From Streptomyces capitiformicae (GTDB taxonomy: Bacteria > Actinomycetota > Actinomycetes > Streptomycetales > Streptomycetaceae): a DNA stretch of 64,000 nucleotides. Of the stretch, positions 1 through 64,000 are shown in pieces. Both the position numbers and the translations under genes were made by a program. Location: assembly GCF_002214185.1 (NCBI RefSeq), contig NZ_CP022161.1, positions 6,765,486-6,829,485 on the forward strand, read 5' to 3'. The notes beneath the pieces are model-generated. The model did not search any database. It saw only the letters and a program-made list of their open reading frames with translations, and was not told the DNA's origin. Each line of letters opens with the position of its first letter. Positions within the stretch are counted from its first letter, which is position 1.

Positions 1-371
1 GTGCACTATTGCGTCTACAGGAAGCACTTGTTCGTTATACGGACGTTACGATCGGGCCCTGATTGCCCGTGATTGCCCCTGATCGCCCGCTATCGCCCAG
101 AGTTGCCCCGGACTGCCCCTCAACCGGCGCGTGGACCAGTCCACTTGCCGGACACCATGAATCGGTGCGCCCCCTGTGCGCCGGGCGCCGTGGGTCAGGT
201 CACGCTTACCTGTCGTTCCACTAGGGCACCCTGGCGAATAGAGTCGATTGGCGGAGCGCCGGAAGTCGGCGAAAGCCAAGCCGACAGCACTGCTTCACCT
301 TTGATTCGTATCCGTAACCTCCCCTCATCGTGAGAGGCACGGGGGGACCCCCACCCGAGGACACGATTGCC
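1..371. other. Gene-free left edge
   Basis: No convincing gene was found. Short ORFs on both strands here lack a ribosome-binding site and typical Streptomyces codon bias. The stretch includes an AT-richer patch near 25-55, a 10-bp periodic direct repeat at 61-120, and the upstream region of the small membrane protein that starts at 372. Any promoter for that gene should lie in 200-360, but no clear -35/-10 pair could be picked by eye. Confidence 0.6.
61..120. repeat. Six tandem 10-bp repeats (GATTGCCC-like)
   Basis: Six consecutive 10-bp units start at 61, 71, 81, 91, 101 and 111. Each is a variant of GATTGCCC followed by two variable bases. The period is one helical turn, so any bound proteins would line up on one DNA face. 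It is non-coding. A regulator array is one possible reading, but nothing in the window identifies the regulator. Confidence 0.75.
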
Positions 372-689
372 ATGCCTCGTCCGACGACCGCACAGCTCGC
401 CTACGGCTCCTGCACCGTGATCCTGTCCACCCTCGCCATGCTGCTGCTGTCACAGACGAGTTCCGGCGTGGGCATCGCGGTGATCGCCCTTTCCGCCCTC
501 GCTCTCGGCCTGCTCGTCGCACTGACCGTGCCGCTGCCGAAGAACGCGCCGAGCGCCATGGCGCGGCCCGCCAGGGCCCCCGAGCGCCCCAAGGCCGCCG
601 CCACCCCGGCCCCGGTGCCGGCTCCAGCCGCCTCCGAGCCCGTACGGGAGCCGGTGCGGGAGCCGGTGCACGAGCCGACGGGTTCCTGA
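372..689 (+). CDS. Small membrane protein, hypothetical
   Basis: This 105-aa protein belongs to no family I recognise. Two hydrophobic stretches, about residues 7-24 and 29-50, look like membrane helices. They are followed by an Ala/Pro-rich, hydrophilic tail that ends in a short Glu-Pro-Val repeat (EPVREPVREPVHEP). It is therefore probably a small integral membrane protein with a flexible cytoplasmic or extracellular tail. The ATG at 372 was chosen over an upstream in-frame start at 330 because the protein then begins just before the first helix. It converges on the RDD gene, with its stop only three bases from that gene's stop. Function unknown. Confidence 0.6.
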   Translation: MPRPTTAQLAYGSCTVILSTLAMLLLSQTSSGVGIAVIALSALALGLLVALTVPLPKNAPSAMARPARAPERPKAAATPAPVPAPAASEPVREPVREPVHEPTGS

Positions 690-691
690 CC

Positions 692-1354
692 TCAACCGGT
701 GCTGACCACCACCGTCTTGGCCGCCTTGTCGTGCAGGCCCTGCTTGTAGGGCTTGTCGAAGAAGCTCCAACCGCCCGCGATCGCCGTCCAGATGCAGGCG
801 CAGCAGAAGGCGAAGGGGATCCACAGCACCGCCGCGCGTGTCAGCGCGGTCTGCACGGAGGGCGTGGAGCCGTCGTCGAGGTTCGCCACCCGCAGCTTCA
901 TGAGCTGCTTGCCGAGGGTCTGGCCGCCTCGGACCGTGAAGTAGGTGTCGTACGCGATGTAGAGGATCGCGGCGAGCGCCTCCTGGGCCAGCGACTTGCC
1001 GAACTCGATGTCGCCCGTGTCCACCGAGTACTGGCTGATCCGGAAGGCCCACGCCAGCAGGCCCACGACGACCCCGACGAGGATCATGTCGATGATCCTC
1101 GCGAGCACCCGCTTGCCGCTGTCGGCCAGCGGCGGCATGCCCGAGAGCGGGTCGGTGGAGTACGGCCCGCCGCCGTACGGGTCACCGCCGTAGGGACCGC
1201 CACCGTACGGCGGGGGCTGGCTGCCGTACGGCGGCTGCTGGGGCGGGGTGTCGTACGGGGAGCCGCCGCCCTGGTCCGGCGGGGGCGGCTGCTTCCTGAA
1301 CGGGTCGTCCTCCGGGGACTGACCTGAGCCGAAGGGCGGCGGTTCGCTACTCAT
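692..1354 (-). CDS. RDD family membrane protein
   Basis: A 220-aa protein. The N-terminal 70 residues are Pro/Gly/Tyr-rich with PPYG and DPYGGGPY repeats, as in many actinobacterial membrane proteins with disordered cytoplasmic tails. From about residue 80 an RDD domain begins (KRVLARIIDMILVG), then membrane helices, the GGQTLGKQLMKLRV loop typical of the family, and a final WIPF helix. The exact role of RDD proteins is not settled; transport has been suggested for some. It lies on the same strand just downstream of a second RDD gene, so the two may be co-transcribed, although 127 bp separate them. The ATG at 1354 is the first methionine that precedes the conserved tail. Confidence 0.85.
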   Translation of the reverse strand: MSSEPPPFGSGQSPEDDPFRKQPPPPDQGGGSPYDTPPQQPPYGSQPPPYGGGPYGGDPYGGGPYSTDPLSGMPPLADSGKRVLARIIDMILVGVVVGLLAWAFRISQYSVDTGDIEFGKSLAQEALAAILYIAYDTYFTVRGGQTLGKQLMKLRVANLDDGSTPSVQTALTRAAVLWIPFAFCCACIWTAIAGGWSFFDKPYKQGLHDKAAKTVVVSTG

Positions 1355-1481
1355 GGCCCGAGTCGACCGCGAACCCCCCGGCTCCGCATCCGGCACGGGG
1401 CCGTCCGGGGTACTCCGGGACGGCGGTGCCGCGCGCCCGCCGCCCCGCCTGTCGCCCCGCCCGCCGCCCCGGCTCCTCCGG

Positions 1482-3248
1482 CTACTTGGCGGCCACGAAC
1501 GTGTGGGCCGCCTTGTCGTGCCAGCACTGGCGCCAGGGCCTGTCGATGACGCACCACAGGATGCCGACCACACCGATGCCGAGCAGCCCGGGGACGGTGT
1601 GGACGAGCCAGCGGCGCAGGGAGCGGCCGAAGGTCGGGGGCTCGTGGCCCTCGATGTCCTGCACCTCCAGGCCGAGCAGCTTCTTGCCGAGGGTGCGGCC
1701 CCACTTGGCGGTGGGCAGCACCTCGTAGAGGGCGCTGACGACGAACAGGACGCCCAGGACGATGCCCAGGTACACCGAGGTCGTGCCGTCGAGCAGCCAG
1801 ACGGTGACCTTCTCGCCGGAGAGTTTCGCCTCGTCGATCTTGCCGTTGATGTGGTCGAGCGTCTTCAGGCCGAGCGGCACGGCGGCCGCGGCCGTCACGG
1901 CGCCCACGACCGCGCTGTCGACGATCCGGGCGACCAGCCGCTTGCCGAGCCCCGCGGGACGGGCCTCCGCCTGTCGCCGGGCCGCCGCCTGGAACGGGTC
2001 CTCCACCACCGGCTTCCACGGCGCGACCGGCTGCTCGCCCTCACCACCGGCCAGCCGGTGCACCTGCTGGGCCCAGGAGGGCTGCCCGCCGCCGGGGCCG
2101 ACGGCCATGGGGGTGTCGGCCGACGGCCGGGGGGCGGCGGGCTGCTGGGGTACGGCGGGGGCGAGCGGCGCGGGCTGCGGGCTCTGGGAGGCTTGCGGGG
2201 CCTGGGGAGCTTGCGGGGCTTGGGAAGCTTGCGGGGCTTGGGGAGCTTGCGGGGCCTGGGGAGCTTGCGGGGCCTGGGGAGCTTGCGGGGCCTGGGGAGC
2301 TTGCGGAGCCTGCGGGGCTTGCGGAGCCTGCGGGGCGAAGCCGCCGCCGAGCGCCGGTTGCGGTGGCTGCCGTTGCGCCGGGGTGACAGGAGCCTGCGGG
2401 GTCTGCTGGGGCCCGGACGGCGCCGGCGAGGAAGGGATGGGTGAGGGCGAAGGCGAAGAGGACGCCGGGGTCGACGGGGTCGGCGGGGTCTGCCCGGGCG
2501 ACAGCCCCAGCGCCTGCTGGGCGGCCGCCTGGGCGCTGGTCAGGGGAGCACCGAAGGCGGCGGCCGCGGCCCCGCCCTGCTCCCCCGCGCGCGGAGAAGG
2601 CGGCCGGAAGGTCATCGTGCCGTCGGCCCGCGACACCTCCGCGCCCTCGGACGACCTGTCGGGGCGGCGGAAGACGACCGTGCCCTGCGGGGCGCCGGCG
2701 TCCTCGTCGGCGCCCGCCGGGGGAATCGTCGCCGTACCGTCCGTGCTCGCCGTACGCCCGGAGTCACCCGCCGCGTCGGCCGCCGGCTCCACCGGGTCCG
2801 CCGGGTCCGCCGCGAGCGACATCCGGGGGTCACGCGGGTCGGGGACTTGAGGGCCGGGGCCGGGAACGGAGCCCGAGCGGCCCCAGGAGACCCGGCGGTC
2901 CTTGTCACCTCCGAAGCCGGTCTGGCGGGAGCGGTCGGCGCCCCACGCGGTGGCGGGCTCGGGACGGCTGCCGTGCAGGGAGTCGGCGGGATTCGGCCGG
3001 CCCGGCTCGTCGGCGGGCTCGGGTTCCTCGTCGAAGAAGTGCGGGCCCGTCTCCTCCACCGCGGCGGGCGTGCCGCCGCCGGAGTCGGTCGGCGGGGCGA
3101 GCGGCTCGCCGTCGGAGGGCGCCGGACGGCTGGTGCCCGGCACCCAGGCGGCGCCGTTCCAGTACCGGACATATCCAGGAATGGACGGGTCCGGGTAATA
3201 CCCTTCGCGGGGCCTGTCGTCGCCGGGGGCCGGGGTTGGGGCGCTCAT
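1482..3248 (-). CDS. DUF2510 and RDD domain membrane protein
   Basis: A 588-aa three-part protein. Residues about 10-40 form a DUF2510 module (GYYPDPSIPGYVRYWNG, then W). A long disordered middle follows, rich in Pro, Ala, Ser and acidic residues, including a run of about fourteen Gln-Ala-Pro/Ser triplets. From about residue 430 comes an RDD membrane domain (KRLVARIVDSAV, then GRTLGKKLLGLEVQD). It is a paralogue of the shorter RDD protein downstream. The length is far above the usual RDD protein because of the low-complexity linker. The ATG at 3248 starts right at the DUF2510 module; upstream in-frame sequence is not conserved-looking. Exact function unknown. Confidence 0.85.
   Translation of the reverse strand: MSAPTPAPGDDRPREGYYPDPSIPGYVRYWNGAAWVPGTSRPAPSDGEPLAPPTDSGGGTPAAVEETGPHFFDEEPEPADEPGRPNPADSLHGSRPEPATAWGADRSRQTGFGGDKDRRVSWGRSGSVPGPGPQVPDPRDPRMSLAADPADPVEPAADAAGDSGRTASTDGTATIPPAGADEDAGAPQGTVVFRRPDRSSEGAEVSRADGTMTFRPPSPRAGEQGGAAAAAFGAPLTSAQAAAQQALGLSPGQTPPTPSTPASSSPSPSPIPSSPAPSGPQQTPQAPVTPAQRQPPQPALGGGFAPQAPQAPQAPQAPQAPQAPQAPQAPQAPQAPQAPQASQAPQAPQAPQASQSPQPAPLAPAVPQQPAAPRPSADTPMAVGPGGGQPSWAQQVHRLAGGEGEQPVAPWKPVVEDPFQAAARRQAEARPAGLGKRLVARIVDSAVVGAVTAAAAVPLGLKTLDHINGKIDEAKLSGEKVTVWLLDGTTSVYLGIVLGVLFVVSALYEVLPTAKWGRTLGKKLLGLEVQDIEGHEPPTFGRSLRRWLVHTVPGLLGIGVVGILWCVIDRPWRQCWHDKAAHTFVAAK
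2187..2335. repeat. Tandem repeats encoding Gln-Ala-Pro triplets
   Basis: Short tandem units (9 and 18 bp, of the type GGGGCCTGGGGAGCTTGC on the plus strand) lie inside the DUF2510-RDD gene and encode the Gln-Ala-Pro run. Near-identity between adjacent units suggests recent slippage, so copy number probably varies between strains. Confidence 0.85.
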
Positions 3249-3533
3249 GTCCGTCGTCCCGTATCTGCTCGGGGGTTGGTAGGGGGCATCCACATCTACC
3301 AGACGCGCGCAAGTCCCATGACCGCTGCCGCCGGACCCACCCCTTTCGAGCACGGATCTGCTACGGGACGAGCGGGGGCAGCCCGTACGCCGGAGGTCCT
3401 TCGGAAAAAGTTCCCGGAAAAATTTTCGCGAACCCGCGTAATGGTTCGGGTCCCCCTCCCCTCTCACTCGTACGGGCCCGCGCACAGGGCCTCGTACGAG
3501 AGATACGAGAGATACGAGAGAGGAATGATCACC
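3249..3533. promoter_or_regulatory. Divergent promoter region, RDD gene and ssg gene
   Basis: About 285 bp separate the divergently transcribed DUF2510-RDD and ssg-like genes. It contains the lowest-GC patch of the neighbourhood (about 3398-3425, with A and T runs around a TTCCCGGAA palindrome), a plausible promoter/operator position. It ends in a triple 9-bp repeat next to the ssg ribosome-binding site. Confidence 0.5.
3495..3521 (+). repeat. Three perfect 9-bp repeats before the ssg RBS
   Basis: TACGAGAGA is repeated three times without mismatch at 3495, 3504 and 3513. The last copy merges into the GAGAGAGG ribosome-binding site of the ssg-like gene. Each copy has a partial Shine-Dalgarno-like GAGAG, so copy number could affect initiation. 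Confidence 0.85.
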
Positions 3534-3947
3534 ATGGGGCACACCGTCGTGGAGCGTGAGCTGGAGCTCCGGCTCGTACTGTCGCCCGAGCGCAGCGTCC
3601 CCGTACCGGCCAAGCTCGGCTACCGCAGCGACGACCCGTACGCGGTCCACATCGCCTTCCACATCAACTCCGACCGCCCGGTGCACTGGACGTTCGCGCG
3701 GGAGCTGCTCGTCGAGGGGGTGTTCCGGCCGTGCGGGCACGGGGACGTGCGCGTGTGGCCGACGAAGGTGTCGGGCCGCGGCGTCGTCCTGATGTCGCTC
3801 ACCTCGCCGGACGGGGACGCGCTGCTCGAAGCGCCGGCCGCCGCCGTGTCGGCCTGGCTGGAACGCACCCTGCGGGCGGTCCCGCCGGGCTCCGAGCAGG
3901 CCCTCCTGCGGATCGACGACGGCCTGGCCGAGCTGCTGGCCCGGTGA
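3534..3947 (+). CDS. ssgG: SsgA-like sporulation/cell-division protein
   Basis: A 137-aa member of the SsgA-like protein family, which is restricted to sporulating actinomycetes and steers septum placement and cell-wall remodelling during sporulation. The family pattern is complete: VPVPAKLGYRSDDPYAVH, then a Trp-Phe-Ala-Arg-Glu-Leu-Leu stretch, GHGDVRVWP, and SPDGDALLEAP. The ATG at 3534 was preferred to the in-frame ATG at 3525 because the GAGAGAGG ribosome-binding site ends about 10 bases before it. The symbol ssgG rests on gene order: in S. coelicolor, from memory, ssgG lies next to the glycolate-oxidase/TPR/hpd block, as here. Family assignment is secure; the paralogue letter is less so. 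Confidence 0.8.
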   Translation: MGHTVVERELELRLVLSPERSVPVPAKLGYRSDDPYAVHIAFHINSDRPVHWTFARELLVEGVFRPCGHGDVRVWPTKVSGRGVVLMSLTSPDGDALLEAPAAAVSAWLERTLRAVPPGSEQALLRIDDGLAELLAR

Positions 3948-3966
3948 CGCGCGCGGTCGGAGAGGA

Positions 3967-5367
3967 TCAGAACAGCTTGCCCGGGTTGAGGATGCCCAGC
4001 GGGTCGAAGACGGCCTTCACCGCCCGCTGCATCTCCATCCCCACCGGGCCGATCTCCCGCGCCAGCCACTCCTTCTTGAGGATGCCCACGCCGTGCTCGC
4101 CGGTGATCGTGCCGCCGAGTTCCAGGCCGAGGGCCATGATCTCGTCGAAGGACTCGCGGGCGCGCCGGGACTCGTCGGGGTCTGCCGCGTCGAAGCAGAC
4201 GGTGGGGTGCGTGTTGCCGTCGCCGGCGTGTGCGCAGACCCCGATGGTCAGGTCGTACTTCTCGGCGATGCGCTCCACGCCCTCGATCAGCTCACCGAGC
4301 TTCGAGCGCGGCACGCACACGTCGTCGATCATCGTCGTGCCCTTGACCGCCTCCAGCGCGGTCAGCGCCAACCGCCTTGCCTGGAGCAGCAGTTCGGACT
4401 CCGCCGCGTCGTCCGCCGGTACGACCTGGGTGGCGCCCGCGGCCTCGCACAGCGCCCCCACCGCGGCCAGATCGGCCGCCGGGTCCGGGGTGTCGAAGGC
4501 GGCGAGCAGCAGCGCCTCCGTCGTCTCCGGCAGGCCCATGTGGGCCAGGTCGTTGACGGCCTTCACCGTCGTACGGTCCATGAGTTCGAGGAGGGAGGGG
4601 ACGTGCCCTCCCGCCATGATCCGGCACACCGCGTCACACGCCGCCGCGGCCGACGCGAACTCCGCGGCCAGCACCAGTTGCTGGGGCGGCTGCGGCTTGA
4701 GCGCCAGGATCGCGCGTACGACGATGCCGAGCGAGCCCTCCGAGCCGACGAAGAGCCGCGTGAGGTCGTACCCGGCGACGCCCTTCGCCGTGCGCCGCCC
4801 GGTGGACATCAGCCGCCCGTCGGCGAGCACGACGTCGAGGCCGAGGACGTACTCGGCGGTCACCCCGTACTTCACACAGCACAGGCCGCCGGAGGCCGTT
4901 CCGATGTTGCCGCCGATGGTGCACATCTCCCAGCTGGAGGGGTCGGGCGGGTAGGAGAGGCCGTGTTCGTTGACCGCGCGGGAGAGGGTGGCGTTGATGA
5001 CGCCGGGCTCGACGACGGCGATGCGGTCGACGGGGTTGATCTCGAGGATCCGGTCCATCTTGGTGAGGGACAGCACGATGCAGCCCTCGGAGGCGTTGGC
5101 TCCGCCCGACAGACCGCTGCGGGCGCCCTGCGGGACGACCGGGACACGCAGGTCGGTGGCGGTGCGCATGACGTGCTGCACCTGTTCGACGGTCCGGGGC
5201 AGGACGACGACGGCCGGGGTACCCGCCTCGCAGAAGCTGGCCATGTCGTTCGCGTACGAGGCCGTGATGTCCGGGTCGGTGAGTACGGCCTCCGGCGGCA
5301 GGCCGCTCAGCAGACGGTCGACGAGGTTGCCGGTGCCCTCGTCGCTGGGGGCTTGAATACGGCTCAT
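3967..5367 (-). CDS. FAD-linked oxidase, GlcD/D-2-hydroxyacid dehydrogenase type
   Basis: A 466-aa flavoprotein of the GlcD/D-lactate dehydrogenase family, expected to oxidise a D-2-hydroxy acid such as glycolate or D-lactate. The N-terminal PCMH-type FAD-binding domain shows VVPQGARSGLSGGA and a GGNIGTASGG loop. The C-terminal FAD-oxidase domain carries the family signature around CAHAGDGNTHPT and GTITGEHGVG, and ends with the usual ILNPGKLF. Full length for the family. The ATG at 5367 was taken because upstream codons are not conserved. It converges on the ssg gene and diverges from the TPR gene, with 88 bp for both promoters. The substrate cannot be read from sequence. Confidence 0.9.
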   Translation of the reverse strand: MSRIQAPSDEGTGNLVDRLLSGLPPEAVLTDPDITASYANDMASFCEAGTPAVVVLPRTVEQVQHVMRTATDLRVPVVPQGARSGLSGGANASEGCIVLSLTKMDRILEINPVDRIAVVEPGVINATLSRAVNEHGLSYPPDPSSWEMCTIGGNIGTASGGLCCVKYGVTAEYVLGLDVVLADGRLMSTGRRTAKGVAGYDLTRLFVGSEGSLGIVVRAILALKPQPPQQLVLAAEFASAAAACDAVCRIMAGGHVPSLLELMDRTTVKAVNDLAHMGLPETTEALLLAAFDTPDPAADLAAVGALCEAAGATQVVPADDAAESELLLQARRLALTALEAVKGTTMIDDVCVPRSKLGELIEGVERIAEKYDLTIGVCAHAGDGNTHPTVCFDAADPDESRRARESFDEIMALGLELGGTITGEHGVGILKKEWLAREIGPVGMEMQRAVKAVFDPLGILNPGKLF

Positions 5368-5455
5368 GATCAAAGGTTCGCACTCACGGCCATCGGTGTG
5401 AACCCGTCGGCTCCAGGCTTCGGATGCCGGGATGTGGTCGTCGTATTGACGCACA

Positions 5456-6772
5456 GTGAGCGGCATGGCTGTGGAGAACGATGAGCGGTGGGCGCGGCTG
5501 CCGTCCCGGGGGCGGGGCGTGGTCGGTGCGGTCGTCGGGTGTTTTGTGCTCGGGGGTGTGCTGATGGTGGTGCCGCCGGACGGGGGTGCCGGGCGGGAAG
5601 CACGAGTGGGCGGTGTGGTGGCCGAGGCTGTGGCGGCGGCGCCCGGACCGGAGGTACTCGTCCGTGATCGTGAGGCCCGGGTGCGGGCCCGTCCGGGGGA
5701 CCACGCCTCGTGGGCGGTGCTCGGCACGGCGTACGTCGAACGGGCGCGGCGCACCGGTGTCGTCGCCGACTATCCAAAGGCGGAACGGGCCCTGCGCACC
5801 TCGCTGCGGCTCCGGCCGCACGGGAACGCCGACGCGCTCGACGGGCTGACCGCGCTGGCCAACGCCCGCCGTGACTTCCGGGCGGCGAAACGGTGGGGCG
5901 AGGAGGCCGTACGCGTGGCGCCGGGGCGCTGGACCTCGTACGCGCTGCTCATCGACGCGTACGACGGGCTCGGCCGGCACCAGGACGTGCGCCGGACGCT
6001 GGAGGAGCTGATGAGGCTGCGGTCCGGGCCGGCGGTGCGGGCGCGGGCCGCGCGGGTCTACTGGGACCAGGGGCGGCGGGAGGACGCGGCCACGATGATC
6101 GCCGACGCCGCGGCCGACGCCGGCACACCCGCGGAGCGCTCGGCCTGGCGGGTGCGGGCGGGAGAGCTTGCCTGGGAACGGGGGGAGCCTCGGGAGTCGT
6201 TGCGGTACTGCGCGGCTTCGCCGACCGCTGTGGCCGATCCGGATGCCGGTGCCTGCCGGGGGCGTGCGCTGGCGGCGCTGGGGCGGACGGCGGAGGCGGT
6301 ACGGGCGTACCGGGCGGCGTTGTCCCAGCGGGGTTCGGCTCAAGTCGCCCTGGAATTGGGCGAGTTGTACGAGTCGATGGGGCGGGTCGAGGCCGCGGAG
6401 GAGCAGTACGGGGTGGTGCGGGCGTTGGTACGGAGGTCCGCCTCGGCCGGGGTGAACGAGGCGCTCGTCCTCGGGGCGTTGGAGGCGGAGCACGGGGATC
6501 CGGAGGTCGCCGTTCGGGTGCTGAGGGCGGAGTGGGAGCGACAGCCGGGTCTGCGGGTGGCCGATGCGCTGGGGTGGGCGTTGCATCGGGCCGGGAAGGA
6601 CGAGGAGGCGCTGTCGTATGCGAGGCGAGCGACGGACAAGGAGCGGGGCGGGGAGGTGCGGAGTGCGGCTTACGCCTATCACCGGGGGGTGATCGAGCAG
6701 GCGTTGGGCTTGGCGGGTCCGGCTCGTCGGCACCTTGCCGAGGCCCGGAGGCTGAACCCGTATTTTGCGTGA
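5456..6772 (+). CDS. Tetratricopeptide repeat membrane-anchored protein
   Basis: A 438-aa protein with a short cytoplasmic N-terminus, a hydrophobic segment at about residues 23-41 that may be a signal anchor, and a long alpha-helical TPR-rich region (recurrent Ala/Gly/Tyr spacing in LGTAYVERAR, ALGRTAEAVRAYRAAL, LELGELYESMGRVEAAEEQY and similar). TPR arrays hold protein partners, so this is probably an extracytoplasmic scaffold; the partner is unknown. GTG at 5456 and ATG at 5465 are both possible starts (a weak GAG lies before the ATG). It converges on hpd with a GC-rich hairpin between them. Confidence 0.75.
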   Translation: MSGMAVENDERWARLPSRGRGVVGAVVGCFVLGGVLMVVPPDGGAGREARVGGVVAEAVAAAPGPEVLVRDREARVRARPGDHASWAVLGTAYVERARRTGVVADYPKAERALRTSLRLRPHGNADALDGLTALANARRDFRAAKRWGEEAVRVAPGRWTSYALLIDAYDGLGRHQDVRRTLEELMRLRSGPAVRARAARVYWDQGRREDAATMIADAAADAGTPAERSAWRVRAGELAWERGEPRESLRYCAASPTAVADPDAGACRGRALAALGRTAEAVRAYRAALSQRGSAQVALELGELYESMGRVEAAEEQYGVVRALVRRSASAGVNEALVLGALEAEHGDPEVAVRVLRAEWERQPGLRVADALGWALHRAGKDEEALSYARRATDKERGGEVRSAAYAYHRGVIEQALGLAGPARRHLAEARRLNPYFA

Positions 6773-6856
6773 GAGCTCGGGGGTGCCGGTGCGTCGGCGG
6801 CTGCGGCTGGTTCGTGGTTGCTCGCGCCCACGCGGCGGAGCCGCAGATCGACACAG

Positions 6857-6910
6857 CCCCGCGCCCCTTGGCGGCATGGGTCGCGCCCCGTGCTTCTCGG
6901 GGGCGCGGGG
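6857..6910. repeat. Streptomyces-type palindromic repeat, possible terminator
   Basis: An 11-bp perfect inverted repeat (CCCCGCGCCCC at 6857-6867 and its complement at 6900-6910) with a 32-base interior lies between the convergent TPR and hpd genes. The right side continues as GGGGAACTGCGCGACCAGC, a string I recognise as a common interspersed intergenic element of Streptomyces chromosomes. Its position fits a bidirectional terminator, though there is no U-tract. Confidence 0.6.
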
Positions 6911-6980
6911 AACTGCGCGACCAGCCCCCACGCACCCGCAGCCGCCCGAACACGCGCAGCCCCGAGCTACTGGGCGCCCC

Positions 6981-8156
<1,176 letters not shown>

Positions 8157-8165
8157 TCACAAGGT

Positions 8166-8225
8166 GCGCAATAGTTGGCGCTTTCGCTGGACAATGTGCA
8201 CAGCCGCATACGCATAATCGCGGGT
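8166..8225. promoter_or_regulatory. Divergent hpd/asnC control region
   Basis: The region between hpd and the Lrp/AsnC gene contains an imperfect dyad around GCGCAATAGTTGGCGC (8166-8181), a perfect TGTGCACA (8195-8202), and an AT-richer GCATACGCATAATC. Lrp-type regulators bind loose dyads in such spacers. Assignment to the adjacent regulator is inferred from position. Confidence 0.4.
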
Positions 8226-8258
8226 GTTCTGTACAGGATGACCACCCGGGAGGGCCTC

Positions 8259-8741
8259 GTGGCGATCGATCATCTGGACGGGCAACTGATCATCCTGCTC
8301 GCGCGTGAGCCGCGTATCGGGGTGCTGGAGATGTCGCGGCGGCTCGGGGTCGCGCGGGGGACCGTCCAGGCCCGGCTGGACCGGCTTCAGTCCAATGGAG
8401 TCATCCGAGGGTTCGGGCCGCAGGTGGATCCCGCCGCGCTCGGTTATCCGGTGACGGCCTTCGCGACGCTGCAGATCAGGCAGGGGCAAGGGGCGGACGT
8501 ACGGGCGCACTTGGCGACCGTTCCGGAGGTGCTGGAGCTGCACACGACGACCGGCAGTGGGGACATGCTGTGCCGGCTGGTGGCCCGCTCGAACGCCGAT
8601 CTTCAGCGGGTGATCGACCGGGTTGTCGGTTTTGATGGCATCGTCCGGGCCGCCACGGCGATCGTCATGGAGAACCCCGTTCCGCTGCGGATCATCCCGC
8701 TGGTGGAGCAGGCGGCCGAGGACCGGGAGACGACGACGTAG
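8259..8741 (+). CDS. Lrp/AsnC family transcriptional regulator
   Basis: A 160-aa regulator. The N-terminal winged helix-turn-helix (LDGQLIILLAREPRIGVLEM, then SRRLGVARGTVQARLDRLQ and GVIRGFG) is followed by the RAM effector-binding domain (AFATLQIR, TTTGSGDMLCRLVARS). The GTG at 8259 was chosen because GGGAGGG lies five bases upstream and the protein then begins with the usual short lead before the LD motif; an ATG at 8238 would add seven residues. It is divergent from hpd and 40 bp upstream of the OpuB-like ABC operon on the same strand. It therefore probably controls hpd and itself; a role for the ABC operon is possible but unproven. Confidence 0.88.
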   Translation: MAIDHLDGQLIILLAREPRIGVLEMSRRLGVARGTVQARLDRLQSNGVIRGFGPQVDPAALGYPVTAFATLQIRQGQGADVRAHLATVPEVLELHTTTGSGDMLCRLVARSNADLQRVIDRVVGFDGIVRAATAIVMENPVPLRIIPLVEQAAEDRETTT

Positions 8742-8780
8742 GCCGTGTTGCGACCTAGCCGACCCTGGGGGTACGTGCCG

Positions 8781-9428
8781 GTGAGTTTCTGGGAGTACGT
8801 GGGCAGCTACCACGAGAAGCTGCTGTTCGACGCGTATCAGCACGCCGGCGCGGTCCTCCAGTGCATGGTCGTGGCGACCGTCGTCGGGGTGCTGATCGGT
8901 GTCGTGACGTATCGGCGGGAGTGGGCGGCCGGGCTCGCCACCGCCACCACGTCGACCGTGCTGACCATCCCCTCCCTCGCCCTGATCGGGCTGCTGATCC
9001 CGGTGGTGGGGCTGGGTGTGGCGCCGACGGTGATCGCGCTGACGCTGTACGGGCTGCTGCCGGTCGTCCGGAACGCCGTCGTGGGGCTGCGCGGGGTCGA
9101 CCCGACGCTGCTGGAGGCGGCCAAGGGCATCGGGATGTCCCGGCCGCTGCGGCTGCTGCGGGTCGAGCTGCCGCTCGCCTGGCCGCCGATCCTCACCGGG
9201 ATCCGGGTCTCCACGCAGATGCTGATGGGCATCGCCGCGATCGCCGCTTACGCCTCCGGGCCCGGTCTCGGCAACGAGATCTTCCGCGGTATCGCCTCGC
9301 TGGGCAGCGCGAACGCACTCAACCAGGTGCTCGCGGGGACACTCGGGATCGTCGTCCTCGCGTTGCTGTTCGACGCCGCGTACGTGGTGATCGGGCGGTT
9401 GACCATTTCGAGGGGGATCCGTGGTTGA
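8781..9428 (+). CDS. Glycine betaine/choline-type ABC transporter permease
   Basis: A 215-aa OpuBB/OpuBD-type inner-membrane permease. Five to six helices are visible with the EAA-type cytoplasmic loop (EAAKGIGMSRPLRLLRVELPLAWP) that docks to the ATPase. The family imports quaternary ammonium osmolytes such as glycine betaine, choline or carnitine. Start: the GTG at 8781 lies nine bases after GGGGG; GTG codons at 8775 and 8745 are alternatives. It is the first of four overlapping genes (permease, ATPase, permease, binding protein), so this is one operon and a complete transporter. The downstream ATPase start lies inside its last codons. Confidence 0.88.
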   Translation: MSFWEYVGSYHEKLLFDAYQHAGAVLQCMVVATVVGVLIGVVTYRREWAAGLATATTSTVLTIPSLALIGLLIPVVGLGVAPTVIALTLYGLLPVVRNAVVGLRGVDPTLLEAAKGIGMSRPLRLLRVELPLAWPPILTGIRVSTQMLMGIAAIAAYASGPGLGNEIFRGIASLGSANALNQVLAGTLGIVVLALLFDAAYVVIGRLTISRGIRG

Positions 9429-10413
9429 GGTCGGCACGACGGGGGCGAGCGGGGCGACAGGGTCGACGATCGAGTTGATCAAGCTGACCAAGCGGTATCC
9501 GGGCAGCCGTCAGCCGTCCGTCGACAGCGTCAGTATGCGGATCGACGCGGGCGAGACGGTCGTGTTCGTCGGGCCGTCGGGGTGCGGCAAGTCGACAACG
9601 CTCAAGATGATCAACAGGTTGATCGAGCCGTCCAGTGGTTCCGTCCGGATCAATGGCGAGGAGGTCACCGGAGTCGATCCGGTCGAGCTGCGGCGCAAGG
9701 TGGGCTATGCCATCCAGTCGTCCGGCCTCTTCCCGCACATGACGGTCGCCCAGAACATCGCGCTCGTGCCGAGGATCAGCGGCTGGTCCGCGCCCCGGAT
9801 CAAGGCCCGGGTGGCGGAGATGCTCGCCCTGGTCGGGCTGGACGCCGGGGAGTTCCACGACCGGTATCCGCGTCAGCTCTCCGGCGGGCAGCAGCAACGG
9901 GTGGGCGTGGCACGGGCGTTGGCCGCCGACCCGCCCGTCCTGCTGATGGACGAGCCGTTCGGGGCGGTGGACCCGATCACCCGCGAGCACCTCCAGGACG
10001 AGCTGCTCCGGCTCCAGCGCGAGCTGCGCAAGACGATCGTGTTCGTCACCCATGACTTCGCCGAGGCGATCAAGCTGGGCGACCGGATCGCGGTGCTGCG
10101 GGAGCGGTCGCGCATCGCGCAGTTCGACACGCCGGAGGCGATCCTCACGAACCCGGCCGACGACTTCGTGTCCGGGCTCGTGGGCACGGGCGCCGCCCTG
10201 AAGCGGCCGGGCCTCACCCGCGTACGGGATGTCGAGGGCACCGGCTGTCCGACGGTGAGCGTGACCGACCCGCCGCAGCAGATCCTGCGTGGACGGCCGG
10301 TCAAGTGGCTGCGGCGCGGCGACCTGATGCGCGCCAAGGGGTCGCTCGAACGGGCCGGGGCCGAGCAGACGCACGCGGAGCGGGAGGATGACGAAAGGGG
10401 GCGGAAGGCGTGA
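9421..10413 (+). CDS. Glycine betaine/choline-type ABC transporter ATPase
   Basis: A 330-aa ABC ATPase that powers the adjacent permeases. Walker A (GPSGCGKST), Q-loop (IQSSGLFPHMT), signature (LSGGQQQRVGVARAL), Walker B (VLLMDEPF) and the switch His (FVTHD) are all present. A C-terminal extension beyond about residue 245 is shorter than the tandem CBS domains found in osmosensing OpuA/OpuC ATPases, so ionic-strength sensing by CBS domains is not evident. The GTG at 9421 has AGGGGG four bases upstream and overlaps the permease end by eight bases; the 3' end overlaps the next start by four (GTGA), a sign of translational coupling. Confidence 0.92.
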   Translation: MVEVGTTGASGATGSTIELIKLTKRYPGSRQPSVDSVSMRIDAGETVVFVGPSGCGKSTTLKMINRLIEPSSGSVRINGEEVTGVDPVELRRKVGYAIQSSGLFPHMTVAQNIALVPRISGWSAPRIKARVAEMLALVGLDAGEFHDRYPRQLSGGQQQRVGVARALAADPPVLLMDEPFGAVDPITREHLQDELLRLQRELRKTIVFVTHDFAEAIKLGDRIAVLRERSRIAQFDTPEAILTNPADDFVSGLVGTGAALKRPGLTRVRDVEGTGCPTVSVTDPPQQILRGRPVKWLRRGDLMRAKGSLERAGAEQTHAEREDDERGRKA

Positions 10414-11255
10414 CAGCGCCGGAAGTGACGCCGGGGACGGTTGTCCAGACGCCGGGGACGGATGCCCGACCTCCGGCGGCCCCCGACCAGCCCCCTCCCC
10501 CGCGCGATCCCCTCGCTCCCGCGCTGACCTGGCAGAAGCTGACCCTCCTGCCGAGCCTCCTCACGGCCGTGCTGCTCGCCACCTGGCTGTGGTTCCGGCA
10601 GGCCGACCTGGACGCGATCTCCGCGAACGCCCTGTCGAACGGCCAGGTGGGGCGGGCCCTGTGGCAGCACATCGAACTGACCGCGATCTCCACCTTCTTC
10701 GTGCTGATCATCGCGATCCCGCTGGGCGTCCTGCTGACCCGGCGGACGTTCCGAAGAGCGACCCCCGTCGCCATGGCCGTCGCCAACATGGGGCAGGCCA
10801 CCCCGGCCATCGGACTGCTCGCGCTGCTGGTGATCTGGCTGGGCATCGGCCGGACGGCGGCCCTGACCGGCATCATCGCCTACGCCGTTCTGCCCGTCCT
10901 CTCCAACACCATCGCCGGTCTGAAGGCGAACGACCCGACGCTCCTCGAAGCCGCCCGGGGCATCGGCATGTCACCGGCGCAGGTGCTCGCGCGGGTCGAG
11001 CTCCCCCTCGCCGTACCGCTGATCCTCGCGGGCGTCCGCACGGCCCTCGTACTGAACGTCGGCACGGCGACGCTGGCCACGTTCGGCGGAGGCGGCGGCC
11101 TCGGCGTGCTGATCACGGCCGGGATCACCAACCAGCGCATGCCGGTCCTCGTCCTGGGCTCGATCCTGACGGTCGCCCTGGCCCTGCTGGTGGACTGGCT
11201 CGCCTCCCTGGCGGAACTGGCGCTGCGACCACGAGGGCTGGAGGCGGGGTCGTGA
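10410..11255 (+). CDS. Glycine betaine/choline-type ABC transporter permease
   Basis: A 281-aa second permease of the OpuB-like importer. A Pro-rich cytoplasmic lead of about 40 residues precedes five to six helices. The ATPase-docking loop is EAARGIGMSPAQVLARVELP, closely matching the partner permease, so the two probably form a heterodimer. The GTG start overlaps the ATPase stop and its own stop overlaps the binding-protein start, each by GTGA. Extra length relative to its partner comes from the disordered N-terminus and an added first helix. Confidence 0.9.
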   Translation: MTAPEVTPGTVVQTPGTDARPPAAPDQPPPPRDPLAPALTWQKLTLLPSLLTAVLLATWLWFRQADLDAISANALSNGQVGRALWQHIELTAISTFFVLIIAIPLGVLLTRRTFRRATPVAMAVANMGQATPAIGLLALLVIWLGIGRTAALTGIIAYAVLPVLSNTIAGLKANDPTLLEAARGIGMSPAQVLARVELPLAVPLILAGVRTALVLNVGTATLATFGGGGGLGVLITAGITNQRMPVLVLGSILTVALALLVDWLASLAELALRPRGLEAGS

Positions 11256-12244
11256 GGCGTACGGGCGCCGCGGTTCGCGCACGTCGTACGGGGCTGCTCC
11301 TCGGCGCCGCCGGTGCACTGCTGGCCGGCGGCTGCGGGCTGACCAGCGGCTCTCCCATGGCCGACGACGTACGGCCGGGCTCGATCGGGCGGGGCCGCCC
11401 TCTGGAGGGCGCCGACCTGACCGTCACCTCGAAGGACTTCACCGAGAACCTGATCCTCGGCGCCGTCATGGGCATCGCCTTCCAGGCGGCCGGCGCGGAG
11501 GTGCTCGACCGTACCGGCATCCAGGGGTCGTTCGGCGCCCGGGAAGCGGTCAGGAGCGGGGACGCGGACGCCATGTACGAGTACACGGGCACCGCCTGGA
11601 TCACCTACCAGGGCAACAGCACCCCCATCGCCGATCCGCGGCGGCAGTGGCGGGCGGTACGGGACGCCGACCTGAAGAACGGTCTGACCTGGCTCCCGCC
11701 CGCCCCCCTCGACAACACCTACGCGCTCGCCCTGAACCGGGCCAACGCCGCGAAGTACGCCACGAAGACCCTGTCCGACGTGGCCGTGCTGGCGGCGAAG
11801 GAGCCGGGGGCGGTCACCCTGTGCGTGGAGGGCGAGTTCGCCAACCGCGCGGACGGGCTGCCGGGCCTGCAGAAGGCGTACGGCATGAACCTGCCCGCCA
11901 GGAACATCACCCACATGGACACCGGGATCATCTACACCCAGGCGGCGAAGGGGAGTTGTGTCTACGGGGAGGTCTTCACCACCGACGGGCGCATCGCGTC
12001 GATGGGGCTGGCCGTGATGGACGACGACCGGAAGTTCTTCCCCCACTACAACGCGGCCCCCGAGATCAACTCCAGGACCCTGAAGGAGTGGCCGGAGATC
12101 GCCGGCGTCCTGGCCCCCGTCACGGAGAAGCTCGACAACGCCGTGGCCCGGGAGCTGAACGCCAAGGTGGATGTGGACGGGGAGGATCCGCACCAGGCGG
12201 CGTTGGAGTGGATGGTGGCGGAGGGGTTCGTCAGAGAAGGGTGA
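11252..12244 (+). CDS. Glycine betaine/choline-type substrate-binding lipoprotein
   Basis: A 330-aa OpuBC/OpuAC-type binding protein. The signal peptide ends in a lipobox (LLAGGC), so it is predicted to be lipid-anchored outside the membrane. The mature part shows the family fold with TSKDFTENLILG near its start, the ligand-loop Tyr-rich YEYTGTAWITY, and the DNTYALA segment. Aromatic residues that form the cation-binding box for quaternary ammonium ligands are typical of this family, but the exact ligand cannot be assigned. It is the last gene of the four-gene operon and converges on the S16 protease gene 12 bp away. Confidence 0.9.
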   Translation: MRRTGAAVRARRTGLLLGAAGALLAGGCGLTSGSPMADDVRPGSIGRGRPLEGADLTVTSKDFTENLILGAVMGIAFQAAGAEVLDRTGIQGSFGAREAVRSGDADAMYEYTGTAWITYQGNSTPIADPRRQWRAVRDADLKNGLTWLPPAPLDNTYALALNRANAAKYATKTLSDVAVLAAKEPGAVTLCVEGEFANRADGLPGLQKAYGMNLPARNITHMDTGIIYTQAAKGSCVYGEVFTTDGRIASMGLAVMDDDRKFFPHYNAAPEINSRTLKEWPEIAGVLAPVTEKLDNAVARELNAKVDVDGEDPHQAALEWMVAEGFVREG

Positions 12245-12256
12245 CGGGGGTGCCGT

Positions 12257-13057
12257 TCAGCAGCCCGGGACCGTGCCCTTGCCCGTCTCCAGCGCCACCA
12301 GGGAGTCCACCGCGCCCTTCAGGGTCGTCACCGGGACGAGCCGCAGCCCCTTCGGCAGTTCGGCCTTGGCGTCGGCGCACTCCGCCTTGGGGACGAGGAA
12401 GACCGTGGCGCCGTCGCGGCGGGCGGCCTGGGTCTTGAGGGGGACACCGCCGACGGCGCCGACCTTGCCCTCGGTGTCGATGGTCCCCGTACCGGCGATG
12501 ACACGGCCGCCGGTGAGGTCGCCGCCGCTGCCGTCGCCGTCGAGCTTGTCGATGATGCCGAGGGAGAAGAGGAGGCCGGCGCTGGGGCCGCCGACGTCGG
12601 CGAGGCGCAGGGTGACCTTGATGTCGCCGGCGTCCTCACCGAGGTAGTTCAGGGCCGCCGTGGTGGCCGTGACCTGGGACTCCTTCATCTTGGTCTCGTT
12701 GTACTCCTCGATCTCCTCCACGGTCTCGCCGCTCGGGTAGACCGCGTCGCGCGGCATGACGGCCTGGTCGGTGCGGAACCAGCCGTCGAACACATCGCCG
12801 AGGTCGACGCGGGCGTCCGGGCCCGTCGCCTCGATCGTCGTCATGCGCAGTTGACCGCTCGTCCTCCGGGTCTCCGCGCCGGTGATCGTGATCACCTGTT
12901 CGCCCTTGTTCTCGCCGAGTACGTTCGCCGTCATCCCCGGCTGCGCCACGGTGAACGGCAACGGCGCGAACACCGCCGTGGCGAGCAGCCCCACGGCGGG
13001 CAGGGCACAGACGGCTACGGCCTTGGGGCGCGAAAGGCTGGCGAGGCGAGAGAGCAC
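12257..13057 (-). CDS. Lon-type (S16) membrane-anchored serine protease, YlbL-like
   Basis: A 266-aa protein with one N-terminal membrane segment (about residues 13-33) and an extracytoplasmic S16 protease domain. The catalytic Ser-Lys dyad is visible as Ser159 in GGPSAG and Lys208 in GGVPLKTQ. Actinobacterial YlbL-type proteins usually carry a PDZ domain between the anchor and the protease; none is obvious here, so the protein is shorter than the common form. The GTG at 13057 precedes a basic N-terminus. It is monocistronic, between the betaine transporter and a repeat-rich spacer. A role in envelope protein quality control is inferred from the family. Confidence 0.85.
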   Translation of the reverse strand: MLSRLASLSRPKAVAVCALPAVGLLATAVFAPLPFTVAQPGMTANVLGENKGEQVITITGAETRRTSGQLRMTTIEATGPDARVDLGDVFDGWFRTDQAVMPRDAVYPSGETVEEIEEYNETKMKESQVTATTAALNYLGEDAGDIKVTLRLADVGGPSAGLLFSLGIIDKLDGDGSGGDLTGGRVIAGTGTIDTEGKVGAVGGVPLKTQAARRDGATVFLVPKAECADAKAELPKGLRLVPVTTLKGAVDSLVALETGKGTVPGC

Positions 13058-13084
13058 GGGATCAATCTAACGTGAGGGTCACTT

Positions 13085-13190
13085 CCGGCCAGGGGGCGGT
13101 GGCAGGCCGGGGGGCGGTGGCAGGCCGGGGGGGCAGTGGTAGCCGGGGGGCAGTGGTAGCCGGGGGCGGCGTTAGGCCGGTGGTAGGGGA
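13085..13190. repeat. Degenerate tandem GGGGGCGGTGGCAGGCC repeats
   Basis: About five imperfect units of 17-19 bp (variants of GGGGGCAGTGGTAGCCG) fill the spacer between the S16 protease gene and the MarR gene. The units grade into each other, as expected from replication slippage. Non-coding, no clear regulatory role. Confidence 0.75.
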
Positions 13191-13694
13191 TCAGTGGTCG
13201 TCCAGGTCCTCGAAGACCTCCAGCACCCGCGTCAGCACCCGTACGCAGGTGTCGACGTCCGCGCCCGTCAGGTCACCGCCGACCCTGCGCATCAGCGCGC
13301 TCTCGCGGGCGATCAGCTCGTCGATGGCCGTCCGGCCGGTGGCGGTCAGCCGGATCAGGGACGACCGCTGGTGGGCGGGGTTCGGGATGGCCTCGACGAG
13401 GTCGCCGTCCGCCGCCTCGTTGACCATCCGCTGCACGAACTGGCGGCTCACCGCCAGCGCCCGCCCCATCTGCGGCACGGTCATCGGGCTGCCGTGCGCA
13501 CGCAGCAGCTCCAGGACGGCCCGTACGCCGATGGACAGCCCCACGATGGGCGCCTTCAGCTCCACCGCGCGGGTCACCCGCCGGTACAGGGGCCCGAGGA
13601 CGGCGAACACCTCGTAGAGGCGCTCGGCGAGGACGTCGGGGGGCAGTGGCTCGTCATGGTCGGTCCGCGCTTCGCCGTGTTCGTTCTCCGTCAC
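13191..13694 (-). CDS. MarR family transcriptional regulator
   Basis: A 167-aa winged helix-turn-helix regulator. The DNA-binding core runs about residues 50-120 (MTVPQMGRALAVSRQFVQRMVNEAADGDLV, then the wing NPAHQRSSLIRLT). MarR dimers usually repress adjacent genes and release DNA on binding a small phenolic or similar ligand. The GTG at 13694 was chosen because it leaves two matching operators in the spacer; an upstream TTG at 13733 would place one operator inside the gene. It is divergent from the alpha/beta hydrolase, which is the likely target together with the gene itself. Confidence 0.88.
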   Translation of the reverse strand: MTENEHGEARTDHDEPLPPDVLAERLYEVFAVLGPLYRRVTRAVELKAPIVGLSIGVRAVLELLRAHGSPMTVPQMGRALAVSRQFVQRMVNEAADGDLVEAIPNPAHQRSSLIRLTATGRTAIDELIARESALMRRVGGDLTGADVDTCVRVLTRVLEVFEDLDDH

Positions 13695-13703
13695 CGAAAC
13701 AGG

Positions 13704-13722
13704 ATGACACCTTGGTTGCCAT
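13704..13722. promoter_or_regulatory. MarR operator 1 (ATGACA-N7-TGCCAT)
   Basis: A 19-bp imperfect dyad, ATGACACCTTGGTTGCCAT, with 5 of 6 arm bases paired. It matches the second operator 31 bp away at 16 of 19 positions, which makes a shared binder likely. Confidence 0.75.
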
Positions 13723-13734
13723 TCTGCCGACAAG

Positions 13735-13753
13735 ATGACACCTTAGTTGTCAT
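13735..13753. promoter_or_regulatory. MarR operator 2 (ATGACA-N7-TGTCAT)
   Basis: A 19-bp perfect-arm dyad, ATGACACCTTAGTTGTCAT, whose right arm includes the AT of the hydrolase start codon (ATG at 13752). A repressor bound here would block the hydrolase start region directly. Centres of the two operators are 31 bp apart, close to three helical turns. Confidence 0.8.
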
Positions 13754-14594
13754 GACTGATGTCTCGCAGATAGATGTCTCACAGGTATTCACGTTCGAGT
13801 CCGACGACGGCCCACTCGCCTATCAGGACGTCGGCACGGGCCTGCCGCTCGTACTGCTGCACGGCGGCTTCACCGACCACCGCATGTGGGGCGACCTGGT
13901 GCCGCTCCTCTCGGACGGCTACCGGGTCATCGCGCCGGACGCCCGCGGCCACGGCGCCTCCGCCAACGCGAGCAAGCCGTTCCGTTTCACCGACGACCTG
14001 GCCGCGCTCCTGCGCCACCTCGACACGGGCCCGGCCGTCCTGATCGGCCTGTCGATGGGCGGGGGCATCGCCGTCGACACCGCGCTGGAACACCCCGAAC
14101 TCGTACGTGCCCTCGTCGTCAGCGGCGTCGGCACCAGCGAGCCCGAGTTCACGGACCCGTGGACGAAGGACAGCACCGCCCGGTACTACGGCACCCTGAT
14201 GGCCGGCGACATCGAGGGCTGGCTGGATGTCGTCGCCGAGGCCGTCGCCGGGCCGTATCGCGCGGTCGACGACGTGGATCCCGAGGTCGTACGGCTCATA
14301 CGGGGGTTGAGCCGAAACACCGTGTCCAAGCACACCCTCGGCGAACGGGACTGGACCGTTCCGGTGACGGACACCTGGGCCCGCGCCGCGAACATCACCG
14401 TCCCGGTCCTCGCCCTCAACGGGGCCCTCGACGCCCCCGACCTCACAGCCATGGCCGAACGCCTGACCGCGACGGTCACCGGCCCCGGCCGCGCCATCTC
14501 GATCGAGGGCGCGGCCCACTACCCGAACATGGAACAGCCGAAGACCTTCGCCAAGCACCTACTGACCTGGCTGAACACCCTGCCCCCCGCATAA
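13752..14594 (+). CDS. Alpha/beta hydrolase
   Basis: A 280-aa alpha/beta-hydrolase fold enzyme. The oxyanion HGG motif (LLHGGFTDH), nucleophile elbow GLSMGG (Ser), an acid in NGALDAPD and the final His in GAAHYPNME form the expected triad. Substrate is unknown; relatives include esterases, lactonases and haloperoxidase-like enzymes. The start ATG sits within the second MarR operator and no Shine-Dalgarno sequence precedes it, so a leaderless transcript is possible. Divergence from the MarR gene suggests substrate-inducible expression. Confidence 0.88.
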   Translation: MTDVSQIDVSQVFTFESDDGPLAYQDVGTGLPLVLLHGGFTDHRMWGDLVPLLSDGYRVIAPDARGHGASANASKPFRFTDDLAALLRHLDTGPAVLIGLSMGGGIAVDTALEHPELVRALVVSGVGTSEPEFTDPWTKDSTARYYGTLMAGDIEGWLDVVAEAVAGPYRAVDDVDPEVVRLIRGLSRNTVSKHTLGERDWTVPVTDTWARAANITVPVLALNGALDAPDLTAMAERLTATVTGPGRAISIEGAAHYPNMEQPKTFAKHLLTWLNTLPPA

Positions 14595-14595
14595 C

Positions 14596-14810
14596 TGCGG
14601 GCAGTCGTGCCGCTGGGCCCCACGCCTGCGCAGCTGCGGGCAATCGTGCCGCTGGGGCGATGGGGGCACCTCCCGCTCATGGGGCCCCTCCCGCTCATGG
14701 GGGCCCTCCCGCTCATGGGGGCCCTCCCGCTCATGGGGGCCCTCCCGCTCGAGCGAAGCCGAGAGTGGGGGAGGGTGGGCGCAGCGGCACCCGGCCGGCG
14801 CCGGTGAGCG
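14596..14810. repeat. Compound Streptomyces repeat block
   Basis: This gene-free spacer holds two direct copies of CTGCGGGCARTCGTGCCGCT (about 14596 and 14634), then four and a half 18-bp units (CTCCCGCTCATGGGGGCC type) starting at 14670, 14688, 14706, 14724 and 14742. It ends in CGCTCGAGCGAAGCCGAGAG followed by TGGGGGAG. The last block recurs at about 50290-50350 (inverted) and 60751-60780, so it is a dispersed family in this genome. No gene was seen up to the IclR gene. Confidence 0.85.
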
Positions 14811-14881
14811 AAACCCCGCCCCGAGCTCAGCCCCGGCGCCGGGTGCCCTGAAACACCCCAGGGCACCCTCAACCCCGGCCC

Positions 14882-15523
14882 TCACCGCAACGCGTCGGCC
14901 ACCTCCCGAGCCGCGTCCATGACCCGCGGCCCCACCCGCTCCGGTATCGCATCCGCCAGCATCACGACACCCACGCTCCCCTCGACCCCGGTCACCCCGA
15001 GCAACGGCGCCGCGGCCCCACACGCCCCCGCCTCCAGCTCCCCATGCGTGAGCGCGTACCCGAGCCAGTCCCCCGGCTGCCGCCGAGCCGACAGAATCGC
15101 CCGCCCCGCCGCCCCCCGGTCCAACGGATGCCGAAACCCGGCCCGATAGGCCACGTGATAATCCGTCCACGTCGGCTCGACGACGGCCACGGCCAACGCC
15201 TCACTCCCGTCGACCAGCGTCAGATGGGCCGTCGCCCCGATGTCCTCGGCCAGCGACCGCAACGCGGGCAACGCGGCCTCCCGTACCAGCGGATGCACCT
15301 GCCGCCCCAGCCGCAGCACCCCCAACCCGACCCGAGCACGTCCGCCCAGGTCACGCCGTACGAGAGAGTGCTGCTCCAACGTGGCGAGCAAGCGGTACAC
15401 AACGGTCCGGTTGACCCCGAGCTTGTTGGACAATTCGGTGACGGTCAGCCCGTGATCGGTGTCGGCGAGCAGTTTGAGGACGCGCAGTCCCCGGTCGAGG
15501 GTTTGAGAGGTCTCCGCGGTCAC
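14882..15523 (-). CDS. IclR family transcriptional regulator
   Basis: A 213-aa regulator with an N-terminal winged helix-turn-helix (SQTLDRGLRVLKLLADTD, LTVTELSNKLGVNRTVVYRLLATLE) and a C-terminal IclR effector domain (HPLDRGAAGRAIL, then GVEGSVGVVMLADA). Shorter than the typical 250 aa because the effector domain is compact. The GTG at 15523 was chosen because AAGGAG lies eight bases upstream. No catabolic operon adjoins it, so its target is not evident; the neighbours are a repeat block and, after a 309-bp gap, a helicase gene. Confidence 0.88.
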   Translation of the reverse strand: MTAETSQTLDRGLRVLKLLADTDHGLTVTELSNKLGVNRTVVYRLLATLEQHSLVRRDLGGRARVGLGVLRLGRQVHPLVREAALPALRSLAEDIGATAHLTLVDGSEALAVAVVEPTWTDYHVAYRAGFRHPLDRGAAGRAILSARRQPGDWLGYALTHGELEAGACGAAAPLLGVTGVEGSVGVVMLADAIPERVGPRVMDAAREVADALR

Positions 15524-15832
15524 GACGCCCACTCCTTTGCAGTGAGGGCGGCGGCCCCATTCACGACGGTCCGTCACCGGTCCCGTCGGCGACGCGCTAC
15601 AGAGGCCGCCGGTCGGCTGAACCCGGGGGAACCGGGCGGAGTCGCTTCACGGCTGCGCTCCGCGGCGGCGCTGCCACGGGGCGTGTGCGTAGCGGGACAG
15701 TAGACGAGCGGGTTCGCTGAGCGGAAGACTCCGTCCAGAATCCGGTCAGTGACGGGTACGGACGACTCCGTTTTGCCCTGATATGTACGGCGTGTGAAGC
15801 CCCGCAGGGGGCGCGTGGCACTGAGCCAGGCG
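15524..15832. other. Gene-free spacer upstream of the IclR gene
   Basis: About 309 bp between the IclR gene and the helicase stop, both on the minus strand. It should contain the IclR promoter. I see no conserved gene, RNA or strong hairpin here. Confidence 0.6.
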
Positions 15833-17629
15833 TCACCGCATACGGGTCGCCCACTCCTGCACCTTGGCGATCCGCTGCCGCAGCTGCCCCGCCGTGGCCT
15901 CCGCGCTCGGCGGCCCACCGCACACGCGCCGCACCTCGGTGTGGATGACCCCGTGCGGTTTGCCGCTCTGGTGGGAGTACGCGCCGACCATGCTGTTGAG
16001 CTGCTTGCGCAGTTCGAGCAGCTCCTTGTGGGTGACGACGGGCCGCCGGTCGGCGGGGAGTTCGACGAGGTCGGCTTCCGCGTCCGGTTTCTTACGGCTG
16101 TGCGCGATCTGCCGGGCCTGCCGCTTCTGGAGCAGCAACTGCACCTGGTCGGGCTCGAGCAGCCCCGGAATCCCGAGGTAGTCCTGCTCTTCCTCGCTCC
16201 CCGGGTGGGCCTGCATGCCGAACTCGGCGCCGTTGTACATGACCCGGTCGAACACGGCATCGGACTCGAGCGCCTCGAAGGGCAGCATGTCCTGCTCGCC
16301 GGTGTCCTCGTCCTGCTGCTTCTCCGCCTCCTGGAGGAGCTTCTCCTCCTCGGCGTACGGGTCCTCCTCGCCGTCCTTCTTCGGCTTGTCGAGGGCGTGG
16401 TCGCGCTCGACCTCCATCTCGTTGGCGAAGGTGAGCAGGTCGGGCACGGTCGGCAGGAACACGGACGCGGTCTCGCCGCGCCGCCGGGACCGTACGAAAC
16501 GCCCGACGGCCTGGGCGAAGAACAGCGGTGTGGAGATGGTGGTGGCGTACACCCCGACGGCGAGCCGGGGCACGTCCACGCCCTCGGACACCATGCGCAC
16601 GGCGACCATCCACCGATCGGTGTTGTTGCTGAACTCGTCGATACGGTCCGAGGCCCCGGAGTCGTCGGACAGGACGAGCGTCGCGCTCGTGCCCGTGATC
16701 TCCCGGATCAGCTTGGCGTACGCGCGTGCCGAGTCCTGGTCGGAGGCGATGACGAGGGCGCCGGCGTCCGGAATGGCCTTCCTGACCTCGGTGAGCCGCT
16801 GGTCCGCGGCGCGCAGCACACTGGGCATCCACTCGCCGCGCGGGTCGAGGGCGGTGCGCCACGCCTGCGAGACGGCGTCCTTGGTCATCGGCTCGCCGAG
16901 CCGGGCGGCGATCTCGTCCCCCGCCTTGGTCCGCCAGCGCATGTTGCCGCTGTAGGAGAGGAAGATGACGGGCCGCACGACGTTGTCGGCGAGCGCGTTG
17001 CCGTAGCCGTAGGTGTAGTCGGCGGACGACCGCCGGATCCCGTCCGTCCCCTCCTCGTACGTCACGAAGGGGATGGGGTTGGTGTCGGAGCGGAACGGCG
17101 TACCGGTGAGGGCGAGCCGCCGGGTGGCCGGCTCGAAGGCCTCCAGACACGCCTCACCCCAGGACTTGCTGTCACCGGCGTGGTGGATCTCGTCAAGGAT
17201 GACCAGTGTCTTGCGCTGCTCGCTGCGGTTGCGGTGCAGCATGGGCCGCACGCCCACACCCGCGTAGGTGACCGCGACCCCGTCGTACTCCTTGCCGAGA
17301 GGTCCCGCGCTGTACTCGGGATCCAGCTTGATCCCTATCCGCGCCGCCGCCTCCGCCCACTGCTTCTTCAGATGCTCGGTCGGCGCCACGACGGTCACCT
17401 GCTGCACGACATGGTGGTGCAACAGCCAGGAGGCGAGCGTCAGCGCGAAGGTCGTCTTCCCGGCGCCGGGGGTCGCGACCGCGAGAAAGTCCCGCGGCTG
17501 CTCCTGGATGTACTTCTCCATCGCCCCCTGCTGCCAGGCACGCAGCTTGCTGGCGGTACCCCAGGGGGCACGGCCGGGGAAGGCGGGTGAGAGGTGATGG
17601 CTCGAGGAGGAGGCGGCGGTGGTAGTCAC
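15833..17629 (-). CDS. DEAH-box superfamily 2 helicase
   Basis: A 598-aa SF2 ATPase of the type III restriction/UvrB-like helicase group. Motif I (ATPGAGKT), motif Ia region, motif II (LDEIHH, a DEIH variant), motif III (ALTGTPFRSD), and the C-terminal helicase half with motif V (MVSEGVDVPRLAVG) and motif VI (AVGRFVRSRRRGE) are all present. An acidic, low-complexity stretch follows at about 420-460. The GTG at 17629 gives a short Ser/His-rich lead. It is conserved in Streptomyces, but its exact role (DNA repair, or RNA or DNA unwinding) is not known to me. No nuclease or methylase neighbour suggests restriction. Confidence 0.9.
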   Translation of the reverse strand: MTTTAASSSSHHLSPAFPGRAPWGTASKLRAWQQGAMEKYIQEQPRDFLAVATPGAGKTTFALTLASWLLHHHVVQQVTVVAPTEHLKKQWAEAAARIGIKLDPEYSAGPLGKEYDGVAVTYAGVGVRPMLHRNRSEQRKTLVILDEIHHAGDSKSWGEACLEAFEPATRRLALTGTPFRSDTNPIPFVTYEEGTDGIRRSSADYTYGYGNALADNVVRPVIFLSYSGNMRWRTKAGDEIAARLGEPMTKDAVSQAWRTALDPRGEWMPSVLRAADQRLTEVRKAIPDAGALVIASDQDSARAYAKLIREITGTSATLVLSDDSGASDRIDEFSNNTDRWMVAVRMVSEGVDVPRLAVGVYATTISTPLFFAQAVGRFVRSRRRGETASVFLPTVPDLLTFANEMEVERDHALDKPKKDGEEDPYAEEEKLLQEAEKQQDEDTGEQDMLPFEALESDAVFDRVMYNGAEFGMQAHPGSEEEQDYLGIPGLLEPDQVQLLLQKRQARQIAHSRKKPDAEADLVELPADRRPVVTHKELLELRKQLNSMVGAYSHQSGKPHGVIHTEVRRVCGGPPSAEATAGQLRQRIAKVQEWATRMR

Positions 17630-17808
17630 GGTCTCCGGTTTGGGGGTCGAATCGAAGGGGTCGCGCGCAGCGCGTCGAGTAGGGCGGTGGTGGGTGACGG
17701 GCGGGCGGCTCGGCTGGGTATGACGACCGGGCCACCCTACCGGCGGCCCGGTCGTGTCAATACGCGAACTGCGCCCGGGTGTCCGGGGATGGGACCGAGG
17801 TCACACCG

Positions 17809-18189
17809 CTACTCGGCCAGGTCTCGCAGCGCCTCGGAGATGGCCTTGACCTCGTCGAGAGCCCCGGTCGAAACGGCGATGACCAGGCGCTCCGCCGCAT
17901 CGATGTCCGGCCTCAGCTGCACCTCGTTCATCGCCAGGAAGACGACGCAGGACACCCAGGCCGTGCGCTTGTTTCCGTCGATGAAGGGGCGATTGATCGC
18001 CAGTGACTGCAGGAGTGCGGCCGCCTTGTCGAACAGATCGGTGTACGCCTCCTGCCCGAACATCGAAGCCGAGGGGCGATGCACGGCCGATTCCAGCAAG
18101 CCGGCATCACGTACGACGACGCCCTGGTCATCGACCGCTTGTTCCGCGATGGCCAGGACGTCTTCGGCCGACAGGTAGACGTAGGTCAC
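17809..18189 (-). CDS. Doc-like (Fic-fold) toxin with altered active site
   Basis: A 126-aa death-on-curing family protein. Doc toxins kill or arrest cells by phosphorylating elongation factor Tu with a Fic-type motif beginning with His. Here the motif reads NRPFIDGNKRTAW, so Arg67 (codon CGC) stands where the canonical His is expected, while the rest of the loop (Asp-Gly-Asn-Lys-Arg) is intact. The GTG at 18189 overlaps the antitoxin stop by four bases and uses its tail as the RBS region. The arrangement antitoxin then toxin is typical. Activity is doubtful unless this is a functional actinobacterial variant. Confidence 0.85.
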   Translation of the reverse strand: MTYVYLSAEDVLAIAEQAVDDQGVVVRDAGLLESAVHRPSASMFGQEAYTDLFDKAAALLQSLAINRPFIDGNKRTAWVSCVVFLAMNEVQLRPDIDAAERLVIAVSTGALDEVKAISEALRDLAE

Positions 18190-18386
18190 TTCAGCCGCTC
18201 CAGCAGCTCGGCCCACTTGGCGGTCTGCTCCTTGGCGGCCTTGCGGACCAGCGCCTGGTGAGCCGTCCTGGCGAGGTAGTCGTCCACGGCCCGCAGCAGT
18301 ATGGCGTGCATGCTTGTGCCCTCCTCCTCGGCGCGCAGCTTCAGGGCTTCCGTCTGGTCGTCACGGAGACGCAGGTTCATAGCCAT
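18186..18386 (-). CDS. Ribbon-helix-helix-type antitoxin
   Basis: A 66-aa protein whose first half (MNLRLRDDQTEALKLRAEEEG) matches the CopG/Arc ribbon-helix-helix DNA-binding pattern, followed by a charged helical tail (AAKEQTAKWAELLERLK) that would bind the toxin. It precedes and overlaps the Doc-like toxin gene by four bases, so the two are translationally coupled. Start ATG at 18386; an ATG at 18380 is also possible. As in related systems it probably represses its own promoter, which carries repeated TGGTA motifs. Confidence 0.8.
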   Translation of the reverse strand: MAMNLRLRDDQTEALKLRAEEEGTSMHAILLRAVDDYLARTAHQALVRKAAKEQTAKWAELLERLK

Positions 18387-18426
18387 ACCAAAACAGTACC
18401 ACCACGTGGGGTCAGATTGGTACCAA
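18387..18426. promoter_or_regulatory. Toxin-antitoxin operator with TGGTA repeats
   Basis: Upstream of the antitoxin gene, on the minus strand, TGGTA occurs three times. One is inside the perfect 10-bp palindrome TTGGTACCAA (18417-18426), and a CCACGTGG palindrome lies between (18402-18409). Short repeated half-sites are typical ribbon-helix-helix operators. Autoregulation is inferred. Confidence 0.55.
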
Positions 18427-18432
18427 ACCGAG

Positions 18433-19893
18433 CTACGAGGCCCGCAACCGCGTAGTCACCCAAGCCCCCACCAACGCCACCCCCACCATCGGCAGGAACA
18501 CGGCGGCGAAGGCCTCCGGGTGGGACGCGGCGCCCGAAGCCGTCGTGGCCGTATGGCCCACCGAGCCGCCGCCCAGCGCGGCGAAGGCGGCGCCGCCCGC
18601 CGCCAGCAGCAGGGCGTTGGAGAGGCCGTCGGATATCTGGAGAGCGGCGGAGTTGGCGCCGGCCTGGTCGGGGGCGGAGAGCTTGAGGAGCAGGACGCTG
18701 GTGGAGGAGATGACGAGCCCCATCCCGAAGCAACCGAACGTCCACACCACCGGCACGGTCCACACCGGAACGCTCTCGATCAGCACACTCGGCAGCACGG
18801 CGATCGCCACCGCGACCAGCACCATCCCGAACGTCATCAACCGCTCCCGATACGGCTCCACCCGCGCCCGCGACTGCACCCACGACCCCAGCGCCCAACT
18901 CCCCCCGCTCACCGCGAGCGAGAAGCCGGCGAGCGTCGGCGACAGCCCCCGCTGCGTGACAAGCATCAGCGGCACGAACGCCTCGGCCCCGATGAACGCC
19001 CCCGCCGCCAGCCCGCGCAACAACACCACCGACGGCAGCCCCCGCACCGCCCGATACGTCCCCTTCGGCAACAGCCCCAGCACCGCCGGCACCAGCAGCC
19101 AGACCCCGGCCACCGCCGGCACGAGCGACAGCCACCGCAGATCCTGAGCGGCGTACTGCAACAACCCGGCCCCCAGCGAGATGCCGAACGCCAGCCGAAT
19201 ACGCCTCCGGTCGAAGGAGCCCCCGGACCCGGCCGGCGCCCCTTCCACCGGCCCCGACGCCCGGCGCCGGATCTGCGGCAGCGCCAGCACCAGCGGCAGC
19301 ACGACCAGCACCGGGATCCCCACGAACACCCAGCGCCAGCCCAGGTGTTCGGTCACGGCACCCGCGGCGAGCGGGCCGACCACGGTCGGGAGCACCCAGC
19401 TCGCCGCGAACGCCGCCATGATCGCCGGCTGCAGCCGCTCCGGATACGCCCGCCCCACCACCACATACAGCGCGACGATCACCATCCCGCCCCCGAGCCC
19501 CTGCACGGCCCGCCCGAGAACGAACAGCCACATCGCCCCGGCGGTGCCCGACAGCAACAGCCCGACCGCGAAGGCCCCGATCCCCGTCGTCAGCGACCCC
19601 AGCGGCCCCCGCAGGTCCGACCACTGCCCGGCCAGGACCATCCCGAACAGGCTCGTCGTGAAGTACGCCGAGAACGCGAACCCGTACGCCGAGATCCCGT
19701 CCAGCTCCCGCGCCGCGACCGGCATCGCCGTCCCGACCGCCGAAGCCTCGAACGCGATCAACAGCACGACGGAGACGATCCCCACACTGAGCGCCCGATA
19801 CGAGCGCCCCAGCACCCTCTCCCCACGATCGACGGCAACGTCCAGGTCAGCTGTGTGCGCGACATCCGCGTCACGCGATCTCGGGGTGGTCAT
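18433..19893 (-). CDS. MFS transporter, drug:H+ antiporter-like
   Basis: A 486-aa integral membrane protein with about 14 hydrophobic segments. Motif A-type loop (GQWSDLRGPLGS) and an arginine-rich motif after helix 4 (LGRAVQGLGGGMVIVALYVVVG) place it in the major facilitator superfamily, DHA2-like group, whose members export drugs or metabolites by proton antiport. Substrate unknown. Start: the ATG at 19893 is preceded by GGTGGCGGGT; an ATG at 19923 would add ten residues. Its stop is close to the antitoxin operator, and it is more than 13 kb from the polyketide genes, so a role in that pathway is not indicated. Confidence 0.87.
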   Translation of the reverse strand: MTTPRSRDADVAHTADLDVAVDRGERVLGRSYRALSVGIVSVVLLIAFEASAVGTAMPVAARELDGISAYGFAFSAYFTTSLFGMVLAGQWSDLRGPLGSLTTGIGAFAVGLLLSGTAGAMWLFVLGRAVQGLGGGMVIVALYVVVGRAYPERLQPAIMAAFAASWVLPTVVGPLAAGAVTEHLGWRWVFVGIPVLVVLPLVLALPQIRRRASGPVEGAPAGSGGSFDRRRIRLAFGISLGAGLLQYAAQDLRWLSLVPAVAGVWLLVPAVLGLLPKGTYRAVRGLPSVVLLRGLAAGAFIGAEAFVPLMLVTQRGLSPTLAGFSLAVSGGSWALGSWVQSRARVEPYRERLMTFGMVLVAVAIAVLPSVLIESVPVWTVPVVWTFGCFGMGLVISSTSVLLLKLSAPDQAGANSAALQISDGLSNALLLAAGGAAFAALGGGSVGHTATTASGAASHPEAFAAVFLPMVGVALVGAWVTTRLRAS

Positions 19894-20104
19894 ACCCGCC
19901 ACCGTAAGGGGCACCAGTGACATTCGCCCCTGTCCGGAGTCCCCCACGGCCTCAGACCTTGGTCGTACGCCCCCGCCTGTTCTCCCTCGTTCATGAACGG
20001 CATATGGCAGTCCCGTTGCAGCGCTCCCGCTTCCCTTGAGCCCCCACGCCGGCCCCACCTACGGTCTAGACACGAGTTCGGAGCAGCGATACGGCTCCCG
20101 ACCC

Positions 20105-20176
20105 GGCCGTGTGCCCGAGTGGTTCAGGGACTCGCCTGCAAAGCGAGTTACGTGGGTTCGATTCCCGCCACGGCCT
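20105..20176 (+). tRNA. tRNA-Cys (GCA)
   Basis: A full cloverleaf can be drawn: acceptor GGCCGTG/CACGGCC, D-arm CCC/GGG, anticodon stem CTCGC/GCGAG with loop CTGCAAA (anticodon GCA), T-arm GTGGG/CCCGC with TTCGATT, and discriminator U73, as expected for tRNA-Cys. The gene does not encode the full CCA; CC is present but the next base is G. The 3' half is overlapped on the other strand by the end of the SUKH-4 gene. Confidence 0.95.
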
Positions 20177-20723
20177 CCGACTCCCGCTTCTCGCGGTGCA
20201 GCAGCCACAGCGAGAAGGCCAGTTGGGAGATGTCCGCGTTCAGGGGGCAGAGGGTGGCCTCGGGCTCGCTCCAGTTGAGGATGGCGCCCGTGGTGCCGTC
20301 GACGACGAGGCTGCTGTCCTCGACGAAGTAGCCCAGGCGTATCAAGTGGGCGGCCCGGGGAGGGAGTTGGTCGGCGGGGACCTCGGGGCGCTCGGCCGCG
20401 TAGTACTCGGCGAGGGTCGGCAGCGGGATGTCCGTGTCGAGGTGGAAGAAGGTGTGGTCCTCGGGCAGGCCCATGTCCCGCAGGAAGCGGCGGGTCGGCT
20501 CGTGGGTCAGGGTGGCCGGGAAGTCGAAGTCCTCGAAGCGCCACACCTTGCTCTGGCCGAACTCCTCGTCCAGCAGCCGGGCGGGCAGGTCGAGCGTCAG
20601 CCCCGACCGCGTGACCGGGCCGCCGGTCAGCACCGCCAGGTCGTTCAGTTGGTTCAGTTGGTTCAGTTGGTTCAGGTCATTCAGGTCCGTCAGGCCCATT
20701 GTCCCCATCGTCATCGTGCTCAT
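20148..20723 (-). CDS. SUKH-4 family immunity-like protein
   Basis: A 191-aa protein. After a Leu/Asn/Gln-rich lead it matches the SUKH-4 immunity family (FDFPATLTHEPTRRFLRDMG, then LPTLAEYYAAERP, and VDGTTGAILNWSEPE). SUKH proteins neutralise nuclease or deaminase toxins of polymorphic toxin systems, but many Streptomyces copies are orphans like this one; no toxin gene is nearby. The last codons (AVAGIEPT, stop TAA at 20148) are read from the antisense strand of tRNA-Cys. The ATG at 20723 has GGGGGAG just upstream. An ATG at 20783 is less likely. Confidence 0.75.
   Translation of the reverse strand: MSTMTMGTMGLTDLNDLNQLNQLNQLNDLAVLTGGPVTRSGLTLDLPARLLDEEFGQSKVWRFEDFDFPATLTHEPTRRFLRDMGLPEDHTFFHLDTDIPLPTLAEYYAAERPEVPADQLPPRAAHLIRLGYFVEDSSLVVDGTTGAILNWSEPEATLCPLNADISQLAFSLWLLHREKRESEAVAGIEPT
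20643..20690. repeat. 9-bp tandem repeats encoding Leu-Asn-Gln
   Basis: GTTCAGTTG-type 9-bp units are repeated about three times perfectly, with two diverged flanking units. They encode the LNQLNQLNQLN run near the N-terminus of the SUKH-4 protein. Slippage-prone; the length of this lead probably varies between strains. Confidence 0.85.
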
Positions 20724-20833
20724 GGCTCCCCCCAGCACATGGTCGTCCCCACTGCCAAGAACCATACGCCGCCCCACTGACAACGCCCGACGTACGCACG
20801 AACACGCACCTCAAGGGCTATGTCACGGGCTGC

Positions 20834-23149
20834 CTACGACGCCGTCACCACCGCCGCCTGCGGGCGGATCGGGAGGCGGTTCACCGGGCGGCCCGTGGCG
20901 GCGCGTACCGCCGCCGCGACGGCCGCCGGGGACGTGACCACCGGCACCGCGCTGGCGGCCTTGGCGCCGAAGGGGGCCACCACGTCCCGTTCCTCCACCA
21001 GCTTGACGAGCTGGATGTCGGGGACGTCGAGGGCGGTGGGCAGGGAGTAGCCGGTCAGGTCGGGGTGGCGGATCAGGCCCCGGGGCGTGCGGAGGTTCTC
21101 GGTCAGCGCGATGCCGACACCCTGGGTGACACCCGCCTCGATGCGGGCGGCGAGCTGGGCGGGGTTGAGGATCCGGCCCACGTCCTGGGCGACCGCCAGC
21201 TCCACGACCCGTACCGAGCCGAGTTCGATGTCGACGTCCACGACCGCGCGGATCGCGCAGAAGGCGAGGCCGACGAAGGCGTCGCCCTGGCCGGCGCCGT
21301 CCAGCGGTTCGGTGGGGTGCGGGCGGCACTGGGCGGTGGCCCACAGCTCCTTGCCGTCCAGCGCCTCGGCGACGGTGGTGGACAGGACGCCGTCGTACGA
21401 CGTGATCTTGCCGTCGGTGATCTGGAGCAGCTCGGTGGACATGCCGAACTTGTGCGCCAGGGGCTGGAGCAGTTGCGTGCGGACCATCTTGGCCGCGCGC
21501 TCGACCGCGCCGCCGGACACCCAGGTGTGGCGGCCTCGGCAGCCCGCGCCCGCCGGCGGCTGGTCGGTGTCGACCTGGGCGATGTGGACCTCGTCGATGC
21601 CGAGGGTCTCCTGGACGATCTGCCGGGCGAGCGTGGAGAAGCCCTGACCGGTGTCCACGGCCGCGCACAGGACGGTGGCGATGCCGTCGTGGACTTTCAC
21701 CGTGGCCGTCGAGACCTCGTCCGCGCCCTCGGCGCCGAGCATGTGCACCATGCCGAGGCCGTAGCCGACGCCACGGCGGACCGCGCCCGGCTCACCCGCG
21801 CCCTCGGGACCGCCCGGGAGCAGCCACTCCTCCTCGGGGGTGTCCTTGGGCAGCGCCGGGAGCGGGAACTCCTGGACGGCCTGCAGCAGTTCGGCCACCG
21901 GGGCCGGGCAGGTCACCGACTGGCCCGTCGGCAGCACATCACCCGTGGACATCACGTTCCGCATGCGCAGTTCGGCCGGGTCGATGCCCAGCTTCTTCGC
22001 CAGCTTGTCCATCTGCGCCTCGTACGCGGCGCACACCTGCATGGCGCCCTCGCCGCGCACATGTCCGGAGGGCGGGTTGTTGGTGCGTACGACCCAGCCC
22101 TCGATGAAGGCGTTGGGGATGACGTACGGCCCGCAGGCGAACGAGACGGCGGCGGCCAGGGCCTCCGAGGACGTGTCGGCGTACGCGCCCGCGTCGAGCA
22201 GGATCTGCGCCTCGACCTTGACCAGCTTGCCCTCGGCGTCCGCGTGGTGGCGGTACCGCAGGAGCGTGGGATGCCGGTGCGCGTGGCCCAGGAAGGATTC
22301 CTCGCGGGTCGCGGTCAGCTTGACGGGGCAGCCGGTCTTCAGCGCCAGCAGGCCGAGCGGGAGTTGGAAGCCCTGGTCCTCGCGGTCGGCGGTGGCGCCG
22401 GGGACGCCGGTGACGACGATCTTGACGCGGTCGGGTGCCAGGCCGTAGACGGCGGCGGCCGTGTCGCGGTCGGTGTGCGGGTCGGTGGAGGCCAGGTACA
22501 GCTCGACGCCGCCGTCGGGGCGGGGCACGGCGAGACCGGCCTCGGCGCCGATGGGGGCCGGGTCCTGGCGGCCGATGCGGTACTGGCCCTCGACGACGAT
22601 CTCGCCGGAGGCGTTCGGGTCGCCGTGGCGCAGCGGGATGTGCCGGATCAGGTTGCCGTCGGGGTGCAGGGGCTCGGCCTCGAAGGACTGCTCCGGGTCG
22701 ATGACCGGGTCGAGTACTTCGTACTCGACGATGACGGCGGCGGCGGCCATCCGCGCGGTGTCCGGGTGGTCGGCGGCGACGGCCGCGATGGGTTCGCCGT
22801 GGTGGCGTACCACCTCGGAGGCGAAGACGGGCCGGTCGATCTTGCCGCGGCCGTGCAGCGGGGTGCCCGGCACGTCCTCATGGGTGACGACGGCCCGTAC
22901 GCCGGGCATCTCGCGCGCGTGGGACGTGTCGATGGACACGATGCGCGCGTGCGGGTGCGGCGAGCGCAGCACGGCGGCCCACAGCAGGCCCTCGGCCCAC
23001 AGGTCGGCCGCGTACGGGAAGGTGCCCTCGGACTTGGCGCGCGCGTCGGCGGACGGCAGGGACGCGCCGAGGCCGTGCGGCAGTTGCTCGGGGGCGGGTG
23101 CGGCCTCCCCGGCTCCCACGGGCGCCGTGGTGACGGCTTCGTTGCTCAC
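20834..23149 (-). CDS. Xanthine dehydrogenase-type molybdopterin subunit
   Basis: A 771-aa large subunit of the xanthine oxidase family. An N-terminal a/b hammerhead (about residues 25-130, FPYAADLWAEGLLWAAVLRS) precedes the molybdopterin-binding domains with GQEDQGF-like ADREDQGFQLPLG and a GAGQGDAFVG region near the C-terminus. This subunit hydroxylates a purine or another N-heterocycle or aldehyde at the Mo centre. The GTG at 23149 has GGAGG six bases upstream and overlaps the 2Fe-2S subunit stop by four bases, so the three subunits are translationally coupled. Purine catabolism is likely but the substrate is not proved; no maturation gene is adjacent. Confidence 0.88.
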   Translation of the reverse strand: MSNEAVTTAPVGAGEAAPAPEQLPHGLGASLPSADARAKSEGTFPYAADLWAEGLLWAAVLRSPHPHARIVSIDTSHAREMPGVRAVVTHEDVPGTPLHGRGKIDRPVFASEVVRHHGEPIAAVAADHPDTARMAAAAVIVEYEVLDPVIDPEQSFEAEPLHPDGNLIRHIPLRHGDPNASGEIVVEGQYRIGRQDPAPIGAEAGLAVPRPDGGVELYLASTDPHTDRDTAAAVYGLAPDRVKIVVTGVPGATADREDQGFQLPLGLLALKTGCPVKLTATREESFLGHAHRHPTLLRYRHHADAEGKLVKVEAQILLDAGAYADTSSEALAAAVSFACGPYVIPNAFIEGWVVRTNNPPSGHVRGEGAMQVCAAYEAQMDKLAKKLGIDPAELRMRNVMSTGDVLPTGQSVTCPAPVAELLQAVQEFPLPALPKDTPEEEWLLPGGPEGAGEPGAVRRGVGYGLGMVHMLGAEGADEVSTATVKVHDGIATVLCAAVDTGQGFSTLARQIVQETLGIDEVHIAQVDTDQPPAGAGCRGRHTWVSGGAVERAAKMVRTQLLQPLAHKFGMSTELLQITDGKITSYDGVLSTTVAEALDGKELWATAQCRPHPTEPLDGAGQGDAFVGLAFCAIRAVVDVDIELGSVRVVELAVAQDVGRILNPAQLAARIEAGVTQGVGIALTENLRTPRGLIRHPDLTGYSLPTALDVPDIQLVKLVEERDVVAPFGAKAASAVPVVTSPAAVAAAVRAATGRPVNRLPIRPQAAVVTAS

Positions 23150-24915
23150 GCCTGGCCTCCGTCCTGACCGAACGACCGATCCTGACCGCCGTACGAATCG
23201 CCTTGACCGCCGTACGAATGGTCCTGACCGTCGTACGAGTTGTCGTGACCGGCGAATGACTGGCCCTGGCCGCCGTACGTCTCGTCCTGTCCGGCGAACG
23301 GCTGGCCCTGGCCGCCGTATGTGTCGTCCTGGCCGTTGAACGACATCCCCTGGCCGCCGTACGACTGGTCGGGGCCCAGCGCCGACGGGTCCTGCGCTCC
23401 CGGGGGGGCGGCCTGGGTGTCGTACGCCGTCCGGGCGTCGTACGCCGCCGGGTTGACGCCACCCGCGCCGGGGCCCGCCTGGTGCGGGATGCGTGCCTCG
23501 TCGGTGTCCGCGTCGGTCTCGTTCTCGGCGGCCGCGTGCGCCTCGCGTTCGGCGACGACCTCACGTACGGCCGCGAGGACGCCGCGGTAGCCGGAGCAGC
23601 GGCAGAGGTTGCCGCACAGCGCCTGGCGGGTCTCCAGGTCGGTGGGCGCGGGGTTGCCCTCCAGCAGGTCGTGCACGGTCATCGCCATGCCGGGCACGCA
23701 GAAGCCGCACTGCACGGCGCCGCACTTGGCGAGGGCCCGCTGTACGTCCGAGGGCTGCCCGTCGGCGGCGAGGCCCTCGACGGTGCGCACCTCGCTGCTC
23801 GCGGCGGTGACGGCGGGCACCAGGCAGGAGGCCACGAGCCGGCCGTCGACCTGCACGTTGCAGGCGCCGCACTCGCCCTGCGAGCAGCCGTCCTTGGCTC
23901 CCGCCAGGCCGAGCCGCTCGCGCAGCACGTAGAGCAGCGACTCGCCGATCCACGCCTCGGTGACGGGCCGGTCGGTGCCGTTGACGCGCAGGACGTACGA
24001 GGCGAGGGGGTGGTCGTCGTGCGGGGGCGGGGCGGGCTCGTCGGCGGTGGCCGTCTCGGCCTCGGCCCCGGTCCCGGGCTCGGGAGCCTCGGCGGCCGTC
24101 CCCGGCTCCTCGGCCGCGTCCTCGCCCGGCTCGCCCGTCTCCTCCGGCTCGGGAGTCTCCGGGCCCCGCTCACGGACCGGCTCCGAGGGTTCCTGGAGGG
24201 CCTCGGGGGCCTCCCCGGCGGTCTCGGGGTCCGGTTCGGCGTACGACTCGTCAGAGGGCTCCTCAGAGGCCTCGGCGACCTCTTCGGTGGAGCGCTCCGC
24301 GGGCGGCGGCGCGGTCCACGCCGTGCCGATCGCCTCCGTCGGCACCGGGGTCGGCGGTGTCGTCGGCGCGGGCGTCGTCGTGGCCCAGGGCGCGGGGGCG
24401 CCCCCGGGGAGCGTGGCGGGCGGGGTGCCGCCCCACTGCTCGACGAGCGCCGACGCACTGAACTCGCCCGATTCGTCCGGAAGATCACCTCCGGCGACCG
24501 GAATCGACCACTCCCCGGTCACATCGTGACCGGGAGCCGCGCTCTCCTGCTGCGCCGGCTCCTCGAACGTCCACTGCCCGGTCGCCCCGGGGTTGTACGT
24601 GAACCCGTCCTGCGTGGCGGGCTGCGGCTGCCCGGCGTTCGGGTCGTGCCACTGGGTGCCCTCGGCCGGCATCGCCCAGTGGCCCGTGCCGGACTGGTCG
24701 GTTCCGGCGGCGGGGTTGGCCTCTATGGGCGGCGGCACATAGCCGTGGCCCGGAGCGGCGAGCGGGCTGTCGGCGGCGAGGAGCGCGTCGATGCCCCCTT
24801 CGGGGAGCTGCACGAACGTCGTGGCGCCGTCGTCGTAGTCCCCCTGCGGCAGTCGCTCCCAGCCGCTCTGGCCGCCCTGCTGCGGGGTGCCCTCTCCGTG
24901 CTGGTCGTCGGTCAC
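23146..24915 (-). CDS. Xanthine dehydrogenase-type 2Fe-2S subunit with long extensions
   Basis: A 589-aa protein, against about 160-200 aa for normal small subunits. Residues about 300-465 form the expected core: a plant-type 2Fe-2S domain (GCSQGECGACNVQVDG, then SCLVP) and the all-helical second cluster domain (CGFCVPGM, CGNLCRCSGY). In front lies a disordered, Pro/Glu/Thr-rich extension of about 300 residues, and behind it about 115 residues with repeats of the type YGGQGQSFAGQD. Both tails are low complexity and have no recognisable domain. The GTG at 24915 overlaps the FAD-subunit stop (GTGA). The tails could tether or cluster the complex, which is inference only. Confidence 0.87.
   Translation of the reverse strand: MTDDQHGEGTPQQGGQSGWERLPQGDYDDGATTFVQLPEGGIDALLAADSPLAAPGHGYVPPPIEANPAAGTDQSGTGHWAMPAEGTQWHDPNAGQPQPATQDGFTYNPGATGQWTFEEPAQQESAAPGHDVTGEWSIPVAGGDLPDESGEFSASALVEQWGGTPPATLPGGAPAPWATTTPAPTTPPTPVPTEAIGTAWTAPPPAERSTEEVAEASEEPSDESYAEPDPETAGEAPEALQEPSEPVRERGPETPEPEETGEPGEDAAEEPGTAAEAPEPGTGAEAETATADEPAPPPHDDHPLASYVLRVNGTDRPVTEAWIGESLLYVLRERLGLAGAKDGCSQGECGACNVQVDGRLVASCLVPAVTAASSEVRTVEGLAADGQPSDVQRALAKCGAVQCGFCVPGMAMTVHDLLEGNPAPTDLETRQALCGNLCRCSGYRGVLAAVREVVAEREAHAAAENETDADTDEARIPHQAGPGAGGVNPAAYDARTAYDTQAAPPGAQDPSALGPDQSYGGQGMSFNGQDDTYGGQGQPFAGQDETYGGQGQSFAGHDNSYDGQDHSYGGQGDSYGGQDRSFGQDGGQA
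23160..23370. repeat. Imperfect coding repeats, YGGQ(D/G)xSFxGQ
   Basis: Roughly ten imperfect repeats of 18-36 bp encode Tyr-Gly-Gly-Gln and Phe-Ala-Gly-Gln units at the C-terminus of the 2Fe-2S subunit. The motif is Gly/Gln/Ser/Asp/Tyr-rich, a composition often seen in disordered, self-associating regions. Confidence 0.85.
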
Positions 24916-25805
24916 GACAGTGCCCTCCCCAGTGCTCGTCGGGCCAGCGCGGCGACGGTGCGCCGCAGGTGCAGTACGGCGGGCGGAAGCGGTGGTACGG
25001 AGCCGTCGACCTCGGGGGCCGGATCGGGGATGCAGGCGGCGGCGACGTACTCGCCGAAGGCCTGCAGAGCCTCGGGGACGAGCGTGCGCTCGCCGTCCCA
25101 GTCGATCAGCCCGGCGACCCAGGCCTCGGCGTCCAGAGGGCGCAGCGGCATCGGCGCTATGGCGCCGACGGCGCACCGCACTCCGCGCCGGGCGGGGTCG
25201 AGGACGAGGGCGACGGAGGCGAGCGCGCGGCCGGGGCCGGTGCGCCCGGTGGCCTTCAGGAAGACCTGCGGCGCGTGCAGCAGCGGCACGCGCACGTACC
25301 CGATGAGTTCTCCGGGGCGCAGCATCTCCATGCCGGCCAGCAGGTGCGAGACGGGCATCTCGCGGCGGGCCCCGCCCGGCCCCGCGATGATCAGCGTGGC
25401 CTCCAGGGCGGCCAGCACCGGCAGCGCGTCCCCCGTGGGGGCGGCCGTCGCGATGTTGCCGCCCAGGGTGCCCGCGTTGCGGATCTGCGGCGGTCCGGCG
25501 GCGCGCGCGGCGGCGGCGAGCGCCGGAATGAGCGCCGCGAAATCCGGGCGCCCCATCCGCGCGTGCGTCAGCCCGGCGCCGAGCAGGGCGTGTCCGTCCT
25601 GGTACTGCCAGCCGCGGATCTCGCTGATCCTGCCGAGCCCGACCAGCGCGGCGGGCCTGAGCTGCCCGGAGTTGACCGCGGCCATGAGGTCCGTGCCACC
25701 CGCCACCGGAACCGCCCAGGGCATGGCGGCGAGGGCCGCCACGGCCTCGTCCAGCGAGCCGGGCAGAGTCACGGCCTGCGCCGCCTGCGGTGCGTGCGTG
25801 GTCAA
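24912..25805 (-). CDS. Xanthine dehydrogenase-type FAD-binding subunit
   Basis: A 297-aa FAD subunit (CoxM/CutM type) that passes electrons from the Fe-S clusters to NAD+ or another acceptor. Its FAD pyrophosphate-binding segments are clear: VPVAGGTDLMAAVNSG and IRNAGTLGGNIATAAPTGD. The C-terminal CO-dehydrogenase flavoprotein domain is also present. The TTG at 25805 is preferred because GAAGGGG lies about nine bases upstream and the protein then begins MTTHAPQ; an ATG at 25892 would add 29 poorly conserved residues. First gene of the FAD, Fe-S, Mo operon. Confidence 0.85.
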   Translation of the reverse strand: MTTHAPQAAQAVTLPGSLDEAVAALAAMPWAVPVAGGTDLMAAVNSGQLRPAALVGLGRISEIRGWQYQDGHALLGAGLTHARMGRPDFAALIPALAAAARAAGPPQIRNAGTLGGNIATAAPTGDALPVLAALEATLIIAGPGGARREMPVSHLLAGMEMLRPGELIGYVRVPLLHAPQVFLKATGRTGPGRALASVALVLDPARRGVRCAVGAIAPMPLRPLDAEAWVAGLIDWDGERTLVPEALQAFGEYVAAACIPDPAPEVDGSVPPLPPAVLHLRRTVAALARRALGRALS

Positions 25806-25975
25806 ACCGGCTGCCCCTTCCCGCTGCCCCACCTGGTCCGCCTCTGTTGCGTACCGTACGTGCTGACAGGGCGGACGTGGCAACTCTGGCACATTCTCGC
25901 GAGGCCCGAACGCAGGGGTCCGCTAGGAGGCATTCGCCCACCTCATCCGAGGGATGGTCCGTTTTGGCACGGCAT

Positions 25976-25987
25976 CACCCATGGGTG
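25976..25987. promoter_or_regulatory. 12-bp perfect palindrome upstream of the XDH operon
   Basis: CACCCATGGGTG is a perfect 12-bp palindrome in the 280-bp spacer between the XDH-like operon start and the GH20 stop. Its place, about 170 bp before the FAD-subunit start, fits an operator. The regulator is unknown; none is encoded adjacent. Confidence 0.45.
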
Positions 25988-26083
25988 CGAATTGACACCC
26001 TTCCGTGATACTTGCGCCGCTTGTTCCCCGTGTCGCCACCGTCGCAGGGAACGCGCTCCCGGACGTAGGGGTTCGTCATCGCC

Positions 26084-27742
26084 TCACACGTTCGGGGGCG
26101 CCCCCTCGATCGGGCGTCCGAGCACGCCGGGCCGCCGCTGCCACGGACGCGGCCCGGAAGGCGGCCGATAACCGACCCCCAGGGCGTCGAGCACCCGGTA
26201 GTGCACCGTCATCCGGCGCTCGAAGTCCGCGACGTCCCGCTCGGCGGGCGCCGGCAGACGACTCCAGGCCACCTCGGCGAAGGCCGCCAGACGCGGGAAC
26301 GTCTGGTAGTCCACGCGCGCGGGGTCCTCCATCACCTCGGTCCACACGTTGGCCTGCGTGCCCAGCACGTGCCGCGCCTCATCCGGCGTCAACTCCGGTG
26401 GAACCGGCTCGAACCGATAGACATCCTCCAGGGTGCGTACGTAGCCGATCGGCACCGGCTCGTCCGGACCGCCGTCCTGACGGTGGTCCAGGTACACCTG
26501 CTGCTCGGGACACATGACCACGTCGTGACCCGCGCGGGCCGCCGTGATGCCGCCGGCGTAACCCCGCCAGGACGACACGGCGGCCCCCGGCGCGAGGCCG
26601 CCCTGAAGGATCTCGTCCCATCCGATCAGGCGACGCCCGCGCTCCGTCAGCCAGTTGTCGAAGTGCCGGACGAACCACGACTGCAACTCGTCCTCGTCGG
26701 CGAGCCCCAGCTCCCGGATGCGCGCCTGGGCGGTGGCCGACGCCTTCCACTGGTCCTTGGCGCACTCGTCGCCGCCGATGTGCACGAAGGCCGAGAACGG
26801 GGCGGCGTCGGCGGGAAACAACTCCAGGACTTCCTCCAGGACCCCCTCGTAGAAGCGCAGGGTGTTGTCAGTGGGGGCGAGTACGTTTTTGTTGATGCCC
26901 CAGGTGTCCCAGACGGTGAGGGAGGTCGTGTCGATGACGTCGGTGTTGCCGAGTTCCGGATACGCGGCGATGGCGGCCTGGCTGTGTCCCGGGATGTCGA
27001 TCTCGGGGACCACGCTGATATACCGCTCGGCCGCGTACGCGACGATCTCGCGGATGTCGTCCTTCGTGTAGTAACCGCCGTGCGGCTTCTCCTCCCAGAG
27101 GGGCGATGCGCGATGGCCGAATTTCGTGCGCGCCCGCCAGGAACCGACCTCCGTCAGCCTCGGGTAACGCTCGATCTCGATCCGCCAGCCCTGGTCGTCC
27201 GTCAAGTGAAAGTGGAGGACGTTGAGTTTGTGCGCGGCCATCAGATCCAGATAGCGCAGCACCTGGTCCTTGGGGAGGAAGTGCCGGGCCACGTCGAGCA
27301 AGAGGCCGCGCCAGGGGAAGCGGGGGGAGTCCTCGACGGTGACCTCGGCGATGTCCCAGTCCTTGCCGGGACGCAGCGGGGCCCGGCGGAAGGCGTCGGG
27401 ACCGAGCAGTTGCCGGAAGGTCTGCGCGCCCCAGAAGACACCGGCTGGGCTGCCGCCCTGGATCAGGTGATCGGCGCCGTCGACGACGACGCGGTAGCCC
27501 TCCGCCGGCAGCTCCGGATCGATGCCCAGCGCGAGGCGGTACGGGAAATCGCCGCCCTCCGGGAAGGGGTAGCCGGTCGCCACCCCGATCGTCGCCCGCA
27601 GCCGGCGCGCGACGCCCTCGGTGCCGGGGCCCGCCTCCAGCCGCGTCTCCTCGTCCAGGCGCCCGTAGCCGGGCTGATTCCAGAAGATGCGCTCGGGCGC
27701 CGGAATCAGTTCCGTTCCCGTGGGATGGGTTGGCTGAGTCAT
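26084..27742 (-). CDS. Beta-N-acetylhexosaminidase, GH20
   Basis: A 552-aa glycoside hydrolase of family 20 that removes terminal GlcNAc/GalNAc from chitobiose and similar oligosaccharides. The N-terminal GH20b domain ends near residue 140; the catalytic barrel carries DVARHFLPKDQVLRYLD, HLTDDQGWR, and the catalytic Asp-Glu pair in HIGGDECAKDQW. No signal peptide is seen, so it probably acts in the cytoplasm on imported sugars. It is the last gene of an operon with an ABC importer (binding protein, two permeases) and begins one base from the permease gene's stop. No ATPase is encoded, so a shared MsiK-type ATPase is expected. Confidence 0.93.
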   Translation of the reverse strand: MTQPTHPTGTELIPAPERIFWNQPGYGRLDEETRLEAGPGTEGVARRLRATIGVATGYPFPEGGDFPYRLALGIDPELPAEGYRVVVDGADHLIQGGSPAGVFWGAQTFRQLLGPDAFRRAPLRPGKDWDIAEVTVEDSPRFPWRGLLLDVARHFLPKDQVLRYLDLMAAHKLNVLHFHLTDDQGWRIEIERYPRLTEVGSWRARTKFGHRASPLWEEKPHGGYYTKDDIREIVAYAAERYISVVPEIDIPGHSQAAIAAYPELGNTDVIDTTSLTVWDTWGINKNVLAPTDNTLRFYEGVLEEVLELFPADAAPFSAFVHIGGDECAKDQWKASATAQARIRELGLADEDELQSWFVRHFDNWLTERGRRLIGWDEILQGGLAPGAAVSSWRGYAGGITAARAGHDVVMCPEQQVYLDHRQDGGPDEPVPIGYVRTLEDVYRFEPVPPELTPDEARHVLGTQANVWTEVMEDPARVDYQTFPRLAAFAEVAWSRLPAPAERDVADFERRMTVHYRVLDALGVGYRPPSGPRPWQRRPGVLGRPIEGAPPNV

Positions 27743-27743
27743 G

Positions 27744-28580
27744 TCAGTCCTTCACCGCTCCGCCCAGTCCGGAGACCAGTCGTCGCTGTACGAGTACGAA
27801 GAAGATCAGCACCGGAATGGTCATCACCGTGGACGCCGCCATCACGCCGCCCCAGTCCGGCTCTTCGGGCTTGTAGAACACCAGGAGGGCCATCGGCAAG
27901 GTCGACTGGGACGTGTCGCTGATGATGAACGACTTGGCGAACAGGAAGTCGTTCCAGGCCGAGATGAAGGAGAAGACACTCGTGGCCACCAGCCCCGGGA
28001 AGACCAGCGGGAAAAGGATCTGCCACAGGAATCGCGAACGGCTCGCACCGTCGAGGTGGGCGGCCTCCTCCAGCGCCTCCGGTACGGCCTTCACAAAGCC
28101 CCGCAGCATCCAGATCGCGAAGGGCAGGGAGAAGGCGATGTGAGGCAGGATCAACGAACCCAGGGTGTTGAGTTGGCCGAAGTCCCGCATCAGGAAGAAC
28201 AGGGGGATGGTCAGCGCCTCCACGGGCACCATCTGGGCGATCAGAAACATGATCAACAAGGTGGTCCGGAAACGGAAGCGGAATCGCGTCACCGCCGTCG
28301 CCGCGAGAAACGCGATCAGCGCCGAGGCGATCACGACCGTGCAGGCGACGACAAGGCTGTTGACGAAGTAGCGGCCGAATTCCTGCTGCCCGAAGACCCG
28401 GCGGAAGGAATCCAGCGTGGGCGCGAGCGTCCAGGGCCGCGCCTCGCTGGACTCGATCTCCCCCGCCGGTTTGAACGCGCTCAGCACCATCCAGTACAGC
28501 GGGAACGCCACCACGGCCGCGATGACCAGGGCGGACGCTTCCGCGGCGAGCCGCCAGGGCCGACGTACCAGCGAATTCAC
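27744..28580 (-). CDS. Sugar ABC transporter permease, MalG type
   Basis: A 278-aa inner-membrane permease of the carbohydrate uptake-1 family. Six hydrophobic segments are visible, with the EAA loop EEAAHLDGASRSRFLWQILFPLVFP near residue 190 for ATPase contact. It pairs with the MalF-type permease encoded upstream. The GTG at 28580 overlaps that gene's stop (GTGA). With the GH20 gene downstream it points to import of chitobiose or another N-acetylated amino-sugar oligosaccharide; the substrate itself is inferred. Confidence 0.9.
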   Translation of the reverse strand: MNSLVRRPWRLAAEASALVIAAVVAFPLYWMVLSAFKPAGEIESSEARPWTLAPTLDSFRRVFGQQEFGRYFVNSLVVACTVVIASALIAFLAATAVTRFRFRFRTTLLIMFLIAQMVPVEALTIPLFFLMRDFGQLNTLGSLILPHIAFSLPFAIWMLRGFVKAVPEALEEAAHLDGASRSRFLWQILFPLVFPGLVATSVFSFISAWNDFLFAKSFIISDTSQSTLPMALLVFYKPEEPDWGGVMAASTVMTIPVLIFFVLVQRRLVSGLGGAVKD

Positions 28581-29467
28581 AGTTCCTCTCCCTGCGTGCG
28601 GAGCAACCGCAAATAGACCAGGGTGATCACCAGCAGAATCAGCAGCATCACCACACCGATCGCCGAGCCGAGGCTGTACTGGGAGGACGCGAAGGCCTTC
28701 TGGTAGGCGTATACGTTCAGTACGAGGTTCTGCCGGGCGATACCGCCGCCGTTCGTCATCACATAGATCTGGGTGAAGATCTTGAAGTCCCAGATGACCG
28801 ACTGAATGGTGACGACGACGAGGATCGGCCGAAGCATCGGCGCCAGCACCGACCGCCAGATCCGCCACTGCGAGGCCCCGTCCAGCGCGGCCGCCTCCAG
28901 CACCTCCGCCGGTACGGCACGGATCCCCGCGTACACCGTCACCATCACGAACGGAAAGGAGCACCACACCACTTCGAGCAGCACGAGGAAGAACGCGCTG
29001 TACCGCCCGTACGTCCAGGAGTGGTCCCCCAGCCCGAGGATCCGGTTGACCGGCCCGAAGTCGGGGTCGAACAGCAACAGCCACACCGTGGACCCGGTGA
29101 CGGCAGGCGTCGCCCATGCCCCCAGCGCCGCCAGCATCAACGCGAGACGGGGCAAGGCCCGCACCCGCGTCAACAACACCGCGAGGGCACACCCCACGGC
29201 CAACGTCGACACCACACAGGCCGCCGCGAACACGACGGTGGCCAGCAAAACCCGCCAGAACTCGCCATCCCCGAAGAGTGCGGCGTAATTGCCGAACCCC
29301 TGGAAGCTGGTCGGTTCCCCGCCGCTGACCTGCACCTGGGTGTACTCCAGGAAGGAGATCAACCCGAGCTGGTAGATGGGGTAGACGAGCAGCCCACCAA
29401 GGACGACCAGGGCGGGGGCGAGATATATCCACGGGGTCCAGTTGCTGAAGGGACGCGCCGGCGTCAC
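28577..29467 (-). CDS. Sugar ABC transporter permease, MalF type
   Basis: A 296-aa permease with six predicted helices and the ATPase-docking loop EAAALDGASQWRIWRSVLAPML. The N-terminus is short (WTPWIYLAPALVVLG begins helix 1). It forms the transmembrane channel with the MalG-type partner. Starts at GTG 29467, overlapping the binding-protein stop, and ends overlapping the next permease start; all four genes of the operon are tightly coupled. Confidence 0.9.
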   Translation of the reverse strand: MTPARPFSNWTPWIYLAPALVVLGGLLVYPIYQLGLISFLEYTQVQVSGGEPTSFQGFGNYAALFGDGEFWRVLLATVVFAAACVVSTLAVGCALAVLLTRVRALPRLALMLAALGAWATPAVTGSTVWLLLFDPDFGPVNRILGLGDHSWTYGRYSAFFLVLLEVVWCSFPFVMVTVYAGIRAVPAEVLEAAALDGASQWRIWRSVLAPMLRPILVVVTIQSVIWDFKIFTQIYVMTNGGGIARQNLVLNVYAYQKAFASSQYSLGSAIGVVMLLILLVITLVYLRLLRTQGEEL

Positions 29468-30765
29468 CCGGCGGAGCCAAACGCGTCGTTCATCTGCCGA
29501 GCCGCGTCCCCTGACGCCTCAGCCACATTCTTCTTGCCGCTGACGACCTCCTGGAACATCGTCGGCAGCACGAGCGCCGCGTCGATCTGCGCCCACGCGG
29601 GCGACGCGGGCACGAACTTCGTCCCGGACGACAGCGTCTTCACGAAGGGCTCGATGAACGGCTCCTCCTTCGCGGCCTCGGTCCGTACGTCGGTGTACGT
29701 CGGCAGGAAGCCCATCGCGTCGAAGAGTTCACCCTGCGTCTCCTTCGAGGCCAACCGCTTCATCAGGTCGACGGCGAGAGTGCGGTGCGTGGTGCTGTTC
29801 AGTACGCCGATGTTGTTGCCGCCGGCGAACGCCGGGGCCACCGAGCCCGACTCGACGCCCGGCAGCGGTACGACCGCGTACTTGCCCTTCACCTTGCCGG
29901 CCTCCACGGCGGCGTGACTGAAGTCACCGCCGATCGCCATGCCCGCCTTGCCCGCGGCGAACGCGGTGACCGTGTCGTTGCCGCCCATGCCCGCGCACTT
30001 GGCGGCGGGGCAGTTGTCGTCGCCGAACAGCGAGGTGTACGCCTTGATGCCCTTCTGGGCGGCGGCGCTGTCGATGGTCGCGGCGTACGAGCCGCCCTTG
30101 CCCTCGGCTATCTCGCCGCCGTTGGCCCAGACGAACGGCATCGCACCGTAGGTGTAGGCGCCGCCGACGACGAGCCCGTACAGGTCGGGCTTCGCGGCAC
30201 GGATCTGCTTGGCGGTGGCGATCAACTCGTCCTGGGACTTCGGGGGTTCGAGGCCGAGTTCCGCGAAGACGTCCGTGCGGTAGTACAGGGCGCGCACGCC
30301 CACGAAGAAGGGGGCCCCGTAGATCTTGCCGTCGACCGTCACGGACGTCCTGGCGGTCGGGTCGGAGTCCTTGGCCTCGGACCAGTCGTTGAACTCGGTG
30401 GTGACGTCGGCGAGTCCGCCGTCCTTCACATAGCCGGCGGTGTCCGTGTTGCCGTACTCGATGACGTCCGGGGCGCTCTTCGGGTCGTTGAAGGCGGCCT
30501 TGATGCGCTGCGCGCGGGTCTCGACAGGGATGTACTCGACCTCCACCTTCGCGCCGTCGTGCGCCTTCTGGAAGGCCGCGACGACCTGGTCGACGACCTT
30601 CTCCTTCGGCGCGTTGCTGACCTCCTGGAAGAGCCAGACCCGGAGGGTGCCGGTCTTCTCGTCCTCCTTGGCGGAGGAGTTGTCGGAGGTCTGGGGGGCG
30701 CAGGCGGTCAGTCCGGCGAGGGCCAGGGCGGCGACGGGCGCGGCGAGTCTTGCGGAGAGTTTCAT
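29464..30765 (-). CDS. Sugar ABC transporter substrate-binding lipoprotein
   Basis: A 433-aa family-1 solute-binding protein. The signal peptide ends in a lipobox (LAGLTAC, Cys22), so it should be lipid-anchored on the outer face of the membrane. The mature protein shows typical motifs (TLRVWLFQEV, DVIEYGNTDTAGY, a Trp/Tyr-rich centre). First gene of the binding protein, MalF, MalG, GH20 operon. The ATG at 30765 has GGAGGA eight bases upstream. Two tandem operator-like dyads lie 32-70 bp upstream. From gene content the ligand is an N-acetylhexosamine oligosaccharide (inference). Confidence 0.9.
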   Translation of the reverse strand: MKLSARLAAPVAALALAGLTACAPQTSDNSSAKEDEKTGTLRVWLFQEVSNAPKEKVVDQVVAAFQKAHDGAKVEVEYIPVETRAQRIKAAFNDPKSAPDVIEYGNTDTAGYVKDGGLADVTTEFNDWSEAKDSDPTARTSVTVDGKIYGAPFFVGVRALYYRTDVFAELGLEPPKSQDELIATAKQIRAAKPDLYGLVVGGAYTYGAMPFVWANGGEIAEGKGGSYAATIDSAAAQKGIKAYTSLFGDDNCPAAKCAGMGGNDTVTAFAAGKAGMAIGGDFSHAAVEAGKVKGKYAVVPLPGVESGSVAPAFAGGNNIGVLNSTTHRTLAVDLMKRLASKETQGELFDAMGFLPTYTDVRTEAAKEEPFIEPFVKTLSSGTKFVPASPAWAQIDAALVLPTMFQEVVSGKKNVAEASGDAARQMNDAFGSAG

Positions 30766-30796
30766 GAGCGAGGTCCTCCGGTGGGGGTAAGCGGAG

Positions 30797-30835
30797 CGTT
30801 GCATTCTCTGCAACGAGCGTTTTGCTCTCTACAAC
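30797..30835. promoter_or_regulatory. Two tandem operators upstream of the amino-sugar operon
   Basis: The first site, 30797-30815, is a perfect 7-bp inverted repeat CGTTGCA-TTCTC-TGCAACG. The second, 30819-30835 (GTTTTGCTCTCTACAAC), matches its right half and agrees at 12 of 17 positions. Centres are 21 bp apart, two helical turns. Sugar operons of this type are usually repressed by LacI or ROK regulators at such dyads; the cognate regulator is not in the window. Confidence 0.7.
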
Positions 30836-30915
30836 ACACGGAGGCTAGGGACTACATGAACATGCCCACAAGAGGTCTCAACCACCTTGTGACTCGGGAG
30901 GCCCCGAAAACAGAA

Positions 30916-30942
30916 CGCGAGCCCCTGTCGCAGGGGCTCGCG
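30916..30942. terminator. Strong hairpin downstream of the DUF3039 gene
   Basis: A perfect 12-bp stem (CGCGAGCCCCTG at 30916-30927, complement at 30931-30942) with a 3-base loop. It lies 41 bp beyond the DUF3039 stop on the minus strand and before the amino-sugar operon promoter, so it insulates the two units. Confidence 0.85.
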
Positions 30943-30983
30943 AACGAATCGGCCCGGCGGGCCGAGCTTTTGGGCGAACGGAG

Positions 30984-31262
30984 TTACTTCTTGCCGTCGT
31001 CGTCTCCCCCACCCGCGCCCAAGGACTCGAAGATCTCCTTGCACATGGGGCACACGGGGTACTTCTTCGGGTCACGGCCGGGGACCCACACCTTGCCGCA
31101 CAACGCCACGACGGGCGTGCCGTCGAGGGCGCTCGCCATGATCTTGTCCTTCTGGACATAGTGGGCGAAGCGCTCGTGGTCACCATCGCCGTGCGACGTC
31201 TGCGGCGTCGGTTCGACGAGGGTCCCCGTACCAGTACCGCGCTCGGGCTCAAGAGTGCTCAT
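30984..31262 (-). CDS. DUF3039 domain protein
   Basis: A 92-aa actinobacterial protein of unknown function. The conserved block HERFAHYVQKDKIMASALDGTPVVALCGKVW, given here only in outline (His-Glu-Arg-Phe to Cys-Gly-Lys), is followed by PxKYPVCPMCKEIFE. Three cysteines (one in ALCGK and two in CPMC) suggest a small metal site. The ATG at 31262 was used; an in-frame ATG at 31292 is possible, and neither has a strong RBS. It lies next to a YqgE-type gene and a strong terminator. The family is widespread in Streptomyces; function not known. Confidence 0.8.
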   Translation of the reverse strand: MSTLEPERGTGTGTLVEPTPQTSHGDGDHERFAHYVQKDKIMASALDGTPVVALCGKVWVPGRDPKKYPVCPMCKEIFESLGAGGGDDDGKK

Positions 31263-31291
31263 GACTGCAAGGGTACTGAAGCTCACACGCA

Positions 31292-31873
31292 TCAGTTGAG
31301 CGAAGGGTCGTCCGGGTACGTGGCGACCATCGCCAGTTCGCTCCGCTGGCGGCGCAGGACCTCTCGCCAGAGTCTCTCCGGGGAGGGCGAGGAGACGTCG
31401 CCGGGCTCGGACTCGACGACGTACCAGGCGCCCTCGACCAGCTCGTCCTCCAGCTGGCCAGGGCCCCAGCCCGCGTACCCGGCGAAGATGCGCAGGGAGC
31501 CGAGCGCGGAGGCGAGCAGTTCCGGTGGGGCCTCCAGGTCGACGAGGCCGATCGCGCCGTACACGCGCTTCCAGCCGAGCGGGGACCGGTCCACGGAGCC
31601 GCCGCCCGGGATGACGGCGACCCCGAGCGCGGAGTCCAGGGAGACCGGGCCGCCCTGGAATACGACGCCGGGTTCACCGGTGAGTTCCGCCCAGCCCTCC
31701 AGGATGTCGCCGACGTCCACCGGGGTGGGGCGGTTGAGGACCACCCCGAGCGAGCCCTCCTCGTCGTGGTCGAGGAGCAGCACCACAGCGCGGTCGAAGT
31801 TCGGGTCCGCCAGGGCGGGCGTGGCCACGAGCAGCCGCCCTGTGAGCGAGGACACCTCGGTCATGCCAGACAT
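31292..31873 (-). CDS. YqgE/AlgH family protein
   Basis: A 193-aa protein of the YqgE/AlgH family (LTGRLLVATPALADPNFDRA, then LNRPTPVDVGDIL, VFQGGPV, and FAGYAGWGPGQLEDEL). The fold is known from the family but its biochemical role is not firmly established. The ATG at 31873 is used; the Met at position 4 is another option. It lies 29 bp upstream of the DUF3039 gene on the same strand, so the two may be co-transcribed, and diverges from murA across 360 bp. Confidence 0.9.
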   Translation of the reverse strand: MSGMTEVSSLTGRLLVATPALADPNFDRAVVLLLDHDEEGSLGVVLNRPTPVDVGDILEGWAELTGEPGVVFQGGPVSLDSALGVAVIPGGGSVDRSPLGWKRVYGAIGLVDLEAPPELLASALGSLRIFAGYAGWGPGQLEDELVEGAWYVVESEPGDVSSPSPERLWREVLRRQRSELAMVATYPDDPSLN

Positions 31874-32233
31874 GATCCCTCATCCTCCCCGCGCGCGGGG
31901 AGCCAATGCGGGTAGCCGTGTGAATGCAGCCATGAATTCGAGGAGCGGCCTGGTAAGGACTCGTTTGAGGGTGGTGGTGGGAGACGGGCGGGCACACCGG
32001 TGCGGACCCCGCGCACATCCGCCACGGTGACCCCATGTGCCCGGCGGTGAACGGTTCGTGTTGTGGCGAACCCATGACGTGGCTGAGAAGTACTTGGGCT
32101 TACGGAAGGGGGGTAGGCGGCGATTACGCTAGCTCTTCGGCTCACGCCGCACCGCCACCCGCACAACGGGTCGACCGGTCGGCTCCCCCCAGGCCGAAAC
32201 TCCCTCTGCCCAACTCCACGGAACGCGAGATTC
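31874..32233. other. Intergenic region yqgE-murA
   Basis: A 360-bp divergent spacer. It must hold promoters for the YqgE and murA genes. TACGCT near 32124 could be a -10 element for murA, but no convincing -35 was found by eye. I see no small gene or strong hairpin. Confidence 0.5.
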
Positions 32234-33580
32234 ATGACCGTCAACGGCTCTGACGACGTACTGCTTGTCCACGGCGGCACCCCGCTCAGTGGCGAGATCC
32301 GTGTCCGCGGTGCGAAGAACCTCGTACCCAAGGCCATGGTCGCCGCGCTGCTCGGCAGCGGTCCGAGCCGGCTGCGCAATGTTCCCGACATCCGCGATGT
32401 GCGGGTCGTACGCGGACTGCTGCAGCTGCATGGTGTAACGGTCCGCCCGGGTGAGGAGCCGGGCGAGCTGGTGATGGACCCGACGAACGTGGAGAGCGCG
32501 AACGTCGCCGACATCGACGCCCACGCGGGTTCGAGCCGCATACCCATCCTCTTCTGCGGCCCCCTTCTGCACCGCCTCGGCCACGCCTTCATACCCGGTC
32601 TCGGCGGCTGTGACATCGGCGGCCGGCCGATCGACTTCCACTTCGAGGTGCTGCGGCAGTTCGGCGCGAAGATCGAGAAGCGGGCGGACGGACAGTACCT
32701 GGAGGCGCCGCGGCGGCTGCGGGGTACGAAGATCCAGCTGCCGTACCCGTCCGTCGGCGCGACGGAGCAGGTGCTGCTGACCGCCGTCCTCGCGGAGGGC
32801 GTGACGGAACTCTCGAACGCGGCGATCGAGCCGGAGATCGAGGACCTCATCTGCGTCCTGCAGAAGATGGGCGCCATCATCGCGATGGACACCGACCGCA
32901 CGATCCGCATCACCGGTGTCGACTCGCTCGGCGGCTACAACCACAAGGCCCTCCCGGACCGTCTGGAGGCCGCCTCCTGGGCTTCCGCCGCCCTGGCGAC
33001 CGAGGGCGACATCTACGTCCGGGGCGCCCAGCAGCGCTCGATGATGACGTTCCTGAACACGTTCCGGAAGGTGGGTGGCGCCTTCGAGATCGACGACGAG
33101 GGCATCCGCTTCTGGCACCCCGGCGGCCAGCTGAAGTCGATCGCCCTGGAGACGGACGTCCACCCCGGTTTCCAGACCGACTGGCAGCAGCCCCTGGTCG
33201 TCGCCCTGACGCAGGCCACCGGCCTGTCGATCATCCACGAGACGGTCTACGAGTCCCGCCTCGGCTTCACGTCCGCCCTGAACCAGATGGGCGCGCACAT
33301 CCAGCTCTACCGCGAGTGCCTCGGCGGCTCGAACTGCCGCTTCGGCCAGCGCAACTTCCTGCACTCCGCCGTCGTCTCCGGCCCCACCAGGCTCCAGGGC
33401 GCCGACCTGGTCATCCCCGACCTCCGAGGCGGCTTCTCGTACCTCATCGCGGCGCTGGCGGCCCAGGGCACGTCCAGGGTCCACGGCATCGAACTCATCA
33501 ACCGCGGCTACGAGAACTTCATGGAGAAGCTCGTGGAACTGGGCGCGAAGGTCGAGCTGCCCGGAAAAGCCCTCGGCTGA
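32234..33580 (+). CDS. murA: UDP-N-acetylglucosamine 1-carboxyvinyltransferase
   Basis: A 448-aa cytoplasmic enzyme that transfers enolpyruvate from PEP to UDP-GlcNAc, the first committed step of peptidoglycan synthesis. EPSP-synthase-type repeats are visible, with the N-terminal [15 protein letters not shown], the catalytic-loop Cys in [14 protein letters not shown], a conserved [10 protein letters not shown] segment, and [15 protein letters not shown] near the end. The presence of Cys in the loop predicts fosfomycin sensitivity. Slightly longer than the Gram-negative enzyme. It marks the end of the conserved core: an ahcY remnant and the polyketide locus start right after it. Confidence 0.95.
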
Positions 33581-33607
33581 CACCGGCAGCATCACCCCCG
33601 GCCCCCC

Positions 33608-33690
33608 TCACGACCCTCCGTCCCGAGCAGGCCGCGTACATCGGCGTCGAGGTCGAGGGCCCGTACAAGCCGGACCACTACCGCTACTGA
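33608..33690 (+). pseudogene. Remnant of ahcY 3' end (adenosylhomocysteinase C-terminus)
   Basis: The last 26 codons before the TGA at 33688-33690 read [20 protein letters not shown] and then KPDHYRY. This is the highly conserved C-terminus of S-adenosylhomocysteine hydrolase, whose final Lys-Pro-Asp/Glu-His-Tyr-Arg-Tyr residues are near-invariant and bind cofactor across the dimer. The other ~440 residues are missing, because murA ends only 28 bp upstream. The frame is intact to its own stop codon, and the metF-like gene follows with a normal RBS, so this is a deletion scar of an ahcY-metF pair. Confidence 0.85.
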
Positions 33691-33706
33691 CCCACGGAGG
33701 CGAGCA

Positions 33707-34597
33707 GTGCCACGCATCTCCGACGTGCTCGCCGCCGGCGTGCGCTCCTACTCCTTCGAGTTCTTCCCGGCCAAGACGGAGAAGGCCGAACAGCGGTTGT
33801 GGGAGTCCATCCGGCGGCTCGAATCGCTACACCCCACCTTCGTCTCCGTGACGTACGGCGCGGGCGGATCCTCCCGCGAGCGCACGGTGGAGACGACCCG
33901 TCGCATCGCCCGGGAGACCACGCTCACGCCGGTCGCGCACCTCACCGCCGTGGAGCACTCCGCGGCGGAGCTGCGCCACATCATCGGCCAGTACGCGGAC
34001 GCCGGGGTACGCGACATCCTCGCGCTGCGGGGTGACCCGCCGGGCGACCCCATGGGGGAGTGGCGCCCGCACCCGGAGGGGCTCACCCACGCCGACGAAC
34101 TGGTCCGTCTCATCCGGTCCTGCGGGGACTTCGGTGTCGGAGTCGCCGCGTTTCCCGAGCGGCACCCTCGCTCGCCCGACTGGGAGAGCGAGATCCGTCA
34201 CTTCCGCCGCAAGTGCGAGGCCGGGGCCGACTATGCCGTCACCCAGATGTTCTTCCACGTCGAGGACTATCTCCGGCTCCGCGACCGGCTGTACGAGCAG
34301 GGCTGCCGGGTTCCGGTGATCGCCGGGATCATGCCCGTCACCCAAGTCCGTCAGATCGAGCGTATGGCGCAGCTGAGCAACGCGGTGTTCCCGCAGCGGC
34401 TCGCCGAACGGTTGCACGCGGTGGAGGACGATCCGGCCGCCGTGCGCGAGATCGGAGTGGAGTACGCGGCGCACATGTGCGAGCGACTGCTCGAAGAGGA
34501 GGCACCCGGACTGCACTTCATCACGTTGAACAACTCCACCGCGACCCTGGAGATCTACCAGGGCCTCGGCCTGGCCGGGATACGGGAGGCGGCGTGA
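33707..34597 (+). CDS. Methylenetetrahydrofolate reductase-like protein
   Basis: A 296-aa MetF-family flavoprotein, reducing 5,10-methylene- to 5-methyl-tetrahydrofolate, which supplies methionine/SAM methyl groups. Motifs include the N-terminal [33 protein letters not shown] and [14 protein letters not shown]. Full length. The GTG at 33707 has GGAGG six bases upstream. It directly follows an ahcY remnant and overlaps the next monooxygenase gene by GTGA, so it belongs to the biosynthetic locus rather than to housekeeping. Methionine-cycle genes are often carried by aromatic polyketide clusters to feed O- or C-methylation. Confidence 0.9.
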
Positions 34598-36174
34598 CCG
34601 TCACCGACCTCCCCGTGCTGGTGGTGGGAGGCGGACTCACGGGTCTGGCGGCCGGGGCGCTGCTGTCCCGGCACGGTCTGCCGGTCCGGGTCGTGGACCG
34701 TCGGCCGCAGCTCTCGCGGCATCCACGTGCCCGCGGACTCCACCCGGGGGCGATGGAGGTCATGCGCGTGCTCGGCCTGGAGGAGACCATCCGCTCCACT
34801 CCCTCCGCGGTGGCCCTGGCGCACAACGACACCGTCATCACCACCACCTCGCTCGCCGGCCGGGAGCTGGCGAGCCTGCGGGCCCCCTACTTCATGGGCG
34901 GCAGGAGAGAGCTGGGCGGGCTCTCTCCCACCGGGTGGTGCCAGTGCCACCAGGCCGAGGTGGAGCCCATCCTGCGCGGCCGTGCGCGGGAGCTGGGCGC
35001 GCGGGTGGACCACGGCATCGAGATGACCGACTTCCACCAGGACGGCGAGCGGGTCGTGGTCACCCTGAAGAGCGTCGATGACGGCGCCGAGGAGACGCTG
35101 AGCGTGGGCCATCTCATCGCCGCGGACGGCGCGCGCAGCGGGGTCCGGGAGCGGTTGGGCATCCCGTTCGACGGCACCGGACCATTCGGCCGCTTCGCCA
35201 ACATCCACTTCCGGGCGGACCTGACCGCGCCTCTCGGCGACCGCCGGTTCATCATGGCCTACGTCTTCAACGAGCGGGTCAGAGGCGGGCTGATGCCGCT
35301 GGACAACGCCGAGAACTGGCTGCTGCACCTCATCGTCGACCCGGACGACGGAGAGGAACTCCCCTCCGCCGAGCAGTGCCGCGCCTTCGTACGCGCGGCG
35401 GCCGGGATCCCGGACCTGGCCGTGGAGATCCTGGGCGTCGCCCCCTGGGAGGCGTCCGCCCGGATCGCGGGCCGGTTCCGCGAGGGGCGCGTCCTGCTCG
35501 CCGGTGACGCCGCCCATGTCATGCCGCCCACCGGCTCGTTCGGAGCGAACACCGGCATCCTGGAGATGCACAACCTCGCGTGGAAGCTGGCCGCGGTGCA
35601 CGCCGGGCAGGCCTCCGAGGCTCTCCTGGACACCTACGAGGCCGAGCGCCGGCCCGCCGCGGCGGCCACGGTCGAACAGGCCGTGCTGCGCAACCGGGAC
35701 CGCCGGCGGCTGGCCGACGCGCCGGAGTCCGCCCCGGACCAGCGGATCGTCCCCGACCCGGTGGTCTGGTTCGGCGCCTGCTACGGCCCCGGCGAGGGGT
35801 CCTGGGCCGCGCGGCCCGACGGCCGGCCCGGTACCCGGGCTCCGCACGTGCCGTGGCCGGCGCCGGATCCGGAGACCCGGTCTGCCCCCGGACCGCGCTC
35901 GGCGGGGGGCTCGGTGCTCGACCTGTTCGGCCTTCGGTTCGTGCTGCTCACCGGGACCGGGCCGGCCGCGACCGGATGGCATGCGGCTGCCGGGCGGCTT
36001 CCGGTGGACGTCCACCGGCTGCCCGACGCCGCCGCGTGCGCGGCCTACGGCATCGCGACCGACGGAGCGGTGCTGGTCCGACCCGACGGCTATGTGGCCT
36101 GGCGGTCCCGGACAGCCGTACCCGACCCGGTGACGGCCGTCGAGCAGGCCCTGGCCGCCGTACTGCGCCCCTGA
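34594..36174 (+). CDS. FAD-dependent aromatic monooxygenase (group A)
   Basis: A 526-aa flavoprotein monooxygenase of the PheA/TfdB type used as tailoring hydroxylase in aromatic polyketide pathways. The N-terminal dinucleotide fold ([19 protein letters not shown]), the GADGxxS-type [13 protein letters not shown], and the second FAD motif [18 protein letters not shown] are present, followed by the C-terminal thioredoxin-like domain of the family. It would hydroxylate, or oxidatively cleave, an aromatic ring using NAD(P)H and O2. The GTG at 34594 overlaps the metF-like stop. A 16-bp-stem terminator follows it. Confidence 0.92.
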
Positions 36175-36194
36175 ACAGCCGGACAGCGGACAGA

Positions 36195-36233
36195 CGGGCG
36201 CCCTCCTCCGCTCCCGCCGGAGGAGGGCGCCCG
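36195..36233. terminator. Bidirectional terminator hairpin
   Basis: A 16-bp perfect stem (36195-36210 and 36218-36233, core GGGCGCCCTCCTCCG) with a 7-base loop. It lies between the convergent monooxygenase (plus) and NAD-binding oxidoreductase (minus) genes and would stop transcription from both sides. Confidence 0.9.
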
Positions 36234-36246
36234 CCTTGTCGGCGGC

Positions 36247-37110
36247 CTATCCCGGGTGTTCGACGATGACGGCGGCGTCCTTGGCGCCGTCCCCGGCGGC
36301 GACCACCGCCGCGAATCGCTCCCGCACCGTGTCCAGGACCGGCAGGGCGAGTCCGCTCTCATGGGCCGCGGCCGTGGCGACCCGGATGTCCTTCTCCATC
36401 AGATCGGCGCGGAAGAAGGCCGGTTCGTAGGAGCTGTCGCGCATCAGGGCTGCCCGGAACCGCATCACCAAGGAGCTGAAGCCGCTCTCCGCTATGGAGG
36501 TGATGAGCTGTTCCCGGTCCAGGCCGGCGGCGACGCCGTAGGCGACGGCCTCGGCCATCGAGGCGACCTGGGCGCCGAGCAGAAGGTTCAGGATGAGCTT
36601 CATGCTCGTCGCCGTGCCCGGAGCGCCCAGGTGGAGCACCTGTGAGCCGATCGTCTCCAGCACCGGCCGTACCTCGGCCAGGTCCTCCTCGGCGCCCGAC
36701 ACATAGACGCGCAGCGCACCCTCACGGGCCTGCAGCGGATTTCCCACCACGCAGGCCTCGACACGGCGCAGCCCCTTGGCGGCCAGCCGGTCGGCCGCCT
36801 CCCGGGCGTAGCCGGGGGAGACGGTGGAGGTGTCGACGATCAGCGCACCCGGGGCCAGCGCCGGAACGACCCGGCCGAAGAGCACCTCGTCGACCGCCTG
36901 TTCGTCGCTGAGACTCAGCAGGACGACTTGGTGCCCTTCGGCGGCGTGCTCCGGAGAGTCGGCGAGGACGGCTCCGGCCTCGACCAGTGGATCGGCTTTC
37001 GCGGCGGTCCGGTTGAACACGGTGAGCCGGTATTCGCAGCTCAGCAGCCGATGCGCCATGCCGCTGCCCATGTTGCCGAGGCCGATGAACGCCAGCTGAC
37101 GGTGATTCAT
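36247..37110 (-). CDS. NAD(P)-dependent beta-hydroxyacid dehydrogenase-like oxidoreductase
   Basis: A 287-aa protein of the 3-hydroxyisobutyrate/6-phosphogluconate dehydrogenase superfamily. The Rossmann motif is IGLGNMGSGMAHRLL, the NADP-leaning loop is VFNRTAAKAD, and the SAM-like hinge holds GTATSMKLILNLLL with the catalytic Lys. In the beta-HAD family the substrate-binding loop is usually DAPVSGG; here it reads EACVVGNPLQA, so the true substrate may differ. Last gene of the long minus-strand PKS operon. A redox tailoring role is inferred. Confidence 0.82.
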   Translation of the reverse strand: MNHRQLAFIGLGNMGSGMAHRLLSCEYRLTVFNRTAAKADPLVEAGAVLADSPEHAAEGHQVVLLSLSDEQAVDEVLFGRVVPALAPGALIVDTSTVSPGYAREAADRLAAKGLRRVEACVVGNPLQAREGALRVYVSGAEEDLAEVRPVLETIGSQVLHLGAPGTATSMKLILNLLLGAQVASMAEAVAYGVAAGLDREQLITSIAESGFSSLVMRFRAALMRDSSYEPAFFRADLMEKDIRVATAAAHESGLALPVLDTVRERFAAVVAAGDGAKDAAVIVEHPG

Positions 37111-37135
37111 GACAAAACTCTTCTCCTTCGGTACG

Positions 37136-37447
37136 TCAGTACGCGGCGTCGACCTCGTAGACGGCGAACGGCGCGAATGCGCGGGTGTCGCGGAAGGGCC
37201 GTAGCGGGGCGGTGTCCTGACGGTGGTCGGCCCCCCGCTCCCAGCGCTGGAACGCGGCCATGGACTCCCAACGGCTCATCACCGCCAGAGCGGTGGGGTC
37301 GGCGGGGCTGCGCAGCAGCTCGTTGCCGAGCATGCCAGGCACCCCCGCCAGCCGCTCGCTCACCAGGTGGTAGGCGGTCCGGACCTCGGCGAGCTGCTCC
37401 TCGTCGTACGCGGCCTGGTAGACGATGACCCGGACCTCAGCGGGCAC
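37136..37447 (-). CDS. ABM-domain monooxygenase-like protein
   Basis: A 103-aa protein with the antibiotic-biosynthesis-monooxygenase (dimeric alpha/beta barrel) fold, as inferred from its short length, an N-terminal VRVIVYQAAYDEEQ strand, VPGMLGNELLRSPADPTALA and MSRWESMAAFQRW. Cofactor-free members such as ActVA-Orf6/TcmH-type enzymes oxidise anthrones to quinones. It overlaps the next ABM gene by 11 bases and sits in the minus-strand PKS operon. GTG at 37447 is the start. Confidence 0.85.
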   Translation of the reverse strand: MPAEVRVIVYQAAYDEEQLAEVRTAYHLVSERLAGVPGMLGNELLRSPADPTALAVMSRWESMAAFQRWERGADHRQDTAPLRPFRDTRAFAPFAVYEVDAAY

Positions 37448-37757
37448 GGCCGGCCGCCTCGCCGTCGATGTGCGTGACGAGCTCCATCGTGTGGAAGGAC
37501 CCGTTCTTCCGGAACGGGTGCAGCGTGGAGCGGTGCTCCAGGTGCGCGGGGCTGTTCTCGAACTCCCGGAACCGCGGCTCGTCCAGCCAGTCGCTGACGA
37601 TGTAGTACGTGCTTTCCTCGCCGGCGGCCCGGGACAGCGACTGCCCCACGTTGGCCGGGTGCCCGGTCACCGCGTCGGTCCCCTCGTGCCAGGCCCGCTC
37701 GAAGTCGGCCTCCTTGCCCGGCTCGATCTCCATGCGCAGCATCACCCGGAAGGTCAT
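37437..37757 (-). CDS. ABM-domain monooxygenase-like protein
   Basis: A 106-aa second ABM-fold protein (VMLRMEIEPGKEADFERAW, TYYIVSDWLDEPRFREFENS, then LHPFRKNGSF). It is related to polyketide quinone-forming or ring-hydroxylating small monooxygenases found in pairs in pentangular polyphenol clusters. The two adjacent ABMs may act as a heteromeric pair. The ATG at 37757 shares its first base with the upstream SDR stop codon, so translation is coupled. Confidence 0.86.
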   Translation of the reverse strand: MTFRVMLRMEIEPGKEADFERAWHEGTDAVTGHPANVGQSLSRAAGEESTYYIVSDWLDEPRFREFENSPAHLEHRSTLHPFRKNGSFHTMELVTHIDGEAAGRAR

Positions 37758-38509
37758 CAGGAGATCCCCCCGTCGACGCCGATGGTGTTGCCGGTGACAT
37801 AGCGGGACAGGTCACTGGCGAGCCACAACACGGCGCCCGCCACCTCGTCGGGGGTGCCGAGCCTGCCGAGGGCGGTCTTGGCGCCGTACCGCTGGGCCAT
37901 GAGAGTGCGCTGGTCCTCGGGCAGCGCGTGGAAGTTCTCGGTCTCGATGACACCCAGGGCGACCACGTTGAACCGGATGCCCTTCGGCCCGAACTCCTTG
38001 GCCAGCGAGCGGTTGAGCCCCACCAGCGCCGCCTTGGTCGCCGTGTAGTGGGAGCGCAGCGGGATACCCGCCTCGATGGCCCGCGAGCCTATGCTGACCA
38101 CCGAGGAGCCCTCGCCCAGCAGCGGCAGCGCGTGCTGGATCACCAGATGGGCGCCGGTGACATTGGTGGTGAAGATCCGCTGCCACTCCTCCAGCGACAG
38201 CTCGGTGTAGGGGATGTGGCTGATCGTGCCGGCGTTGTTGACGACCAGGTCGAGCCGGCCGTACCGGTCCTTGACCCGTTCCAGCAGCTCGGCGATCTCC
38301 GCCGGCTGGGAGAGGTCGGCGCGCAGTACGTGGTGGTCGCCGCCGGTCTCCTTGAGTTCGGCCTCCAACGAGGTGACGTACTCGCTCTCGTTCTGGTAGC
38401 AGGTGATGACGTCGACGCCCGCACGGGCGAGGGCGAGGACGACGCCCCGGCCGACCCCGCGGGTGCCGCCGGTGACCAGGGCTTTCTTGCCCCGAAGTGC
38501 GAGATCCAT
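37757..38509 (-). CDS. SDR ketoreductase, FabG-like
   Basis: A 250-aa short-chain dehydrogenase/reductase. Cofactor motif [10 protein letters not shown], structural NNAG, catalytic Ser in [10 protein letters not shown] and Tyr-x-x-x-Lys as YTATK are all present, and the end [11 protein letters not shown] is typical of FabG-type reductases. In a type II polyketide pathway such enzymes reduce a keto group of the poly-beta-ketone, or a later ring ketone. A second paralogous SDR lies at 44449-45216. The ATG at 38509 is the only reasonable start. Confidence 0.9.
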
Positions 38510-38557
38510 GATTCCTCCACGGTGAACATGACGGTGGGACGGAGGGAAGGCGGTGGG

Positions 38558-39019
38558 TCACAGCAGAACGGCGAGCGCGGCACAGTTCACCAGCAGCGCG
38601 GCGATGGTGAGCAGGCTGCGCCTGCGGTTCCAGGCACCCCAGTCGTGCCGGGGGTCCCGGTCCGCGAAGTCCGCGGGCAGGTTGTCCGGGTCGAGGGTGC
38701 GCATCCACCGGTTGACCGGGACGTTCTTGGCGACCGAGATGACGGCCGTGGCCGCGGCGAGCACGGCGGCCACGGCGAACGCGGCCCGTGCGACCGGCTC
38801 CGGAGCCAGGAACGCCAGGGCCACGTCGCAGACGACGGTGCCGATCAGACAGACCGGCATCGCCGGGTCGTACCGGGTCCCGAAGAACGCGTGGGCGTGC
38901 ACGTACCGGTCGGCGGGCAGCGAGGCCAGATAGGGGAAGCCGCCCAGCTGGGTGCCGAACAGCACCCCGGCCGCGAGCCCGTTGAGCAGCAGGACCAGGG
39001 GAGTGAGAAACGCGAACAC
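38558..39019 (-). CDS. DUF1772/anthrone oxygenase-like membrane protein
   Basis: A 153-aa protein with four hydrophobic segments and the DUF1772 pattern (N-terminal GLAAGVLFGTQLGG, VPVNRWMRTLDPDNLPADF, final NRRRSLLTIAALLVN). Fungal and bacterial members include anthrone oxygenases (HypC type), so it may oxidise an anthrone-like intermediate at the membrane. GTG at 39019. A second copy is at 43605-44063. Both are embedded in PKS operons, which supports a tailoring role; the exact reaction is not shown. Confidence 0.82.
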   Translation of the reverse strand: MFAFLTPLVLLLNGLAAGVLFGTQLGGFPYLASLPADRYVHAHAFFGTRYDPAMPVCLIGTVVCDVALAFLAPEPVARAAFAVAAVLAAATAVISVAKNVPVNRWMRTLDPDNLPADFADRDPRHDWGAWNRRRSLLTIAALLVNCAALAVLL

Positions 39020-39028
39020 GAGGCCCCC

Positions 39029-39535
<507 letters not shown>

Positions 39536-39561
39536 TCACGGTGCCGCCGCCGACCTCGCCG

Positions 39562-40791
39562 TCAGCGGCCCAGCACCAGGGCCGAGGTGAAGCCGCCGTG
39601 GCCGCGCGCCAGCACCAGGGCATGGCGCAGCGGCAGCTGTCGGGGACCGTCGGTGACCAGGTCGATCTCGAGGCCGGGCGCCGGCCGGCGGGTGCCGGTG
39701 GTCGGCGGGACGACTCCGTCGCGCAGGGCGAGCAGCGCCGTGGCCACGTCGAGTGGTGCGCCCCCGCCGTAGAGCCGCCCGGTGAGCGTCTTCGGCGCCG
39801 TGACCGGGACCGCCGAGGGCCCGAAGAGCGCCGCGAGGGCCTCGGCCTCCGCGCGGTCGTCGGCGGGCAGCCCGGCGGCGTCGGCGAAGACCACGTCGAT
39901 GTCCCCGGGGGCCAGCCGTGCTGCCCGCAGGGCCTGCTCGGCCACCCGGCGAAGTGCCCGGGGCCGCCCCGAACCGGGCGGCGGGTCGAACCCGGCGGCG
40001 TGGCCGAGCACCCTTCCGTAGCCCGGTCCGGCCCCTCGCGCCTCGGCGGACTCGGCGCTCTCCAGGACCAGGATCGCCCCGCCCTCGCCGGGGACGTACC
40101 CGCGGGCCTCGGCGTCGAAGGGCAGATAGGCCCGGCCCGGGTCCTGGGAGGTGGAGAGCCTGCCGGTCGAGAGCTGCGCGGTGAGGCCGTACGGGCACAG
40201 CGAGGCGTCCGTGCCGCCGGTGAGCACCAGCCGGGCGCCCTTGTCGGTCAGCCGCTTCGCCTGCGCGACGGCGTCGAGCCCGCCGGCCTGCTCACAGGCC
40301 AGCACCCCGCACGGACCGCGCATCTTGTGACGGATGGACAGTTGTCCGGTGGTAGCCGCGTAGAACCAGGCGATGGACTGGTAGGCGCCCACCCAGGAGG
40401 GATCGTGCTGGTAGAGCGCGGTCATCTCCCGCTGCCCGAACTCCGTGCCGCCCGAGGACGAGGAGGTCACCACGGCCATCTCGTACTCGGGAAGCGCGGA
40501 CGGGTCGACCTCGGCGTCCGTGAGCGCCTCCTCGGCGGCCGCGAACGCCAGATGCGTCCAGTGATCGGTCTGGGAGACCAGCCGGTTGGGCCGCACGGCG
40601 CTCCCGGCGTCGAACCCCGGTACCTCGCCCGCCAGTTGGACCGGGTACCCGGACGGGTCGAAGCGCTCGATCCGGCTGATCGCCGACTTGCCGGCGAGCA
40701 CCGCGGACCAGTGGGCCTCGACCCCGATACCGGTGGGGGCGGTGATGCCGATGCCGGTGATCACCGGCGCGGCGGTCTGTGCGGCCGTCAT
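39562..40791 (-). CDS. Type II PKS chain-length factor (KS-beta)
   Basis: A 409-aa ketosynthase-like subunit. The active-site Cys is replaced by Gln168 (LACEQAGG), the hallmark of the chain-length factor, which pairs with KS-alpha and sets polyketide length, and which makes the starter acetyl-ACP from malonyl-ACP in acetate-primed systems. Remaining thiolase-fold segments ([29 protein letters not shown]) are intact. The ATG at 40791 overlaps the KS-alpha stop by four bases, so the heterodimer subunits are made in equal amounts. Chain length cannot be reliably read by eye. Confidence 0.95.
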
Positions 40792-42077
40792 GCCCCGCTC
40801 CTTCCGGCCGCCGCGGCCGCCGTGCCCGGGCGGGCCAGCAGCATCGCGGTCTGGAACCCGCCGAATCCGCTGCCGACGCTCAGCACCACGTCCATCGCGT
40901 GATCACGGGCGGTGAGCGGCACATAGTCCAGGTCGCACTGCGGGTCGGAGTTGTGCAGGTTCGCCGTCGGCGGCACGACCTGTCGCTGCAGGGCGAGCGC
41001 GCAGGCCGCCACCTCGATGGAGCCGATGGCCCCGAGCGAGTGGCCGACCATCGACTTGATGGAGCTCACCGGGATGTCGTAAGCGTGCTCTCCCAGGCTC
41101 CGCTTGAACGCCGCCGTCTCGTGCCGGTCGTTCTGCTTGGTGCCGGAACCGTGGGCGTTGATGTAGTCCACGGCCGTCGGGTCGAGCCGTGCCTGGTTCA
41201 GGGAGACCGAGATCGCCTCGGCCATCTCCCGGCCGTCGGGCTTCAGCCCCGTCATGTGGTACGCGTTGCTGCGCCCGGCGAAGCCGACGATCTCGCCGTA
41301 GATCCGGGCGCCGCGAGCCTCGGCGGCCTCCCGCTCCTCCAGGACCAGCACGGCCGACCCCTCGGCGAGGACGAAGCCGTCCCGGTCGCGGTCGAAGGGC
41401 CGGGATGCGTGCTCCGGATCGGCGTTGTTCGGAGTCGTCGCCTTGATCGCGTCGAAACACGCCGAGGTGATCGGCGAGAGCGGGGCGTCCGTGGCGCCGG
41501 CGAGCGCCACGTCCGCACTGCCCTCCTCGATCAGCTGCACGGCGTGGGCGATCGAGTCCAGACCTGAGGTGCAGCCCGTGGAGACCAGGGCGACCGGCCC
41601 CTCGGCGCCGACCTCCCAGGCCACCTCGGCGGCCAGGGTGCTGGGCACCATGTAGCCGTACAGGTGCGGTACGCCGTACTCGTGGTCCACGAGCCACTTC
41701 CGACCGCGGTCGCTGAGGACGACGTACTCCTCCTCAAGCCCCATGGTGCAGCCGACGGCGCTGCCGATGCTGACGGTGATCCGCTCGGGCGGGAGCGCGG
41801 CGAGGTCGAGTCCGCTGTCCTCCAGAGCCTCCCGGGCGGAGACCACGGCGAACTGCGCGGCACGGTCCATCCGCCGCACCTGCCGGGAGTCGAGCCCCGC
41901 GGCGGCCGGGTCGAAGTCGACCTCCGCGGCGACCTGCGAACGGAAGGGAGCCGGGTCGAAGAGGCTGATCCGCCGGGTGGCGGTGCGCCCTTCGGACAGC
42001 AGCTCCCAGAACGCCTCCCGGCCCACCCCGCCCGGCACGACCGCACCGATACCGGTGATGACGGCCCGTCGGCTCAC
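40788..42077 (-). CDS. Type II PKS ketosynthase (KS-alpha)
   Basis: A 429-aa beta-ketoacyl synthase. The catalytic triad is present: Cys169 in [11 protein letters not shown], His in [12 protein letters not shown], and His in [12 protein letters not shown]. It performs decarboxylative condensations of malonyl-ACP to a poly-beta-ketone with the CLF. The GTG at 42077 overlaps the cupin stop; it gives the standard [11 protein letters not shown]-terminus. The gene order TcmI-type cyclase, cupin, KS-alpha, CLF, aromatase resembles whiE/sch/cur spore-pigment clusters, but the number of tailoring genes is greater here. Confidence 0.96.
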
Positions 42078-42508
42078 GGTGCCCCACCCACATCCGGGTT
42101 GGACTGCTCGGGGTGCTGGGCGGTCTCGGTGTCCACGTGGCCGAGCTCGGGACGCGGCGCCAGCGGTGACAGATGGAAGGCGCACCTCGCGGTGGTGTCG
42201 CCGACGTTGACCAGCCGGTGCCTGACACCGATCGGGACGAGCAGCGAGTCCCCGGGGGCCAGTTCGATCGGTTCGCCGTCCAGCGTCATCCGCAGATCGC
42301 CGCTGATGACGTGGAGGAACTCCTCGGAGTACGGGTGGTAGTGCTCGGTGACGAAGTCGCCGGGCTCCAGTGTCACGACCCCGCCGAAGCCCGAGGTGCA
42401 GCCGACGGTCTTGGGGCTGAGGGTGACCCGGATGTCGCCGCCGCGCTTGGTGTTGGCCGCGACCTCGTCCGCGGAGACCTTCACGGTCCGGGTGATGGCG
42501 GTGGTCAC
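42074..42508 (-). CDS. Cupin-domain protein, WhiE-II-like
   Basis: A 144-aa single-cupin protein. Metal-binding motif 1 reads [17 protein letters not shown] (two His, one Glu, third His) and motif 2 [17 protein letters not shown] with a late His. Cupins of this type occur in spore-pigment (WhiE ORFII) and pentangular clusters where they help cyclisation of the nascent chain. The C-terminus is extended by about 25 hydrophilic residues. GTG at 42508 and stop both overlap neighbours by four bases. Confidence 0.88.
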
Positions 42509-42840
42509 TGGATCCGCCCTCCGTCCTTGGTCCAGATGTAGAAGGGCTCGGCCATCGCGTCCTTGGGCTCCTTCCAGTCGGGGTCGTAGGGCTCCACGCA
42601 GGCGGCGAGCCGGGTGTTGATGTCGTCGTAGAGCGGGTGGCTGCGGGCCCGGTAGAGGTTGCTCGTGATGTCCTCGTCGGCCTCGACCAGGTGGAAGTAG
42701 AGCCCGTGGAAACGGAACAGGGTGCGACGGGAGACGCCGATCATTCGCGGGAGGTCGGTGGCGTCGGACTCGGCGAAGATCTCGGCGATGTCGTCGGCCT
42801 TGTCAGGCTTCAGACGGGCGACGATCAGTGTGCGGTGCAC
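42505..42840 (-). CDS. TcmI-family polyketide cyclase
   Basis: A 111-aa ferredoxin-like-fold cyclase ([34 protein letters not shown], then [11 protein letters not shown] and [18 protein letters not shown]). TcmI relatives close later rings of aromatic polyketides. First gene of a ten-gene minus-strand operon that runs to the NAD-dependent oxidoreductase. GTG at 42840 is used; GAGGTACGC just upstream is a possible RBS. It diverges from a SchA/CurD-like gene across a 185-bp control region with helically phased CTC repeats. Confidence 0.9.
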
Positions 42841-42945
42841 GGCGTACCTCCTGAAGAACCACGGTCAGCATCAGGTCGGACGGTGGCACCGCCGTCTGGA
42901 GAGCCGCTTGAACACAGGTCCAGTTCTCCGGCGGATGAAGGACGT

Positions 42946-42983
42946 CTCAAGTCGCCTCCGAGTCGCCTCGGTTCCGCTGAGGG
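42946..42983 (+). promoter_or_regulatory. Phased CTC-rich heptamer array, candidate SARP site
   Basis: Four heptamers begin with CT at 42946 (CTCAAGT), 42956 (CTCCGAG), 42967 (CTCGGTT) and 42977 (CTGAGGG), spaced 10-11 bp. CTCAAGT also occurs in the candidate site at 50882. SARP regulators bind direct heptamer repeats at about 11-bp spacing, and two SARP genes lie in this locus. It could serve the divergent TcmI-type operon or the SchA/CurD-like gene. Confidence 0.5.
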
Positions 42984-43025
42984 CACACACCCGGAGCGAA
43001 AACCGGAGCGAACAGGAGCCGTCCC

Positions 43026-43442
43026 ATGCCGTTTGCGGCGATCACCTACGACATCAAGCCCGGCTACGAGAAGGAACTCACCGAGATCTTCGGCGACTTC
43101 AAGCGGGTACGCGGCAGCAGCGTCCAGGACGAGGAGGGCCGGACGGCGGGCACCATCCTGGCCACCGCGGTCTTCCTGCGTGACGACACGCTGGTCCGCG
43201 TCATCGAGTACACCGGCGACCTCGACGCCGTCGCCCGCCACATGGCGACGCAGCCCGGCGTTCGTGAGGTGGAGAAGAAGCTCAAGCCGTATCTCAGCCG
43301 GCCGCGGGAGACCGACACGACGGAGGGCTTCGTGGCCACGTTCCGGCGCAGCCTGCTGAAGACCGTCGCGCAGATCTCCGTACGCGATGTACGCGACGTC
43401 CGCGACGTACGCGACCAGGGGGCCACGGCCGGCCGGGGCTAG
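43026..43442 (+). CDS. SchA/CurD-like domain protein
   Basis: A 138-aa protein of the SchA/CurD-like family (PFAAITYDIKPGYEKELTEIF, RTAGTILATAVFLRDDTLVRV, ARHMATQPGVREVEKKLKPY). The family is named from Streptomyces spore-pigment clusters; ferredoxin-like fold, precise reaction unknown to me. Its C-terminus carries a short tandem Val-Arg-Asp repeat (about 43380-43418) encoded by 9-bp units. The ATG at 43026 has AGGAG eight bases upstream. It is the only plus-strand gene in this block, facing a very strong terminator; a paralogue is at 44060-44449. Confidence 0.87.
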   Translation: MPFAAITYDIKPGYEKELTEIFGDFKRVRGSSVQDEEGRTAGTILATAVFLRDDTLVRVIEYTGDLDAVARHMATQPGVREVEKKLKPYLSRPRETDTTEGFVATFRRSLLKTVAQISVRDVRDVRDVRDQGATAGRG

Positions 43443-43544
43443 GGCCGGCCGAGGGCTGGGAGCCGGTCGGGCCACGGCCGGCCACGGAGCCTGTCGGGCT
43501 GCGGCGCCTGATGACGGCACGCCGCCCGCCCGGACCGGACGACG

Positions 43545-43595
43545 ACACCCCTGTCCGTCCCGCGCGACCGGATCGCGCGGGACGGACAGGGGTGT
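43545..43595. terminator. Very strong bidirectional terminator
   Basis: A 23-bp perfect stem (43545-43567 and 43573-43595; core CCCCTGTCCGTCCCGCGCGA) with a 5-base loop (CCGGA). It separates the convergent SchA/CurD-like (plus) and DUF1772 (minus) genes. Confidence 0.93.
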
Positions 43596-43604
43596 GCGGC
43601 GTTG

Positions 43605-44063
43605 TCAGACCGTCGTGACCGTGACCGCGGACGCCGTCACGAGCAGGGCCGCGACGGCGAGTGCGGTGCGCAGCAGGTGCCAGCGCCGCCACAGGGGCCG
43701 AGGATCCTCCCAGTCCGCGGGAAGCGAGCCGGGGTCCGTGACGGCCTTGACGCGCCGGTTGATGGGGACGTTGCACAGATGGGACACGCCCGAGACCCCC
43801 AGCAGCAGTACCACGGAGACAGCGAAGAGAACCCGCGCGGTGCCGTCGGTCAGGACGGCGAGCACGCCGTTGACGAGCACACTGCTGAGCACGATGACCG
43901 GCATCGTGGGATCCCAGTTCCGGCCCAGCAGTCGGTGCGCGTGCACATAGGTGCCCGTGTCCATCGCGAAGAGCGCGGGCACCACACTCAGCGCCACGGC
44001 GAACAGCACCCCGGCGGTGATTCCGCCGCCGAGCAGCGCGGCGATGCCCAGCAGTCCGGTCAT
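43605..44063 (-). CDS. DUF1772/anthrone oxygenase-like membrane protein
   Basis: A 152-aa four-helix protein, second DUF1772 copy of the locus (GITAGVLFAVALSVVPALF, LCNVPINRRVKAVTDPGSLP, late RTALAVAALLV). It shares layout with the copy at 38558-39019 but is clearly diverged. Last gene of the minus-strand ACP, SDR, SchA/CurD, DUF1772 group; its ATG at 44063 overlaps the upstream stop. A membrane oxygenase role is inferred from HypC-type relatives. Confidence 0.82.
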   Translation of the reverse strand: MTGLLGIAALLGGGITAGVLFAVALSVVPALFAMDTGTYVHAHRLLGRNWDPTMPVIVLSSVLVNGVLAVLTDGTARVLFAVSVVLLLGVSGVSHLCNVPINRRVKAVTDPGSLPADWEDPRPLWRRWHLLRTALAVAALLVTASAVTVTTV

Positions 44064-44449
44064 GACGCCGGGGCCACCGAGGGGTGGGTGTCGACGGTGA
44101 GCTGGGCGACCGAACGCATCGTGGCGTTGCGGAAGTACTCGGCGAACCCCTGGGCGGAACGGGTGTCCCGCTCCTCGGCGAGGAACGGGGCGAGCTTCTC
44201 CTCCAGGACGTGCACGCCCTTCTGCGCGGCCATGTGCCGGGCGACCGCCGAGAAGTCGCCCTCGTAGTGGATGACCCGGACGAGCACGTCGTCCTTGATG
44301 AACACGCCCGTACCGAGGAGCCGGCCGGCCGTCTCGCCCGTCTTCCCGGCGAAGTCCGGGGTGTCGACCCGCTGGAAGCCCGCGAAGATCTCGGCTATCC
44401 GGTCCTCGTTTCCGGGTTTGATCCGATAGGTGATGGCTGCGTAGGGCAT
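44060..44449 (-). CDS. SchA/CurD-like domain protein
   Basis: A 129-aa paralogue of the SchA/CurD-like gene at 43026 (PYAAITYRIKPGNEDRIAEIF, ETAGRLLGTGVFIKDDVLVRV, ARHMAAQKGVHVLEEKLAPF). It lacks the Val-Arg-Asp tail. The ATG at 44449 has GGAGGAA four bases upstream and overlaps the SDR stop by one base. Having two copies suggests a hetero-oligomer or a divided role in cyclisation/oxidation. Confidence 0.87.
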   Translation of the reverse strand: MPYAAITYRIKPGNEDRIAEIFAGFQRVDTPDFAGKTGETAGRLLGTGVFIKDDVLVRVIHYEGDFSAVARHMAAQKGVHVLEEKLAPFLAEERDTRSAQGFAEYFRNATMRSVAQLTVDTHPSVAPAS

Positions 44450-45216
44450 CAGATTCCTCCGTCGACTTCGAGGGTGACGCCGGTGACGTACGCGGCCGCG
44501 TCCCCGGCGAGATAGATGACCGCCCCGGCGACGTCCTCGGGACGCCCGAGCCGGCCGAGCGCCGTCATCCCGGCGAGCCGTTCGGCGATCGCGGGCGGCA
44601 GTCCGGCACCGGGTTCGGTCTCGGTCACCCCGGGGGCCACGGTGTTGACCCGGATCCCCCGGCCACCCAGCTCCTTGGCGAGCGCCCGGGTGAACCCGAC
44701 CAGGGCGGCCTTGGACGCGCTGTAGTGCACGCCGAGCGGCCGCCCGCGCAGCGCCACCGAGGCTCCGACGTTGACCACTGACGCACCGTCCGGGAGCAGC
44801 CCCACCAGCGCCTGGGTGACGAGGTACGTGGACGTGGCGTTGTGGTTCATCACCCGGTGCCACTCCTCCTCGGCCAGGTCGTCGAACTTGGCATGGCCGT
44901 CCACGCCCACGTTGTTGACCAGGACGTCCACACCGCCGAACCGGTCGCGCACCGTGTCCGCCACCAGCCGGGCGCCGGCCCCGCTGGTGACGTCCGCCCG
45001 TACCAGAACGTGTTCGCAGCCGGTGGCGGTCAGCTCCTCACCGAGCCGCCGGACCGCCTCGCCGTCGGCGCGGTGGACCACGGTGAGTCGCGCACCGGCC
45101 CGGGCGAAGGCCAGGGCGATCGCCCGGCCGATGCCCCGGGTCCCTCCGGTGACCACCACCCGCCTGCCTTCGAAACCGGTGCCGGCGGCGGGGGAGCCGG
45201 CCGTGGGCGCGGTCAT
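44449..45216 (-). CDS. SDR ketoreductase, FabG-like
   Basis: A 255-aa short-chain reductase with the NADPH motif TGGTRGIGRA, NNVGVDG, catalytic Ser in VGASVALRG, and YSASK. Ends VTGVTLEVDGG. A Gly/Ala-rich lead of about 15 residues precedes the fold. It is a paralogue of the SDR at 37757 and lies directly after the PKS ACP gene (4-base overlap), which favours action on ACP-bound polyketide. The presence of two KR-type enzymes suggests at least one reduced position in the product. Confidence 0.9.
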   Translation of the reverse strand: MTAPTAGSPAAGTGFEGRRVVVTGGTRGIGRAIALAFARAGARLTVVHRADGEAVRRLGEELTATGCEHVLVRADVTSGAGARLVADTVRDRFGGVDVLVNNVGVDGHAKFDDLAEEEWHRVMNHNATSTYLVTQALVGLLPDGASVVNVGASVALRGRPLGVHYSASKAALVGFTRALAKELGGRGIRVNTVAPGVTETEPGAGLPPAIAERLAGMTALGRLGRPEDVAGAVIYLAGDAAAYVTGVTLEVDGGI

Positions 45217-45482
45217 CGGACCGCCCCGGCGCGCGGCGCCTCCTTGATCATGTTCAGCAGCAGACGCGGAGTGTCGGCCTCCAGCACGGCGTCGTCGGAC
45301 AGCACGATGCCGTGCCTGCGCTCGATCACGCCGGTGACCTGGAGCAGGGCCAGGGAGTCGTAGCCGAACTCCAGGAAGGGCGTGTCGAGGGAGTCCTCGC
45401 CGTCGAGGCTCGTGCCCTCCTCCGGTGCTCCGACGCACTCGAGCAGCAGCTCGCTGAGCTCGGTCAGGGTGATGTCGCTCAT
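45213..45482 (-). CDS. Type II PKS acyl carrier protein
   Basis: An 89-aa ACP. Ser43 in EFGYDSLALLQ is the phosphopantetheine attachment site. Helix 1 (TLTELSELLLECVG) and the acidic loop (EGTSLDGEDSLDTPF) match PKS carrier proteins. It lies 3 kb from KS-alpha/CLF, unlike most clusters where ACP directly follows CLF. The ATG at 45482 has AAAGGAACG about 6 bases upstream. It leads the four-gene ACP, SDR, SchA/CurD, DUF1772 group, 75 bp downstream of the SARP gene. Confidence 0.93.
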   Translation of the reverse strand: MSDITLTELSELLLECVGAPEEGTSLDGEDSLDTPFLEFGYDSLALLQVTGVIERRHGIVLSDDAVLEADTPRLLLNMIKEAPRAGAVR

Positions 45483-45557
45483 CGTCGTTCGTTCCTTTCA
45501 CATGCCGGCGGGAGCCGGGATTCCCAGGACGGGAAGTCAGGACGGGACGGGGTCGTG

Positions 45558-46379
45558 TCAGCCGACCTTGGCCAGTGATCCGGGCGGCGGTGCGCCGTCC
45601 AGGTCGAGCAGGGAGGAGCCCAGCACCGCGCGCTGGAGGTGCTCGATGCCGGGCGAGGGGTCCAACCCGAGGTGCTGGCCGAGGGCGTTACGCAGCTGCT
45701 GGTAGGTGCTCAACGCGTCGCCCCGGCGCCCGGCGCGGTACAGCGCGACCATCAACTGGCCGTGGATGCCCTCGTGCAGCGGATACCGGGCGGCGAGCCC
45801 GGAGAGCTCACCGATGAGTTCATGATGGCGTCCCAGCCTCAGGTCTGCCTCGATTCGCCCGTGCAGCACGCTCATGCGCGACTCCTCCAGGCGGGTGGCC
45901 TCCACCTCCAGCAGCGAGCCGCACTGCACATCGACCAGGGCCTGGCCGTGCCACAGGGCGAGCGCCCGGCCCAGATGGTCCGAGGCCGCGGCCCAGTCGC
46001 CCTGTTCCAGTGACCGGTGCCCGGCCGAGGACAGGACCTCGAACTCCTGCATGTCGAACAACCCGCCCTGGGTGTCGAGCAGATAACCGCCGGGCTCGGT
46101 GATCAGCACGCTCTTCGCGCCGTTCGGCAGCCCGGCGCAGTCATCGCCGAGCGCGGCGGCGATGAGGGTGCGCAGTTGCAGGATGTACGTCTGCAGGGTG
46201 GTCTGCACGCTGCGCGGCGGTGCCTCCCCCCACACCTCCTCCACCAGCGAGGACACCGAGACCAGTTGGTTGGCCTGCAGGGCGAGAAGGGCGAGAACCT
46301 TGCGGGGCTTGACGGCGGTCGGTGTCACCGACACTCCCGCCTGAGTCGCCCTGAACGGGCCGAGTACGCTGATGTCCAT
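45558..46379 (-). CDS. SARP-family pathway activator
   Basis: A 273-aa Streptomyces antibiotic regulatory protein. N-terminal OmpR-type winged helix (MDISVLGPFRA, KPRKVLALLALQANQLVSVS, LQTYILQLRTLI, PGGYLL) and a C-terminal bacterial transcriptional activation domain (FEVLSSAGHRSLEQGDW to LRNALGQHLGLDP). SARPs activate biosynthetic operons by binding heptamer direct repeats near -35. The ATG at 46379 has GGAGAT six bases upstream. A paralogue is at 59894-60688; both lie in the same locus, one on each strand. Confidence 0.94.
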   Translation of the reverse strand: MDISVLGPFRATQAGVSVTPTAVKPRKVLALLALQANQLVSVSSLVEEVWGEAPPRSVQTTLQTYILQLRTLIAAALGDDCAGLPNGAKSVLITEPGGYLLDTQGGLFDMQEFEVLSSAGHRSLEQGDWAAASDHLGRALALWHGQALVDVQCGSLLEVEATRLEESRMSVLHGRIEADLRLGRHHELIGELSGLAARYPLHEGIHGQLMVALYRAGRRGDALSTYQQLRNALGQHLGLDPSPGIEHLQRAVLGSSLLDLDGAPPPGSLAKVG

Positions 46380-46407
46380 CCGCGGATCTCCTTCCACAAC
46401 GAACGTT

Positions 46408-47169
46408 TCAGCCGACGCGGGGCAGCGGCATTTCGACATGCAGCGCCTCTCCGACGGCAAGGGGTAACTCACGGCCGCGGACGAAGAAGTGCGCACCGGG
46501 CATCGTCCGGAAGTGGAACCGGGAGGTGGTGCAGTGCTCCCACGCGCGAACCTCCGCGACGCTCACCATCCGGTCGTCCCGGCCCGCGAAGGCCCACAGC
46601 GGACACGGCAGCGGGGCGGGCGGAGCCGAGCGCAGACTGCGCGCGAGCCGCACGTCCGCCCGGAGTGTGGTGAGCGTGGCGCGCAGCCACTCGGGGCGCC
46701 TGAGCAGCGGTTCGGGCATGCTCTCGTCGTCGGTGAACAGGCCGACCAGTTGTTCGTCGGTCACCCCGGGCAGCGCCGCGGCTTCCAGCAGCCGTGAGGG
46801 CAGCTGCGGCGCGGCGCAGGCGCCGACCAGCACGACCTCCGGCGGTCTGCGGCCGGTGGCGACGAGGTGCAGGGCGAACCGGTGGGCGACCAGCGCCCCG
46901 AGGCTGTGCCCGTAGAAGGCGTACGGCTCGTCCAGAAGCGGGCCGAGATCCTCCGTGAGCTCCTCGGCGAGCCGCCCGGCTTCGGTGAGCGGGGGCTCCC
47001 GCAGCCGGGACTCCCTGCCGGGCAGCCGCACCGGGAGGACCGAGACACCGGCCCCGACCCGCTGCCGCCAGCCGGCGAACGTCATGGCACCCGCCCCCGC
47101 GTGGTGGAAGCACAGCAGCCTCCGCGCCGGGCCGTCGGCCGACGGCCGAGTCGCGAGATAACGATGCAC
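46408..47169 (-). CDS. Type II thioesterase
   Basis: A 253-aa alpha/beta-hydrolase of the GrsT/RifR thioesterase II group: LLCFHHAGAGAMTFAGWR, nucleophile elbow FYGHSLGALVAHRFA, acid in GRDDRMV, and catalytic His in MPGAHFF. It removes misloaded or stalled acyl groups from carrier proteins. Such enzymes are typical of modular PKS/NRPS clusters, less so of aromatic type II systems, which supports a second carrier-bound acyl pathway here. GTG at 47169. A CTCAAGG-type heptamer pair lies 33-50 bp upstream. Confidence 0.92.
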   Translation of the reverse strand: MHRYLATRPSADGPARRLLCFHHAGAGAMTFAGWRQRVGAGVSVLPVRLPGRESRLREPPLTEAGRLAEELTEDLGPLLDEPYAFYGHSLGALVAHRFALHLVATGRRPPEVVLVGACAAPQLPSRLLEAAALPGVTDEQLVGLFTDDESMPEPLLRRPEWLRATLTTLRADVRLARSLRSAPPAPLPCPLWAFAGRDDRMVSVAEVRAWEHCTTSRFHFRTMPGAHFFVRGRELPLAVGEALHVEMPLPRVG

Positions 47170-47201
47170 CTTCCGGATCCCCCTTTCCGTACGATGCCTT
47201 C

Positions 47202-47219
47202 CGGCGAGACGGCCTTGAG
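47202..47219 (-). promoter_or_regulatory. Candidate SARP heptamer pair before the thioesterase gene
   Basis: On the minus strand CTCAAGG (47219-47213) and CTCGCCG (47208-47202) are separated by four bases, giving 11-bp spacing. The first heptamer matches a repeat at 50826. It lies in the 76-bp gap before the thioesterase-SARP genes; weaker than the site at 50815-50832. Confidence 0.4.
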
Positions 47220-47245
47220 CGTCACCGCACCCTCTGGAAAGGCGC

Positions 47246-48061
47246 TCAACGAGTGGTCGAGCTGGGGCCGGAGAGCGGCCGCGCCACGAAGGGGGCGCCG
47301 CCGGAGCGCGGCCGATCGCCGAAGCCGGGGTCGTAGACGGCCGTGCTCACCGTGTACTTGCCGTCCACCAGCCAGCTGGTGAAGGACCACTCCCAGCCCG
47401 CGGCCGGGGAGCCGTCCGGGCGCAGCATCTGCACCTGCTGGTCCTGCGGACTGAATCCGAACTCCGTGAAGCGGAACCGCAGGCCCTGGCCGATCGCCTT
47501 GCTGTACGCCTCCTTCAGCGTCCACAGCCGCACCAGTTCGCTGTTGCGGTTCTCCTCCGCCACCCGCCGCAGCGCCTCCAGTTCGTGGGGCGTGCACACC
47601 TGGCGCTCCGTGCCCAGACCGAGCATCCGTCGGTCCGCGAGCTCGATGTCGACGCCGATCCGGCCATGCCGGGCCAGCCCCACCACCAGGAGCTCCTCGG
47701 TGTGGCTGAGGCTCACGTCCAGCTGGTCGATGCCGCGCAGATACGGCCGTCCGCCCGGCTTGTACGCCAGTTCCAGTTCCTCCGGACCGGTGTCCAGGAC
47801 CGCGCTCGCCGCGGACTTCAGCAGCAGCCGGGAGGCGGCGAACCGCTTCCGGATCTGCGGATGGGTGATCCGCTCCAGCCGGGAGTGGTCCTGGCCGAGC
47901 ATCGCCGCCAGAGCATCGGAGTCCAGAGTGCCGGGGAGCCAGTCGGCGACGGCCGCGTAGAGGACCGACGTTCCCGTGGAGTCGAGCTCGCGGCGCACGG
48001 GCCGCCAGGAGTCACCGGGGCCGCGGTTCCGGATCGGCGGGGGTGAAACAGGAGGACGCAT
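47246..48061 (-). CDS. 4'-phosphopantetheinyl transferase
   Basis: A 271-aa Sfp-type enzyme that attaches the phosphopantetheine arm to carrier proteins. The C-terminal half shows VSLSHTEELLVVGLA, the Mg-binding GVDIELADRR and WTLKEAYSKAIGQGL. It follows and touches (shared base) an ACP gene, so it probably primes that ACP and the other carrier proteins in the locus. The ATG at 48061 has GGAGGA directly upstream. Presence of a dedicated PPTase is unusual for aromatic type II clusters and suggests the locus is self-contained. Confidence 0.94.
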   Translation of the reverse strand: MRPPVSPPPIRNRGPGDSWRPVRRELDSTGTSVLYAAVADWLPGTLDSDALAAMLGQDHSRLERITHPQIRKRFAASRLLLKSAASAVLDTGPEELELAYKPGGRPYLRGIDQLDVSLSHTEELLVVGLARHGRIGVDIELADRRMLGLGTERQVCTPHELEALRRVAEENRNSELVRLWTLKEAYSKAIGQGLRFRFTEFGFSPQDQQVQMLRPDGSPAAGWEWSFTSWLVDGKYTVSTAVYDPGFGDRPRSGGAPFVARPLSGPSSTTR

Positions 48062-48435
48062 CAGCGCACCAGCGGGTCGACCAGGGCCTGCGCCGGAAGT
48101 GGCGCCGTCCGCCCGGCAGGCGCCACATGCGACCAAGGTCCCAGGTCCGCGACGCGGTCGGCGAGATCGCCGATGGTGCCGCAGCCCAGGAGCACATCTG
48201 CCAGGGGTACGTCCGTCAGCGCCGGGTACCGCCGCTCCAGACCGCACTTGAGCTCGAGCAGCATGACCGAGTCGATGCCGAGGTCGTCCTGGAGCAGTTG
48301 CTCCGGGACGAGGTCCTCGGGCGACTGCCCAAGGACCTCGGCCACTTCCTCCAGCACGGTGCGTAGCGGCTCCGCTCGCGGTTCGGGCGCGGGGGCCACC
48401 GGAGGCGTGGGGTGTGGGGGAGTCCTTGGAGTCAT
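48061..48435 (-). CDS. Acyl carrier protein, second copy
   Basis: A 124-aa carrier protein with a Pro-rich lead of about 20 residues and a C-terminal tail of about 30 residues. Ser56 in DLGIDSVMLLELK is the attachment site; the sequence is closer to loading/fatty-acyl-type ACPs than to the PKS ACP at 45213. It sits between an acyl-CoA dehydrogenase gene and a PPTase gene, suggesting that it holds an acyl group that the dehydrogenase desaturates or modifies (inference). Confidence 0.9.
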   Translation of the reverse strand: MTPRTPPHPTPPVAPAPEPRAEPLRTVLEEVAEVLGQSPEDLVPEQLLQDDLGIDSVMLLELKCGLERRYPALTDVPLADVLLGCGTIGDLADRVADLGPWSHVAPAGRTAPLPAQALVDPLVR

Positions 48436-48451
48436 CGGGAGTCTCTTCTCC

Positions 48452-50194
48452 TCATCGGCCGATCAGGGTCGAGTACAGGTCGTAGCTGCGGGCGTCGTCG
48501 AAGCGGTGCACCAACTCGGCGAGCAGCCGCTCCTCCCCGAGGCGGGGAGGTCCCGGCGTACCGGGGTCGAGTCTGCGCAGTACGCGGGAGAGCGCCATGA
48601 CCGCCCAGGCCGGGTCGGCGAGGAAGTCGCCCGGGGAGCCGCTGTGGTGCCGCCACACGCCCAGACAGGCCGCGCCCGCGGCGATCAGGGCGTACCGGTC
48701 GGCCAGCGCGTAGACCCGGAGCCCCGCGTGGCCGTCGTGGCGGTTCGCCAGCTCGGCGCAGGCCCGGCGGAAGCGCGCCAGCTCGGCGCCGAGTGCGGCG
48801 GCGTATCCGGCCAGCGACTCCTCCAACTCCCCGCCACCCGCGGCGGACGCCTGCCGCACCGTGGACTCCAGCGTCCCGACGAGTGAGTCCATGTCCGCGG
48901 GCAGGCTCAGCTCCTGCTGTCGAAGGCCTGGCAGCTCCGGGTCCAACGGCCGGAACAGCGCGGCCGGTACCTCTCCGTCCACGGGCGCCCGCAGCCCGGG
49001 CAGTCGGCCGAGGTGCGCCACGATCGCCGCACGGCTCGCCGTGCTGCCCACCGGCCCCAGGCCGATCATGGGCAGGTCGCGGGCCGACTTCTGGAATGCG
49101 GCGTACGTTCCCTGCCTGGCGTACGACTCGGAACCGAGCACGATGGACAGGTCGTACACCATCTCGGTGAGCACCGTCGGAAGCAGGTACTTCACCACGG
49201 CGCTCAGCGTGGGGCTCTCCCGTGGCAGCAGATGGAGCGCCCGGGTGGCCACCAGAGCCAGCGCGTCGCACAACAGCAGGTCGGTGAACGCGTCGACCAG
49301 CGCCGTGCGGGTGCGGGGCATGCGCAGTGAAGCCCTGCTGCGTGACCGGTGCGAGCGGGCGAAGGCGACCGCGGTGCGCAGCGCCGTGTCGGCGCTGCCG
49401 AGGGCCATGGACGGGCCGACGCAGCGGATGACGGGGAAGGCGCGCGCGGCCAGTTCGGCTCCGGTGTGGGGCGGCCCGAGCAACTGGTCGGCCGTGAGCC
49501 CGTAGCGGGTGAACTCCAGGCCGTGGACCAGGCAGCCGCGGATGCCGATGGTGGAGCGCCGGGGCAGCAACCGGAAGCCGGCGCTGCCCGGCTTCGGCGC
49601 GCCGAACAGGAACGCGCTGTGGCCGTCCCCCGAGTCTTCCGCGGAGTGCGCGAACAGCAGCAGGGAGGTCGCCCGCGAGGCGTTGTTGAGTGCCTCCTTG
49701 CGGCCGCTGAGCAGGAAGGCATCGCCGTTCGGAGCTGCGATGAATCGATTTTGCAGAAAGTCGTTTCCCTCGGCCGGCTCCGGATAGGCGCAGGCCATCC
49801 GGCCGCCGGACAGCAGCAGTTCCGCGGTGTCGCGTCGCTGCTCGGCCGAGCCCCCGGCCCAGACGACGACCGCGGCCATGTACGAGCTCATCCCGTATCC
49901 CAGCCCCAGCGACGCGTCCCGCCGGAAGACCGCCCGCATCACCCGTGCCAGCGAGTCCAGTTGCAGCAGCCTGCCGCCCAACTCCCTGGGCACGAACTCG
50001 GCGTTGAGTCGAAAGTCGTCGAGCAGCCGCTCGGCCGCGGGCAGTATGCGCCGCTCCGCGTCCGCCGCCGCGAACTGTTCCGCCCCCAACGGGTTGCCCG
50101 GATCGTCCAGATCCCCGAAGTCGTGCTCAAGCCGGGCGATCCGCTCCTCCACGGCGACCCCGTCGAGGCCCGCCCCGCTCGCCACCACCGACAT
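48452..50194 (-). CDS. Acyl-CoA dehydrogenase family flavoprotein
   Basis: A 580-aa ACAD-type protein, longer than the usual ~380 aa. The N-terminal helical and beta-barrel FAD domains are recognisable (DASLGLGYGMSSYMAAVVVWAG is outlined here only by its start; GGRMACAYPEPAEGNDF; STIGIRGCLVHGLEF). The C-terminal half is a long helical domain with weak similarity. The usual ACAD catalytic Glu cannot be assigned with confidence. It adjoins the ACP gene (16-bp gap), so an ACP-bound substrate is plausible; desaturation of an acyl starter is the leading hypothesis. ATG at 50194. First gene of this minus-strand run. Confidence 0.82.
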   Translation of the reverse strand: MSVVASGAGLDGVAVEERIARLEHDFGDLDDPGNPLGAEQFAAADAERRILPAAERLLDDFRLNAEFVPRELGGRLLQLDSLARVMRAVFRRDASLGLGYGMSSYMAAVVVWAGGSAEQRRDTAELLLSGGRMACAYPEPAEGNDFLQNRFIAAPNGDAFLLSGRKEALNNASRATSLLLFAHSAEDSGDGHSAFLFGAPKPGSAGFRLLPRRSTIGIRGCLVHGLEFTRYGLTADQLLGPPHTGAELAARAFPVIRCVGPSMALGSADTALRTAVAFARSHRSRSRASLRMPRTRTALVDAFTDLLLCDALALVATRALHLLPRESPTLSAVVKYLLPTVLTEMVYDLSIVLGSESYARQGTYAAFQKSARDLPMIGLGPVGSTASRAAIVAHLGRLPGLRAPVDGEVPAALFRPLDPELPGLRQQELSLPADMDSLVGTLESTVRQASAAGGGELEESLAGYAAALGAELARFRRACAELANRHDGHAGLRVYALADRYALIAAGAACLGVWRHHSGSPGDFLADPAWAVMALSRVLRRLDPGTPGPPRLGEERLLAELVHRFDDARSYDLYSTLIGR

Positions 50195-50230
50195 GGCTCC
50201 CTACCATCCTCTCGCGAAACCGGCTGGGCC

Positions 50231-50536
50231 CGAGGCCCTGTCGTCGAACTCCCGTCTGCCGCGCGACGCCCCGCACGCTCCCCCATCTCTCGGCTTCTCC
50301 CCCACTCTCGGCTTCGCTCGAGCGGGATAGGCCCCCATGAGCGGGAGGGGCCCCCACCGCCACACCGGGCGAAAGCCCACGTACGTCCAGTCCATCTACG
50401 GGGCCTTCCGCCCGGCATGCCGAGAGCACGCACCTACGTACGTCACCGCGTGCGACGTCGGCGTACATCAGCCGCTGCCGCGGCGGGCGCGCGGCCGCCC
50501 TTCGGGCGACGACGGGAGTTCGACGACAGGCCCTAG
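50231..50536. mobile_element. MITE-like inverted-repeat element
   Basis: A 306-bp gene-free element bounded by a 20-bp perfect inverted repeat (CCTGTCGTCGAACTCCCGTC at 50237-50256; complement at 50511-50530), with further imperfect pairing outward to a CTAG at the right end. The interior carries the dispersed repeat seen at 14.7 kb and 60.75 kb, in inverted orientation. It has no transposase gene, so it is non-autonomous or a structural repeat. It separates the acyl-CoA dehydrogenase unit from the FAAL/AT/YcaO block. Confidence 0.7.
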
Positions 50537-50539
50537 GGC

Positions 50540-50758
50540 TCAAGAGCGGCTCAAGGGCACTTGTTCAGGCTCGGCCGGCGGCGGGTGGGCGGCCGGGCTC
50601 TCGTACTCCGCGGGCCACGGATGGTCGAGGAACTCCCTCGGCGGCACGCCCGGCAGCCACAACCAGCCGTACGCCACCAGGGCACGTCCCACCGGCCGGA
50701 GCAGTCGCATCGCCGCGACCAGGGCGAGCTCTCCGAACGTCTTGTCTGTGCCGGACAT
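50540..50758 (-). CDS. Small protein, hypothetical
   Basis: A 72-aa protein with one moderately hydrophobic stretch (about residues 8-35, rich in Leu, Ala, Val and Trp) and a Pro/Glu-rich tail. No known family recognised. The ATG at 50758 has AAGGGAA eight bases upstream, a good RBS, and the codon usage is typical, so it is probably real. Its stop is four bases from the right end of the MITE-like element. It is divergent from the tandem-ABM gene over a spacer that carries two candidate SARP sites. Confidence 0.5.
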   Translation of the reverse strand: MSGTDKTFGELALVAAMRLLRPVGRALVAYGWLWLPGVPPREFLDHPWPAEYESPAAHPPPAEPEQVPLSRS

Positions 50759-50814
50759 GTCGTCAGTTCCCTTCAGGGCGGAGAGCACGGTCGAGAGCAG
50801 GGTTGCAACCGGCG

Positions 50815-50832
50815 CTCAACCGGGCCTCAAGG
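50815..50832. promoter_or_regulatory. Candidate SARP site 1 (CTCAACC-N4-CTCAAGG)
   Basis: Two heptamers, CTCAACC and CTCAAGG, with the spacer GGGC, giving an 11-bp repeat. This spacing is the hallmark of SARP binding sites. It lies between the divergent 72-aa and tandem-ABM genes. Confidence 0.65.
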
Positions 50833-50881
50833 AACTCTCGCAGCGGCACCGGGACGAGCAATTCGGACATTCCGTACTGCG

Positions 50882-50899
50882 CTCAAGTGGGCCTCAAGC
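50882..50899 (+). promoter_or_regulatory. Candidate SARP site 2 (CTCAAGT-N4-CTCAAGC)
   Basis: Same architecture and the same GGGC spacer as the first site, 67 bp downstream. TAGGGT at 50916-50921 may be a -10 element for the tandem-ABM transcript; the space between suits a weak third repeat (CTTGCTC at 50904). Confidence 0.65.
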
Positions 50900-50992
50900 G
50901 CTTCTTGCTCAGATGTAGGGTGCATGGAGCGAGGGCGCACGCTGCCATGAGACTCCGATGAGATCATCAGGCCCCCGAAAGGACGGTGTGCC

Positions 50993-51676
50993 GTGTCGCC
51001 GAACGCGGCGGGCGGGGACAGGCGGGAACCGACTCCAGCCGACATCCAGGGCGAGCCGGGCCACCGTGTCGCCGCCGTGCAGCGGTTCGAGCTCAACGAC
51101 GTAGGGACCCTGGAGACCTTCGAGCGGGAGCTGGAGCGGAACGCACGGCACCACAAGCACCAGAAGGGCCTGGAAGGCCAGGTGACACTGCGCTTACTGG
51201 ACCGGCCCGGCAGCTATCTGTACCTCAGCTGCTGGTCCTCGCTCGGGAACCTGGCGAGCGCGATTCACGGGAGCACGTCCTGCGCCCAGTTCGACCGGCT
51301 CGGCCGACTGGCCGACATCACGCCGGGCCAGGCGGTGGGAGTGGGGCTGATGGGTGCCGGAGTCACCTTGGCCGACGCCGCTCACGCGGTACTGGTGGAG
51401 GCGCTGCTCGACGGCCAAGCGGCCCAGTTCGAGCTGGACTTCGGAGCCCTCGCCGGCCAGTTCATGCACGACGCCGGTTTCGGGGGCGGTCTCCTTCTGC
51501 GGTCCACGATCGACCCGCGCGGATATCTCGGTCTGATCTGGTGGAGCAGCGCACAGCCCTGTGACGACGCGCTGCGCAGTAGCCGGTTCCTCGACCGGCG
51601 GCTGAGGCTGGAGAGCACCACGGCTCGGCTCACTGTCGAACGGGCCCAGGTCGCAGGGGAAGACCCGCGGCCCTAG
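50993..51676 (+). CDS. Tandem ABM-like domain protein
   Basis: A 227-aa protein that appears to hold two ferredoxin-like ABM-fold halves. The first half shows ETFERELERNARHH, then LYLSCWSSLGNLASAIHG; the second ends GYLGLIWWSSAQPCDDALRSS. Similar fused small oxygenases or cyclases occur in aromatic polyketide clusters. GTG at 50993 has AAAGGA nine bases upstream. It leads the plus-strand group ABM, AccE, FAAL, ACP-AT, downstream of two candidate SARP sites. Catalytic role not proved. Confidence 0.65.
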   Translation: MSPNAAGGDRREPTPADIQGEPGHRVAAVQRFELNDVGTLETFERELERNARHHKHQKGLEGQVTLRLLDRPGSYLYLSCWSSLGNLASAIHGSTSCAQFDRLGRLADITPGQAVGVGLMGAGVTLADAAHAVLVEALLDGQAAQFELDFGALAGQFMHDAGFGGGLLLRSTIDPRGYLGLIWWSSAQPCDDALRSSRFLDRRLRLESTTARLTVERAQVAGEDPRP

Positions 51677-51751
51677 GGCCGCGGATACCGCTCCACCTGC
51701 TTCCGGCTGCCGCACGACCGGCGTTCGAGCCCTCTGGTTCACGCTTGCACC

Positions 51752-51976
51752 ATGTCCGAACACGCGTTCCTCAGAGTGGTCCGGGGACAGCCGGACGAGA
51801 TCGAACTGGCCGCGGTGACCGCCGTGCTGCTGGCACGACTGCGAGCCGGCGGACACCCCGCGGAGCCCGACCCCGCCGCCGGCGGGACGGCCCCGCGGCG
51901 TGCCGGATGGCGTGCGGGGCGCTTCCGCCACCGCTCCGCGGTGCCCTGGTCGGCGGCGCCGATGGAACACATGTAA
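51752..51976 (+). CDS. Acyl-CoA carboxylase epsilon subunit
   Basis: A 74-aa protein matching the small epsilon subunit found only with actinobacterial acyl-CoA carboxylases: N-terminal FLRVVRGQPDEIELAAVTAVL, and a C-terminal Trp/Arg region (AGWRAGRFRHR). It stabilises the carboxyltransferase complex and increases activity. The matching beta subunit gene is 10 kb away (62019), and no alpha (biotin carboxylase/BCCP) subunit is in the window; a shared AccA-type subunit is expected. It stops ten bases before the FAAL gene. Confidence 0.85.
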   Translation: MSEHAFLRVVRGQPDEIELAAVTAVLLARLRAGGHPAEPDPAAGGTAPRRAGWRAGRFRHRSAVPWSAAPMEHM

Positions 51977-51985
51977 GGGGGAGGC

Positions 51986-53725
51986 GTGTCCAGCTACCGG
52001 AACTTCACCGAACTCATGCTGGCCAGGGCCGCGCAGGCACCTGGCGGGGATGCGCTGCTCCTGCTGCCGGACAGCATGGAGCGCGGACGACCGAAATCGG
52101 TTTCCTACCGGAGCCTGGACGCATCCGTCCGCAGGCTCGCCGGCTGGCTTCAGAGTCAGGACGCCGCCGGTGAGCGAGTGTTGCTCCTGCACCGGTCCCG
52201 CCACCAGTTCGCCGTCAGCTTCCTGGCGTGTCTGTACGCCGGGGCCATCGCCGTTCCCGTCCCACCGGGCGGAGGCCGTGCCCATCACGAGGAGCGGGTC
52301 GCCGGGATCGTCAAGGACACCACCCCGTGCCTCACGCTCACGGACGCCGCCCTCGCACCCGAGGTGTCACGGCTGCTGGCCCGTTGCGGATACGGGAACA
52401 CGCCCTGTCTGCCCGCCGACGCGGTGCCGACCGCACCGCCCTGGAGCCTGCCGGAGCTGTCGTCGGACACCGTCGCCTATCTCCAGTACACCTCCGGTTC
52501 CACCGGACACCCGCACGGAGTGATGGTCACCCACGAGAACCTCCTCGCCAACCAGCAGGCGATCCATGACGCGCTGGGCACGCAGGCCGGCGCCCGGATG
52601 GGCGGGTGGCTCCCCCTCCACCACGACATGGGCCTCGTCGGCCAGCTACTGCACCCGCTCTGGCTGGGCGGCACCTCCGTGATGCTCCCGGCCGAGACGT
52701 TCATCCGGCATCCGGTGCGCTGGCTGGAGGCCATCGGCCGGCATGGGATCACCGTCAGCGGTGCCCCGGACTTCGCGTACGACCTGTGCCTGCGGAGGGT
52801 GACCGACGAACAGCTCGACGGCCTCGACCTCTCCGGCTGGCACACCGCCGTCTCCGGTGGCGAACCCGTCCGCGCGGAGACCCTGCGGGACTTCGCCGAG
52901 CGGTTCGCACCCGCCGGGTTCCGGGCCGGAGCCTTCTCGCCGTGCTACGGCCTGGCCGAAGCCACACTGCTGGTCTCCGGCAGCCGGGGCACACAACCGT
53001 GTCACGAACGCACGGTGGACGCCGAGGCCCTGGAACGGCATCTGTGGCATGAGCCGACTCCGGGGCGGCCGACACGGCGTCTGCCCTCCTGCGGCCCCGC
53101 CGCCGGCTGTGAGATCCGGATCGTCGACCCGGAGACCGGGGCGGTGGTGCCGGACGGGCGGATCGGTGAGATCTGGGTCCGCGGCGGCGGGGTGGCCGCC
53201 GGCTACTGGCGTGACCTGGGCAAGACGGCGCGGTTCTTCGGCGCCTCGACGGCCGACGGCGAGCGCGGCTTTCTGCGCACAGGCGACCTGGGCACGCTGG
53301 ACGACGGCCACCTCTATGTGACCGGCCGGCTCAAGGACATGATCGTGGTGGCGGGGCGCAATCTGTACCCGCAGGATGTGGAGCGCACGATACAGCAGGT
53401 CAACGCGCTGTTCGGCCCGGGCACCGCCTTCGCCGTGCCCGGTGAGCGCGAGCGCGTGGTGGTCGTCCAGGAGCTGCGCACACGCAGTGGCTACGATCTC
53501 GACCTCGCCGCGCTCGCCACACAGGTGGAGCGCTGTCTCACCGACGAGTTCGACGTACGGGTCGGCGGAGTCCTGCTGGTCCGTCCCGGCACCGTACGCC
53601 GCACGACCAGCGGCAAGGTGGAGCGTTCCGCGATGCGTGAACTCTTCCTGCGCGGCCGGATCCGTCCGCTGCACCAGCGGCTCGACACCGATCTGTCGAC
53701 GGGGCCGGCCGCGCTGACCGGATGA
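51986..53725 (+). CDS. Fatty-acyl-AMP ligase-like enzyme (FAAL)
   Basis: A 579-aa adenylate-forming enzyme. P-loop YTSGSTGHPHGVMVTHENL, core LPLHHDMGLVG (typical of FAALs), CYGLAEATLLVSG, TGDLG and the A10 Lys in TSGKVERSAM are all present. FAALs activate a fatty or aryl acid as acyl-AMP and pass it to an ACP rather than to CoA. The GTG at 51986 has GGGGGAGG upstream. With adjacent ACP-AT, the second ACP, PPTase and thioesterase it makes a route for loading a non-malonyl acyl group, probably a polyketide starter or acyl decoration. Confidence 0.92.
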   Translation: MSSYRNFTELMLARAAQAPGGDALLLLPDSMERGRPKSVSYRSLDASVRRLAGWLQSQDAAGERVLLLHRSRHQFAVSFLACLYAGAIAVPVPPGGGRAHHEERVAGIVKDTTPCLTLTDAALAPEVSRLLARCGYGNTPCLPADAVPTAPPWSLPELSSDTVAYLQYTSGSTGHPHGVMVTHENLLANQQAIHDALGTQAGARMGGWLPLHHDMGLVGQLLHPLWLGGTSVMLPAETFIRHPVRWLEAIGRHGITVSGAPDFAYDLCLRRVTDEQLDGLDLSGWHTAVSGGEPVRAETLRDFAERFAPAGFRAGAFSPCYGLAEATLLVSGSRGTQPCHERTVDAEALERHLWHEPTPGRPTRRLPSCGPAAGCEIRIVDPETGAVVPDGRIGEIWVRGGGVAAGYWRDLGKTARFFGASTADGERGFLRTGDLGTLDDGHLYVTGRLKDMIVVAGRNLYPQDVERTIQQVNALFGPGTAFAVPGERERVVVVQELRTRSGYDLDLAALATQVERCLTDEFDVRVGGVLLVRPGTVRRTTSGKVERSAMRELFLRGRIRPLHQRLDTDLSTGPAALTG

Positions 53726-53749
53726 ACCAGGACTACGGAGGGGACTGAT

Positions 53750-54994
53750 GTGAACCACTTACCGGATGGTGAGCGGCACGAGCGGGAGTTCCTCACCTGG
53801 CTGACGGAGCGGATCTCGGACTATGCGCACCGGGAGGTCGGGCAGGACGCACTGCTCGTGGAGTGCGGACTCGACTCGGTCGCCCTGCTGAGCCTCTACG
53901 GGGACATCGAGGCGGAGTTCGGCTCGCTGATCGCCCCCGAGGACATGTGGGTGTACCCCACGGTCCGCGAACTGGCCCGCCATCTGGCGGTGCGCCGGGT
54001 ACGGATGAGCCGGCGCGACCGGGTCCGGGCGGTGTTCGTGTTCGTCGGTCAGGGCAGCCAGCACCCGGGCATGGCCGAGGGCTTCTACCACCACTCCACC
54101 GGATACCGGGACTCCCTGACCCGGGTGGACGAGGTGCTGCGGCCGTATCTGGGCTGCTCGGTGGCGGAGTTGATCCTCAGTCGGGATCCCGGCATCGACC
54201 GGACGTCGCTGGCCCAGCCGGCCCTCTTCGCCGTCGAGTACGCCCTGGCGCGGACCCTGCTGGATGCCGGGGTGCGTCCGGTGGCCGTGCTCGGCCACGG
54301 AGTCGGAGAGTTCGCCGCGGCGACGGTCGCCGAGGCACTCACTCTGGAGCAGGCGGCGCGACTCGTCGCGCTGCGGGGCGAGTTCATGCAGCGCATGCCG
54401 GACAGCGGGGGAATGCTGGCGACCTGCGCCGATCCCCACGAGGCGGCGGAGGTCGCCGCCTCCGAGCCCGGGGTGACCATCGGCGCCATCAACGCCGCCC
54501 GGGCCACCGTGCTCTCCGGCGATCTCGATGGTCTGGCACGGGTCAGGAACAGGCTGGCGGACGCCGGTATTTCCAGCCGACTCCTCCCGGTCGCACACGC
54601 CTTCCACTCCCCGCGCATGGAACCGGTCGTCCCCAAGTTCACGGCGGTGGCACGGCGATTCCCCGGCGCTCAGCCACGCGTCCCCTTTTTCTCCACGGTG
54701 TACGGACGGCAGCTGGCGGAGCCGCTCGGCGCGGCGTACTGGGCCCGGCAGATCACCTCACCGGTCCGGTTCGCCGAAGCGGTCCGGCGGATGCTGGCCC
54801 AGCATGCTCCCACCCATGTGGTGGAGATCGGCCCGAAGATCGTGCTCACCCCGTTCCTGCGCCGGATCGGCGGCGCCGACGGACCGCGCTGCCTCGCGGT
54901 GTGCCGGGGACCGGAGAGCAACGCGGTGGATCTGGCCGGGGTGCTCTCCGCGCTGAACGCCGGACCGCTCGCCGAAGACACCTCGGAGTTGTGA
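53750..54994 (+). CDS. ACP-acyltransferase fusion lacking the catalytic serine
   Basis: A 414-aa didomain protein. Residues about 10-80 form a carrier protein with the attachment Ser43 in ECGLDSVALLS. Residues about 95-390 form a malonyl/acyltransferase fold: FVFVGQGSQHPGM, VAHAFHSPRME (catalytic His), and a final VEIGPKIVLTPFL. The nucleophile elbow, normally GHSxGE, reads GHGVGE: residue 184 is Gly (codon GGA at 54299-54301). Simple acyl transfer is therefore not expected; a scaffold or hydrolase-dead decoy role is possible. GTG at 53750, GGAGGGG upstream. It follows the FAAL gene by 24 bp. Confidence 0.9.
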   Translation: MNHLPDGERHEREFLTWLTERISDYAHREVGQDALLVECGLDSVALLSLYGDIEAEFGSLIAPEDMWVYPTVRELARHLAVRRVRMSRRDRVRAVFVFVGQGSQHPGMAEGFYHHSTGYRDSLTRVDEVLRPYLGCSVAELILSRDPGIDRTSLAQPALFAVEYALARTLLDAGVRPVAVLGHGVGEFAAATVAEALTLEQAARLVALRGEFMQRMPDSGGMLATCADPHEAAEVAASEPGVTIGAINAARATVLSGDLDGLARVRNRLADAGISSRLLPVAHAFHSPRMEPVVPKFTAVARRFPGAQPRVPFFSTVYGRQLAEPLGAAYWARQITSPVRFAEAVRRMLAQHAPTHVVEIGPKIVLTPFLRRIGGADGPRCLAVCRGPESNAVDLAGVLSALNAGPLAEDTSEL

Positions 54995-55029
54995 CGTGGT
55001 GGCCGGAAGACGGTGACCGGAAGCCGGCG

Positions 55030-55644
55030 TCAGGGTATCCAGCCGGCGTCCTTGGCGATCCGTATGGCGTCGATCCGGTTGCGTGCGTTGAGCTTGGCGA
55101 CGATGGTCGTGAGGTAGTTGCGGACGGTGCCCTTGGTCAGGAAGAGGGCGCCGGCTATCTCGTCGGCGTCCGCCCCACGGGCGGCGAGCCGGAGCACCTC
55201 GGTTTCGCGGGGCGAGAGCGGGGACTCCATCGCCTCCCACGCGGAGAGCGCCAGTTGGGGGTCGACGACCCGCTTTCCCGCGGCCACCGCCCGGACCGAG
55301 TGGGCGAGTTGGTAGGGAGGTGCGTCCTTGAGGAGGAAGCCGCAGACGTGGGCCGACAGAGCCCGGCGGACCATTCCCGGACGGCCGAGGCTGGTGAGGA
55401 TGAGAACACGGCAGGCCGGAAGCCGTTCGTGCAGTTCCGCGGCGGCGGTGATCCCATCGGTTCCGGGCAGATCGATGTCGACGACGGCTACGTCGGGCCG
55501 TGTGCGCAGCGCGGTCTCCACGATGAGGTCACCGCGGTCCACGGAGGCGACGACCTGAAGGTCCGGTTCCAGTTCCAGCAGGGCGATCAGTGCTCCCCGG
55601 ACCATGTGCACATCCTCGGCGAGCAGAATCTTCACCGACAGCAT
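55030..55644 (-). CDS. NarL/FixJ-type response regulator
   Basis: A 204-aa response regulator with a receiver domain (LLAEDVHMVRGAL; phosphoacceptor Asp56 in VVDIDLPGTDG; the Lys in GFLLKDAPP) and a C-terminal LuxR-type helix-turn-helix (LSPRETEVLRLAARGADADEIA, LTKGTVRNYLTTI). It pairs with the histidine kinase gene 43 bp upstream on the same strand. Similar DesR-type regulators sense membrane state; the stimulus here is not known. It converges on the ACP-AT gene with only 35 bp between stops. Confidence 0.93.
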   Translation of the reverse strand: MLSVKILLAEDVHMVRGALIALLELEPDLQVVASVDRGDLIVETALRTRPDVAVVDIDLPGTDGITAAAELHERLPACRVLILTSLGRPGMVRRALSAHVCGFLLKDAPPYQLAHSVRAVAAGKRVVDPQLALSAWEAMESPLSPRETEVLRLAARGADADEIAGALFLTKGTVRNYLTTIVAKLNARNRIDAIRIAKDAGWIP

Positions 55645-55686
55645 TGATGCCCCCTGATCAAGCGTGCCCGTGTGGTGTGGTGCTGA

Positions 55687-56961
55687 TTATGCGATCTTTT
55701 CCATGGCAGTGGTTGCTGCCGTGGAACAGATCGGTCGGACAGGTACCTCTGCCACAAGGCGAAACCGGCCGTCGTCGTGCACCCCGGCCGTCAGCCGGCC
55801 GCCGACCGCGTCCAGCCGGGTGCGAAGATTCCCCAGGCCGCTGCCGCTCGATGAGGCGGACCGGTCTTTCTCGACCACCCCGTCGTTCACCAGGACGAGC
55901 CGTACGGTCTCCCCTTCCCGGACGGCCCTGATGTCGCACGACTGTGCCTTGCTGTGTCGCAGGATATTGGTGATCCCCTCCCGCAGGGTGGTCGCGAGCG
56001 CCGTATCCACGCCTGGGTGCAGCCGACCACAGGTTATGTCCACGGTGGTCCGTATGTCCGCGGCCGCCATGACCGTCGCGGCCGACTCGGCCTCGTCCGC
56101 CAGCGACATCTCGCGATAGCTACTGGCCACCAGGCGCGCGTCCGCGACCGCCTGCCGGGACACCTCCAGCACCGAGGCCACCTCATCGAGGGCGCGCCCG
56201 GGCTGGGCCACTATCAGACGGTGGATCAGCTCACACTTCAGCGTGATCGCGGAGAGGCTGTAACCCAGCAGATCGTGCACGTCCCTGGAGAAGCGCAGGC
56301 GCTCCTGAGCGACGGCCATACGAGTCAACTCGGCCCTGGCGGCATGGACTTCGTGAACCAGGTCGGTCAGCCGGGTGAGCCCGTAGAGGACGAGGCCGGT
56401 CAGCAGGGTGGTGATGGGCGCGTAGAGCTGGCTGATCACCGGAAGGTGGAGCACATGGGCGTAGACACCGATCGAGGCCGCCACCAGACCGAAGAGGATC
56501 CAGGACAGCGGACCGGGCAGCATGAGCAGGATCGAGGCACCGAGTATCCCGCCCATGCTGCCCCAGGTGATGCCGAACCACGCGAACGGCAGGAAGGTGA
56601 GGACGGCCTGGATGCCGAGCGTGAGGACCTTCCACCGCAGAGGCCGACGACGGGTCCTCGGCGAATTGTGCAGCAACTGCATCCCGAAGAGGGCCGTCAC
56701 ACAGACCAGACACAGTGTCAGCTTGCCCGGCCCGGGCTTCTCCCACAGGACGTTGAGCAGGAGAACGGCCGTATAGCCGCACAGGACGGTAATGGTGATG
56801 ATCTTGGATACGAGTGTTGCCGGAATGTCCCCGCCCGGGAGGGGTCTTCGCGTCCCGTCCTCGGGTATGGGAGCGTCTAACCCCTGTTGCTCGGTTCCGG
56901 GTCTCTGGAGGACATCGTCATGATTGACTCCGGTTTCCGGGTGGCGAAAGGGGTCAGCCAT
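55687..56961 (-). CDS. Membrane sensor histidine kinase, NarL-type
   Basis: A 424-aa kinase. After a 45-residue hydrophilic lead there are five to six hydrophobic segments (about residues 50-195), then a HisKA_3 dimerisation domain (AVAQERLRFSRDVHDLLGY, phospho-His in RDVHDLLG) and an HATPase_c domain (LREGITNILRHSKA, SGLGNLRTRL). The partner is the adjacent response regulator. The sensed signal is unknown; the multi-helix input domain suggests a membrane or lipophilic cue. ATG at 56961. Located 85 bp downstream of the YcaO gene, so co-transcription with the RiPP-like pair is possible. Confidence 0.92.
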   Translation of the reverse strand: MADPFRHPETGVNHDDVLQRPGTEQQGLDAPIPEDGTRRPLPGGDIPATLVSKIITITVLCGYTAVLLLNVLWEKPGPGKLTLCLVCVTALFGMQLLHNSPRTRRRPLRWKVLTLGIQAVLTFLPFAWFGITWGSMGGILGASILLMLPGPLSWILFGLVAASIGVYAHVLHLPVISQLYAPITTLLTGLVLYGLTRLTDLVHEVHAARAELTRMAVAQERLRFSRDVHDLLGYSLSAITLKCELIHRLIVAQPGRALDEVASVLEVSRQAVADARLVASSYREMSLADEAESAATVMAAADIRTTVDITCGRLHPGVDTALATTLREGITNILRHSKAQSCDIRAVREGETVRLVLVNDGVVEKDRSASSSGSGLGNLRTRLDAVGGRLTAGVHDDGRFRLVAEVPVRPICSTAATTAMEKIA

Positions 56962-57046
56962 GCAGTGTCTCCTCGTCAGACCGCTGGATCTGAGTTCGAA
57001 ATATACGTGGTCTTGGTCTGGGAGAGGCTGACGGAACGGGTATTGA

Positions 57047-59329
57047 TTACGCGAACATGGGGATCGGGTTCAGATCCTCATAAGTGACCGGTTGTTCGCG
57101 AAGACCGAGGCGCACCGGCACGTCGTACAGACGTCCCGGAGCGAACCTCGCCCAGTAGTGCCGCAGGCCCGGCACCACGACCTTGACCACCGGCAGGCCC
57201 ACGTCGGGCCGCGTCTGGTCGAGGACGAGCAACTCCATCCCGTGCCGCGCCACCAGAGCGCTCGCCGCCTCGACGTCCTGGAGCAGATCGGTGCGGAGGG
57301 CGTGGGGGAAGTGGGTCGGTGGCCGGGGTGACTCGGCCGGGTCGGGCAGCAGGTACGGCTGGTTCCTGACGGTCGCCCGGGTCCACCAGGCCAGGATCTC
57401 CGGGTCGTCCACACCGTATCCGGTGCCGTCCGCCCGCGCGCCGGCCGCGGGCGACAGCAGTTGTCCCATCTCGGTGACCGCCCGGCGCAGGGCGAGCCGC
57501 GGGTCGAAGTGCGCGCCGAAGCCGAACGCGATGTCCTCCGCCGGTTTGTCGGTGCGCCGGGACAGTGCCACGACCACGGGGATGCCCAGGTCCGAGGTGA
57601 GATCCAATGCCCACAGCTCGCGGTTCAAACGCCCGTACGTGTCCCGTAGTTCGGTGAGCCAGGGCTCGTCGAAGGCGTTCAGGTCGAGCGCGGGCTGCCT
57701 GGTCCGGTTGTACCACCACAGGGCGACCGCGTCCCGCTCCACCAGTTCCAGGAAGCCCTGGACGATCGCGTCCTCCAGGCTGCTCCCGGCGGCGTTGCCG
57801 TTGGAGTCCGCCCAGGGCAGGCCCTCGGGCGCGGGGTTGGTGAAGTAGAGCATCGACGTGGGCAGCAGCCGCTGTCGGCCCGTGGCGAGGGAGTGCACCG
57901 GCGTCCACTCGATGGGGCGCCCGGTATCGAAGGGGGCGCACACCTGCTGGAACGCCGAGTGCGTGGCGTTCCAGCCGGCGCGATCACGGAACTGCCGTTC
58001 GTGGAAGAGTTGGCAGGCGTTGGGGTGGACGGCCACCCCGCCGAGCTCGTCGAGCGATCCGACAACGACCGCTTCGTCGCCCTGCCGGGTTCCGCAGAAA
58101 CGTTCCACCGCCTCGCAGAGGGCGCCGACCTCCGCCTCCTCCGCGGTCACGCCCTTGCCGCCGCTCAGCCGCCTCAGGCCCGTGCGGACCTCGCCCGGAG
58201 TGCGTCCGGCCAGTGCCAGATTGTGGCCGGAGAGAAAGCAGGTGAGGCCCTCGGGGGCGTTCGGATCCTGGGTGATCTCCGAGACGATCCCGGTGACCGG
58301 ATCGGCCAGATGCCCGTGACGCTCCAGCACCGAACGGGACGACAGCGCACGGTGGTTCGAGCCGGTGTGCCGTGCCTTGGGGCGGGACACCAGATGTATC
58401 GGCTGGAACGCGCGCCGGGCCACGAGGGAGCTGTCCCCGCACACCGGGCACTGCGGGCGGCGGGTCACCGGGTGGTGCGCGGAGCGCAGCGTGCAGGTGT
58501 CCAGCGTGTACACGTGCTGCTGGTTCTCGTGCCGTACCCCCGCGATCCACTTGGCGGCCTCCAGCACCGCTGCCTGGAGGCCCAGGGCCCGGCCCGCGGC
58601 CAGTGAGGCCTCCGGTACCGACATCGGCCCGGCGGACCCGACGGCGCGGCACACCGCCTGCTCCGCCGAGCGGTGCGCACGCAGCCGGTGTGCCAGACAG
58701 GACCAGCAGGGGCCCTCCCCGGGCGAGAAGACCGGCCCCAGCCAGGTCTCCGCGCCGCAGGGCTTGGCCGGCAGCCACGGACGCGACGCGGCCCGCATCC
58801 GCAGGTCGACCTCGCCCAGCTCCGGTGCGAGATAGTCCTCGCACAGGACGAGCGAGAGCCCCGCGCCGGGGCCCTCGCCGTCGCCCGCGACCGTGAGTCC
58901 CGCCGCCCGGCAGGCCTCGACGGCGGCCGCCCGGTCGGCACTCCCGACGGCGATCACCTCCACCGGCGTACGGGCGATGTTGGTGATGGCGGCACTGCCG
59001 TCGCCGAGCAGATCCCAGTAGGCCCGGCAGGCCGTGTCCGCCGACTCCGGCGTGGCCACGTCCCGGTAGCCGATGAGATTGGCCTTCGCCAGCTCTCCCA
59101 CCACCCGGCCGGCCTCCGGGACCGGCATCCAGGAGGCCGCCTCGCGCAACAGGCAGGGCAGTGTGCGGGTGCCGTCCAGCAGCGGAGCGAGCGCCGCGAC
59201 GTGGGGGCCGTGCAGCACCGTCACGCCGCGGGCGGAGAGCAGGTACACGGCCTCGTCGCCGATCGCCTCGACCCTCAGATGGCGTTTGAACCCCACGGTG
59301 GGTACGTGGGGAGCCGGAATCTGGCTCAC
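57047..59329 (-). CDS. TOMM cyclodehydratase: fused ThiF-like C domain and YcaO D domain
   Basis: A 760-aa protein. The N-terminal ~310 residues form the ocin-ThiF-like leader-binding/E1-like part with Zn-binding pairs CWSC (208-211) and CPVC (294-297). The C-terminal ~430 residues are a YcaO domain with ATP-site elements EVGALCEAVERFCG, SLEDAIVQGFLELVERDAV and RRAVTEMGQ. It ends LNPIPMFA, a partial form of the PxPxP tail of azoline-forming YcaO enzymes. Such enzymes turn Ser/Thr/Cys of a precursor peptide into azolines with ATP. GTG at 59329 overlaps the 101-aa peptide gene by four bases. No flavin dehydrogenase gene is adjacent, so azoles are not assured. Confidence 0.92.
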   Translation of the reverse strand: MSQIPAPHVPTVGFKRHLRVEAIGDEAVYLLSARGVTVLHGPHVAALAPLLDGTRTLPCLLREAASWMPVPEAGRVVGELAKANLIGYRDVATPESADTACRAYWDLLGDGSAAITNIARTPVEVIAVGSADRAAAVEACRAAGLTVAGDGEGPGAGLSLVLCEDYLAPELGEVDLRMRAASRPWLPAKPCGAETWLGPVFSPGEGPCWSCLAHRLRAHRSAEQAVCRAVGSAGPMSVPEASLAAGRALGLQAAVLEAAKWIAGVRHENQQHVYTLDTCTLRSAHHPVTRRPQCPVCGDSSLVARRAFQPIHLVSRPKARHTGSNHRALSSRSVLERHGHLADPVTGIVSEITQDPNAPEGLTCFLSGHNLALAGRTPGEVRTGLRRLSGGKGVTAEEAEVGALCEAVERFCGTRQGDEAVVVGSLDELGGVAVHPNACQLFHERQFRDRAGWNATHSAFQQVCAPFDTGRPIEWTPVHSLATGRQRLLPTSMLYFTNPAPEGLPWADSNGNAAGSSLEDAIVQGFLELVERDAVALWWYNRTRQPALDLNAFDEPWLTELRDTYGRLNRELWALDLTSDLGIPVVVALSRRTDKPAEDIAFGFGAHFDPRLALRRAVTEMGQLLSPAAGARADGTGYGVDDPEILAWWTRATVRNQPYLLPDPAESPRPPTHFPHALRTDLLQDVEAASALVARHGMELLVLDQTRPDVGLPVVKVVVPGLRHYWARFAPGRLYDVPVRLGLREQPVTYEDLNPIPMFA

Positions 59330-59631
59330 CACCGGGCAGCCGCCGCCGGGACGTTCGGCTCCTCGGGGTTGGGGCCGACGGTGGTCCAGGTCGGAATGGC
59401 CATGGCTCCCGCGGCGGACCGGCTCAGGTCCTCGATGACCACGGCGGTACCGGTGGAAGCCGGCTCCGTGGCAGGCAGACCGAACTCGGCCAGAACGAGG
59501 GCCGGGCTGTTCGCGTAGCGCTGGGCCAGCTCCGGCTCCAGGCCGGCGCGGGCGGTCAGTTCGGCGAAGCGGAGATCTTCCTCGGTGAGGTGCACGGTGA
59601 CGGGCGCGGGCTTCACGACGGCGATGTCCAT
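59326..59631 (-). CDS. Putative TOMM/RiPP precursor with nitrile-hydratase-like leader
   Basis: A 101-aa protein. Residues about 19-55 (DLRFAELTARAGLEPELAQRY, then ALVLAEFGLP) resemble the nitrile-hydratase-alpha-like leader of NHLP precursors. The remaining ~45 residues would be the core: Ser/Thr/Gly/Ala-rich, ending PTWTTVGPNPEEPN and Ala/Arg/Trp, with no Cys. Only Ser/Thr could be cyclised, mainly STGT, SRS and PTWTT. A leader-cleavage GA/GG-type site is not clear; AAGAMA lies in the core. It overlaps the YcaO gene start by four bases. A carrier or partner-protein role instead of a true precursor remains possible. Confidence 0.7.
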   Translation of the reverse strand: MDIAVVKPAPVTVHLTEEDLRFAELTARAGLEPELAQRYANSPALVLAEFGLPATEPASTGTAVVIEDLSRSAAGAMAIPTWTTVGPNPEEPNVPAAAARW

Positions 59632-59756
59632 GATCGGGTCCTTCCCACGGTACGAGACTCACGTTCGACGGATTCGAGCGGATGCTCCATGTCTGTGCGG
59701 TGAGATTTTCAGCCGAGCGGAGCGAGCCAGGGGAGTGTGAGGGTCATGGGGTGACT

Positions 59757-59782
59757 ATGAAGTTTTCATGATTGCGTTCATG
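59757..59782. promoter_or_regulatory. TTCATG direct and inverted repeats between peptide and SARP2 genes
   Basis: ATGAA-GTT-TTCAT (59757-59769) is a 13-bp palindrome that overlaps the first of two TTCATG copies (59765 and 59777; 12-bp period). The position suits control of the divergent precursor gene or SARP2. This is the lowest-GC patch of the spacer. Confidence 0.45.
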
Positions 59783-59893
59783 CGTTGCTCACTGGGCGCC
59801 CCCCACCGCGGATGGGACTCTGCTCTGCATGCTCCGAGCGAGGATGCCCGGGTCTGGTGCCAGGGGCAGCGACTCGAAAGGGGAGAGCACGCA

Positions 59894-60688
59894 ATGGAGA
59901 TCAAGGTATTGGGACCACTGACCGCCCACGAGCATGGGGTCTCCGTGGTCCCCAGCGCGGCCAAGCCCCGGCAGATACTGGCCCTGTTGGCCCTGCATTC
60001 GGACCACGTCGTCACCGTCCCGACGCTGATGGCGGAGATCTGGGGTGAGAGGATTCCGCGCAGTGCGTCCACGACACTGCAGACGTACATCCTCCAGCTG
60101 CGCCGCAAGATCGCGGCCACTCTCGCCGGGGATCCCGCCCGCGACGCGAAGGACGTCCTGGTCACGCAGTTCGGCGGCTATCTGCTGCGGGTGCAGCCCG
60201 GCCAGGTCGACGTCCAGGAGTTCGAACAACTGGTGGCCGACGGCCGGCTGGCATTCGACGCCGCCGACTACCGCACCGCCTCACGGTTGCTGGGAAACGC
60301 TCTGGCCCTGTGGCAGGGCCCCGCGCTGGTGGACGTACGGGCGGGCAGCATGCTCGAACTGGAGGTGCTGCGCCTGGAGGAGAACCGCATGGCCGCGCTG
60401 GAGCGGCGGATCGACGCCGACCTGCGGCTGGGACGGCACGCGGAAGTGGTCCCGGAGCTACGGGTCCTGACCGCACGTCACCCGATGCACGAGCGGTTCT
60501 GTGCGCAACTCATGGTTGCCCTGCACCGGTCGGGCGGGTCCTGGCGAGCCTTGGAGGCGTACCAGCGGCTGCGCGGTGCCCTCGTCACGGAGCTCGGCCT
60601 GGAGCCCTCTCCGTCGCTACGGCAGCTCCACCACGCGGTGCTCTCGGGCGACACGGCACTGGACCAGCAGACGGCGGGAGTCGACTAG
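59894..60688 (+). CDS. SARP-family pathway activator, second copy
   Basis: A 264-aa SARP, paralogue of the one at 45558 (MEIKVLGPLTAHEHGVSVVP, KPRQILALLALHSDHVVTVP, LQTYILQLRRKI, FGGYLLRVQPGQVDVQEFE). The winged helix and activation domain are complete. ATG at 59894 has AAAGGGGAGAG upstream. It is divergent from the RiPP-like pair. Its TAG stop (60686-60688) is part of a CTAG that is the left end of a MITE-like element, so the element inserted exactly at the end of the gene without harming it. Confidence 0.94.
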   Translation: MEIKVLGPLTAHEHGVSVVPSAAKPRQILALLALHSDHVVTVPTLMAEIWGERIPRSASTTLQTYILQLRRKIAATLAGDPARDAKDVLVTQFGGYLLRVQPGQVDVQEFEQLVADGRLAFDAADYRTASRLLGNALALWQGPALVDVRAGSMLELEVLRLEENRMAALERRIDADLRLGRHAEVVPELRVLTARHPMHERFCAQLMVALHRSGGSWRALEAYQRLRGALVTELGLEPSPSLRQLHHAVLSGDTALDQQTAGVD

Positions 60689-60827
60689 GGCGTGTTGCGA
60701 AAGTCCCGTCGTCCGCCCGGAGGGCGGGCCGGGCGGCGTCATGAGGGTCCCCCGCTCGAGCGAAGCCGAGAGTGGGGGAGCGTGCCAGGCGTCGGGCGGC
60801 AGGCGGGACTTTCGCAACACGCCCTAG
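60685..60827. mobile_element. 143-bp MITE-like element with 24-bp perfect inverted repeats
   Basis: The ends 60685-60708 and 60804-60827 are perfect 24-bp inverted repeats (outer part CTAGGGCGTGTTGCGAAAGT). The 95-bp interior includes the dispersed CGCTCGAGCGAAGCCGAGAG repeat. CTAG at each end may be the target duplication. No coding sequence, so it would need a transposase in trans. The IS481 element uses its right-hand CTAG as target. Confidence 0.85.
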
Positions 60828-61777
60828 GTGTATTGCCCTGTGAGGTTGGGGACGCGGCTGGCTGGTGGTTTGCCTGCGAGTGCGGTGTGTCCGCGGTGGT
60901 GATTGTAGGTGTGCAGCCAGCGGGGGAATGCCTCGCGTCGTTCGGTCTCTGTGCGGTAGGGGCGGGCGTAGGCCCATTCGTCGAGCAGGGTGCGGTTGAG
61001 GCGTTCGACCTTGCCGTTCGTCTGCGGCCGGTAGGGCCGGGTGCGCTTGTGGGTGATCCCGGCCGCGGTGAGGGTGTCGCGCCAGAGGCGGGACTTGTAG
61101 CAGGAGCCGTTGTCGGTCAGCACGCGTTCGACGGTGATTCCGACGCCGGCGAAGAATGCCTGGGCCCGGGCCCAGAACGCGGTGGCGGTCTCTTTGCGTT
61201 CGTCGGTGAGGATCTCGCTGTGGGCCAGGCGGGAGTGGTCGTCGACGGCGGTGTGGATGTAGCTGTAGCCGGCCCCCGAGCGGGTCCTTCGGCCCGCCTG
61301 CCGGCCCAGAGTCTTGTGTCCGCCACCGTCGGGGATGTTGCCGAGCTTTTTGATGTCTACGTGCACCAGCTCGCCCGGCCGCCGGCGTTCGTAGCGGCGT
61401 ATGACCCGGCCCGTGGCCCGGTCCAGGTGCGTGAGGCGGGCCGGACCGAAGCGGGTCAGCACGCGGTGCACGGTGGAGGGCACCAGCCGCAGCAGGTGCG
61501 CGATGCGGGCCGGTCCCCAGCGGCGCAGGACACGGACGTTGATGATGCGCCGTTCGGTGCGGCCGGGCGTGCGGCGGGGGCTGGTGTGCGGGCAGCTGGA
61601 GCGGTCGGCCATGCCTGCTTCGCCGAGCGTCCGGTAGCGGTCGGCCCAGCGCCGGGCGGTGGTCGGCGAGACCTGGAAGCGTTCGGCAGCCCGGCGCAGG
61701 GGCCAGCCGTCCTCGACCACGCAGCGGGCCAGACGCAGACGGCCGGTCTCGGTCAGGGGTGCATTACGGTGGGGCAC
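60824..61777 (-). CDS. IS481-family DDE transposase
   Basis: A 317-aa transposase. N-terminal helix-turn-helix (RLARCVVEDGWPLRRAAERF, VSPTTARRWADRY) and an integrase core with DDE residues in HVDIKKLG, VLTDNGSCY and GKVERLNRT. Start: GTG at 61777 gives the usual MPHRNAPLTETG N-terminus; a GTG at 61813 is possible. The reading frame crosses the left end of the element and uses the TAG inside the duplicated target CCTAGG as its stop codon. Intact, so the element may be active. Confidence 0.92.
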   Translation of the reverse strand: MPHRNAPLTETGRLRLARCVVEDGWPLRRAAERFQVSPTTARRWADRYRTLGEAGMADRSSCPHTSPRRTPGRTERRIINVRVLRRWGPARIAHLLRLVPSTVHRVLTRFGPARLTHLDRATGRVIRRYERRRPGELVHVDIKKLGNIPDGGGHKTLGRQAGRRTRSGAGYSYIHTAVDDHSRLAHSEILTDERKETATAFWARAQAFFAGVGITVERVLTDNGSCYKSRLWRDTLTAAGITHKRTRPYRPQTNGKVERLNRTLLDEWAYARPYRTETERREAFPRWLHTYNHHRGHTALAGKPPASRVPNLTGQYT

Positions 61778-61896
61778 GAGGGCCTTTCGGTCGGTGTTGA
61801 CGTCGCAATCCACACCGAACTCGAAAGGCCCTCACCTGTTCAAGATCCCTCAGCCGAGACCTGCCTCACCCGTCCACAACCTCCCGAGCCAGAACA
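60829..61896 (-). mobile_element. IS481-family insertion sequence
   Basis: A complete IS of 1068 bp. It is flanked by 6-bp direct repeats CCTAGG (60823-60828 and 61897-61902), which fit the NCTAGN target known for IS481. The 26-bp terminal inverted repeats (60829-60854 and 61871-61896) match at 19 positions, with TGT at the outer tips. It encodes one full-length transposase. The insertion lies between SARP2 and the carboxylase beta gene. Confidence 0.88.
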
Positions 61897-61902
61897 CCTA
61901 GG

Positions 61903-62018
61903 TCTGCTCCGGCGGATCCCGCCCGGCCGCCGGCCGCGAGCCACCGGCCTGTCGGACCCACCGGGGTTCTCCACCCCACCTTCAGCCCACCTCGAGCAGC
62001 GGTTCCTACGTTCGGGCG
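61903..62018. other. Spacer between IS481 and carboxylase beta gene
   Basis: Only 116 bp remain between the IS and the carboxylase gene. No clear RBS precedes the ATG at 62019, so the gene may be expressed from a leaderless or nearby promoter, possibly altered by the insertion. Confidence 0.5.
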
Positions 62019-63608
62019 ATGACGACCTTCGATGAACTCCTGGCCACGGCACCCCCGCCCGACCTGCGCCGGGCCACCGCGGAGCTGAATCTTCTGAAGG
62101 AAGAGGTGAGCCGGGGCCCCGACCCGGACGCCACACGCCGCCAGCACGCCAAGGGAAAGCTCACGGTCCGGGAGCGTCTCGACCTGCTCTTCGACCCGGG
62201 CACGTTCACCGAGATCGAGCCGCTGCGCCGCCACCGCGCCACCGGCTTCGGCCTGGAGGACCGCAAACCGCATGGCGACGGTGTGGTCATCGGCTGGGGG
62301 CAGGTGCACGGCCGCACCGTCTTCGCCTACGCCCACGACTTCCGCGTCTTCGCCGGCGCTCTGGGAGAGGCCCACGCCGCGAAGGTCCACAAGGTGATGG
62401 ATCTGGCCGTGTCCGCGGGGGCGCCCCTGGTCGGTCTCAACGACGGAGCCGGGGCCCGCATCCAGGAGGGCGTCACCGCGCTGGCGGGCTACGGCGGGAT
62501 CTTCCAGCGCAACACCCGGGCCTCGGGGGTCATCCCGCAGCTCAGCGTCATGCTCGGCCCGTGTGCGGGCGGCGCCGCCTACTCCCCGGCCTTGACGGAC
62601 TTCGTGTTCATGGTCCGCGAGACCTCCCAGATGTTCATCACCGGACCCGACGTGGTGCAGGCGGTGACCGGCGAGGAGATCACCCACAACGGTCTCGGCG
62701 GCGCGGACGTGCACGCCGGCATGTCGGGCGTGGCCGGGTTCTGCTACGACGACGAGACCGAGTGCCTGGAGGACGTCCGCTTCCTGCTGTCGCTGCTGCC
62801 GCAGAACAACCGCGAGCTGCCCCCGGAGGCCCACAGCGCCGACCCGGCCGACCGGCGCACCGACTCCCTGACCTCCCTCGTCCCCGCCGACCCCGCCCAG
62901 GCGTACGACATGCGCGCCGTCATCGAGGAGATCGTCGACGAGGGCGAGTTCTTCGAGGTGCACGAGGCCTGGGCCCGCAATGTGGTGTGCGCCTTCGCGC
63001 GGCTCGGCGGGCAGGTGGTGGGCGTCGTAGCCAATCAGCCCGCCACGCTGGCCGGGGTGCTGGACATCCACGGCTCGGAGAAGGCGGCACGATTCGTCTC
63101 CATCTGCGACGCGTTCAACATCCCGCTGGTGACACTGGTGGACGTGCCGGGTTTCCTGCCGGGGGTGGACCAGGAGCACGGCGGGATCATCCGGCACGGC
63201 GCGAAGCTGCTGTACGCGTACTGCAACGCATCCGTGCCCCGGATCTCCCTCGTGCTGCGCAAGGCGTACGGCGGCGCCTACATCGTCATGGACTCCCGCT
63301 CGATCGGGGCCGATCTGTCCTTCGCCTGGCCGACGAACGAGATCGCGGTGATGGGGGCGGAAGGGGCTGCGAACGTGGTCTTCCGGCGGGAGATCGCCGC
63401 CGCCGACGACCCTGAGGCGACTCGCGCCCGGCTGGTCGAGGGGTACAAGTCGGAGCTGATGCATCCGTACTACGCCGCGGAGCGGGGGCTGATAGACGAC
63501 GTCATCGATCCCGGCGACACCCGCCGGGTGCTGATCCGCTCGCTGGCCATGCTGCGGGGCAAACACACCGAGCTACCGGACCGAAAGCACGGCAACGTGC
63601 CCCTGTGA
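62019..63608 (+). CDS. Acyl-CoA carboxylase carboxyltransferase (beta) subunit
   Basis: A 529-aa PccB/AccB-type carboxyltransferase with both crotonase-like halves (RERLDLLFDPGTFTE, NDGAGARIQEGV, LGPCAGGAAYSPALTDF; and DVPGFLPGVDQEHGGIIRHG, RKAYGGAYIVMDSRS). Residue 422 is Ile in the AYxVM position where the S. coelicolor propionyl enzyme has Asp and the acetyl-accepting enzyme has Ile; this predicts use of acetyl-CoA and malonyl-CoA output. The epsilon subunit is at 51752. It would feed extender units to the PKS. ATG at 62019, no evident Shine-Dalgarno. Confidence 0.93.
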   Translation: MTTFDELLATAPPPDLRRATAELNLLKEEVSRGPDPDATRRQHAKGKLTVRERLDLLFDPGTFTEIEPLRRHRATGFGLEDRKPHGDGVVIGWGQVHGRTVFAYAHDFRVFAGALGEAHAAKVHKVMDLAVSAGAPLVGLNDGAGARIQEGVTALAGYGGIFQRNTRASGVIPQLSVMLGPCAGGAAYSPALTDFVFMVRETSQMFITGPDVVQAVTGEEITHNGLGGADVHAGMSGVAGFCYDDETECLEDVRFLLSLLPQNNRELPPEAHSADPADRRTDSLTSLVPADPAQAYDMRAVIEEIVDEGEFFEVHEAWARNVVCAFARLGGQVVGVVANQPATLAGVLDIHGSEKAARFVSICDAFNIPLVTLVDVPGFLPGVDQEHGGIIRHGAKLLYAYCNASVPRISLVLRKAYGGAYIVMDSRSIGADLSFAWPTNEIAVMGAEGAANVVFRREIAAADDPEATRARLVEGYKSELMHPYYAAERGLIDDVIDPGDTRRVLIRSLAMLRGKHTELPDRKHGNVPL

Positions 63609-63934
63609 CGCGGCCCGGGTTCCCTGCCTGGCGCCCGCGCCGTCCTCAACGCCGGCATCCGTTCGACCAACCAGCCGGGGCGACGATCGGGAGGTGCGCA
63701 GCACTCGTGGCCGTCACCGGCGCGTGGTGGTGGACGGTCGGCGAACTCGGGTGGTCGAGGTGTCTTCGATGCGGGCGGTGCGCAGGTGTGGGGCAGGGCC
63801 TGGGCTTAAAGGCTCATGTATTCGGAAATGATGTCCCCGAACGATTGTCTGGGCCGCTGCCGGTGCAAGGACGGGCAGCGGCTCTTGAGTGCCGGGAGCC
63901 GTGAATCGGCCCGGTGCGCGGGGAGGAGCCTTTC
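63609..63934. other. Gene-free spacer with a hairpin
   Basis: A 326-bp stretch with no convincing gene. It contains an AT-richer patch (about 63805-63850, possible promoter) and a 9-bp perfect stem (GCCGCTGCC at 63853-63861, complement at 63874-63882). This could be a terminator or leader structure for the gene that starts at 63935. Confidence 0.55.
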
Positions 63935-64000
63935 GTGCGTGAGCCCTTGTACCTGCAGCCACGGCTCGAACCACCGCTCAGCTCGTTACTGGCCGCCCCG
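63935..64000 (+). CDS. Partial CDS running off the window, with a TTA codon
   Basis: An open frame begins at GTG 63935, with GGGAGGAG eight bases upstream, and runs to the window edge (22 codons, MREPLYLQPRLEPPLSSLLA outlined). The Pro/Arg/Leu pattern recalls the N-terminus of Y4yA-type PLP-dependent decarboxylase-like enzymes, but 22 residues are too few to be sure. The 18th codon is TTA (63986-63988), so translation in Streptomyces would depend on the bldA tRNA. Confidence 0.5.
   Translation, partial: MREPLYLQPRLEPPLSSLLAAP

Follow-up and report, generated by a model that had tools for sequence, protein, structure and literature searches.

A YcaO cyclodehydratase and its precursor peptide, found beside a type II polyketide locus, belong to a conserved Streptomyces cassette with a histidine kinase and a response regulator

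RESULTS

Genes of the locus

The window (the whole 64,000-nucleotide stretch of Streptomyces capitiformicae DNA analyzed here) contains a gene for a fused E1-like/YcaO enzyme that overlaps the gene of a small peptide (Table 1). The junction of the two open reading frames (ORFs) reads ...TGGTGAGCC, with GTGA as the 4-base overlap. The sequence-only reading had described this pair within a type II polyketide synthase (PKS) locus, flanked by SARP, FAAL and carboxylase genes; ORF coordinates and junction bear out the pair, and all the neighboring genes were found in the window. KS-alpha, chain length factor, ACP and SARP are all present, as in a SARP-linked type II PKS cluster, with KS-alpha about 15 kb away from the cassette. 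Downstream of the YcaO gene and on the same strand lie genes for a histidine kinase (HK) and a response regulator (RR), which that reading had not mentioned.

Table 1. Features of the locus, in window coordinates
Feature	Coordinates	Strand	Remarks
YcaO cyclodehydratase	57047..59329	-	Fused E1-like/YcaO, LynD/TruD type, 760 aa; GTG start 59329, stop 57047
Precursor peptide gene	59326..59631	-	101 aa; TGA stop; leader resembles TIGR04351; same-place homologues in relatives
VVIEDL motif	59425..59442	-	Peptide residues 64-69; LVIEDL-like, precedes core; candidate cyclodehydratase recognition sequence
TWTT of core	59380..59391	-	Peptide residues 81-84; at the family [CST]x[CT] position
Histidine kinase	55687..56961	-	HisKA_3, His229; 4 hydropathy-predicted TM segments; proposed receptor of modified peptide
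Response regulator	55030..55644	-	NarL/LuxR type
SARP-family activator	59894..60688	+	Divergent from peptide operon; start coordinate is the gene caller's choice
Operator-like dyad ATCATGAAAACTTCATAGT	59754..59772	-	SARP/peptide intergenic region; 25.7 bits
Type II PKS KS-alpha	40788..42077	-
Type II PKS chain length factor (KS-beta)	39562..40791	-
FAAL-like AMP ligase	51986..53725	+	Proposed regulon member
ACP-acyltransferase didomain	53750..54994	+	Proposed regulon member
Acyl-CoA carboxyltransferase subunit	62019..63608	+	Proposed regulon member

The cyclodehydratase

The enzyme matched TIGR03882 (leader-binding; 146 bits, cut-off 36.9), TIGR03604 SagD (276 bits, cut-off 219) and PF02624 (339 bits). 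LynD aligned with residues 10 to 758 (533 bits), and TruD scored 525 bits. The protein has an E1-like leader-binding domain fused to a SagD-type YcaO domain, as is characteristic of fused TOMM cyclodehydratases of the LynD/TruD type. The match to ThiF itself was weak (E = 0.046). Seven residues (K392, E406, E409, E528, E531, E620 and Q623), which we take to be the ATP/Mg residues, were invariant in 17 family members and aligned to identical residues of LynD. LynD and TruD prefer Cys.

The likeness to LynD and TruD (PDB 4v1t and 4bs9) extends to the fused architecture, the adjoining small precursor gene, the E1-like half with four invariant Cys residues (C208, C211, C294 and C297), the SGGKG lysine and the CEAVER, ELVERD and TExxQ blocks, and also to the ThcOx-type SagB partner found in 30/124 cassette loci (one representative typed by Pfam). 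The cassette differs in its LVIEDL-like leader motif and in an operon that includes an HK and usually an RR. Among the recurrent neighbor families that were annotated, none was a PatA/PatG-type protease. Judged by its family, the enzyme would form azolines on the precursor.

The precursor peptide

Residues 21 to 52 of the window peptide matched TIGR04351 TOMM_nitrile_2 at 44.1 bits, below the cut-off of 65; this was its sole NCBIfam match, and Pfam gave none. The description of the peptide as NHLP-like is thus only partly upheld. The profile also matched the leader region of three of six other precursors tested; all four matches (30.5 to 57.5 bits) stayed below the cut-off, and three short-leader precursors did not match. 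NHLP-type precursors have a double-glycine leader end and a dedicated exporter. We set aside a classical exported NHLP peptide, since the window peptide has no GG and a regular-expression search within 6 genes of the cassette showed no ABC-ATPase-like gene in the window. The genome contains another YcaO locus, L005 (G000:C1:10320000-10338000; 39% identity), which provides a contrast: it likewise has a fused YcaO and a small upstream precursor-like ORF, but its precursor ends in ...GGLAGGGGTSYCCNPCCCQS, and HlyD-like and ABC-transporter-like genes (named by eye) follow in the locus.

Across the family, precursors carry an LVIEDL-like motif followed at almost constant spacing by [CST]x[CT], and some have tandem cores; two loci (L110 and L111) encode two cores, each preceded by its own copy of the motif. 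The [CST]x[CT] pattern was present in 74/90 peptides, compared with a mean of 25.7 and a maximum of 38 in 1000 shuffles; it was picked after inspection of the peptides, and shuffling corrects for composition and not for that choice. The 90 peptides were obtained from 106 by removing 7 without the coded motif as well as duplicates. The window core lacks Cys, which most relatives' cores contain. A close relative has TWC at the TWTT position, and in the G345:C100 core Cys stands at the place of the Thr.

A precursor ORF adjoined YcaO in 122/127 loci, 106 found by regular expression and 16 more by eye. The latter came from the 21 loci missed by the expression: 12 of 17 that were reread, plus L016, L018, L022 and L093. 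By either approach, no clear precursor ORF was seen in the remaining five (L155, L158, L164 at a contig end, G038 and G361).

Conservation of the cassette across Streptomyces

Of 392 sampled Streptomyces genomes, 115 encode YcaO relatives; in five of the 115, identity stays below 47%. Their surroundings revealed a recurrent unit of peptide, YcaO, optional SagB, HK and LuxR-type regulator, frequently with a divergent SARP gene. Among the 124 unique loci with sufficient flank (most stretches reach about 10 kb per side), an HK was encoded at gene positions +1 to +4 in 115, an RR in 99 and both in 97, and a SARP at -3 to -1 in 78. Twenty loci had no RR within -4 to +8, and five had no HK. Twelve of those lacking an RR retain the HK (L100, L106, L107, L109 to L113, L123, L135, L142 and G065), and one locus whose YcaO is 77% identical to that of the window (G345:C100) has neither within -4 to +8. 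The first of the twelve, L100, is from strain CB03234 (G006). The biosynthetic neighbors differ between loci, and a FAAL-like gene occurs within -10 to +20 genes in 49/124. The pairing of peptide and YcaO goes beyond chance, since it recurs genus-wide in syntenic order, and HK and RR are its steadiest partners. In the window, and in the loci with both HK and RR, the peptide and its cyclodehydratase are encoded together with a kinase and a DNA-binding regulator, the gene set of peptide-autoinducer two-component systems.

An ABC-ATPase-like gene was found by regular expression within 6 genes in only 2/81 loci, and the window is among the 79 without. MFS and MMPL families occurred in 13/81 and 10/81 loci, respectively. 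The four predicted TM segments of the kinase lie near each other, with no large domain between them.

Covariation of peptide, enzyme and kinase

Mantel tests were run on loci retained by a stricter automatic choice of the peptide (85/136, thinned to 69); the loci are related and hence not independent. Controlling for YcaO, the core correlated with the HK sensor domain (partial r = 0.35, 0/1000 permutations, n = 66), and the leader did not (-0.10, n = 66). Nor did the core follow the RR (0.00, n = 57) or the SARP (-0.02, n = 36). The linear core-sensor value was 0.35 alike in the SARP-adjacent subset (n = 35) and in the others (n = 31), but its rank-based counterpart dropped to 0.17 in the SARP subset. 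Covariation of the ligand core with the sensor, as expected of a peptide autoinducer, was thus observed, with exceptions among the controls: given YcaO, the leader correlated with the kinase domain (0.35, 0/1000), and the core did so weakly (0.08, 22/1000) in the full set and more strongly in the subset without SARP (0.27, 0/1000).

Within the enzyme, the leader tracked the E1 domain given the catalytic domain (0.29, 0/1000, n = 69) and not the catalytic domain given E1 (-0.02), while the core tracked E1 (0.19) and the catalytic half (0.20) about equally. Because the leader covaries with the E1 domain and a precursor ORF nearly always adjoins YcaO, the substrate is most likely a peptide. In the same 27 loci, YcaO distances correlated with HK distances at r = 0.90, versus 0.51 for KS-alpha. 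The value for the FAAL-like protein (0.81, 19 loci) was higher than that for the RR (0.74, 17 loci).

An operator-like site upstream of the peptide gene

The region upstream of the peptide gene contains a conserved operator-like site of the form TGA-N5-TCA. Its 15-base pattern has a single exact match in the 11-Mb genome of origin, at the window site; 10 of 18 whole genomes had a match with zero mismatches, one each and always at the cassette. A position matrix trained on 28 sites found an upstream site of at least 12 bits in 46/90 held-out loci (shuffled mean, 0.4), which share ancestry with the training loci, and none at this score in the other 44. Elsewhere in 1.8 Mb, 35 distinct places were detected, 32 of them intergenic; we report distinct places because the 44 underlying rows count both strands of a dyad. 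Twelve of these places, in 12 loci, lie at +5.0 to +5.3 kb, and in G162 this site is intergenic, with a minus-strand gene on one side and a plus-strand operon on the other. Sites were commoner with an adjacent SARP (34/52) than without (20/46) and were present in 11/17 loci without an adjacent RR. With these counts, the co-encoded RR and the SARP are both candidate binders of the dyad.

Proximity to type II PKS genes

The sequence-only reading had proposed to look for the pair beside KS-alpha in other genomes. This proximity recurs and is strongly nonrandom: 55/121 YcaO places were less than 40 kb from KS-alpha, far over chance (one row, the second fragment of the G344 locus, is omitted from this count). 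In 28 single-contig genomes the figure was 16/30, against 0.42 expected. The 66 "far" places are an upper bound due to fragmented assemblies. Thirty-six were fetched; in 28 of these the contig extends 40 kb or more to either side and carries no type II KS-alpha (E <= 1e-110) within 40 kb. In 26 of the 28, YcaO is accompanied by a kinase gene as well as a regulator gene. The share of KS-free loci in the locus set (91/124) is an overestimate, since most stretches reach only about 10 kb per side and KS-alpha is 15 kb off in the window.

The peptide machinery is thus not restricted to type II PKS loci. For the sequence-only reading, relatives with the pair but without PKS genes, and with an independent product, would have counted against its interpretation; many relatives do carry the pair without type II PKS genes. 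The idea that peptide or YcaO chemistry is joined to the polyketide, as a hybrid or on a carrier protein, found no support and ranks low: HK and RR are steadier partners, and many places are without KS-alpha. A peptide-polyketide hybrid is unlikely.

DISCUSSION

We favor, somewhat above even chances, the reading that the cassette makes an azol(in)e RiPP signal that is sensed by its own two-component system and drives the SARP or the biosynthetic operon. Leader and VVIEDL motif would hold the precursor on the E1-like half of the enzyme, which is of the LynD type, and the YcaO half would cyclize Cys, Ser or Thr of the short C-terminal core to azolines. In the window the ring residue is probably a Thr in IPTWTT, where most relatives would use Cys; SagB, where present, would oxidize azolines to azoles. 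Following putative export and cleavage, the processed peptide may be sensed by the membrane domain of the co-encoded kinase, which would phosphorylate the LuxR-type regulator. The latter could bind the TGA-N5-TCA dyads in the SARP/peptide intergenic region, raising expression of the peptide operon (a positive feedback) and of the SARP, which in turn would switch on the type II PKS genes. Several results speak against this model: ABC-ATPase-like genes are rare near the cassette, some loci are without RR or HK, the covariation has exceptions, YcaO tracks the FAAL-like protein more closely than the RR, 44 held-out loci show no 12-bit site, dyads also occur where no RR adjoins, and the Cys preferred by LynD and TruD is absent from the window core.

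The strongest competitor, although we think it improbable, is that the cassette yields a bioactive azol(in)e peptide in its own right, a second product beside the polyketide, with the two-component system and SARP controlling both and sensing something else. The enzyme is an ordinary TOMM cyclodehydratase, some relatives have multicore precursors, and biosynthetic clusters of this kind often include two-component and SARP genes, all of which would suit such a product. Unlike L005, however, the cassette has no conserved ABC exporter (an ABC-ATPase-like gene within 6 genes in 2/81 loci by regular expression), and covariation of the core with the HK sensor beyond that with YcaO would be expected only of a product that doubles as inducer. 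Lack of a conserved exporter gene, together with the close-set TM segments of the kinase, would instead fit a regulatory peptide that stays inside the cell, where it would act either on the SARP or, from the membrane or the cytoplasm, on the kinase. It would then be a feedback timer and not a cell-density signal that is secreted. We give this version a still smaller chance: housekeeping or MFS/MMPL transporters may provide export, and given YcaO the core tracks neither SARP nor RR, which argues against those targets.

Least probable is that the neighboring pathway uses the modified peptide, or one residue formed on the peptide, as building block or cofactor, be it in a hybrid, as a starter unit or through YcaO acting on a carrier protein. 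The closeness to KS-alpha and the FAAL-like gene, whose distances track those of YcaO, speak for it. Yet most of the fetched places are free of KS-alpha within 40 kb and have varied neighbors, YcaO follows HK more closely than KS-alpha, and the adjoining precursor ORF with the leader-E1 covariation points to a peptide substrate.

If the signal reading is correct, the right small modified peptide, when added, could trigger cluster activation and provide a practical key to wake silent clusters. For Streptomyces antibiotic clusters, the hormone-like control known so far works mainly via gamma-butyrolactone-type small molecules; a ring-modified peptide of ribosomal origin that signals through a receptor of its own would constitute a new layer of control. 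Whether actinobacteria have a whole family of autoinducer peptides with azol(in)e rings appears to us evenly balanced. Such a circuit of peptide, YcaO, kinase and regulator would be portable, with cores that differ by lineage and sensors matched to them, and would gate clusters for aromatic polyketides as well as others. In the open-access literature, covered mostly at the level of abstracts and with most subscription papers outside, we recognized no description of the cassette; in PMC8988807, "Tomm" is an author name.

The cassette can be compared with known systems. Autoinduction by modified peptides through two-component systems is familiar from nisin-NisRK, agr, ComQXPA and planosporicin. 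They share with the cassette an operon that combines a precursor with its modifying enzyme, a sensor kinase and a regulator; the core-sensor covariation is a further likeness. Compared with such systems, the cassette shows no adjoining ABC exporter in 79/81 loci, is actinobacterial, has a predicted azol(in)e modification and is coupled to SARPs and polyketide clusters.

The cyclodehydratase gene pair lies in a type II PKS locus. The sequence-only reading had placed a YcaO cyclodehydratase gene and a 101-aa open reading frame (ORF) among SARP and PKS genes. The pair was recovered as described, with the GTG start codon of the YcaO gene overlapping the ORF stop codon by four bases, and an alignment with LynD covers residues 10 to 758 of the enzyme. 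The small protein had been called NHLP-like; it does match TIGR04351 (putative TOMM peptide), but with a score below the cutoff. The flanking genes were also found (a divergent SARP gene, a FAAL-like ligase, a carboxyltransferase, and KS-alpha/CLF), together with ACPs, ketoreductase-like SDRs, cyclases, anthrone oxygenases, and an ACP-AT. The SARP and carboxyltransferase genes are direct neighbors in several type II PKS relatives; the transposase gene between them in the window may separate the carboxyltransferase gene from its promoter.

Features of the cassette region in the window
Feature	Position	Strand	Remark
LuxR-type response regulator	55030-55644	minus	3' of YcaO gene, same strand as YcaO and kinase genes
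HisKA_3 histidine kinase	55687-56961	minus	3' of YcaO gene, same strand
Fused cyclodehydratase, 760 aa	57047-59329	minus	TOMM leader-binding and SagD/YcaO domains above curated cutoffs
Precursor ORF, 101 aa	59326-59631	minus	TIGR04351 match below cutoff
Second dyad-like sequence, TGAAAATCTCA	about 59700-59713	minus	nearer peptide start than main site; by eye, below 9 bits in matrix
Operator-like TGA-N5-TCA dyad (main site)	59754-59772	minus	single strong matrix match, 25.7 bits
SARP	start 59894		divergent from peptide/YcaO genes
IS481-family transposase	60824-61813	minus	between SARP and carboxyltransferase genes

Kinase and regulator genes accompany the YcaO gene. We compared 147 loci (136 unique) from the genus genomes, the best 80 of at least 569 confirmed relatives in a scan of named genomes, and the window; gene order was counted over the 124 loci in which YcaO is preceded by three or more genes and followed by four or more. 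A histidine kinase gene was located at +1 to +4 in 115 loci, a response regulator gene in 99, and both in 97, while a SARP gene occurred at -3 to -1 in 78. Within -4 to +8, the regulator was absent from 20 loci and the kinase from five; one of the closest relatives (L177, G345:C100) kept SARP, peptide, and YcaO genes with no kinase or regulator beside them. KS-alpha fell within the compared stretch (mostly about 10 kb on each side) in 31/124 loci. A SagB-type gene, named from one representative (PF22767 ThcOx plus nitroreductase), was found at +1 to +2 in 30/124. An ABC-ATPase-like gene, a candidate for peptide export, was detected by regular expression within six genes in only 2 of 81 loci (absent from 79); MFS and MMPL families occurred in 13 and 10 of the 81, respectively.

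The family of a stand-alone protein of about 210 aa (L058:13382-14014, minus strand) was present in 16/124 loci, with no Pfam match for the L142 copy and no NCBIfam match for the L058 copy. By eye, it resembles the N-terminal part of SagB proteins. In eight examined loci encoding it, full-length SagB was not seen, and an operator-like site lies about 5.0 to 5.3 kb after the YcaO start.

Most precursor cores carry a [CST]x[CT] pattern, and core similarity tracks the kinase sensor. In 106/127 loci, an ORF whose end lies close to the YcaO start encodes an LVIEDL-like leader motif (VVIEDL in the window); a precursor-like ORF was recognized by eye in 16 of the 21 others. Among 90 distinct cores, 82 contained Cys and 74 carried [CST]x[CT] after the motif (shuffled mean, 25.7; standard deviation, 4.0), starting at position 11 to 13 in 64 of the 74. 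Tandem cores appear as DNA repeats in L112 (39 bp × 4.1), L135 (36 bp × 3.6), and L136 (42 bp × 3.4), which helps to delimit the mature peptide; L110 and L111 repeat motif and core twice. The window core is SRSAAGAMAIPTWTTVGPNPEEP..., compared with ...VVPTWTVVAP... and ...AIPTWCIASP... in relatives at 79% and 77% YcaO identity; the window thus has Thr at the Cys position of the latter, a close relative. At the more distant L091 (G345:C79; YcaO, 45%), the precursor is cyanobactin-like and 34 aa long, contains ELSEEE, and ends in ICYPPTW.

Peptide similarities were examined by partial correlation controlled for YcaO distance. Core similarity tracked the sensor region of the kinase (partial r = 0.35, 0/1000, n = 66). 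Its correlation with the kinase domain was weak (0.08, 22/1000), and it tracked neither the regulator (0.00) nor SARP (-0.02). The leader did not track the sensor (-0.10); it followed the E1-like domain (0.29, 0/1000) and not the catalytic half (-0.02), while the core followed both halves alike (0.19 and 0.20). At matched YcaO distance, similar-core pairs had closer sensors in 6/6 bands, most clearly at 0.20 to 0.44; the kinase domain had no steady direction. The linear core-sensor value was 0.35 both in SARP-adjacent and in remaining loci (rank based, 0.17 and 0.37). However, the leader correlated with the kinase domain (0.35, 0/1000), as did the core in the subset without SARP (0.27, 0/1000), which runs counter to a clean picture. 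YcaO distance itself correlated with that of the kinase (0.90), FAAL (0.81, 19 loci), SARP (0.79, 24 loci), the regulator (0.74, 17 loci), and KS-alpha (0.51, 27 loci). We read the pattern as shared descent with ligand-receptor covariation superimposed.

An operator-like dyad recurs at the cassette. The SARP/peptide intergenic region measured 181 to 358 bp in 69/73 loci and contains a conserved block, CAGTGA...TCATGAAAATGTCAT...; CAGTGAG occurred in 35/65 sequences, whereas any 7-mer reached at most 10 to 12 in ten shuffles. With a matrix built from 28 sites, the only window position above 9 bits besides the main site was 39208 (11.8 bits), inside a coding gene. Sites of at least 12 bits were found upstream of YcaO in 46 of 90 held-out loci (shuffled, 0.4); elsewhere in 1.8 Mb, such sites occurred at 35 distinct places, with 32 in intergenic sequence. 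Some held-out loci of every neighbor class had the site (SARP plus regulator, 26/42; SARP only, 8/10; regulator only, 17/39; neither, 3/7); thus, neither gene is strictly needed beside it. Across 18 whole genomes, all 10 zero-mismatch matches of a 15-base pattern fell at the cassette. When one mismatch was tolerated, every genome but G252 (17 of 18) had a match there, and a few further matches lay elsewhere. An inverted dyad of this kind fits a NarL/LuxR-type regulator, which is one candidate binder.

Enzyme and regulators belong to known families, and we read the cassette as a probable form of modified-peptide autoinduction, a principle already known. In the first step, which has strong family support, the E1 half would hold the leader and its LVIEDL-like motif; the core would then be cyclized by the enzyme. 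The processed peptide might then be sensed by the membrane kinase, as proposed from synteny, covariation, and the dedicated site. The LuxR-type regulator would act on the dyads, giving feedback and activating SARP, which would turn on the PKS, or directly activating a biosynthetic operon. In the open-access literature searched, no azol(in)e-peptide circuit of actinobacteria was found that is linked with SARPs and polyketide clusters.

The link with type II PKS genes is real but not exclusive. YcaO relatives (E ≤ 1e-60) occurred in 115/392 genus genomes, five of them only at <47% identity. The occurrence of the pair beside KS-alpha recurs in other genomes, with 55/121 YcaO places <40 kb away, but is not confined to type II PKS loci. 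In 28 single-contig genomes, 16/30 places lay <40 kb from KS-alpha, versus 0.42 expected under uniform placement, and 0/9 did so at <47% identity; the link thus holds without being exclusive. We fetched 36 places not near KS-alpha. In 28 of them the contig extends 40 kb or more in each direction, and both kinase and regulator lay within -2 to +4 in 26 of the 28. Gene sets named by eye at KS-alpha-distant loci included sulfate activation (G041), 2-oxoacid:ferredoxin oxidoreductase (G162), and glycosyltransferase plus monooxygenase genes (G418).

The window's own genome has a second YcaO locus (L005, G000:C1:10320000-10338000), whose precursor ends in GGLAGGGGTSYCCNPCCCQS. It looks like an exported TOMM system: HlyD-like and ABC-transporter-like proteins, recognized by eye, follow the precursor.
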